From Flavobacteriales bacterium (GTDB lineage: Bacteria; Bacteroidota; Bacteroidia; Flavobacteriales_D; Sanyastnellaceae), in NCBI GenBank assembly GCA_022428285.1, contig JAKMCX010000040.1:1-38753 (forward strand): a stretch of DNA of 38,753 nt, in the 5' to 3' direction. Position 1 is the first letter of the stretch. The number at the start of each line of letters is the position of its first letter. Below the pieces are notes generated by a model. It was not told the origin of the DNA and did no database searches. It worked only from the letters and a program-made list of their open reading frames with translations. A program made the position numbers and the translations under genes. This document shows positions 1 through 38,753 of this stretch, one piece after another.

Positions 1-93
1 GGCTGCGGATGCGGAGTTGGTTGAAGCATTTTTTCCTATTTGGTATTGTTTGGCTTTTGCTTCTACTTTGGTGGGGGGTAAGAAAACGCCTGA

Positions 94-2814
94 TATTTAT
101 GCGTTGGCGGCGGCGGCGGCGGTGGCGGATATGAAAACCCAGGTTGGGGTACCACAGGAGGTCCCGGTTCTGGCGGTGCAGGTGCGATGTTTGGCGGTTC
201 GGGCGGTGATGGTGCGACCAATGGTGGAGGAGCAGGAGGAGGAGCTGCAGCACTTGGTGGGGCTTTTTTCGCGCGCTCAGGATCTCATGTGTTTCGCCAT
301 TGCACATTTTCTGGAAACTCAGCCATTCCAGGTGTGGCAGGCATTTCCTTTGGAGGAGGGGCAGCGCCAACCGATGGGTTGGCGCGGGGTGGTGCCATCG
401 GCACAACCGCTGGCGACCTCACACTGGACAACTGTCTGATTTGGGGCAATTCTGCTTTTGGAGCACCCACAGGTGACGATGAAGATGTCTACCGCAATGG
501 AGGAGGGCCAATTCTATCGGAGGTGGGCCACAACTTGGTGGGGAAGTTGGGCGACAATGCCGACTCCCAATTCGATGCTGCTTCGGTGGCGAATTTGATT
601 GGTGTGGTCCCCGAACTGTTGCCTTTTGGGGATTACGGGGGTTCCACCAATGCCTTTATGTTGAGTGCTTGCCAGCCGCTTAGTCCGGCCATAGATGCAG
701 GGGGAGCTTTGCTCGAAGCCGTGGCAGAGGACCAGCGGGGTGTGCTCCGTGATGCGAATCCCGACATCGGGGCCATTGAGGGGCCCGTTGCGGTGGCGCT
801 CGACCCCATTTTAGAAGAAGTCTGCCCATTGGAAACCGCTTCGTTGAGCTTGTCTTGGCCCGATGCGACCACCACTTGGCCCGATGGTTCGGTGGGGGAT
901 ACATGGACAACAGGAAGTGTGACCGGCGCCGTGGCGTTGATTACCACCGCAGAGGGATGTGAGGAGGAAATTGACCTAGAAGTCACAGAGATTGCCATCG
1001 TCACCCCTGACTTGGGCCCTGACCAAACGGTCTGTCCCAATACGGTCTTGAATTTTGATGCGGGCAATCCAGGGGCATTTTACACTTGGACGCTCAACGG
1101 GAACCCCAGCGGATTCGCACAGGCCGAATTGGTCGGTTTGGAAGGCACAGTCGCCGTGACCGTCGAGGTCATGGGCTGTCAAACCAGCGATGATGTCGAG
1201 GTGGTTTGGTTTGAGGATTACCCATTGGATTTGGGCCCTGCGGTGACCTTGTGTGTGGGTGAGGATGTGACTTTGAATGCGGCGAACAACGCTTGGGGAG
1301 GATTGCCCCCCGTGTTTCAATGGCAGGGTGGGCCTGGCGATGCCGAGTATACAGTCAACGCTACAGGTGTGTATTTGGTGACCGCTACCACGGTCGAAGG
1401 ATGTGCCGTAACAGACGACATCGATGTGACTTTAAGTGCGCTGACAAGCGTGGATTTGGGCCCAGACACCACGGTGTGTCCCGGGACGCCTTTCATCTTG
1501 GATCCAAACTATCCAGCGGCCACGTGCTTGTGGCAAGACGGAACAGTGTCCTCTACCTACGCAGTGTCCAACTCGGGCATATACAGTGTCAACGTCAGCG
1601 ATGGCGAATGCCAGGTCAATGACCAGGTGTTCATCGAGGTGGTGGATCCTTTTGAAGCCAACCTGCCTGAATACATGAGTTTTTGTGACCAAGACAGTGT
1701 CTTGCTGTTGGCCGCATTTGGCGCGTCAGATTACCTCTGGTCCAATGGTGCCCAAGGCAACCAATTGTGGGTGACCGCTCCAGGTGCCTACGAAGTCACG
1801 AGTTCCCAATCGGGGTGTGATTTTGTAGACATTGTCCTGGTCTCAGTCCAGCCTCTGCCTCCGGTCGATTTGGGATTGGACCTGGTGCTGTGCGAAGGTG
1901 AATCGGTGGATTTGGATCCCGGCGTTTTGGGTGCCGATTATGTCATCTTCAACGACTCGTTGACCACACCGGTATTGACGGTCACTGAGGGCGGCGAGTA
2001 TACCGTGGAGGTCGCGCTAAACGGCTGCGTCAACCAAGACACCATTGAAGTGGAGGTGAGGCCCATTCCTGAGTTTGCATTGCCGGAAGATTCCGTGCTG
2101 TGTCCGGGTGGGGTGTTCTCCTTGGAGACCGGATTGACCGATGTTCTGGTCACTTGGAATACAGGTGAAGTCGGTCCTTCCATCGACGTGAATCAGCCGT
2201 CAACATATGTCGCCACCAGTCAGGTTAGCGGGTGTCAGTTTGTGGATTCCATACAAATCGAGGTGGCCCAACCGATTGCGGTGCCCCTCGAGGCACTCTA
2301 CACCCTCTGTTTGGGGGATTCGGTCACCTTGAATGCGCTGCAGGGAGAGGCTGTTTATCCCTCTGCATACCGTTGGGACAATGGCAGCATCGGTCCCGAG
2401 CGGACCATTAGCAGGGCTGGTTTGTATGCCGTTGAGGTGTCCAACGTGTGCGATACGGTGGAGCAAGTGTTGGAAGTTGAGCAGATTGTCTGCGGATGTC
2501 AGGTCTATGTACCGACGGCCTTTACCCCCAACAACGATGGAAAGAATGACGCTTGGTTCCCCGTGTTGGATTGCGAGCCTTTTGCTTACGAAGTGACGGT
2601 GTGGGACCGCTGGGGAAGGCCGGTCTTCCAATCCACCGACCCCGAAAAAGTGTGGCATGGCCAAGTGGATGGAACTCCTGGGTCAAAAACCCGAGAGAGC
2701 GGCCGGTATTACGCCATAGACGGCGTTTACATGTGGGAAGTCATCATCGAATTGCGCAGGGACAGGGTGCCCGAGGTCCTTCGTCAGAATGGCTTCGTGC
2801 GCATCCTGCGTTGA
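94..2814 (+). CDS. Secreted/surface protein, 5'-partial: Gly-rich N-terminal part, choice-of-anchor Q-like domain, tandem Ig-like modules, C-terminal T9SS type B (gliding motility-associated, CHU_C) sorting domain
   Basis: Frame +1 is open from 94 (first ATG at 187). 'LSPAIDAGG...DQRGVLRDANPDIGAIE' is choice-of-anchor Q-like. C-terminus 'VYVPTAFTPNNDGKNDAWFP...YEVTVWDRWGRPVFQS...DGVYMWEV...GFVRILR' is a CHU_C-type domain. Confidence 0.85.
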   Translation, partial: YLCVGGGGGGGGYENPGWGTTGGPGSGGAGAMFGGSGGDGATNGGGAGGGAAALGGAFFARSGSHVFRHCTFSGNSAIPGVAGISFGGGAAPTDGLARGGAIGTTAGDLTLDNCLIWGNSAFGAPTGDDEDVYRNGGGPILSEVGHNLVGKLGDNADSQFDAASVANLIGVVPELLPFGDYGGSTNAFMLSACQPLSPAIDAGGALLEAVAEDQRGVLRDANPDIGAIEGPVAVALDPILEEVCPLETASLSLSWPDATTTWPDGSVGDTWTTGSVTGAVALITTAEGCEEEIDLEVTEIAIVTPDLGPDQTVCPNTVLNFDAGNPGAFYTWTLNGNPSGFAQAELVGLEGTVAVTVEVMGCQTSDDVEVVWFEDYPLDLGPAVTLCVGEDVTLNAANNAWGGLPPVFQWQGGPGDAEYTVNATGVYLVTATTVEGCAVTDDIDVTLSALTSVDLGPDTTVCPGTPFILDPNYPAATCLWQDGTVSSTYAVSNSGIYSVNVSDGECQVNDQVFIEVVDPFEANLPEYMSFCDQDSVLLLAAFGASDYLWSNGAQGNQLWVTAPGAYEVTSSQSGCDFVDIVLVSVQPLPPVDLGLDLVLCEGESVDLDPGVLGADYVIFNDSLTTPVLTVTEGGEYTVEVALNGCVNQDTIEVEVRPIPEFALPEDSVLCPGGVFSLETGLTDVLVTWNTGEVGPSIDVNQPSTYVATSQVSGCQFVDSIQIEVAQPIAVPLEALYTLCLGDSVTLNALQGEAVYPSAYRWDNGSIGPERTISRAGLYAVEVSNVCDTVEQVLEVEQIVCGCQVYVPTAFTPNNDGKNDAWFPVLDCEPFAYEVTVWDRWGRPVFQSTDPEKVWHGQVDGTPGSKTRESGRYYAIDGVYMWEVIIELRRDRVPEVLRQNGFVRILR
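799..2490 (+). repeat. About eight tandem Ig-like/PKD-like protein modules within the CDS
   Basis: Recurring pattern 'xDLGPDxTVCPGxxxxLD...Y.W..G.....Y.V...G.Y.V.V...GC...D.I.VEV', about 70 aa each. Confidence 0.75.
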
Positions 2815-2826
2815 AGCCCGACCCGC

Positions 2827-3789
2827 TTAATTCTTGCGCAAGTCGTACAAGCGGTCGGGGTAATCCGTAATGATCCCGTCAACGCCCATTTGCATGACTG
2901 CAAAGAGGTCTTCAGGTTCGTTGACCGTCCAGGGAATCACACGGATGTCCTTTTGCTGCAGCCCGTGAACGTCGTTGGCGTCAATGCGCTCCCACTTCGG
3001 AGAGTAGATGGACGGCTTGAAGTTGATTCTGGCCAGCTCAGTCGATACGCTTTCTTCTGAATTGGTGAGCCACGCGGTTGTCATATTGGGGGCCTGTTGG
3101 TGCACCTCATTCAATGCATCGGCGCTGAAGCTTTGGATGCAAGTGCGGTCTTCAATGCCCAGCCTGCGGACTTCCGCGATGACGGTTTGTACAAACACCG
3201 AAACCTCGGGACAGAATTCAGGCTCCAATTCCTTTCGGTGTTTGATCTCCAGATTGTAACGGATTTGTCGTCCGTCTAACAGCATTGGCACATCCTCGGT
3301 CACTTTGACGACTTCTGCCAATGTGGGCTTTTGGATGGGCAAGTGACGCTGATCGGGGAAACTTGGATGTGCTTTCATGCCACAGTCAAACGCCTGAATC
3401 TCCGCTGTGGTCATTTGGTGGAGGTTGTACCGGCGTTCCTGCGATGCTGTGATTGCATCGCCATCGGGCGTGGTGCAGATGAGGTGGCTCATCCAGGGCT
3501 CGTGGCTCACGATGATGTTTCCGTCTTTGGCGATACAAAGGTCCATCTCCAATACATCGGCGCCTTCGCGGATGGAGATGACAAAGCCGGGAATGCTGTT
3601 TTCTGGCAACAGGCCTCTGGCGCCACGGTGTCCTTGAATTTCTATGCCGAGCGGTTCAGTATCCGCCACAGCTGCGGGGGCATCAGGCGCCATCATGGTT
3701 TCTGGGGAGGGGGCTTTGGGGTCTGCTCCTGTGCAGCCCCATGCCAGGATTGCCATCAGCAGGCCGAAGGTGTGTAACACGCGTGTCAT
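2827..3789 (-). CDS. Glycerophosphodiester phosphodiesterase family lipoprotein
   Basis: 'IEIQGHRGARGLLPENSIPGFVISIREGADVLEMDLCIAKDGNIIVSHEP' (GDPD catalytic signature) and '...GVDGIITDYPDRLYDLR'. Start taken at MTRVLHTFGLLMAILAWGCTG, a lipobox-like signal; the ORF-track start is 31 codons upstream. Confidence 0.88.
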   Translation of the reverse strand: MTRVLHTFGLLMAILAWGCTGADPKAPSPETMMAPDAPAAVADTEPLGIEIQGHRGARGLLPENSIPGFVISIREGADVLEMDLCIAKDGNIIVSHEPWMSHLICTTPDGDAITASQERRYNLHQMTTAEIQAFDCGMKAHPSFPDQRHLPIQKPTLAEVVKVTEDVPMLLDGRQIRYNLEIKHRKELEPEFCPEVSVFVQTVIAEVRRLGIEDRTCIQSFSADALNEVHQQAPNMTTAWLTNSEESVSTELARINFKPSIYSPKWERIDANDVHGLQQKDIRVIPWTVNEPEDLFAVMQMGVDGIITDYPDRLYDLRKN

Positions 3790-3856
3790 GTTCCGAAAAT
3801 ACTCCACGGTGCAATGGGGCGGGCATGTCGTTGAATGGGGGCTAATTTGCTGCTTG

Positions 3857-5632
3857 ATGGAATCTTCAACGCGAGCGGGCACTGAACGGTTGGTCTCAAG
3901 GGCTGACTTGGCTCTGTGGTCGGGCTTGAATGAACGCCATCCCTTGGTGGGGCTCTTTCACCGTTTTGGAGGGATTCGCCGTTTGAACCTGGCTTATGAC
4001 CGTTTGGCCCATTTGGGTCCTTCAGATTTTATCCAGCAGGTGTTCAGTCAATTGGGGGTGCGCATCGCATTGGCACCAGAGGACTTGCACCGGATTCCCA
4101 AAGAGGGTGGATTCATTCTGGTTTCCAACCATCCCTTTGGTCCCTTGGATGCCTTGGCACTTGTGAGCGAGATCTCAAAAGTCCGGCCAGATTTTCGGCT
4201 GGGTGTGGAAGACGCCATGGGACGGATTCCACAATTGGAAGAAGCCTTTGTTGTGGTGTCGGATGCCGCCAGCGAAGGCGGTGGAGCCCGGATTTCGGGA
4301 TGGAGGGAAGCGGCGGTGCATTTGGCTGAAGGAGGAGGCTTCGGTGTATTTCCTGCCCTGGAGGTCAGTTCTTATCGGCGGTCCAAAAAGTGGGTGGCAG
4401 ATGGACGTTGGAATGCACCGCTTATCGGTTGGGCGAGCAAACAAGGCGTGCCGATTGTGCCGGTTTACATCGATGGTGCAAACAGTCCATTGTCCCAATG
4501 GTTGGGTTTGATCCACCCGTCGTTGCGTTCCTTGAGAATGCCGGCCGAAATCCAAAACAAAAAAGGACAGGTGCTGCGCATGCGGGTGGGACACCCCATC
4601 AAAAAGCGCGATTTGACTGGCTTCGAAAGCCATGACCAGCTGGCCCGGTTCCTGCGGGCAAAGTCCTATGCGATGGGAGCGGCTTACGAGGTGCAAAGGG
4701 ACCTGTTCAAGGGGCTTCGTTTTCCGAAGCGACCAGTACCAGTGGCCGCCGCGATTGACACCAAGTTGCTCTGCCAAGAAATGGAGGAGCTGGCCGATGC
4801 CAAGTTGTTTTCGCACCAAGAGTTTGATGTGTTTTATGCCTCAGCGGAACGCATTCCGCAGACATTGAAGGAAATCGGCCGGTGTCGGGAAATGACTTTT
4901 CGCGCGGTGGGAGAGGGCACCAACAAGGCCTTGGACCTCGATGAGTATGACCTTTACTATCAGCATTTGCTGCTGTGGGATCGGGAGGCCAATGCATTGG
5001 CTGGCGCTTACCGTGTTGGCGAAGGATGGGAGATCATGGAGCGTTATGGCGCAAGGGGATTCTATACGCGGTCGCTGTTCAGAATGCGCAAAGGATTTCA
5101 TCCTGTCCTCCGGTCCAGTGTTGAATTGGGGCGGTCCTTTATCGTGCCCGATTACCAGCGCAAGCGCATGCCGCTGTTTTTGCTCTGGAAGGGCATTTTG
5201 GCGGTGTTGTTGAAGTCCAATGAAGCGCGTTATGTCCTCGGTCCGGTGACGATCAGCAGCGACTACAAGCAGTTTTCGAGGTCATTGATCATGGGGTTTG
5301 TTCGGCGCCATTTTTGGGAGGAGAAATGGGCGGCCTTTATCCGTCCGCGCAAACGGTTTGCCTTTGAGGAAAACCGCGCCGATGCCGATGCCCTGCTCGA
5401 AGGAACGGGCGGTGATGTCAAGCGGCTGGACCGCATTCTGGCCGACATAGAGCGTCCCGATGTGGTGGTGCCGGTGTTGCTCAAGAAATACCTCCATCAA
5501 AATGCGCGCATCCTGGGCTTCAACCGAGACCCCAAATTCAACGATGCGTTGGATGGGCTCATGCTGCTCGATGTGCGCGACCTGCCCGCTGAAACGCTCG
5601 AAAACCTCCAGCGTGAATTCGGATTCAGCTGA
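3857..5632 (+). CDS. olsF: Fused PlsC-like O-acyltransferase + GNAT/OlsB-like N-acyltransferase (OlsF-type aminolipid synthase candidate)
   Basis: N-terminal half 'EGGFILVSNHPFGPLDALAL' (acyltransferase NHPxGxxD motif). C-terminal half 'MTFRAVGEGTNKALDLDEYDLYYQHLLLWDREANALAGAYRVG...ELGRSFIVPDYQ' (hemolysin/OlsB-like GNAT). Start at MESSTRAG. Confidence 0.78.
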   Translation: MESSTRAGTERLVSRADLALWSGLNERHPLVGLFHRFGGIRRLNLAYDRLAHLGPSDFIQQVFSQLGVRIALAPEDLHRIPKEGGFILVSNHPFGPLDALALVSEISKVRPDFRLGVEDAMGRIPQLEEAFVVVSDAASEGGGARISGWREAAVHLAEGGGFGVFPALEVSSYRRSKKWVADGRWNAPLIGWASKQGVPIVPVYIDGANSPLSQWLGLIHPSLRSLRMPAEIQNKKGQVLRMRVGHPIKKRDLTGFESHDQLARFLRAKSYAMGAAYEVQRDLFKGLRFPKRPVPVAAAIDTKLLCQEMEELADAKLFSHQEFDVFYASAERIPQTLKEIGRCREMTFRAVGEGTNKALDLDEYDLYYQHLLLWDREANALAGAYRVGEGWEIMERYGARGFYTRSLFRMRKGFHPVLRSSVELGRSFIVPDYQRKRMPLFLLWKGILAVLLKSNEARYVLGPVTISSDYKQFSRSLIMGFVRRHFWEEKWAAFIRPRKRFAFEENRADADALLEGTGGDVKRLDRILADIERPDVVVPVLLKKYLHQNARILGFNRDPKFNDALDGLMLLDVRDLPAETLENLQREFGFS

Positions 5633-5645
5633 AGGTTTTCGAATG

Positions 5646-5672
5646 GGACTTGGCCTTTTCGCAGGCCAATCC
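5646..5672. terminator. Hairpin between convergent genes
   Basis: TTGGCC (5650-5655), loop ttttcgca, GGCCAA (5664-5669), extended by GGA/TCC across a 1-nt bulge. Lies in the 45-bp gap between convergent stops. Confidence 0.55.
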
Positions 5673-5677
5673 TCAGC

Positions 5678-8600
5678 TTAGATCGAATAAGACAGGCTGA
5701 TCGAGTAGGTGCGTCCTTCTGTGAAGCTGGACCAATCGTACAGCACGCCATTGAACAGGTGCGTCTGGCGGTTGCGTGGGTTGATCAGGTTGCGGGCTTT
5801 GAATCCAACCCTGAAGTGCTCTCCCCATCCTTTGCCCAGGCTCAGGTCCAGCGTAGGTGTAGGCTGCTGCATGACATTGGGAAGGGCGCCTTGGGTTACC
5901 AAGAAGACCTTGGGTCCCTGAACGTTGAAGGAAAGCGTGGACACAAAGTCGGCGCTGTCGTTGATGTAGGTCAGCACACCATTGACGATATACGGCGCTT
6001 GCCCAAAGAGGGCGCGCGTGTCGGGGTGGCTGGGGTCTTGTGCGCGAATGCCTTCGAGCTCGGCTTCTGGGATTTTGACCGCAGAGCGGATCAAGGTGAC
6101 ATTTCCCGAAATGGAGAGGTCCCGAAAGAAGGGAGCGTTGGTCACGTTGGCCAGGTCCTTCTTGGCGTCGAATTCGATGCCCACGACGTCTGCATAAGGC
6201 ACATTGGACCAAGTGAGTTCTTCATTCACCGCCTCCAGAACTTGGGTTTGCTCGATGGGGGAGTTGAAGTGCTTGTAGAACACACCGGCGGATACCATTT
6301 CTCCCAAGGTGGGGTAATGCTCGAGTTTGAGGTCGAGGTTGTCGATGCTGGTTTGACCGAGTCCGGGGTTGCCTTTCAGGGTTTGCAGGGTCTCAAAGTC
6401 AAATCCACGGAAGGGGGCTTTTTCTCGGAACACCGGGCGGGCCAGTGTTTTGCTGTAGGCTGCGCGCAGGTTGGTGATCCGAATGGGGTCGACCTTGCCC
6501 AAGATGTAGGTCATGTTCAACGATGGAAGTAGGTTCGTTTCGTCCAGTGTGCCACGGTTGGTGGAGATCTGCTCAGGGGTCAGGTCTGCGGTGTCGCGGT
6601 TGCTTTCGATGCTCATGCTGGCCGACTCCATGCGCAGGCCTACGTTGCCGCTCAACCGCTCGTTGACACGGGCGTCCAACATGGCATAGGTGCCGATCAC
6701 ATTGAGGAATCCGAAATCGGAGTTGCTTGGGTTGCTGACGTTGTTGGTTTGGATGTAGTCTCCGCCTTGGGAGACCACCATGTTGGAAGCTGCGAAGTAC
6801 TGGGAGGGGCTTCCGCCGAAATTGTCAAAGAATTGACCTGAGGCTGCGAACGTAAACGCATCCTCTTGCTGGGTTCGCTCGGTCCGCACGAAGCTTCCAC
6901 CAAAGGAGAGCTTGCCTTCCAAGCGGTCGGATCCGGAAAATACCGGCTTGCTCAAATTGACTTTGACGTCGGTTTTGCTTTCTTCCAAGTCGCGCCAGAA
7001 GCGGTTCGGGGCAGGGTAGCGGTCTGGGCGGATGCTGTAGAAGCGGTTGGTCTCCGTGGGAATTTCCATGTCCCCAATGGCGACCCCTTCGTCTTGGAGG
7101 GCTTGCACGGTGCCGGCGACGTCATCGGCCCAATTGCTGCTCAGAACGCCATCGTCCACCAGGCCTTCAATTTCATCCAGTACGTCTCCGGAAGCAGACG
7201 CGTCCAAGGTGGTGCCGTCGGCGCCATAAAAGACGGCTTCGTCTACCAGCGCCTCCGTGTTGTCGATGTAGTTGTTGAACAGCACGCGCAGGTCAGGTGT
7301 GCTCATGCGGCCCTCAGAGCGGCTGGCGATCCAGTCTACAGTGAGCTCGCTTTCGGGCATGTAGTGCTCGCCGCGCAATTGGAAGGTGTTCAGGGTGCGG
7401 CTCTGGTAGCGGTGTGAACGTTGCTGTTGCATCTCGTCGCCATCCCGCGGGTTGACGCCTTCTTGGAAGCGCGCGCTGTTGGTGCCACTGGTGATGGTCA
7501 TGCCCATCAATGAGATCTTGTTGAAGTCGTTCAGTTTGTAGCTGAGGTTCAACAAGGTGTTCCAGCGGTGTGTCTCATTGGTGCGCTCATCGCTGTAGCG
7601 CTGTTGCATGTCGAGCTCGTCGGTGCCGGCTACGTTGCCTGCTGCCCAACGGCCGTAGATCCCATCTTGGTAACCGCGGGTGTTGCGGGCGTATTGGGCG
7701 CCAAAAGTGTAGCCCAACTGCCGGCCAAACAGTGAGGTTTGGTTGCCAAATGTGATGGAGTGCTTCATGTCCATGGCGGCCGTGCGGCGCACATGCTCCC
7801 AAGTGTTGTCGAAGCTCTGGCCCACATCGGTTAACCCTTGGTTGGCTTCAATGGAAGCTGGAATGGCAGCTTGGAAATAGAGCGAATCTCCCATTTGACT
7901 GGCGCCCCATTGGTCCGCATAGCCCAGACCTGTCAGCACGCACTGGGCATCGGAGTAGGCTGAGATGTCATTCAGTGAGCCCAGGCCGCAGCTGGACAGC
8001 GCACCATCGACAATGCTGCTCCCGATCATGTCGCGGTCAATGATGTATTGGATTTGCTCGCTAAAAGAGACAGAAATGGCGCTGGGCCAACCGTTCTGGG
8101 CTGCGGCTTGTGCGGTGGGGTTCAGGCTTCTAGAACCGTCATCGTATCCAAGCCAATCCTTACTGCTGCGTTGGCTGGAGAGGACTTCTTTTCCTGTGGT
8201 GTTGGTGTTCCAGCCGAGGCTGCTGGAATAGTTGAACATGAACTGGTCGGGAAAGTCCTTGGTCTCGACAGAGATGTAGGCACCCGCCCAGTCGGAGGGT
8301 AAGTTGGCCGTTTGGGTTTTGACCACTTTGAGGTTGTCCACCAGGTTGGTGGGGAAGAGGTCCATCTCGATGGTGTTCCGGCGGGGGTTCATGGACGGAA
8401 CCTCTGCACCGTTCAGGGTTGTTTTGAGGTATCGGTCAGACAGGCCGCGGACAAACACGAAATTCCCGACGGTGGACACGCCCGACACGCGCTTCATGGC
8501 GCTGGCGGCGTCGTTGTCTCCGGTGCGTTTGATTTGTTGGCTGGAGATGTAGTCGATGCTGGAAGCGGACTTTTTCTTGATGTTCTCCATGTACGTGTCC

Positions 8601-8953
8601 CGGGCACGGTCCGCTTTGGCCACCACTTCTGCGGCTTGCTCGATCACAAACGTTTCGGGGAACAGGTTGAACTGAATCACTTGCACACCATCACCGGTGA
8701 TGGTCACTTCTTGGACGTGGGGGCGGTAACCAATGAAACGGCCGACCACATTGTAGGTGCCAGGTGCCAGTCCTTCGAGGCTGAAATTGCCGTCCAAGTC
8801 GGCCATGGCCCCTTTGGTGGTGCCTTCGATAAAGGCGTTGGCACCGATCAGGCTTTCGCCGGATTGGCCGTCGTTGATTTTACCTCGGATGACCCCTTGA
8901 GAATGGGCGGTAAATGCTGTGGCCAGGATGACCAGGAGCTGAAGCAAACGCAT
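5678..8953 (-). CDS. TonB-dependent receptor with N-terminal carboxypeptidase-regulatory-like domain
   Basis: Signal peptide MRLLQLLVILATAFTAHSQ, then 'GVIRGKINDGQSGESLIGANAFIEGTTKGAMADLDGNFSLEGLAPGTYNV'. Plug 'RVSGVSTVGNFVFVRGLSDRYLKTTLNGAEVPSMNP'. C-terminus 'YSISLSYSI'. Confidence 0.93.
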   Translation of the reverse strand: MRLLQLLVILATAFTAHSQGVIRGKINDGQSGESLIGANAFIEGTTKGAMADLDGNFSLEGLAPGTYNVVGRFIGYRPHVQEVTITGDGVQVIQFNLFPETFVIEQAAEVVAKADRARDTYMENIKKKSASSIDYISSQQIKRTGDNDAASAMKRVSGVSTVGNFVFVRGLSDRYLKTTLNGAEVPSMNPRRNTIEMDLFPTNLVDNLKVVKTQTANLPSDWAGAYISVETKDFPDQFMFNYSSSLGWNTNTTGKEVLSSQRSSKDWLGYDDGSRSLNPTAQAAAQNGWPSAISVSFSEQIQYIIDRDMIGSSIVDGALSSCGLGSLNDISAYSDAQCVLTGLGYADQWGASQMGDSLYFQAAIPASIEANQGLTDVGQSFDNTWEHVRRTAAMDMKHSITFGNQTSLFGRQLGYTFGAQYARNTRGYQDGIYGRWAAGNVAGTDELDMQQRYSDERTNETHRWNTLLNLSYKLNDFNKISLMGMTITSGTNSARFQEGVNPRDGDEMQQQRSHRYQSRTLNTFQLRGEHYMPESELTVDWIASRSEGRMSTPDLRVLFNNYIDNTEALVDEAVFYGADGTTLDASASGDVLDEIEGLVDDGVLSSNWADDVAGTVQALQDEGVAIGDMEIPTETNRFYSIRPDRYPAPNRFWRDLEESKTDVKVNLSKPVFSGSDRLEGKLSFGGSFVRTERTQQEDAFTFAASGQFFDNFGGSPSQYFAASNMVVSQGGDYIQTNNVSNPSNSDFGFLNVIGTYAMLDARVNERLSGNVGLRMESASMSIESNRDTADLTPEQISTNRGTLDETNLLPSLNMTYILGKVDPIRITNLRAAYSKTLARPVFREKAPFRGFDFETLQTLKGNPGLGQTSIDNLDLKLEHYPTLGEMVSAGVFYKHFNSPIEQTQVLEAVNEELTWSNVPYADVVGIEFDAKKDLANVTNAPFFRDLSISGNVTLIRSAVKIPEAELEGIRAQDPSHPDTRALFGQAPYIVNGVLTYINDSADFVSTLSFNVQGPKVFLVTQGALPNVMQQPTPTLDLSLGKGWGEHFRVGFKARNLINPRNRQTHLFNGVLYDWSSFTEGRTYSISLSYSI

Positions 8954-9000
8954 GCGCTCTAATTTGTTGTACAAAGTGAGTGCAGAACCTTCTTGTGGAC

Positions 9001-9017
9001 GTTAACCCGGTGTTAAC
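9001..9017 (-). promoter_or_regulatory. Putative tandem operator GTTAAC-N5-GTTAAC (11-bp period) upstream of the TonB-dependent receptor
   Basis: Plus strand GTTAACCCGGTGTTAAC, ending 48 bp upstream of the receptor ATG at 8953. Confidence 0.4.
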
Positions 9018-9048
9018 CGCTCTTTTCCTTTTCATGGCCTCAGCATAA

Positions 9049-9087
9049 ACAACCGAAGTTTCGCGGTCATTGCGAAACTCCGGTTGT
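9049..9087. other. Strong intergenic hairpin (16-bp arms, one mismatch, 7-nt loop)
   Basis: ACAACCGAAGTTTCGC (9049-9064) / GCGAAACTCCGGTTGT (9072-9087), loop GGTCATT. No long U-tract follows on the minus strand. Confidence 0.7.
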
Positions 9088-9097
9088 GTAAGTCTAG

Positions 9098-9113
9098 CAG
9101 GCCTTTGGGCCTG
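9098..9113. other. Second, smaller hairpin just after the T9SS gene stop codon
   Basis: CAGGCC-TTTG-GGCCTG. Confidence 0.5.
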
Positions 9114-9124
9114 TATTTCTTGGT

Positions 9125-10654
9125 TTAGTGGCGCTTGTTGATCGCGGTTGACCAGGTGGCGTTCCCGTCGGTTCCGCGCAAGAAGTAAGCGCCTGCAGGC
9201 AGGTCGGAGGTGTCGATGCGGAGCACCGTCTCTTGGGCAGTACCTGAGCGCATCCATTGACCGTTAGCATTGACCAAAACCCACGAAGTGGGGGCGTGTG
9301 ATGGAAGCACCACCGTTGCGGCATGAGTACAAGGGTTGGGATAGGCCAACACGTTGTGCTTTTCACCCGAAGTGCCAACCTGAGCGACGCCTGCACCAAA
9401 GAGGGCGCGCGCGTCACAGAGGGTCCAGCCCAATGCCCAATCTTGACCAGATCCATATTCGCTGACCACATTGATGGGGTCGGTGGCTTGTTGTCCGGCT
9501 GCGTCAAAGTTGAATTGGTAGTCGATGTCCAGCCCATTCATGATTTCGATGCCATTGTCTGCTGCGTAAGCGTCCAGCTGCGCATCTCCGTCTTCGACGT
9601 CGGTGCCGTCATAGTCCAGGGCGTCCTCGCAGTTGACCATTTTGATGTTGCTCAAAGTGAGGTCTCCAGTGAGGTAATGGTCAAAGGCATCCATGGGAGA
9701 TTCTTTGTCCTCGATTTCGATGCCTTCTGCCACGTTGGCAAACAATCCGTTGCTCACGTGGCCGCCTGATCCATTGCGGAAGAGCAGCCCTTGGCCATCG
9801 CCCACACCGACAATGGTCCAACCGGTTACCGTGGGTGTAGCCAATGGCATTTCGTCTGCAGAGACATTGCCGTCGTCAGAATCGTCGCCGTCCAATTCGC
9901 CGCCCCGATCACCGCTGAGGCCGGGCTGGTCTTGGATGGCGAGCCACTGTGCGTTGTTTTGGCCGTGGTAGCCTTGGTCCCAGTCGAAGCTGTCGTCGCC
10001 ACAAAAAGCCACAATGGCGTGGGTGATGGAGACAGCGCCTCCAAAGAATTCGATGCCGTCGTCCAGATTGGACACGACTTCAATGTGGTCGATGGTTGTG
10101 CCGCTGCCCACACCGGCCAAGGTCAGGCCATTGATTTCGTTGGCTGCACCCAGCTCAGTTCCGCCGTGGCGGATCGAGATATAGCGTAAGATTCCACTGT
10201 TGTCTGCGTCGTCGTCCCCTCCGTATTCGGCGAGGTTGTTGTCGGTGGGAATCCCTTCGATTTGAGCAGGCCCTCCAAAATTCGTGGTCGCATTGCCCAG
10301 GATGATGATGCCGCCCCATTGCCCTCGGGTATCATAGGCCACAGACCCGTCGAGGGGGTCTCCTTCAAAAGTGAAAACGATGGGCGCTTCAGCGGTTCCA
10401 TCGGCGATGATCTGTCCGCCTTTGGTCACGATCAATGCCGATGCGTCCACCCCACTTCCAGGCGCGCCCTTAACGGTAGTTCCGGCTTCAATGGTGAGGG
10501 TCTGTCCAGACTCAACGAACACATAGCCCGTGAGTACATAAGTGTTGTTGGAGGTCCAAGTGGTGGTTCCCGTGCTGCCCGAAACAGTGATGGTGTTCTG
10601 GGCGATAAGGTTTGTGGTCATCAAGCAGACCGCAAAGCAAAGCAAAGCTCTCAT
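9125..10654 (-). CDS. Secreted right-handed beta-helix-like protein with T9SS type A sorting domain
   Basis: Signal peptide MRALLCFAVCLMTTNLIAQ. 'TLTIEAGTTVKG...ALIVTKGGQIIADGTAEAPIVFTF...GQWGGIIILGNA'. C-terminal 'VLAYPNPCTHAATVVLP...LPAGAYFLRGTDG' (Por secretion tail). Start moved from 10753 to 10654. Confidence 0.88.
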   Translation of the reverse strand: MRALLCFAVCLMTTNLIAQNTITVSGSTGTTTWTSNNTYVLTGYVFVESGQTLTIEAGTTVKGAPGSGVDASALIVTKGGQIIADGTAEAPIVFTFEGDPLDGSVAYDTRGQWGGIIILGNATTNFGGPAQIEGIPTDNNLAEYGGDDDADNSGILRYISIRHGGTELGAANEINGLTLAGVGSGTTIDHIEVVSNLDDGIEFFGGAVSITHAIVAFCGDDSFDWDQGYHGQNNAQWLAIQDQPGLSGDRGGELDGDDSDDGNVSADEMPLATPTVTGWTIVGVGDGQGLLFRNGSGGHVSNGLFANVAEGIEIEDKESPMDAFDHYLTGDLTLSNIKMVNCEDALDYDGTDVEDGDAQLDAYAADNGIEIMNGLDIDYQFNFDAAGQQATDPINVVSEYGSGQDWALGWTLCDARALFGAGVAQVGTSGEKHNVLAYPNPCTHAATVVLPSHAPTSWVLVNANGQWMRSGTAQETVLRIDTSDLPAGAYFLRGTDGNATWSTAINKRH

Positions 10655-10843
10655 GGCAATGGTGTATGTAATGGTTGTGAATTGATGCTGCAATCTCCAC
10701 CGCCATTGCCACCGGCATGTTGGTTCAATTTTAACTCTGAGTAAAACCCACATTCCTTTTTGTGCAGGTCTTTGTTAACCTGCTCCCTCTGGCCCTGTGC
10801 AGGCAGGTTCTTTTCACCCTCGTTCCTTGAGGATTGTCGCAGG

Positions 10844-11779
10844 TTAAATCATGGGCACCCACAGGCATTGAACGATGCCCAAGATCAGGGTCGCCAGTGT
10901 GGCCCTTGAGAGTGCTTTCCAATTTGGAACAGTTCGGGTCATCAGCCACATGCACCAGGCCCAACCTGGGAACGGCGCGGCCCAAGTGGCCCAAGCAGCC
11001 GGTTCCGAAATGTGGCCCCAACGGAGCACGCCTCCGGCGTACATGATGGCAACCAATGCCCACAGAGCGATGCAGAGCCAACGGGTCTTGGCTGTTCCAT
11101 ACTGCAGTGGGAAGGTCGCTTTGCCTGCTGCTTCGTCGCCCTCTATGTCCATGGCGTCTTTGGCGAGTTCTCGAACCATTCCGATGGCCATGGCCATGAG
11201 TCCGTAGGCGCCCAAATTTTGGATCAGATTCAATTGCATTTGGGGAGATGCTGTTGGGGCTTCCATTACAGCCAACCACAGGGGGACCAACCCGAGCAGC
11301 ATGGCGATGGCGGCATTTCCAATCAGGGGTTGGGCCTTCCAACTGGCGCTGTAACGCCAGAGTATCCAGCTCACCAATGCCGCCATGACAATCGGCCCCA
11401 CAGAACCGATGGACCAAGACAGATGGCAGGCCAAGGCCAGGCCCAAGAAGTTCAAGACCTGGTGGGTCAAGATCAGTACCCTCCGCTTGACAGTGCGGTC
11501 AACGATGGCCCGCTCGGGGCGGTTGATGCGGTCCTCATGTACGTCGAAATAGGCGTTGATGATGTTGCCTGCAGCCATGAGGAGCAGCATCACCAGGGTG
11601 GCCTCAAAGATTTGGAACGGCGCGGTGACCAAGGCGCCCTCCTGGAGCGGCCATCTCGCCATCCAGCCATACCGGATCAGGCACAGCGTGAATGCGGCAA
11701 TGGCCAGATTGCGGGGCCGTGAAAGGCTGATGATGCCGCGTAGATTGCCGCGTTTGCTGGACAGAGGAGGGGCAGCCAT
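10844..11779 (-). CDS. UbiA-family prenyltransferase (geranylgeranylglycerol-phosphate geranylgeranyltransferase-like)
   Basis: 'AAGNIINAYFDVHEDRINRPERAIVDRTV' (NxxxDxxxD) and second motif 'AKDAMDIEGDEAAGKATFPLQYG'; multiple TM segments. Confidence 0.85.
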   Translation of the reverse strand: MAAPPLSSKRGNLRGIISLSRPRNLAIAAFTLCLIRYGWMARWPLQEGALVTAPFQIFEATLVMLLLMAAGNIINAYFDVHEDRINRPERAIVDRTVKRRVLILTHQVLNFLGLALACHLSWSIGSVGPIVMAALVSWILWRYSASWKAQPLIGNAAIAMLLGLVPLWLAVMEAPTASPQMQLNLIQNLGAYGLMAMAIGMVRELAKDAMDIEGDEAAGKATFPLQYGTAKTRWLCIALWALVAIMYAGGVLRWGHISEPAAWATWAAPFPGWAWCMWLMTRTVPNWKALSRATLATLILGIVQCLWVPMI

Positions 11780-11783
11780 GGTA

Positions 11784-12782
11784 TTAGGAACGGTGTGCGG
11801 CGTCGATGAGTTCAGATTGCCCCGCCCGTGTTCTGACGTAATTGAAGCCCGGGTGAATGGCGGAAGATCCCGCGCGTCCTTGGGTGTCCATCGCGAGGTA
11901 GCCCACTTGAAGGTCTTTCACGGACATTTTTTTCATGATGCGGTCGACGGCCTCCTCGCACGCTGTCTGGGGGTCGCGGCCTTGACGAATGAGTTCCACC
12001 ACCAAGAAAGACCCCAGGGTTTTCATGACGGCTTCTCCGAGGCCTGTAGCCGTGCAAGCACCCACCTCATTGTCCACAAAAAGGCCGGCACCTATGATGG
12101 GGCTGTCGCCTACGCGGCCGCGCAGTTTGTAGGCCAACCCACTGGTTGTGCAAGCGCCTGCCAGGTTGCCCTCGAGGTCTTGGGCGATCATGCCAATGGT
12201 GTCGTGGTTTTCTACGTTAATGATGGGTTTGTACTCCGCGCTTTGCCGCCACTTTTCCCAGGCGGCTTTGCTGTCGGGTGTGAGCAGGTCGCGCGTTTCA
12301 AACCCCTGATCAAGGGCGAATTCACGGGCGCCATCTCCTGCGAGCAGCACATGGGGGGTGTTTTCCATGACGGCCCGAGCGACCTTTACGGGGTGTTCGA
12401 TGTCTTCCAAGAAGCACACTCCTCCGGCATCACCTGAAGGCCCCATTACGCAGGCATCCAACGTGACCCGCCCCGAGCGGTCCGGACGGCCTCCGAGGCC
12501 TACTGAAGTTCCTGTGGGGTCGCTCTCAACCAATGCGGTTCCTTCTACGACAGCATCCAATGCGCTGCCCCCGGCCTGCATTTGTCTCCAGCCTTCTTCA
12601 TTGGATGTGAAGCCGTGGTTCCAAGTGCTGAGCATGTGTCCCTCTCTGAACCGGTCTCCTTCACCCCCAGCAATGTTGGTCAGTGGGACAGGTGAATCGG
12701 CACGTAAAAGGCGGACGGGGTCAAGTCCAAGCACAGCAGCCATGGCGGCTGCCCTGCGCAAAAAGGCACGGCGTTGCAGCAT
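11784..12782 (-). CDS. Glycosylasparaginase / N4-(beta-N-acetylglucosaminyl)-L-asparaginase, Ntn hydrolase with Tat-like signal
   Basis: 'ENHDTIGMIAQDLEGNLAGACTTSGLAYKLRGRVGDSPIIGAGLFVDNEVGACTATGLGE'. N-terminus 'RRAFLRRAAAMAAVLG'. Confidence 0.9.
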   Translation of the reverse strand: MLQRRAFLRRAAAMAAVLGLDPVRLLRADSPVPLTNIAGGEGDRFREGHMLSTWNHGFTSNEEGWRQMQAGGSALDAVVEGTALVESDPTGTSVGLGGRPDRSGRVTLDACVMGPSGDAGGVCFLEDIEHPVKVARAVMENTPHVLLAGDGAREFALDQGFETRDLLTPDSKAAWEKWRQSAEYKPIINVENHDTIGMIAQDLEGNLAGACTTSGLAYKLRGRVGDSPIIGAGLFVDNEVGACTATGLGEAVMKTLGSFLVVELIRQGRDPQTACEEAVDRIMKKMSVKDLQVGYLAMDTQGRAGSSAIHPGFNYVRTRAGQSELIDAAHRS

Positions 12783-12791
12783 GTGTCCAAT

Positions 12792-15152
12792 TTAGGTTGC
12801 CTTGGACCGTCTTGGCAGCAAGAGCAAAGGGAGAACCGCCAAATCGACGAATACCGCGAAACACAGCGTCAATGAGACGAGCAATCCAATGTGAAATGTG
12901 CCTTCGAAACTGCTGAGCATCAGGGTCGAAAACCCGCCACATAGGATAATGGAGGTCACCACAATCGCTTTTCCCGTGGACAAGAAGGTGCGCCTCAGCG
13001 CCCAAATGGGGGCGCGGCCTTGTTGTAGCAGAATTCTGTATTTGGCCAAAAAGTGGAGGGTATCGTCGACGGCGATGCCAAAAGCGATGGTGAAAATAAT
13101 GGAGGTGGACACCTTGAGGTCGATGTCCATGGCCCCCATGAAGCCTGCAATAAAGAGCAGGGGCAGGACATTGGGAACCAAGGAAATCAAGGTCATTTTG
13201 AGGCTCCGGAACAACAGGCCCACGATCAAGGCTACAGCGGCAAAAGCGATGAGCAAGCCCAGCACCATATCGGAGGCGAGAAAACGGTTGTTGAGGTCGA
13301 TGAGGCTTGCGGTGCCTGTGATGTGGGCTGTGAAAGGGGGCGATTCAAAGTGAGCGGCCATGTGATCGTCCAAGCGTGATTGGAATTTGGCGTTCCGTTT
13401 CGCCAACTCCTTGGCGCCCAAATCAGCGGTTTTGGCGGTGATGCGGGCGAGTCCAATGTCGGTGTTGACCACGTCGGACCAGCCGGGGCTAGATGAGTTG
13501 CTGTTGTTTTTTCCCCACTTGGACAGCCGCTTGAGGAGTTTTTCCAAGGCCGCCCCCTCTGGAATTCGGTCCGCAGAAGGCCGGTCGCCGTTCATCAGTC
13601 TGTGGGCCGTTCTCGCTGCTGTGGCAGGCCCGAGCACACTTCCAGCGCCAATGTCTTCTCTGAGCCAACGCTCCACGCTGTCCACGGTGGCCAGCACTTT
13701 TGGTTCGGACATGATGTCCCGGCCAGCTTCGAACTCCAAAGCCAATTCATAGGGCCGAACGCCGGCAAAAGACCGCTCGAAGAAGTTGAATTCTTGGCGC
13801 AAGGGGTCATCGTCACGCAAGTCCTCGAGGAGGAAGTTGTTGACCTCGATGTTGGTCACCAAGCCCACACTCACCAACGTGAAAAACCCTGTTGTGATGA
13901 GGATGGCCTTGCGGTGGCGGAGGATGCGGATGAACCAACGGGACAGCCAAGGTGTCCATGGCGATGCGGATGCGCTAGAGGAACCAGTGGCTTGTTTGAT
14001 GGGCGCTTTGGATCGAATGAGCACCGCCGGAAGCAAGGTAAAGGCCAGGGCGAAAGCGATGAAGACCCCCGCTGCTGTGTAGAGGCCGAACTCTCGGATG
14101 GGCACAATGGCAGAGGACAACAAGGTCAGGAATCCCAAAGCGGTGGTCAGCGACGTGAGAAACGTGGCGAGTCCTACTTCTTTGAAGGCTTTGCGCAGCG
14201 CATCAAAAGGGGCCAAGCCACTGCGCAACTCATCGAGATAGCGGGTGATGATGTGTACTACATCGCTCATGCCCACCACAAAAATGATCGTCGGCAGGAC
14301 AATCGTCATGATGTCGATGCCTTTGCCGGTAACCTCCATAAAGGCCAGTGTGCCTAATCCGCTGAGCAGAATAACCGTCAGTGGAATCACAATGCCCCAC
14401 CAGGTGCGGAATGCGATGAAGAGGAAGGTGATCAGCAGTATGAGGCCCAGTCCCACAAAGAGGGCCACTTCCCGTTCCATGACAGACACATAGTGGACTT
14501 GGGCGTGTGCCCGGCCAGCCCGGTGTGTTTCCACCTTTATTCCGCGCTCGGTTTGGATGTCATTCCACCGCTTCAATACAGCATCGACGTCGGCGGCAAT
14601 CTCATCGCAGCCCTGCTTGGAGAGCATGGCTTTTTGGCCGACGGTCAGGGCCAAGGATTTGCCGTCTGCACTGAACAGACTGCCCACCCACTGATCGCTG
14701 CGCCAGAGGTAGCTGCTGTCGGCGGCGTAATGCTGGGGTGAATCCCAGCGCAGAATCGGCCGCTGAAACACCATGCCCAACACGGGGTCTTGCACAGGAA
14801 GGCTCAGCGCTGTGGGGTCGATCACCTGCGTGACCCCATTGACCGTTCCCAAGGAGTCTGAAAGCATGCGGACGGCACCCAAGAATTCTTGGTCAAAAAC
14901 CCCGTCTTCGTGCTGGACTCCAACGAGAATGAAGTCATTGTCCGTGCTAAAGGCCTCTCGGAATTGGAGGTAAAACGCCGTTTCGGGTTGGCCTTGGGGA
15001 AAGAAGGCCTCAAAGTCATAGTTGAAGCCTATTTGAGAAGCCCGCCACCCCGAAAACACCGTGACCAGCGCTATGGCCGCGAGGATCCAAACGGACCTGC
15101 GTTGCCACTGCGCTGCAGCAGTGGAGTCTTCGGGTGGAGAAGCTGTGTTCAT
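12792..15152 (-). CDS. MMPL/RND-superfamily exporter
   Basis: Two repeated TM blocks: 'FVVGMSDVVHIITRYLDELRSG' and 'FGIAVDDTLHFLAKYRILLQQG'; 786 aa. Confidence 0.9.
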   Translation of the reverse strand: MNTASPPEDSTAAAQWQRRSVWILAAIALVTVFSGWRASQIGFNYDFEAFFPQGQPETAFYLQFREAFSTDNDFILVGVQHEDGVFDQEFLGAVRMLSDSLGTVNGVTQVIDPTALSLPVQDPVLGMVFQRPILRWDSPQHYAADSSYLWRSDQWVGSLFSADGKSLALTVGQKAMLSKQGCDEIAADVDAVLKRWNDIQTERGIKVETHRAGRAHAQVHYVSVMEREVALFVGLGLILLITFLFIAFRTWWGIVIPLTVILLSGLGTLAFMEVTGKGIDIMTIVLPTIIFVVGMSDVVHIITRYLDELRSGLAPFDALRKAFKEVGLATFLTSLTTALGFLTLLSSAIVPIREFGLYTAAGVFIAFALAFTLLPAVLIRSKAPIKQATGSSSASASPWTPWLSRWFIRILRHRKAILITTGFFTLVSVGLVTNIEVNNFLLEDLRDDDPLRQEFNFFERSFAGVRPYELALEFEAGRDIMSEPKVLATVDSVERWLREDIGAGSVLGPATAARTAHRLMNGDRPSADRIPEGAALEKLLKRLSKWGKNNSNSSSPGWSDVVNTDIGLARITAKTADLGAKELAKRNAKFQSRLDDHMAAHFESPPFTAHITGTASLIDLNNRFLASDMVLGLLIAFAAVALIVGLLFRSLKMTLISLVPNVLPLLFIAGFMGAMDIDLKVSTSIIFTIAFGIAVDDTLHFLAKYRILLQQGRAPIWALRRTFLSTGKAIVVTSIILCGGFSTLMLSSFEGTFHIGLLVSLTLCFAVFVDLAVLPLLLLPRRSKAT

Positions 15153-15233
15153 TTGCGGGGTTTGGCGAAGCCTGACATCGCCGTTTATCTTCCAATGAAC
15201 ACCCCCGCCGCGGTGGGGTTCTCGGAGAAATTA

Positions 15234-15261
15234 AAAAGGCGGCCCCAGAGGACCGCCTTTT
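15234..15261 (-). terminator. Rho-independent-type terminator downstream of dnaK
   Basis: AAAAGGCGG ... CCGCCTTTT (arms 15234-15242 and 15253-15261), 20 bp past the dnaK stop. Confidence 0.8.
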
Positions 15262-15281
15262 CTCAATGTTGTAACAGAAGA

Positions 15282-17195
15282 TTACTTGTCTTCGCTGACT
15301 TCTTCGAAATCAACGTCGGTGACTTCCTCGTCGCCTGCGCCTGATTCGGCTGAAGCTCCGGCTCCGGCAGCATCTGCTCCGCCGGCAGCTTGGCTGGCGT
15401 TGTACATGTCTTCGCTGGCCGATGCAAACACCTGGTTCAGCGCTTCAATACCGGCTTTGCAACGGTCGATATCTTGGGCACCGTGGGCTTCCTTCAATTC
15501 TGCGATGGCAGCTTCGATGGGGCCTTTCTTGTCTTCGGGCAGTTTGTCTCCGAATTCGCTCAACTGCTTCTCCGTTTGGAAGACAAGGCTGTCGGCTTGG
15601 TTCAAGACTTCTACACGCTCCTTGGCTTCTTTGTCAGAGTCCGCGTTGGCGGCGGCCTCATCCTTCATGCGTTGGATTTCATCGTCGCTCAGTCCGCTGG
15701 ACGCTTCGATGCGAATGCGCTGCTCTTTGCCTGTGGTCTTGTCCTTGGCGCTCACATTGATGATGCCGTTGGCGTCGATGTCAAAGGAGACTTCGATTTG
15801 AGGCACACCGCGTTGGGCTGGAGGAATGTCCGACAATTGGAACCGTCCGATGGAGCGGTTGTCATTGGCCATGGACCTTTCACCTTGCAAGACATTGATG
15901 TCCACGCTGGGCTGGTTGTCGCTCGCCGTTGAGAAGGTCTCGCTCTTTTTGGTTGGAATCGTGGTGTTGGCCTCGATCAGCTTGGTCATGACTCCGCCCA
16001 TGGTTTCGATGCCGAGTGAGAGTGGCGTCACGTCCAAGAGCAACACGTCCTTCACGTCGCCGCTGAGGACGCCGCCTTGGATGGCTGCACCAACAGCTAC
16101 AACTTCGTCTGGATTGACGCCTTTTGAAGGCTCTTTTCCAAAGAAGGCTTTGACGGCATCCTGCACGGATGGAATCCGGGTTGATCCACCTACGAGGATG
16201 ACCTCGTCGATGTCACTGTTGTCCAAACCGGCTGCCTTCATGGCGGTGCGGCAAGGCTCGATGGTCCGCTTGATCAGCGAATCGGCCAATTGTTCAAACT
16301 TCGCGCGGCTCAATGAACGGACGAGGTGCTTTGGCACGCCGTCCACAGGCATGATGTACGGAAGGTTGATTTCGGTGTTGTTGGTGCTGCTGAGCTCGAT
16401 TTTGGCCTTTTCTGCGGCCTCTTTCAAACGCTGCAGTGCCATGGGGTCCTTGCTCAGGTCCAATCCGCCGTTTTCGTCCTTGAATTCAGCAACGAGCCAA
16501 TCGATGATGATTTGGTCGAAGTCGTCACCCCCCAAGTGGGTGTCACCGTCTGTAGACAGCACTTCGAAAACACCGTCTCCGAGTTCCAGAATGCTCACGT
16601 CGTGGGTTCCACCACCGAGGTCAAACACCACAATCTTCTGGTCGATGGACTTCTTGTCCAAACCATAGGCCAATGCCGCCGCTGTAGGCTCGTTGATGAT
16701 GCGCTTGACTTCGAGTCCTGCGATCTCACCGGCTTCTTTGGTCGCCTGGCGCTGGCTGTCGTTGAAGTAAGCAGGAACGGTGATGACCGCTCCGGTCACT
16801 TCCGTGCCGAGGTAGTCCTCAGCAGTCTTCTTCATCTTCTGCAGGATCATGGCGCTGATTTCCTGCGGGGAGTAGTTCCGGTCGTCAATTTTGATCCGGG
16901 CAGTTCCACCGTCAGCTTCGACCACTTCATAAGGAACCCTTCCGGATTCTTTGGAAGCCTCGCTGTACATCTGTCCCATGAAGCGCTTCACGGAGGAGAT
17001 GGTCTTGGTGGGGTTGGTGATGGCTTGACGCTTGGCGGGATCTCCGACTTTACGTTCTCCATCTGCGACGAAGGCCACCATGGATGGGGTGGTTCGCTTG
17101 CCTTCGCTGTTGTTGATGACCACAGGCTCGTTGCCTTCCATTACGGCAACACAAGAGTTGGTTGTGCCGAGGTCGATACCGATGATTTTGCTCAT
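15282..17195 (-). CDS. dnaK: Molecular chaperone DnaK (Hsp70)
   Basis: '[42 protein letters not shown]...[23 protein letters not shown]'. Start moved from 17366 to 17195. Confidence 0.98.
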
Positions 17196-17283
17196 ATGTG
17201 GAATTTGTAGGGTTTTCTCTTCAAGGTGCCTTGCGGCTCGCTGGCCTACAGTCAAATGCAATGCCAAGCGCGGCACAAGCCTT

Positions 17284-17335
17284 GGAGACTGACATGTTGT
17301 CGCAGTCTGTGGCATGGACTGACAGGTTTGTCGCA
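17284..17335. promoter_or_regulatory. Two tandem GACTGACA-N-TTGTCGCA elements upstream of dnaK (candidate operator)
   Basis: 17287-17304 GACTGACATGTTGTCGCA and 17317-17335 GACTGACAGGTTTGTCGCA. Each contains a GACA-N3/4-TGTC dyad; spacing is 30 bp. Confidence 0.5.
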
Positions 17336-17369
17336 AAAGCGAGGCCACAGGGTGCATCTTTGTCACTTC

Positions 17370-18143
17370 ATGGTGGCAGTGGATGACAGGGGAATACCCC
17401 TCACTTTGGATGGAATTCCGCAGAGGATGGTTTCTCTGGTTCCTTCTTTGACGGAGACTTTGGTGGATTTAGGGGCGGAAGACCGCATTGTTGGGCTCAC
17501 AAAATTTTGTGTTAAGCCCGATCATTTGCGCCGAGAACGGACACGAATCGGGGGAACCAAAGGGGTGAATCTTGGTGCGATTATGGACCTTCAGCCTGAT
17601 TTGGTGCTGGCCAATTTGGAGGAGAACGACGCGCAAGATGTGATGGCCCTTGAAATTGCGGGCATTCCCTGTTGGGTTTGTGATGTTCGTTCTGTGGAAC
17701 GCGCTTTTCAGTTGCTGGCCGATTTGGGCCATTTGGTCGGATGCGCAGAAAAAGGGGAGGAGATGGCGCTCGAGGTGCGTGCTTCATGGACAAGGGGACA
17801 GGCCTCATTTTCGCCGCCTTTCCAAAAGGTGGCCTATGCCGTTTGGCGCTCTCCATGGATGTGGGCGGGATCAGATGCCTACATCCAGGACGTGCTGCGC
17901 TGGTGGGGTTGGTCGCCATGGCCAGAAACCTCGCGGTATCCTGAGCGCACCATTGACGATGTTTCTGCTGCTGGGGTAGAGGGGGTGTTGTTGCCATCAG
18001 AGCCCTTTCCTTTTAAAGAGATGCACCTCGAGGAGGTCGGTGACCTTCCCGCCCATTTGGTGGACGGTGAGATGTTCAGTTGGTACGGGAGCCGAATGGT
18101 CCATGTCCCCGCCTATTTCGAAGGTTGGGATTTTAAGGTTTGA
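17370..18143 (+). CDS. Helical-backbone metal receptor (TroA/BtuF-like substrate-binding fold), no evident signal peptide
   Basis: '[73 protein letters not shown]'. Start at MVAVDDRG. Confidence 0.8.
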
Positions 18144-18205
18144 ATGCGGTGTTTTCACCACTTTTGCGCCGCAATGGTGCCGATGTTTCCACTTGTACAG
18201 AATAG

Positions 18206-19246
18206 ATGATGACGACGCCTTTGAGATTCGCGGTGGTAGGCCTAGGCCACATCGGCAAGCGGCACGCAGAGATGATCCGCAGACAGCCCGATTGTGAGTT
18301 GGTTGCAGGATGCGATGTCCGGTCCAAAGAACAACTGGGCCTGGCCGATGACTTCGAATTCTACGGAGACATTACGGAGATGCTGGCCCAGCATCCCGAA
18401 GTAGATGTGGTCTGCATTTGTACACCCAACGGTCTTCACGCACCCCAGGCCGAAATGGCTCTGGAGGCCCGGCACCATGTGGTCATCGAAAAGCCCATGG
18501 CCCTCAACCGGGCCGAAGGAGAGCGGGTGTTGCACAAGGCATTGGAGGTGGGAAGACAGGTGTTTTGTGTCATGCAAAACCGCTACAGTCCTCCGAGCAT
18601 TTGGCTCAAAGAGACTGTGGATTCAGGCGTGTTGGGTAAGATTCAGATGGTGCAGGTCAACTGTTTTTGGAACAGGGATGACCGGTATTATGGCAAAATC
18701 CCTTGGAAGGGTACGCTGGATTTGGATGGTGGCACGCTGTTCACGCAATTCAGCCACTTCATCGACATCGTCTTTTGGCTTTTTGGAGACATGTCCAATA
18801 TCACGGCCCGATTCGAGGATTTCACGCACGGGCACAACACGGCATTCGAAGACTCCGGGTTGGTGATGTTTGAATTCTTAAAAGGTGGAATGGGGACGCT
18901 CCAATTCTCTACCGCCGTTGCCGAAGCCAATTTCGAGAGCTCCTTGACCATCATTGCCGAAAACGGCACTGTCAAAGTCGGTGGGCAATACATGAATGAA
19001 GTGGAGTACTGCAACATTCGTGGATACGAAATGCCAGAGCTACCGCCTTCTAATCCAGCCAACGATTACGGACATTACAAGGGCAGTGCAGCGAATCACG
19101 GCTACGTTTTTGAGAACGTATTTGAGACGTTGCGCGGAGAAGGAAAAATCTCCACAAATGCGCTTGAAGGCCTTATCGTGGTGGGCATTATAGAGCGCAT
19201 GTACGAAGCAGGAGACCGCGGAATCAATGCGGCTTTTGGGCGCTAA
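18206..19246 (+). CDS. Gfo/Idh/MocA-family NAD(P)-dependent oxidoreductase (WlbA/WbpB-like)
   Basis: 'RFAVVGLGHIGKRHAEMIRRQPDCELVAGCDV', 'VVIEKPMALNRAEG', 'GGTLFTQFSHFIDIVFWLFGDM'. Confidence 0.9.
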   Translation: MMTTPLRFAVVGLGHIGKRHAEMIRRQPDCELVAGCDVRSKEQLGLADDFEFYGDITEMLAQHPEVDVVCICTPNGLHAPQAEMALEARHHVVIEKPMALNRAEGERVLHKALEVGRQVFCVMQNRYSPPSIWLKETVDSGVLGKIQMVQVNCFWNRDDRYYGKIPWKGTLDLDGGTLFTQFSHFIDIVFWLFGDMSNITARFEDFTHGHNTAFEDSGLVMFEFLKGGMGTLQFSTAVAEANFESSLTIIAENGTVKVGGQYMNEVEYCNIRGYEMPELPPSNPANDYGHYKGSAANHGYVFENVFETLRGEGKISTNALEGLIVVGIIERMYEAGDRGINAAFGR

Positions 19247-19273
19247 GCCCCGGCTTTTCTGAACAGGGGCCTA
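19244..19273. terminator. Putative shared hairpin between convergent genes
   Basis: TAAGCCCC (19244-19251) / GGGGCCTA (19266-19273): 7 of 8 pairs, 14-nt loop. Confidence 0.4.
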
Positions 19274-21067
19274 GCATTGAATGCCCACCAAGGTGGCATC
19301 GTCGACTTTGGCGTTGGCCCCTTTCCAAATGAGCAGGTCCTTTTGAATGGCTTTCTCCCGCTGCGCGGAGGGAAGGGTGCTGTGTTTTGCGAGAATGTCG
19401 CACAGTCTTTTCCGGCCCATTTTCCGATTGCGTTCACCGCCGAATTGGTCCCGAATGCCATCTGAAATCATATAGAACTGGTCTCCATCTTGGTAATCCA
19501 ATGTGTGGAGCTTGTATTCGATTGATGGGGCGTTGGGAGAATGCTTGCCCATCAGATCAATGCTGGTTCGAGAGCCTCGTACGGCCATTGTTTCTCTATC
19601 TCTGACCCGAAATAAATCACCTCTAGCGCCAGCAAATTCGATGGTGTTGGTCTCTGGGTCCATGGTCATGATGGCGGCATCAAAGCCGTACATCTGGGGG
19701 GTCCCTTGGTTGACCTGCATCCGGATGTCGAACTCTTTTTGAAAAGACTCCAAAATGGCCGAGGGATTGGAGGATTCCAATGCGGTGAAAGCCTTGTTGA
19801 TCAGCGATGAGCCCATAAGAGAGACCATGGCCCCGGGAATACCGTGCCCTGTGCTGTCAATCAGTGCCAAGGTTTTCTTGCCGTTTTTGACGCCCGTAAA
19901 GAGGAAGTCTCCCCCCATGATGTCTCTGGGGCGGTCGATGAGCAAGGAGTGTGGGAAAATAGAGTTGAGCTCTTCTCTACTGGGCAGGGCGACCTCCATA
20001 ATCCGCTTGGCCCCAATGACACTTTGGGTGATGTGCGCCAGGCTTTCTCTCAACTGTACCGTGAGTTTTTGTCTCTGGGTGCCTTCAGAGGCCAACCTCT
20101 GGTGACTGAGGGCAATGTCTTTGGTGCGTTGCGCAACCCGGTCTTCCAGCAGCTTTAAATTATCGCGCAATTCACCTTCGAGTTGAACCCGTTGGGAATT
20201 GTCGAGAATGGTCATCAGGAGTAGGTTGTCTTTTTCCGATGCGATGCTGATGCCTATGGACAGGTGTTTCTGATTTCCAAGCTCGGTCGTGTATTGGACT
20301 TCTTCATGGATCAGGTTCACGGCAGTACCCAATTGGCCCAAGGACTCCAAGAATTGTTGAGGGTTTGAAGGCTTGAGCTTTTTGAGGAATTGGTTGGACA
20401 AAGAGACCGGCTCTTTGAGTTCTAGCAGTTGGGTGGACTCTTTATTGTTGAGTTCCCAAATCACATGTGAAAGCAATGTGTCACCCAGTGTCAAGGTTTC
20501 CAGCTTTTCTGGTGCTGGCAAGGCCGCTGAGGTCTTTCGCAGTGCACCGAGGAAAAGCCGCGCCTGTCCAGTCAGCATGCCGGCACCTGACCTTTCAAAC
20601 AGAGATTGCCACAACTGCATCTCTTCCTGAATCAGCCTGAATGAGAGTGTGTTGAGTGGCTGATCTTTAGAGGAATGAGAGAGTTTGGCCACCCGTTTTT
20701 GCAGCAATGCCTCATGGCTTTGGAAGTCGTGAAAATCAGACGCAGGAAGCGCCAGGAAACCATCGATGTCGGTTCGCTTGGTATCCAGGATGAGGATGAC
20801 GGGGACACCGGGGTGTCTTTGGGACAGGTTTTTCAGTTGAAGCTTTGCTTCAGTTGAGGTGCCTGTGGCCTCGAGTAGGATGACTTTGGAACTGTTGCTG
20901 TCATCCTCAGCAAGAATGATGGCCTGAGCCTGCGTTTTCGACGGTAGGGCTTGGTTTTTACCTGATCTGGGACTGACCTTGTCCAAGTCTGGTTGGATAG
21001 AGTAGGTCGCTCCTAGGCTTTCCGAAATATTGATTCGGGTTCTCTTCCTGTAACGAGCTAACATCAC
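19271..21067 (-). CDS. SpoIIE-type PP2C-family phosphatase with receiver-like degenerate N-terminal region
   Basis: 'DRPRDIMGGDFLFTGVKNGKKTLALIDSTGHGIPGAMVSLMGSSLINKAF...GDQFYMISDGIRDQFGG...VDDATLVGIQC'. Confidence 0.9.
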   Translation of the reverse strand: MMLARYRKRTRINISESLGATYSIQPDLDKVSPRSGKNQALPSKTQAQAIILAEDDSNSSKVILLEATGTSTEAKLQLKNLSQRHPGVPVILILDTKRTDIDGFLALPASDFHDFQSHEALLQKRVAKLSHSSKDQPLNTLSFRLIQEEMQLWQSLFERSGAGMLTGQARLFLGALRKTSAALPAPEKLETLTLGDTLLSHVIWELNNKESTQLLELKEPVSLSNQFLKKLKPSNPQQFLESLGQLGTAVNLIHEEVQYTTELGNQKHLSIGISIASEKDNLLLMTILDNSQRVQLEGELRDNLKLLEDRVAQRTKDIALSHQRLASEGTQRQKLTVQLRESLAHITQSVIGAKRIMEVALPSREELNSIFPHSLLIDRPRDIMGGDFLFTGVKNGKKTLALIDSTGHGIPGAMVSLMGSSLINKAFTALESSNPSAILESFQKEFDIRMQVNQGTPQMYGFDAAIMTMDPETNTIEFAGARGDLFRVRDRETMAVRGSRTSIDLMGKHSPNAPSIEYKLHTLDYQDGDQFYMISDGIRDQFGGERNRKMGRKRLCDILAKHSTLPSAQREKAIQKDLLIWKGANAKVDDATLVGIQC

Positions 21068-21145
21068 TTAAAGATGGAGAGCGATGCGGGCTCACCTTGT
21101 CATCTTGACCACCCTAGATGGGGTGGGATTCCTCCGGGGCGGTTG

Positions 21146-21814
21146 TCAGTTTCCTGATTGTCCGGGGTCTGCACCTCCAGGAGCGAGGTCGTGCAGCAAG
21201 ATGTATTTGACCAGGTCGGAATTGCTCTTCAGCCTCATTTTTTCGAGAATGCGGCTCCGGTAAGTACTGACAGTTTTGATGCTCAGGCTCAATTGTGCTG
21301 CGATGTCGGTCATGGATTTCCCTTCCCCAATGAACAGGAGCACCTCATATTCTCTGTCAGACAGGCTCTTGTGCGGAAGATCATTGTCATCCTTGGCCAT
21401 TTCTTCAATCATCAATCGCGTAAGTTCTGCGCTGATGTATTGCTTCCCAGATACGATGGTGCGCATGGCGTCTTCCAAAACATGGGGGGCACTGTCTTTG
21501 TGCAGGTATCCCCGTGCGCCAGCCTTGACCATGCGAATTGCGAATTGATCTTCAGGATACATGCTCAGTGCCAGGACAGCAATTTGAGGATACATCGATT
21601 GGATTTGCTTCAACACCTCGAGTCCACTGCGTCCTGGAAGGCTGATGTCCAAGAGAAGTACGTCCGGGACTTGCTTCATAAAAAGCGGAAACAAGGCCTC
21701 TCCCGACGCCACATCATCCAAGACTTCAAAATCCCCGAAGCCTTCTACTATTTGTCGGAGACCTGCCCGAACAATGTTGTGGTCGTCGCAGAGCACGACA
21801 GTCTTTTTGTCCAT
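21146..21814 (-). CDS. NarL/FixJ (LuxR)-family response regulator
   Basis: REC 'KTVVLCDDHNIVRAGLRQIV...VLLLDISLPGRSGLEVLK' and HTH 'LSDREYEVLLFIGEGKSMTDIAAQLSLSIKTVSTYRSRILEKMRL'. Confidence 0.95.
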   Translation of the reverse strand: MDKKTVVLCDDHNIVRAGLRQIVEGFGDFEVLDDVASGEALFPLFMKQVPDVLLLDISLPGRSGLEVLKQIQSMYPQIAVLALSMYPEDQFAIRMVKAGARGYLHKDSAPHVLEDAMRTIVSGKQYISAELTRLMIEEMAKDDNDLPHKSLSDREYEVLLFIGEGKSMTDIAAQLSLSIKTVSTYRSRILEKMRLKSNSDLVKYILLHDLAPGGADPGQSGN

Positions 21815-21823
21815 AGTGGTAAT

Positions 21824-22984
21824 TTACGAAGAAGCTGAGTTCCTGAATTCGATGACGATAGAGGTTCCCATTTGATTCTTGGACGTTACGTTGAAACTGG
21901 CACCATGGTTTCGTGCCCGTTCGCGCATGCCCACCATGCCTAAGCCCATAGCAGGTTGGCCAGGGATGGTTTCTGAGATGCCGGCACCATCGTCGCCGAT
22001 TTCTAGGATGATGTTGTCTGGATGGACCTTCAGTGATACGTATGCCAGATTGGCTTTCGCATGTCGTGAAATGTTGGTCAGCGCCTCTTGAACGATGCGA
22101 AATATATCGGTCCGGAGGCTTTCAGTGAGGTTGGGGAGCGGATCGAGATTCAGGCCACAAAACGTTTGTTCTCTCCGATTGAAATCGTGAACCAGGGTTT
22201 CAAGACCAGCCGAAAGTCCAACTTGGTCCAAAACCACAGGACGCAGCGTATGGGCAATGTTCCTCACCTCACCGATAATGGATGTGTTGAGGCTGATCAG
22301 TTGCTCAATTTTCTGGGTAATGTTCGGAAGCTCAAGGTCGGGAGCAAGCTTCCGGATTTGATTGTCTATCCAGTAGAGGCCCAGTTTGAGGGCTGTCAAT
22401 TCTTGGCCGAGTTGGTCGTGAATGTCTCTAGATAGGCTTCTTTTTTCTTCATCGCGTTCCTCGGCGACCCTCTTGATCAACGCCATGAGTTCATCGGTCA
22501 GCCTTTGTCGCTCAATTTCTGACCAAGCGTGCAACGTCTTGGTGCGGAACGTGTCTAACACGGTGTCCAATACCTCGGGAAACAAGTCGAGTTTCCTTTT
22601 TGAGAGGTAGTGGGCCGCACCGGATTTGAGGTATTCCACCGCCAGCTCTTCTTCACCTGCTCCCGTGATGACCATAATGGGGACATCGGGATGTTGCTTC
22701 GAGGCCTCGGTGATCGCGTCATGGGCAGAGCCATCCGGCAGCAAGTGGTCCGCGCAAATCAGATGAGGCTTGTAGTTCCTTAGCGCTTGGGTGAATTCAC
22801 CAATGTTGGCCGCGCGTTGAACGACCAACTCTCGAGAGCATCTGAGGGAGGCCGCTTTGAAGATGGCCGCATCGATGTCGTTGTCCTCTAAGTGCAGGAT
22901 TTGGAGAGGGGCGAGGCTCTCCGGGTCAAGTAGCGGGTTTTCCTTAAAGTCGGGCAGCTGTTTTGGATCGGTGATCCGGGTCAT
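21824..22984 (-). CDS. Soluble histidine kinase with N-terminal receiver domain (REC-HisKA_3-HATPase_c)
   Basis: REC 'LQILHLEDNDIDAAIF...PHLICADHLLPDGSAHDAI...PIMVITGAGEEE...YLSKR'. HisKA_3 'SRDIHDQLGQELTALKLGLYWID'. HATPase 'RIVQEALTNISRHAKA...GDDGAGI...GLGMVGMRERARNHG'. Confidence 0.92.
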   Translation of the reverse strand: MTRITDPKQLPDFKENPLLDPESLAPLQILHLEDNDIDAAIFKAASLRCSRELVVQRAANIGEFTQALRNYKPHLICADHLLPDGSAHDAITEASKQHPDVPIMVITGAGEEELAVEYLKSGAAHYLSKRKLDLFPEVLDTVLDTFRTKTLHAWSEIERQRLTDELMALIKRVAEERDEEKRSLSRDIHDQLGQELTALKLGLYWIDNQIRKLAPDLELPNITQKIEQLISLNTSIIGEVRNIAHTLRPVVLDQVGLSAGLETLVHDFNRREQTFCGLNLDPLPNLTESLRTDIFRIVQEALTNISRHAKANLAYVSLKVHPDNIILEIGDDGAGISETIPGQPAMGLGMVGMRERARNHGASFNVTSKNQMGTSIVIEFRNSASS

Positions 22985-23769
22985 CCCACGATGGAACCAT
23001 AGGTGACCATGAAGCTGCGGTCTCCTTCGAATATGGGGAGTCCGTTTTCGAGAAGTTCGATGGCTTGCGTGCGCTGACCGTCTGCGTCTAGCTGTTCGGA
23101 AGCTCGGATCAATCCCGTCTTGAGCAAGGCCCTCATGGATTCGGTCAAGGGCTCGTCGCGGTACACCTCAGTCTCTTCGGAAGCGGAGATGCGGCCTGTC
23201 ATGCTGCCCATGAGCTGCATGGCTGTTCCCCAATGCTCTGTGGCGTCGCGGGTAGACCGCGCGTAATAGTTGGCCATGCCAAGCATGATGTACGCCGAAG
23301 GGTCTGTTTTGTCCAGCTTTGACAGGTATGCATACAAGCTTTTGGCCCGGGTGTACTTCTCGGCATCCATCTCCGTATCCGCAGCGGCGATGGTTTCTGC
23401 CCTCAAGTCTTCGATGAAGTCCAACAGGTCGGGGACGTACTCGCCTTCTTTGTCTTTCTTGATGAATTTGGTGCAGTACTTCAGGCTTTCTTTCAAAGCC
23501 TTGGGGTAGCTCTCCTTCAGCGCAGGGTCGTCGCTTTGATGGATAAGCAGGTAGGCCCGTGCCATGTAGGCATAGGGTTCAGGATGCTTTTTGGTGGCTT
23601 CCTTCTCTGTATATCCGATGGCACGGAACAAAACGCGCTCGTACTTGCCGTCCACCAAGTCCTCCAACATCCGGTTGTACTTGGGGTCTTGTGCCTGTCC
23701 ATTTGGAAGGGCAAACAACATGGCGAAGAGCAGGGCAAAGAGCCCAGTCAGTTGAACTTTTCCTATCAT
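22981..23769 (-). CDS. Exported helical (TPR-like) protein of unknown function
   Basis: Signal peptide MIGKVQLTGLFALLFAMLFALPNGQAQ; repeated helical segments ('AYMARAYLLIHQ', 'AYIMLGMANYYAR'). ATGA overlap with the kinase start. Confidence 0.75.
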   Translation of the reverse strand: MIGKVQLTGLFALLFAMLFALPNGQAQDPKYNRMLEDLVDGKYERVLFRAIGYTEKEATKKHPEPYAYMARAYLLIHQSDDPALKESYPKALKESLKYCTKFIKKDKEGEYVPDLLDFIEDLRAETIAAADTEMDAEKYTRAKSLYAYLSKLDKTDPSAYIMLGMANYYARSTRDATEHWGTAMQLMGSMTGRISASEETEVYRDEPLTESMRALLKTGLIRASEQLDADGQRTQAIELLENGLPIFEGDRSFMVTYGSIVG

Positions 23770-23817
23770 GTTTCCCGAAGGTAGGAACACAAGGGGCATT
23801 CAGGGGATTATTACAGT

Positions 23818-26283
23818 GTGGAAGACCAGCCAAAATTTCCAACGTCACATTGCTCAAAGCGCAACGAACCCGAGGTGTTTGCGCCGGGAAAGGCGTTTTT
23901 TGGGCAGTTGGGTTGGACGCCATTTCCTTTTCAGAATGCGTCTTGGAACTGGTTTGTCTGCGGTGGCGATGGTTTGGTGAATGCCCCAACAGGGAGCGGG
24001 AAAACCTACAGTGTCTTGGTGCCAGCTGTTCTGGGCGGAGGTCAGCCAGGAGGGCTGAGGGTCTTGTGGATCACCCCGATTCGTGCCCTTGCCAAGGAGA
24101 TACACGGTTCTGCTCTCAAGTTGTTGGCGCAGAGCGATGTGGATTGGAAGTGTGGCATTCGCACAGGGGACACGCCTTCCTCAGAAAAGCAAAAACAGGA
24201 CAGGCGTTTGCCAGAAATATTGGTCACGACACCTGAAAGTCTGCATGTCATGCTGGCCAAAAAAGGCGCCGCAAAACGGTTTGGAGGGGTCGAGGCTTTG
24301 GTGGTCGATGAATGGCACGATTTGTTGGGCAACAAACGCGGGGTCCAAATGGAGCTGGCCGCAGCGGCGCTCAAATCGCATGCGCCGAACATGAGGATTT
24401 GGGGCATTTCTGCCACCATCGGCAACCTCAAAGAAGCCATGCATGTCCTTATGGGTGAGGACAGAAAAGGGCAAGCAAAGATCATCCGCTCTGAACTGGA
24501 CAAGCGCATTCGGCTCGAAAGTGTGATGCCGGAGCGGTTTGAGAAGCTGCCTTGGGCAGGCCACCTGGGGGTCCAGCTGTTGGATCAGGTCGTCGACATC
24601 ATCCGCAGGCATGCGAGCACCTTGGTGTTTACCAACACCCGCGCGCAGAGCGAAATTTGGTATCAGAAAATCATTGCCGCACATCCTGACCTCTCGGGCG
24701 CCGTGGCCTTGCACCACGGAAGCATCAGCAAGGAACTCAGGTTCTGGGTGGAGGATGCCTTGCATGAAGGCCGGCTCAAAGCGGTGATTTGCACCAGTTC
24801 ACTCGACCTCGGTGTGGACTTTCGACCGGTGGAGGCCATTGTTCAAATTGGCGGCCCCAAGGGGGTGGCCCGTTTCGTGCAACGTGCCGGTCGCAGCGGA
24901 CACCAGCCCGGGGCAGAAAGCCAGATTCATTTCCTCCCCACTTTTGGGTTGGAGTTGCTCGAAGCGGCTGCATTGCGCAGTGCCATCGAAGAAGGAGAAA
25001 TCGAGCCCAGGCGTCCCATGGTGCGCGCTTTCGATGTGTTGGTCCAGTTCCTCTGCACCTTGGCTGTCGGAGACGGTTTTCGCAAAGACAGCTTGCACCA
25101 GTTGGTGAAGTCCACGCATGCCTTTGCGGAAATGGATGACGCAGAATGGGAAGATGTCCTGGCCATGGTGACCACCGGGGGCAGAGCCTTTGCAGCCTAT
25201 GACGAGTTTCAGCGAGTGGTGAAGGACGAAGAAGGGGTTTTTCGCATTGTAGACCGAAGGGCGGCCCGGCGGCAGCGCATGTCCATTGGAACCATTGTCG
25301 GAGATACCATGATTGCTGTGAAATGGCGCAGCGGCGGATTGGTTGGCCATGTGGAAGAGTATTTCGTGGGGGGGATGTCTCCCGGCGATGTTTTTTGGTT
25401 CAGCGGCCGTTGTCTAGAGTTGATCCGCGTAAAGGGGTTTATCGCAACGGTGAAGCCTTCCAAGTCGCCCAAAGGCAGGATTCCCACATGGCAAGGCGGC
25501 CGACTCCCTTGGACCTCCATGGTCAGCCGGACGCTGCGCAGAACGTTGGACGATTATGCCCACGGCAGGTCTACCGCCCCTGAGCTGGAGCGCTTGTCCC
25601 CCATGTTGGAGCTTCAGGCTGAACGCAGCCATCTGCCCATTTCTGGCGAGGTGCTCATGGAGGTCATGGAGACCAAGGAAGGGCACCATTTGTTTGTCTA
25701 CCCCATGGAGGGGCGGCTGGTTCACGAGGGGGTGGCCTCCCTCATGGCCTATCGCATGAGTTTGTTGCAGCCCATGACCTTCTCCATGGCCTACAATGAT
25801 TACGGTTTTGAGTTGCTCAGCGACCAGCCCATCCCCATTGCTGAGGCCTTTGACAGTGACCTCTTTAGCACGGAGCACCTCATGGATGATTTAGAGGCGA
25901 CGGTGAATGGCGCTGAGCTTGCACGCCGCCAATTCCGCGACATCGCTGTCATTGCTGGCCTGGTGTTCCGGGGTTTCCCTGGGCAACCTGTCCCGGACCG
26001 ACACCTTCAGGGTTCAAGCGCGCTTTTGTTTGACGTGTTGGCGGACCATGACCCTGTGAACTTGCTGTACCGACAGGCCTTTGACGAAATGACCCACCAT
26101 CTGATTGAAATGGACCGGTTGCGCGATGTGCTGGACCGTTTGAACGCAGGCAAATGGGTGATCACGCACCCTGAAGCGCCCACGCCATTCTCGTTTCCCA
26201 TCTTGGTCGATAGGCTGCGGTCTAATTTGTCCAGTGAAGCGCTTGAGTCCCGAATTCAACGCATGACCCGTGTCAAGGGGTGA
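23818..26283 (+). CDS. Lhr-like DEXH-box helicase of the 'ligase-associated DNA damage response' type
   Basis: 'GLVNAPTGSGKTYSVLVPAVLGG', 'VDEWHDLLGNKRGVQMELA', 'GISATIGN', 'TSSLDLGVDFRPVEAIVQIGGPKGVARFVQRAGRSGHQPG'. Confidence 0.9.
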   Translation: MEDQPKFPTSHCSKRNEPEVFAPGKAFFGQLGWTPFPFQNASWNWFVCGGDGLVNAPTGSGKTYSVLVPAVLGGGQPGGLRVLWITPIRALAKEIHGSALKLLAQSDVDWKCGIRTGDTPSSEKQKQDRRLPEILVTTPESLHVMLAKKGAAKRFGGVEALVVDEWHDLLGNKRGVQMELAAAALKSHAPNMRIWGISATIGNLKEAMHVLMGEDRKGQAKIIRSELDKRIRLESVMPERFEKLPWAGHLGVQLLDQVVDIIRRHASTLVFTNTRAQSEIWYQKIIAAHPDLSGAVALHHGSISKELRFWVEDALHEGRLKAVICTSSLDLGVDFRPVEAIVQIGGPKGVARFVQRAGRSGHQPGAESQIHFLPTFGLELLEAAALRSAIEEGEIEPRRPMVRAFDVLVQFLCTLAVGDGFRKDSLHQLVKSTHAFAEMDDAEWEDVLAMVTTGGRAFAAYDEFQRVVKDEEGVFRIVDRRAARRQRMSIGTIVGDTMIAVKWRSGGLVGHVEEYFVGGMSPGDVFWFSGRCLELIRVKGFIATVKPSKSPKGRIPTWQGGRLPWTSMVSRTLRRTLDDYAHGRSTAPELERLSPMLELQAERSHLPISGEVLMEVMETKEGHHLFVYPMEGRLVHEGVASLMAYRMSLLQPMTFSMAYNDYGFELLSDQPIPIAEAFDSDLFSTEHLMDDLEATVNGAELARRQFRDIAVIAGLVFRGFPGQPVPDRHLQGSSALLFDVLADHDPVNLLYRQAFDEMTHHLIEMDRLRDVLDRLNAGKWVITHPEAPTPFSFPILVDRLRSNLSSEALESRIQRMTRVKG

Positions 26284-26342
26284 CCGCACTTGCGCCCTAA
26301 CTTGCGCACATGCAAGGATGTGATTTCCGTCGGGTTTTGCCG

Positions 26343-28655
26343 ATGAGAAAAGGGGTGTTGTTGTCCATGGTTTTCGTCGCAGTTACAGCGATGACGTGGG
26401 CGCAAGGCACCGTAAAAGGATTTGTTCGTGCCGAGGACGATGGTGCTCCAGTGTTGTTCGCAGCGGTGGTTTTAGAGGGCACCACTTATGGTGTGTCGAC
26501 GGACATTCAGGGGTATTACAGCCTCTCCAAAATTCCCGCAGGCACCTACACTTTGGTGGTGTCCAGTGTGGAGTACAAGCCTTTTCGGACCGAAGTGGAG
26601 GTGCGCGATGACCGTGTGTTGACCAAGAACATTGCCTTGGATGCGGGCTTGATTGAATTGGAAAGTGCAGTGGTTTCTACAGAACGCGGCGAGCAGCTCA
26701 ACACCGTTCGCATGTCGGTGGAGTCCATTCAACCGGCCGACATCAAGAGAATTCCCAGTTTAGGAGGCACTCCTGACTTGGTTCAGGTGCTTCAAACTTT
26801 GCCGGGATTTGTATCCACTGGAGACCAAGGCGGACAATTGTATATCCGGGGCGGATCTCCGGTCCAAAACAAAGTGCTGCTCGATGGCATGATCATCTAC
26901 AATGCCTTTCACAGCATTGGGCTTTTCAGCGTTTTTGATACCGACATCATTTCAAATGCAGACATCTATACCGGTGGGTTTAGCGGTCGATACGGCGGGC
27001 GGATCAGTTCCATCATGGACGTCTCCACCCGCGACGGAAGCCTGGCAGGCCTGAGCGGCCGAATTGGGGCCAGTCCATTTGGTTCTAAGTTGCTTATCGA
27101 GGGGCCGTTGGGCAAGCGCAATGCCCGGGGGGGTGGAACGTCATTTTTGCTTTCGGGCAAGCGGAGTTACCTCGAGCAGAGTTCTAAACTCCTGTACAGT
27201 TACATCGACGAGGAAGGTTTGCCCTTCAACTTCACCGACCTCTATGGCAAAGTGACGTTTGCAGGTGGTGCGGGAAGCCGTCTGAGCCTCTTTGGGTTTT
27301 CATTCAGCGATGATGTGAGCTATCAGGCCCTGAGCAACTTGGATTGGACCAACGTAGGGGGAGGTGGTCAGTTCATAGTGGTGCCCACGGGCAGCGCAGT
27401 TCTGATCAAAGGAAACTTTGCCAGCTCGCGTTACCGCATTGACCTCCAAGAGGACGGGGTGCCCGACCGCTACAGCCAGGTGAATGGTTTCAACTTTGGT
27501 CTGAACTTCAAGTACGTTTTGGGCGATGATGAAGCACGCTATGGCATCCAAGCCGTGGGCCTTCGTACTGACTTTAGAACGTTCAACGCTTTGGGTGTGA
27601 CGGTCGAGCAAACGGAGAACACCACTGAATTGGCAGGGTACTTCGATTACAAGCTTCAACGCGGTCCGTGGATCCTGAACCCCTCGATTCGGATCCAGTA
27701 CTACAGTTCTCTGGCCAAATTCAGTCCTGAGCCCAGACTCGGGGTCAAATACAAAGCCTCAGAGCGTTTGCGTTTGAAGGCCGCAGGAGGTCTGTACAGC
27801 CAGAACTTGATCTCGGCAAACTCGGACCGCGATGTGGTCAACCTGTTCTACGGCTTTTTGTCCGGCCCATCCAATCTTCAGGATGAGCTGATCGGGCCTG
27901 ACGGCGACATTCAGGAGGTCAGGCACAGCCTGCAGACCGCAGCCCACGCTGTGGGAGGTTTCGAGTACGACTTGACAGAGCGGATCAACGTGAACATCGA
28001 AGCCTATACCAAGTGGTTCACCCAGCTCACCAACTCCAACCGCAACAAACTGTTCCCTGACACCTACGAATTTGCCAATGTGCCAGAGAGCCAGCGCAAA
28101 GACTTTATCGTGGAAACGGGAAGGGCAGAAGGTGTTGACGTGGTGGTCAAGTATGAGGACAAGCTCAATTACTTGTGGTTGGTTTATTCCTTGGGCAACG
28201 TCGACCGGTGGGATGGTTTCCGTTGGTATGACCCCGTTTTCGACCGCAGGCACAACGTCAACTTGCTCGCTTCAAGGAAGTTTGGTCCCAAGGCCAAGAC
28301 CGAAGTGTCCGCACGTTGGAACCTCGGTTCTGGATTGCCATTTACCCAAACCCAAGGCTACTATCAGCCCGTCGGAATTTCGAGTGGGATCGACGACAAC
28401 TACGTCAACGGCAACCCCATCGAGTTGGGAATTGTATACGCCGACCTGAACGCTGGACGTTTGCCGGTGTATCACCGCATGGACTTGAGCGTCAGGCGTT
28501 CTTGGAAGCTCGGAGAGCGGATCGAGTTGGATGCCAACGCATCGATCACCAATGTGTACTCTCGGGCCAACATCTTTTACATCAACCGGGTGACCGGAGA
28601 GCGTGTAGACCAGCTGCCATTCCTGCCTTCGGTAGGCGTGGACATGAAGTTCTAA
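26343..28655 (+). CDS. TonB-dependent receptor with carboxypeptidase-regulatory-like N-terminal domain
   Basis: Signal MRKGVLLSMVFVAVTAMTWAQ; 'GTVKGFVRAEDDGAPVLFAAVVLEGTTYGVSTDIQGYYSLSKIPAGTYTL'; plug 'LPGFVSTGDQGGQLYIRGGSPVQNKVLLDGMIIYNAFHSIGLFSVF'. The ORF track starts at 26310. Confidence 0.92.
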   Translation: MRKGVLLSMVFVAVTAMTWAQGTVKGFVRAEDDGAPVLFAAVVLEGTTYGVSTDIQGYYSLSKIPAGTYTLVVSSVEYKPFRTEVEVRDDRVLTKNIALDAGLIELESAVVSTERGEQLNTVRMSVESIQPADIKRIPSLGGTPDLVQVLQTLPGFVSTGDQGGQLYIRGGSPVQNKVLLDGMIIYNAFHSIGLFSVFDTDIISNADIYTGGFSGRYGGRISSIMDVSTRDGSLAGLSGRIGASPFGSKLLIEGPLGKRNARGGGTSFLLSGKRSYLEQSSKLLYSYIDEEGLPFNFTDLYGKVTFAGGAGSRLSLFGFSFSDDVSYQALSNLDWTNVGGGGQFIVVPTGSAVLIKGNFASSRYRIDLQEDGVPDRYSQVNGFNFGLNFKYVLGDDEARYGIQAVGLRTDFRTFNALGVTVEQTENTTELAGYFDYKLQRGPWILNPSIRIQYYSSLAKFSPEPRLGVKYKASERLRLKAAGGLYSQNLISANSDRDVVNLFYGFLSGPSNLQDELIGPDGDIQEVRHSLQTAAHAVGGFEYDLTERINVNIEAYTKWFTQLTNSNRNKLFPDTYEFANVPESQRKDFIVETGRAEGVDVVVKYEDKLNYLWLVYSLGNVDRWDGFRWYDPVFDRRHNVNLLASRKFGPKAKTEVSARWNLGSGLPFTQTQGYYQPVGISSGIDDNYVNGNPIELGIVYADLNAGRLPVYHRMDLSVRRSWKLGERIELDANASITNVYSRANIFYINRVTGERVDQLPFLPSVGVDMKF

Positions 28656-28660
28656 CGGCT

Positions 28661-30304
28661 TCAGGCCATGAGTGACCGGGCCTGTGCCCGAGCGGCATCG
28701 CCGATGGTCTCGCCGCTGAGCATGGCGGCCAATTCCTCTATGCGTGCTTCTTTGTCCAAGGGGACCAAGGCTGTATGGGCCCTGCCATCGCGGGTTTCTT
28801 TGAATACCCGGAAGTGGTGGTCGGCCTTTCCTGCCACTTGAGGCAGGTGGCTGATGGTGATGACTTGGGCGGCCTTGGAAATAGAAGCGATCAGGTCGGC
28901 CATGCGGGCGGCCACATCTCCGCTCACACCAGCATCAATTTCGTCCAAGATCAGTGTGGGCACTTCCAAGTGGGCCGTAAGTGCAGCTTTCAGGGAGAGC
29001 ATGACCCTGCTTCGCTCTCCTCCGGAAGCCACTTTGGTGAGCGGTTGCAATGGCTGGCCTGGATTGGCTGCAAAGGACATGCTGACGCGATAGGGGCCGG
29101 CGGCCTCTGGTGTGCTGCTGGCCGTCCATTCAAAACCGATTTTGGCTTCGGCTAGCTTGAGGTGCTGAAGGCGTGTTTCGATGGCCGAGGACAATGCTTC
29201 ACCGGCCTTTTTGCGGCAGTCGTGAAGCAGGTTTCCAGTGTGGTCCAACGTTTGGCGAGCCGCCAGCACAGCGCTGTTCAATTCGGCGATCCGCTGGTCT
29301 CGATTTTGTGCGTCCTGAAGTTGTGTGCGCATGGATTCTAAGCGCTCAATCAGCCCATCTAAATCCGCCACGCGGTGCTTGTCGAGCAAGCGGTTGATCT
29401 TGTCTTTGTCTGCTTCAGCTTTGGACAGTGCAGCGGGGTCCAAATCGATGGACTCCGCCTGTTGTGCGGCATCTTGTGCGGCATCGTCCAATTCGATTCG
29501 GCAAGACCTGATGCGCTCCAGAAGGTGCGCAGCTTCGCCGTGGACGGCGGTGATTTTCTCGAGCATTTGCTCGACACTGCGCAGCCGACTGATGAGGTCC
29601 TCGCCTTCGCCCTGAAGGGCTGCAGCGCTTGATTCCAATGCCTGACGAATGTCTTGGGCATGCGCCAGGCTGTCCAGGCGCGCGTCCAAATTGCGCAATG
29701 CAGGGTCTGCAAAGTCAATGGCATCCAGTTCTTCCAACTGAAAGCGGATGTAGTCCGCGTCCGCATCGGGCAGCCCATCTTGGTGGGTCAATGCATTGAG
29801 CGCTCCTTGGGCTGTGGCCCATGAAGCGTGATGTTCGCGCCATTGTTGGGCCAGTGCTTGTGCTTCGGTGGAGAACCCGTCGATGGCGTGGAGCAGGCCA
29901 TCTGAAGCATGGAGCCGCTGTCCATCTTGCTGACCGTGCAGGTCGACCAGCAATGGTGCCAGGGCCTTGAGGAATTGCAATTTGACAGGCTCGTCATTGA
30001 CGTATGCCCTCGAGCGCCCACCGGGCGCGATGCTTCTCCGGACGATGCAGCTGTCCGCTTCGTGCAATGCGCCCAAGACCATTTGCGCCGCTGCGCTGGG
30101 CAAAAATTCGGCCTCAACGATGCATTTTTCGGATTGAAGCGAGGCCATGCCTTCTGCCCGGTCCCCCAGAATCAGGCCCAAGGCACCCAACAGGATGGAC
30201 TTGCCGCTGCCGGTTTCCCCGGTGAGCACAGTCCAACCCTCGTCACAATGCCATTCAATGTGATCAATCAGGGCGTAATTCCGAATGGAGAGCCGACGCA
30301 GCAT
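28661..30304 (-). CDS. recN: DNA repair protein RecN
   Basis: 'MLRRLSIRNYALIDHIEWHCDEGWTVLTGETGSGKSILLGALGLILGDRA' and 'VASGGERSRVMLSLKAALTAHLEVPTLILDEIDAGVSGDVA'. Confidence 0.96.
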   Translation of the reverse strand: MLRRLSIRNYALIDHIEWHCDEGWTVLTGETGSGKSILLGALGLILGDRAEGMASLQSEKCIVEAEFLPSAAAQMVLGALHEADSCIVRRSIAPGGRSRAYVNDEPVKLQFLKALAPLLVDLHGQQDGQRLHASDGLLHAIDGFSTEAQALAQQWREHHASWATAQGALNALTHQDGLPDADADYIRFQLEELDAIDFADPALRNLDARLDSLAHAQDIRQALESSAAALQGEGEDLISRLRSVEQMLEKITAVHGEAAHLLERIRSCRIELDDAAQDAAQQAESIDLDPAALSKAEADKDKINRLLDKHRVADLDGLIERLESMRTQLQDAQNRDQRIAELNSAVLAARQTLDHTGNLLHDCRKKAGEALSSAIETRLQHLKLAEAKIGFEWTASSTPEAAGPYRVSMSFAANPGQPLQPLTKVASGGERSRVMLSLKAALTAHLEVPTLILDEIDAGVSGDVAARMADLIASISKAAQVITISHLPQVAGKADHHFRVFKETRDGRAHTALVPLDKEARIEELAAMLSGETIGDAARAQARSLMA

Positions 30305-31254
30305 CAGCCGAGGCCCTGGTCGTACACAGGAATGTTGCCTGGATCGATGAGTTTAAGCACCGGCAGCAATCGTGCGCGCTCGCCTTCTTCTGCGGGGCCA
30401 AACATCTTGACCACCTCGTCTTTTTTGGCCTGGAAGAAGGTCTGAAGGTTGTAGTTGGCAGGACGTATTCTGTGCACATTGCGCAATGCGATCAAGGCAT
30501 TGGACATGGTTTGCCGGGCGGCGGCAGGGTCGTCAAAAGCCAGGTCCATTCCGAGCCTGTGGTACTCGTAGTAGCACCGGCGCAAGGGCCGGAATGTTTG
30601 GCTCAAGATGTTGTCAATCAGGGCGTACCGGGATTGTTTGCCGTCAGAAGCACTCCATCCTGGTGGTGGAGAAGAAAGTCCTTGTGCATTGGTGACCACA
30701 GTCTGAGCTTGGGTATACAAATTGGTTCCGCCTTCAAGGGAATAGGTGTCATAATCCATCGCCAAGATCATGTAAGCATAGAAGGCGAGCGAGCTGGTCA
30801 GATTGTCGCGAAACTGATCTTGGCTGTATTGAAGCAGTGTTCCTGGCGCATAGGTGAAGTCAAAGTCATTGTCGTTGACCATGAGCACCGGCGCATTGTA
30901 GTCGCTGTTGAAGATGGGCCTGCTGCTCTGCACCTGAATGGTGCCCTGAAAGCTGGTCTGCGAGTTGGCTTTGTTGATCGTGATCTGCATGGTGCAGGTG
31001 ATCCGTTCTTCTAATGTGAATTCATCTTGGGTCCAACGTCTTCCGCTCATGAACTCTGTGATGGCGGTTTCGAGCTGTTCAAATACAGAAGCCTCCACAT
31101 TGTTGATGGTTGGCGCGATGACGCTGACCTGACAATCCAGTTCTTGGGCCTGGGCGAATTGCCCCGCGCCGACCAAGAAAAGCAGCATTCCCAGAGGAAT
31201 CGCTGCCGTGACGGCGCGCATGGTGTTAAAAGGTCTGGGCATGGGGGTATTCAT
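30304..31254 (-). CDS. porD: PorD / DUF4835 family protein (T9SS-associated)
   Basis: 'QELDCQVSVIAPTINNVEASVFEQLETAITEFMSGRRWTQDEFTLEERITCTMQITI...YAYMILAMDYDTYSLEGG'; sits between coaBC and recN as in many Bacteroidota. Confidence 0.9.
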   Translation of the reverse strand: MNTPMPRPFNTMRAVTAAIPLGMLLFLVGAGQFAQAQELDCQVSVIAPTINNVEASVFEQLETAITEFMSGRRWTQDEFTLEERITCTMQITINKANSQTSFQGTIQVQSSRPIFNSDYNAPVLMVNDNDFDFTYAPGTLLQYSQDQFRDNLTSSLAFYAYMILAMDYDTYSLEGGTNLYTQAQTVVTNAQGLSSPPPGWSASDGKQSRYALIDNILSQTFRPLRRCYYEYHRLGMDLAFDDPAAARQTMSNALIALRNVHRIRPANYNLQTFFQAKKDEVVKMFGPAEEGERARLLPVLKLIDPGNIPVYDQGLG

Positions 31255-32495
31255 CTTCCTGACTGTTCAAGCGGCGGACGCTGCAACAATTGGCGTTGCA
31301 CCTCATCGGCGAGGTCTGCGGCGACCGCTTCCTTGGTCTTCAATTCAAAACTATCAATCCTATCCGGACCATGAACGAAGTCAACGCGGTTTGTGGTGTG
31401 TTCGAACCCCGCTCCTTTGTCCGCGATGGAATTCAACACGATCATGTCGCAGTTCTTGGCCGTCAACTTGCGGAGTGCCGCGGCTTTTCCGTCGCCATGG
31501 GCCAAGGCGAAGCCCACCTTGAAGCAAGCAGGGGAGGCGAGGGCGTTGATTCCGGCCAAGATGTCGGGATTTCCTACCATTTCAATGGCATCGGGAAGTT
31601 CCGATTTGGCTGGTTTTCCGTCAATTGGATGGGCAGGTCGCACATCTGCTACAGCGGCCACGCCGATGGTGGTGTCGGGCATGGCGTTTTTCAAGGCTGC
31701 TTCTGCTGCGGCCTTCATGTCCATGGCCGTCTCGACATCGATCCTTTGTATTCCCGGGTGGTCCGTAGCCACGCTCGAAGGTCCGCTGATGAAATCGACC
31801 AGCATTCCCCGATGGGCCAATTCCAATGCGATGGCGGCACCTTGGCGCCCAGAAGAGCGGTTTCCGATGAACCTCACGGAGTCGATGGGTTCACGGGTTG
31901 GTCCTGATGTGATCAGGGCGCGGTATCCCATCAAAGGGGCCTGAATGCGGAACCACTCGGTGAGCTCTTGCCGAATTCTCTCTGGCTCAGCCATGCGGCC
32001 CTTTCCAGTGAGGCCGCTCGCCAGTTCGCCAGTATCGGGTTCGATGACGTGGACGCCCCGTTGTCTCAACGCACCGAGGTTCTCGGTGGTCGCTGCATGG
32101 GAAAACATGTCCCTGTCCATGGCAGGTGCCACCACAACAGGGCACTTGGCGCTCAGCAATACGGTCAGCAGCAGGCTGTCTCCCCGCCCTTCGACCATCC
32201 CCGAGAGGGTATGGGCCGTCGCGGGAGCGACCAGCACCACGTCACCCCAGAGTCCCAACTCTACGTGGTCTGTCCATGTGCCAGCATCGCGGTCTTGCGT
32301 CAGTTCGCTGTGAACGGCATGACCGCTGAGGGTACCGAGGGTAAGGGGAGTGATGAATTCTTTGGCGCCTGGCGTCATGACCACGCGCACCTGTGCACCG
32401 GCTTTCACCAGTTCACGAACGACAAGAGCGGATTTGTATGCAGCGATGCTCCCGGTGACGCCCAGGACAATGCGGCGGCCCGAGAGGGAACCCAT
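31251..32495 (-). CDS. coaBC: Bifunctional phosphopantothenoylcysteine decarboxylase / phosphopantothenate-cysteine ligase
   Basis: 'GRRIVLGVTGSIAAYKSALVVRELVKAGAQVRVVMTPGAKEFITPLT' and 'ALITSGPTREPIDSVRFIGNRSSGRQGAAIA'. Confidence 0.97.
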   Translation of the reverse strand: MGSLSGRRIVLGVTGSIAAYKSALVVRELVKAGAQVRVVMTPGAKEFITPLTLGTLSGHAVHSELTQDRDAGTWTDHVELGLWGDVVLVAPATAHTLSGMVEGRGDSLLLTVLLSAKCPVVVAPAMDRDMFSHAATTENLGALRQRGVHVIEPDTGELASGLTGKGRMAEPERIRQELTEWFRIQAPLMGYRALITSGPTREPIDSVRFIGNRSSGRQGAAIALELAHRGMLVDFISGPSSVATDHPGIQRIDVETAMDMKAAAEAALKNAMPDTTIGVAAVADVRPAHPIDGKPAKSELPDAIEMVGNPDILAGINALASPACFKVGFALAHGDGKAAALRKLTAKNCDMIVLNSIADKGAGFEHTTNRVDFVHGPDRIDSFELKTKEAVAADLADEVQRQLLQRPPLEQSGR

Positions 32496-32503
32496 GTGCG
32501 GGA

Positions 32504-32917
32504 TCAGTTGTCCCGTTGCTGGAAGCGGCGGTTGCGGCGCTCCTCGCGCTCACGGCGAATTTCCTCTTGCTTGGCGGCTTCTGCAGCCAACTCTTCCTCC
32601 GTGGGCATGCGGAAGTAGACTTTGCCTTCTTCGAGCTCCTTGATGGCGACGCTGTGCGCTTTGGGCTGGCGCTCGTAGTGCTTGGAGATTTCGATTTGCT
32701 CCCGGTTCTCAAAGACCTCTTCGAGGCTGTCGGAAACAGTGATGAACTCCTCCAGCTTGGAATTGAGCTCTTCCTTGATTTCCTGTCCAAGTTGCGTGCT
32801 GCGCTTGGAAAGGACCACGATGGCTTCGAACAGGTTGCCGTTGACCTGCTGGTCGATGGAATGCGTGTCCCGGGTAATGGTGTTGCGGGAAGCCTGTTGG
32901 GTCTTGTTGGCGCTCAT
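32504..32917 (-). CDS. rpoZ: DNA-directed RNA polymerase omega subunit family (Bacteroidetes-type RpoZ)
   Basis: 'TITRDTHSIDQQVNGNLFEAIVVLSKRSTQLGQEIKEELNSKLEEF'; position between bamD and coaBC. Confidence 0.88.
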   Translation of the reverse strand: MSANKTQQASRNTITRDTHSIDQQVNGNLFEAIVVLSKRSTQLGQEIKEELNSKLEEFITVSDSLEEVFENREQIEISKHYERQPKAHSVAIKELEEGKVYFRMPTEEELAAEAAKQEEIRREREERRNRRFQQRDN

Positions 32918-32929
32918 TGTGCTTGTCGA

Positions 32930-33748
32930 CTATCGTTGTTCCGAAGATGCCTTTTCCAGTCCGGTGCGACTTTTGCGGTGAAACTGTTCAGCTTCACTTA
33001 AACGTGCACTGTCGGGAAAGCGGGCCGCAAAGGTAAAGTAGGATTCGATGGCATCCGCATATCGCTCTGCCTGTCTTCTTGCGGAGCTCTGCTCGGCATA
33101 AAGGAATTGGCTGTTCAAGACCAGAAACTGCGCTTCTTCGGCGTATTGGCTTGTGGGCCAGTCGTCCATGAAATGCTTGAGCGCTTTGGTGGCGCTTTGG
33201 AATTTGCTGGTGATGAAGTAGAGTTCTGCGCTCTTCCAAGCTTTGGTTTCAAGCTTTCCACGGAGCCTGAAAATCATGCTGTTGCAGCTGTCTTTGAGCG
33301 CTGTGGTCGGATAACGGTCCATGAACAACTGCAGTTCATCCATGGCGACTTGCGTCTCGCTTTGGTCCAGTTCCGGACCGGGAGAGAGTCGGTAACTGCA
33401 CAGCGCGGCGCGAAACTCAGCCTCTTCTGCGCGGTCCGAATTCGGGAACGTCTTGGCAAAATTCCGCATCGAGTAACGCCCCATGAACCAATCCTCAACA
33501 CACAGATGTGCTTCGGCGTACATGAAGTACACATCTTCCATGCGTTCTGTACCCCTAAACAGGCCGATCAGCTCTTGAAGCAAGGGGAGGCTTTGAATGC
33601 AGCGGTCGTCTGCAAAATATTCTTGGGCCTTCTCCCATTTGAATTCAGGGTCTGTGCTCTTGAGCACTTTTTGGTAGTCACCACAGCCCTGACTGCCTAT
33701 AAATAGAACCATCAAGGGCACCAGAACCATTAGGGCAGAACCGCGCAT
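32930..33748 (-). CDS. bamD: Outer-membrane assembly lipoprotein BamD
   Basis: Lipoprotein signal MRGSALMVLVPLMVLFIGSQGCG; 'DYQKVLKSTDPEFKWEKAQEYFADDRCIQSLPLLQELI...FAKTFPNSDRAEEAEFRAALCSYRLSP'. Confidence 0.92.
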   Translation of the reverse strand: MRGSALMVLVPLMVLFIGSQGCGDYQKVLKSTDPEFKWEKAQEYFADDRCIQSLPLLQELIGLFRGTERMEDVYFMYAEAHLCVEDWFMGRYSMRNFAKTFPNSDRAEEAEFRAALCSYRLSPGPELDQSETQVAMDELQLFMDRYPTTALKDSCNSMIFRLRGKLETKAWKSAELYFITSKFQSATKALKHFMDDWPTSQYAEEAQFLVLNSQFLYAEQSSARRQAERYADAIESYFTFAARFPDSARLSEAEQFHRKSRTGLEKASSEQR

Positions 33749-33888
33749 GGCGGCGAAAATAGCCGGAACAATATGGTTCTGCACCCTTTTTCAACCGAGG
33801 ATATGCCAACACTTGTTGCACAATGGGCAAGGATACCGTTCAGGTGCAGTAACTTCGCAGCTTCGATTTCTCAACAGAACAAGACGTT

Positions 33889-35133
33889 TTGGACATTTTC
33901 GACCGCATCCGCGATGACCGCGGACCACTTGGCCAGCATGCCAAGAATACCCACGGGTACTTCACCTTCCCCAAGCTAGAGGGGGACATCTCCAACCGGA
34001 TGATGTTCAGAGGCAAAGAGGTCCTTGTTTGGAGTATCAACAATTATCTAGGCTTGGCCAATCACCCAGACGTTCGCAAGGCGGACGCCGATGCTGCCAA
34101 GGAATGGGGGATGGGTTACCCTATGGGGGCGCGCATGATGAGCGGGCAAACCAAGTTCCACGAGGAGCTCGAAGAGAACCTCGCTGGCTTCATGCAAAAG
34201 GAGGATGCCTTCTTGCTGAATTTCGGCTACCAGGGGTGCCAAAGTGCCATTGAGGCGCTTGTAAGCCGACACGATGTCATCGTGTATGACAGCGAAAGCC
34301 ACGCATGCATGGTGGATGGAGTAAGGCTTCACCAAGGAAAGCGCTTTGTGTTCCAGCACAATGACATGGAGAGCTTTGTGAAGCAGCTCGACCGCGCCAA
34401 AAACATCACGGATCAGACAGGAGGGGGCATTCTCGTGGTGACCGAAGGCGTATTTGGAATGGCGGGAGACCAGGGCAAGCTCAAAGAGATTGCGGCGTAC
34501 AAAGAGAAGTATGGATTCCGTCTCTTCGTGGACGACGCCCATGGCTTTGGCACCGTCGGAGAGAATGGCAGGGGAGCAGGAGATGAGCAGGGCTGTCACG
34601 AGGCCATCGACGTCTACTTCGGAACCTTTGCAAAGGCGATGGCCACCATCGGAGCGTTTGTGGCTGGACCGAAGGATGTGATTGACTTTCTGCGCTACAA
34701 CATGCGCTCCCAGACTTTTGCGAAGTCGTTGCCCATGCCCATCGTGATTGGGGCATTGAAGCGCCTCGAGATGATGGCCACGCAGCCTCAGCACAAAGAG
34801 CGCCTTTGGACAGTGGCTTCTGCATTGCAATCAGGTCTGAGTAAGGCAGGTTTCAACATTGGAGACACCAACAGCTGTGTCACTCCGGTTTTCCTTCAGG
34901 GAGGATTGGGAGAGGCCACCAACCTGACCTTGGACCTGCGCGAGAACCACGGCATCTTCTGTTCCATCGTGGTCTATCCGGTGGTTCCAAAAGACGTGAT
35001 CATGTTGCGCTTGATTCCAACTGCTGTTCACACCCTTGAGGACGTGGAGTACACCATTGAGACTTTCAAAAAGGTCAAGGACCGTCTCGCAGCGGGTGAA
35101 TACCAGCACGAAGGCATCGTGGATTGGGCCTGA
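33889..35133 (+). CDS. PLP-dependent alpha-oxoamine synthase family (serine palmitoyltransferase / KBL-like)
   Basis: 'VLVWSINNYLGLANHPDVRKADADAAKEWGMGYPMGARMMSGQTKFHEELE', 'FRLFVDDAHGFGTVGENGRGAGDEQG'. The only plausible start is TTG. Confidence 0.88.
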   Translation: MDIFDRIRDDRGPLGQHAKNTHGYFTFPKLEGDISNRMMFRGKEVLVWSINNYLGLANHPDVRKADADAAKEWGMGYPMGARMMSGQTKFHEELEENLAGFMQKEDAFLLNFGYQGCQSAIEALVSRHDVIVYDSESHACMVDGVRLHQGKRFVFQHNDMESFVKQLDRAKNITDQTGGGILVVTEGVFGMAGDQGKLKEIAAYKEKYGFRLFVDDAHGFGTVGENGRGAGDEQGCHEAIDVYFGTFAKAMATIGAFVAGPKDVIDFLRYNMRSQTFAKSLPMPIVIGALKRLEMMATQPQHKERLWTVASALQSGLSKAGFNIGDTNSCVTPVFLQGGLGEATNLTLDLRENHGIFCSIVVYPVVPKDVIMLRLIPTAVHTLEDVEYTIETFKKVKDRLAAGEYQHEGIVDWA

Positions 35134-35153
35134 TGCCCTGACAAACAACGCTG

Positions 35154-35912
35154 GTGCGGTGCTTCATTGACCTGTCCTACGTTGGGACCGAATACCACGG
35201 TTGGCAGCGTCAGCCTGAGTCCATATCGGTTCAGGAGGTGATGGAGGACATCTTGTCCGATTTGCTGGGCACTCCTACGATTGTGGTGGGGTGCGGCCGC
35301 ACCGATACCGGCGTTCATGCCTCTTCGTTTTATGCGCACTTTGAATGGGATGGCCCTTTTGGGCGGCGTTTCAAGGATTGGGACCAGGCCGTTTGGAAGT
35401 TGAATGGCATGTTGCCGCCAGACATCGGAGTGCGCCGAATATTTGAGGTGGGGGCGAGGGACCATGCGCGCTTTGATGCGACCGAGCGTGGCTACACCTA
35501 TCACGTGCACACCCACAAGGATCCGTTTCTAGAGGACCGCAGCGCCAGGGTCTATCAATCCTTGGATTTGGAGGCCATGAATGCGGGTGTGCAGCACCTG
35601 ATTTACAAGGGGGATTTCGCGGCTTTCTGTAAGACCGGAAGCGGCCAGAAGACGACCATTTGTGATTTGCGCAGTGCGCTTTGGACACAAACTGACCGTC
35701 ACCGCTATCAGTTTGACATCGCAGCGGACCGCTTCCTGAGGAACATGGTGCGTGCCATCGTGGGAACCTTGTTGGATGTGGGGCGCGGGAGGTTGGCGCC
35801 TGAGGACGTCAAGGACATTGCGGCGTCGTGTGACCGAGCCAATGCGGGCATGTCGGCCTCGGCTTGCGGCCTGTACCTTTCGCGGGTGGAGTATCCCTTT
35901 TTGAATTCATGA
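35154..35912 (+). CDS. truA: tRNA pseudouridine(38-40) synthase TruA
   Basis: 'RCFIDLSYVGTEYHGWQRQPESISVQEVMEDIL...VVGCGRTDTGVHASSFYAHFE'; GTG start. Confidence 0.95.
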   Translation: MRCFIDLSYVGTEYHGWQRQPESISVQEVMEDILSDLLGTPTIVVGCGRTDTGVHASSFYAHFEWDGPFGRRFKDWDQAVWKLNGMLPPDIGVRRIFEVGARDHARFDATERGYTYHVHTHKDPFLEDRSARVYQSLDLEAMNAGVQHLIYKGDFAAFCKTGSGQKTTICDLRSALWTQTDRHRYQFDIAADRFLRNMVRAIVGTLLDVGRGRLAPEDVKDIAASCDRANAGMSASACGLYLSRVEYPFLNS

Positions 35913-37681
35913 GTGCCCCTGAGACCACAGGCAGGATTTTTGACGCCAAGGTCCTGAAGCGCATCCTGAGGCGGGTTCAGCCCTACCGCACACGGTTCAT
36001 ATTGACGGGCCTCATGGTGTCGCTTTTGGCCGGCATGAGTTGGGTCAGGCCATACCTCATTCGGTTGGCGATGGACGAACACATCGCGGTGGGTGACAGG
36101 GAGGGGTTGCTCATGATTTTCCTTGCGGTTGTTGGGTTGATTGTGGTGGAGGCCATCTTGCAGTTCTATCAGACTTATTGGGCCAATTGGGTGGCCCAAA
36201 GTGTGACCTTGGATTTGCGCTCTGAGCTGTACCGGCACGTGTTAAAGTTCCGCTTGAAGTATTTTGACAAAACTCCTGTAGGACAACTTGTTACGAGGCA
36301 CATTGGTGATGTGGATGGCATTGCAGATGTCTTCTCAAATGGCCTGCTTAACGCGGTAGGTGACCTGCTTAAATTGGCTGTTGTCATTGCGGCCATGCTG
36401 TGGGTAGATGTACGGCTAACGGTGGTCATTTTGCTGCCCATTCCAGTCTTGTTGCTGGCTACTCGGGTTTTCCAGAAAGCGATCAAAAAGGCCTTTGTCA
36501 GTGTCCGAAATGAGGTGGCCAAAATCAACGTGTTCGTACAGGAGCATGTCACCGGAATGGGCATCATCCAGGCCTTTGGTCGGGAAGATGCGGAACGCAA
36601 CAAATTCGCGGAACACAATGCTGCCCATAGGGACGCCAACATTCGTTCGATTTGGGCTTTCTCCATCTTCTTTCCAGTGGTGGAAATGCTCTCTGCCACC
36701 AGCGTAGCACTGCTCCTGTGGTATGGGGTGGATGGCGTGGCGCAGGGGGGCATGACCCTCGGATTGGTGCTGCAGTTCATCTTGTATGTATTCATGCTGT
36801 ACCGGCCCATTCGACAGCTGGCGGATCGGTTCAATGTGTTGCAGATGGGCATCGTGAATGCCAGTCGGGTGTTTCATCTGTTGGATATGGATGAGTCGTT
36901 GCCAGAGACTCCTCAAGACGAGCTTGTTAGGGTTGATTCATTGAAGGGACACATTGTCTTTGAAGACGTGTGGTTTGCATACCAAGACGAGGACTGGGTG
37001 CTCAAGGGTGTGAGCTTCGAAGTGCAGGCTGGCGAAAGGGTGGCCTTCGTGGGGGCCACAGGCGCTGGAAAGTCAAGTGTGATCAACCTGTTGTGTCGGT
37101 TCTATGAATATCAAAGGGGCACCATTACAGTCGACGGACATGACCTGAGGACCATCCCGCTGGATGTGCTCAGGAGTGCGTTGGGTGTCGTACTCCAGGA
37201 TGTTTTCCTGTTTACCGGTTCACTGTCGGACAACATCACTTTGTTTGACCCCTCTATTGGTGAGGAAAGGGTAATGGATGCCGTGCAAGCGGTGGGGGTG
37301 GAGGCCTTGATCGAAAGGTTGCCGGGAGGGCTGGACTACGATGTAAAGGAGCGCGGAGTAATGCTGTCTACGGGGCAGCGTCAGTTGATCTCGTTTGTCC
37401 GGGCTTATGCCCAACAGCCTGGGATTTTGGTCTTGGACGAAGCCACAAGTTCCATCGATCCAGAGAGCGAACGTCTGATCCAAATGGCCACGGCGAAGTT
37501 GACCGAGTCGCGAACGAGCATTCTCGTGGCGCACAGATTGTCCACGATTCAGGATGCCGACCGGATTTTGGTGATGGATTTGGGGCACATTGTGGAGGCG
37601 GGAACCCACGAAGAGCTGTTATCAGTGAATGGCAAGTACAGCAGGCTTTTTGAGATGCAGAGGGATTCTAACAGCCCTTGA
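35909..37681 (+). CDS. ABC exporter, fused permease/ATPase (MsbA-like)
   Basis: TMD followed by 'GERVAFVGATGAGKSSVINLLCRFYEYQRGTITVDGHDL', 'STGQRQLISFVRAYAQQPGILVLDEATSSID'. ATGA overlap with the truA stop; start MSAPETTGR. Confidence 0.94.
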   Translation: MSAPETTGRIFDAKVLKRILRRVQPYRTRFILTGLMVSLLAGMSWVRPYLIRLAMDEHIAVGDREGLLMIFLAVVGLIVVEAILQFYQTYWANWVAQSVTLDLRSELYRHVLKFRLKYFDKTPVGQLVTRHIGDVDGIADVFSNGLLNAVGDLLKLAVVIAAMLWVDVRLTVVILLPIPVLLLATRVFQKAIKKAFVSVRNEVAKINVFVQEHVTGMGIIQAFGREDAERNKFAEHNAAHRDANIRSIWAFSIFFPVVEMLSATSVALLLWYGVDGVAQGGMTLGLVLQFILYVFMLYRPIRQLADRFNVLQMGIVNASRVFHLLDMDESLPETPQDELVRVDSLKGHIVFEDVWFAYQDEDWVLKGVSFEVQAGERVAFVGATGAGKSSVINLLCRFYEYQRGTITVDGHDLRTIPLDVLRSALGVVLQDVFLFTGSLSDNITLFDPSIGEERVMDAVQAVGVEALIERLPGGLDYDVKERGVMLSTGQRQLISFVRAYAQQPGILVLDEATSSIDPESERLIQMATAKLTESRTSILVAHRLSTIQDADRILVMDLGHIVEAGTHEELLSVNGKYSRLFEMQRDSNSP

Positions 37682-37800
37682 TTGAAAAGTTCATCGAATT
37701 ATCGACCCTGTTTTACATCTTATACGTTTTTCACGTGTAATGAGCCGTAGAGAGTGTTTTGCTGCCGTCTAAAAAGGCCTGATAATGCGGGGGCGCAGCA

Positions 37801-37808
37801 TAGTTTTG
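37801..37808 (+). promoter_or_regulatory. Putative Bacteroidetes -7 element
   Basis: TAGTTTTG fits TAnnTTTG exactly, 25 bp before the ATG at 37833. The -33 region (CCTG) is weak. Confidence 0.4.
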
Positions 37809-37832
37809 AAGAGACCTCATTGCTTGCCCTCC

Positions 37833-38753
37833 ATGGACCACCGGAGCCCATATAATCATCTGTTTGCGCGCCCACTTCTGGCGCTCATCGCGTGTGTGCT
37901 CCTTGGCCTCAACACCCAATCCCAAACGGTCCTCTACGAGGCAAACTTCGAGGCTGACGCAGGGGGCAGTGGTTTGTCCGGAGCAAGTCCTGATTCTTGG
38001 ACCGCAACAAGTTCTGGTGATGCAACACTTACTATAGAAGCTGACGTCTTGGGTGACCATCTTCTGCGATGCGAGACTGGGGAAACCCAATGGGAGGTTT
38101 ATTCGTTTACTTGGGAGAGCGGGTTAATAGACGTTGAGGGGTTTACTGCTTTGTCCATCGGTATTTGGGGTTACGCAGAAGCCCAAAACAATACGTCTTG
38201 GACCGCAGAAATTTCAGTTCTTGGGGGAACACTGGATGGCCTCACTTCTGTTAGTATTCCTGCGGATGGGTCTTATGCTCAATACGATTTCGTTCCCGAC
38301 TTTGGTGTGACTGAAACAGTGGTTTTGGTCTCTTTGTCTTACTACAAGAAAGGCTTTTCCTTTTGGTTGGATGATGTTGTTGTTTCTGGGGTTGCGACGT
38401 GTGATGACTTCGATGATGATGAAATTTGCGATGACATAGATCCTTGCGTAGGCGTTGTAGATGCCTGTGGTGTTTGTAATGGTCAGGGGCCTGTGTATGA
38501 ATGTGGATGCGGTGTAATCCCATCAGGCGACTGTGATTGCGAAGGCAACCAGCTGGATGCACTTGGCGTCTGTGGAGGTGGTTGTTTGGCCGATGCGAAT
38601 GGAAATGGCATTTGTGACGATGCGGAATTGCTGGGCTGTATGGATTCATCGGCTTGCAACTTCGACGCTTCGGCAACGGAGGATGATGGAACCTGCGCAG
38701 AGCTGGACGTATGCGGTATCTGTGATGGTCTAGGCTCGGTTTATGAATGTGGT
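37833..38753 (+). CDS. Large secreted Cys-rich repeat protein, 3'-truncated by the window edge
   Basis: Open frame of 307 codons from ATG 37833 to the last base: MDHRSPYNHLFARPLLALIACVLLGLNTQSQTVLYEANFEADAGG...CDDIDPCVGVVDACGVCNGQGPVYECGCGVIPSGDCDCEGNQLDALGVCGGGC...GCMDSSACNFDASATEDDGTCAELDVCGICDGLGSVYECG. Absent from the ORF track because it has no stop. Confidence 0.85.
   Translation, partial: MDHRSPYNHLFARPLLALIACVLLGLNTQSQTVLYEANFEADAGGSGLSGASPDSWTATSSGDATLTIEADVLGDHLLRCETGETQWEVYSFTWESGLIDVEGFTALSIGIWGYAEAQNNTSWTAEISVLGGTLDGLTSVSIPADGSYAQYDFVPDFGVTETVVLVSLSYYKKGFSFWLDDVVVSGVATCDDFDDDEICDDIDPCVGVVDACGVCNGQGPVYECGCGVIPSGDCDCEGNQLDALGVCGGGCLADANGNGICDDAELLGCMDSSACNFDASATEDDGTCAELDVCGICDGLGSVYECG

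Follow-up and report, generated by a model that had tools for sequence, protein, structure and literature searches.

The locus described here shares parts with several described systems. SiaABCD of Pseudomonas aeruginosa is a threonine-phosphorylation partner switch (PMC7647112, PMC8457831). Its phosphatase, SiaA, has a membrane/HAMP sensor and the active-site residues D457, D474, G477, D600, G601 and D653 (PMC7647112), and its output is the GGDEF protein SiaD. In HsbR/CrsR, a receiver is joined to a PP2C phosphatase and a fused anti-sigma kinase domain, and HsbR is phosphorylated by HptB (PMC6482189). ExsG provides a precedent for a soluble REC-histidine kinase, in which phosphorylation of the receiver inhibits kinase activity (PMC3899027). 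NarX/UhpB-type kinases have a membrane sensor and a HisKA_3 and HATPase_c core, and act with NarL-type regulators.

We analysed a stretch of 38,753 nucleotides (the window), which is contig C34 of an uncultured marine-type Flavobacteriales genome (2.69 Mb, 90% complete) whose close relatives include the MAGs UBA1995 and TMED114. Four genes lie together on its minus strand, and their layout as first read from the sequence, with an ATGA overlap and gaps of 9 bp and 78 bp, was exact when the open reading frames were checked again. The features are as follows:

23770 to 23840, minus strand: block upstream of the exported-protein gene, kept across the genus; its end, TTCCTACCTT, directly adjoins the start of that gene, and on inspection it looks like a promoter
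22981 to 23769, minus strand: TPR-like exported protein, 262 aa, with an N-terminal signal-peptide-like stretch (the longest open reading frame starts at 23799)
21824 to 22984, minus strand: soluble REC-HisKA_3-HATPase_c kinase, 386 aa, with receiver Asp79 and phospho-accepting His189
22595 to 22900, minus strand: kinase receiver domain, intact (aa 29-130)
21146 to 21814, minus strand: NarL/LuxR-type response regulator (REC and GerE), 222 aa, with Asp56
21122 to 21135, minus strand: GGANRAATCCCACC-like element directly 3' of the regulator stop, kept in most genus members
19271 to 21064 (or 21067), minus strand: SiaA-like PP2C/SpoIIE phosphatase with a decayed receiver, a PAS-like region and a coiled coil
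20660 to 20929, minus strand: decayed receiver of the phosphatase (aa ~46-135), phospho-Asp gone, REC matches weak
19274 to 19987, minus strand: PP2C/SpoIIE catalytic domain of the phosphatase (aa ~360-597)

Domain searches identified Response_reg, HisKA_3 and HATPase_c in the kinase, Response_reg and GerE in the regulator, SpoIIE in the phosphatase and only a weak TPR match in the exported protein. This bears out the domains named in the sequence-only reading, although its description of the phosphatase had missed the decayed receiver and the PAS-like region that precede SpoIIE.

We read this locus, with a probability of roughly 55%, as a reduced two-branch operon of known parts, in which the kinase acts on the NarL regulator and an unlinked site encodes the SiaC protein that the phosphatase resets. 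In the first branch, the soluble kinase would phosphorylate the adjoining regulator, which would then control genes. As in NarX/UhpB-type systems, a HisKA_3 and HATPase_c kinase with its His is encoded alongside a REC-GerE regulator with its Asp. No ortholog lacks the phospho-accepting His, and the region around Asp56 of the regulator is invariant among orthologs. Phosphotransfer from kinase to regulator is the most likely relation between the two. Unlike the NarX/UhpB-type kinases with their membrane sensor, the window kinase has a receiver as input, which retains the acidic pair, Asp79, Thr and Lys. That the kinase is soluble and that this intact receiver is its only recognisable input, as proposed from the sequence, is supported here. 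The state of the receiver would depend on a further kinase or on a binding event, as in ExsG, which likewise has an N-terminal receiver and no membrane segment. ExsG has neighbouring single receivers, and a lone Rcp1-like receiver adjoins the kinase in sister genera and in family f5. The two differ in the kinase core (HWE in ExsG, HisKA_3 here) and in the partner, which here is a NarL DNA-binding regulator, and no phytochrome was seen at the locus.

To follow the locus through the genus, we compared 16 genomes besides the window genome (17 in all). All four genes occur in the same order in 12 of these 16, which are all of those with contigs covering the four genes. The locus in these 12 is flanked by the same helicase and oxidoreductase genes, with a few of the loci at contig edges. 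The locus is interrupted by contig ends in G004, G009 and G015, and in G013 the gene set is kept with the catalytic domain of the phosphatase deleted. The neighbourhood survey suggested in the sequence-only reading came out in favour of a conserved multi-gene signalling operon, both in gene order and in tight spacing. Regulator identity is ~87-98% across most of the genus, falling to 75% in the most distant of the fully covered members, and phosphatase identity is 38-68%. The stop of the exported-protein gene overlaps the start of the kinase gene by 1-4 bp in nearly all orthologs, which, together with the conserved block before the exported-protein gene, fits one operon and suggests that the four genes are co-transcribed. 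A promoter scan gave a result near chance and a search for structured RNA found none. The GGANRAATCCCACC-like element is no commoner in the genome than its control, and was rejected as a genome-wide regulator site on this ground. At L086/L056 (G016:C28), the reading frame of the kinase falls into several pieces, and as the adjacent TonB-type and RecN genes on that contig are also split, assembly errors are likely.

The phosphatase is a SiaA-class PP2C protein. Among NCBIfam models, SiaA alone matched (127 bits, E 8e-37, C-terminal part only), and as this score is far under the equivalog cut-off of 700 bits, with the N-terminal sensor part unmatched, it supports membership of the class and not orthology. 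SiaA was also the only PDB sequence match and the best match in a fold search (6k4e, E 2e-18, TM 0.86 on target). All six active-site residues of SiaA have equivalents in the window protein: D386, D403, G406, D535, G536 and D588. Unlike SiaA, the window phosphatase has no membrane/HAMP sensor, with a decayed receiver and PAS-like region in its place, and it does not share an operon with SiaB/SiaC, which are encoded elsewhere.

In the second branch, this phosphatase would dephosphorylate a SiaC-type protein encoded elsewhere, opposing kinases of the SiaB family. SiaC (DUF1987) was found in 14 of the 17 genus genomes, where its phospho-Thr68 position (cf. PMC7647112) is retained and its gene adjoins a SiaB-like kinase gene. 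The genomes in which no SiaC match was found are the window genome, G001 and G003. In the first two, the ABC gene that flanks SiaC stops at a contig edge, which points to an assembly gap; real absence from the window genome was judged improbable, as its contig ends within this flanking gene. A second SiaB-family kinase is encoded on contig C119 of the window genome (95.4 bits, curated cut-off 85), and in sister genera SiaA-like phosphatases adjoin SiaC/SiaB. We consider SiaC the most likely target of the phosphatase. The earlier expectation that the partners of the phosphatase lie outside the window holds, whereas their identification as a STAS protein and an anti-sigma kinase is probably wrong: as the phosphatase is SiaA-class, SiaC and SiaB are likelier. 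Against this stands a second SiaA-like phosphatase in the genome (HAMP type, contig C145, 206 bits), which could be the main partner of SiaC. None of the 17 genus genomes encodes a GGDEF protein, so there is no counterpart to the SiaD output known from Pseudomonas, and c-di-GMP was rejected as output. Elsewhere, a compact set of SiaC, SpoIIE phosphatase and SiaB-like gene was seen at L118 9117-11682 (G021:C8). Across the family, the SiaC and SiaB-like kinase genes adjoin the gene for an ABC protein of ~1000 aa (L110 7052-10960, and L107, L113, L114, L116 and L121); this transporter protein (ABC_tran and ABC2_membrane) is a possible SiaC target.

Of 20 other genera sampled in the family, 6 have a fuller block at the same place. 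Besides the exported TPR protein and a lone Rcp1-like receiver, this block encodes a REC-PAS-HisKA_3 kinase, a pair of NarL regulators and a phosphatase of REC-PAS-SpoIIE layout whose receiver is intact. Compared with these sister genera, the window genus lacks the lone receiver, the PAS domain of the kinase and one regulator, and the receiver of its phosphatase has decayed. We infer that the version in the window genus is a reduction of the fuller block, rather than that the others were enlarged. At the phospho-Asp position, the genus phosphatases have Glu, Lys, Thr, Gly or His, depending on the genome. A phosphomimetic role for Glu was considered and rejected, as Glu is limited to the window and one close relative. 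In a profile comparison, the N-terminus of the genus phosphatases aligned with the REC-PAS region of the sister genera (265 columns, probability 90%). In a tree of catalytic domains, the genus phosphatases form a long branch that does not join the cassette phosphatases of the sister genera, which leaves place and N-terminal profile as the grounds for their orthology. As the receiver has decayed, control of the phosphatase in the window genus is probably exerted via the PAS-like region or via protein abundance, and the phosphatase would be tied to the first branch mainly through shared expression.

These observations bear on the branched phosphorelay proposed in the sequence-only reading, in which the kinase of the window organism would phosphorylate both the regulator and the phosphatase. 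That logic fits the sister genera, which have the kinase, two regulators and an intact receiver on the phosphatase; there, the phosphatase could be a further substrate of the kinase, just as HsbR, a REC-PP2C regulator of the same logic, is a substrate of HptB (PMC6482189). In the window genus, the receiver Asp is variously replaced and the domain is barely recognisable, which makes such a relay very improbable in this organism; the link from kinase to phosphatase has probably been lost. The sister-genus phosphatases resemble HsbR/CrsR in joining a receiver to a PP2C domain. The window protein differs from it by the decayed receiver, by the lack of a fused anti-sigma kinase domain and by a partner that is likely of SiaC type rather than STAS. 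STAS proteins are nonetheless common substrates of SpoIIE-family phosphatases (PMC9239204), which counts for a classical RsbU-like arrangement. Here the phosphatase would act on a STAS protein and oppose an RsbW-like kinase, and hence control a sigma factor or other target. The genome search that the earlier reading had suggested did recover a stand-alone STAS protein (contig C209), which passes the anti-sigma antagonist cut-off, and an RsbW-like protein (contig C220). Both are unlinked to the locus, and no STAS linkage was seen in the related loci examined. The RsbU-RsbV-RsbW system is defined by an RsbU-class phosphatase with linked STAS and anti-sigma kinase genes, a combination that was not found. 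Moreover, the window phosphatase falls with SiaA and apart from a GAF-SpoIIE paralog (contig C36); this paralog does not match SiaA and is the better candidate for acting on STAS. We therefore rejected STAS/RsbW as prime partner, and regard the RsbU-like arrangement as distinctly unlikely.

The four genes could also be loose neighbours, that is, a kinase-regulator pair, a resident exported-protein gene and an independent phosphatase that share no circuit. The exported protein speaks for this. It is predicted to be an alpha-solenoid (pLDDT 89, 13 helices) and matches TPR folds, and it is found in 293 of 399 genomes of the order, nearly always as a single copy (e.g., L098-L102 and L163-L172). 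Nine of the family's sampled genera have it at the same place with no signalling genes beside it, and outside the family its gene lies at other loci, often near trmD/rplS. We therefore rejected the earlier idea that it is a specific, dedicated member of the cassette; in the two-branch reading, it is a long-established resident gene that has come to stand first in the operon. In family f5, genes for a PAS kinase, a REC-HisKA_3 kinase and a NarL regulator come after the exported protein (L162 841-5542 in G040, where it lies beside trmD/rplS-like genes, and L180 358-5383 in G051). A lone receiver was called in L162 only, and neither block has a phosphatase. This repeated pairing with kinase blocks at different loci in two families is suggestive. 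The phosphatase also fits this reading: it evolves fast (against ~90% identity for the regulator), has lost its receiver and is absent from the f5 blocks. As the genus member without the catalytic domain keeps the rest of the locus, the phosphatase is separable. In that genome (L088 11557-12588, SP3009), the homolog stops after the coiled coil and the match of the next gene starts ~125 bp on. Against loose neighbours, order and tight spacing are kept throughout the genus, and sister genera keep the fuller form with an intact phosphatase receiver. We thus hold this explanation to be unlikely, and suggest that the kinase block and the phosphatase act together in the reduced two-branch operon.

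The locus had been put forward as an undescribed system. Each of its parts belongs to a known family, whereas their combination is new; a literature search of incomplete coverage found no description of the four-gene set. Possibly, and we propose this tentatively, one circuit joins a two-component system to a SiaC-type threonine switch in Flavobacteriales without diguanylate cyclases. The sister-genus kinase would feed the lone receiver, its own receiver, both NarL regulators and a REC-PAS-SiaA phosphatase, and the window genus would represent a stepwise dismantling of this circuit. If this is true, the target of SiaC cannot be a diguanylate cyclase. The locus points to SiaABC-like switches in bacteria that lack these enzymes. 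Its versions, whether fuller, reduced or without the phosphatase, offer a natural series on the joining and uncoupling of histidine-aspartate and threonine signalling. Among the related sequences, CAMCHP010000036.1 (L091) is titled Chryseobacterium gleum; its gene order groups with this family, and it is probably mislabelled.
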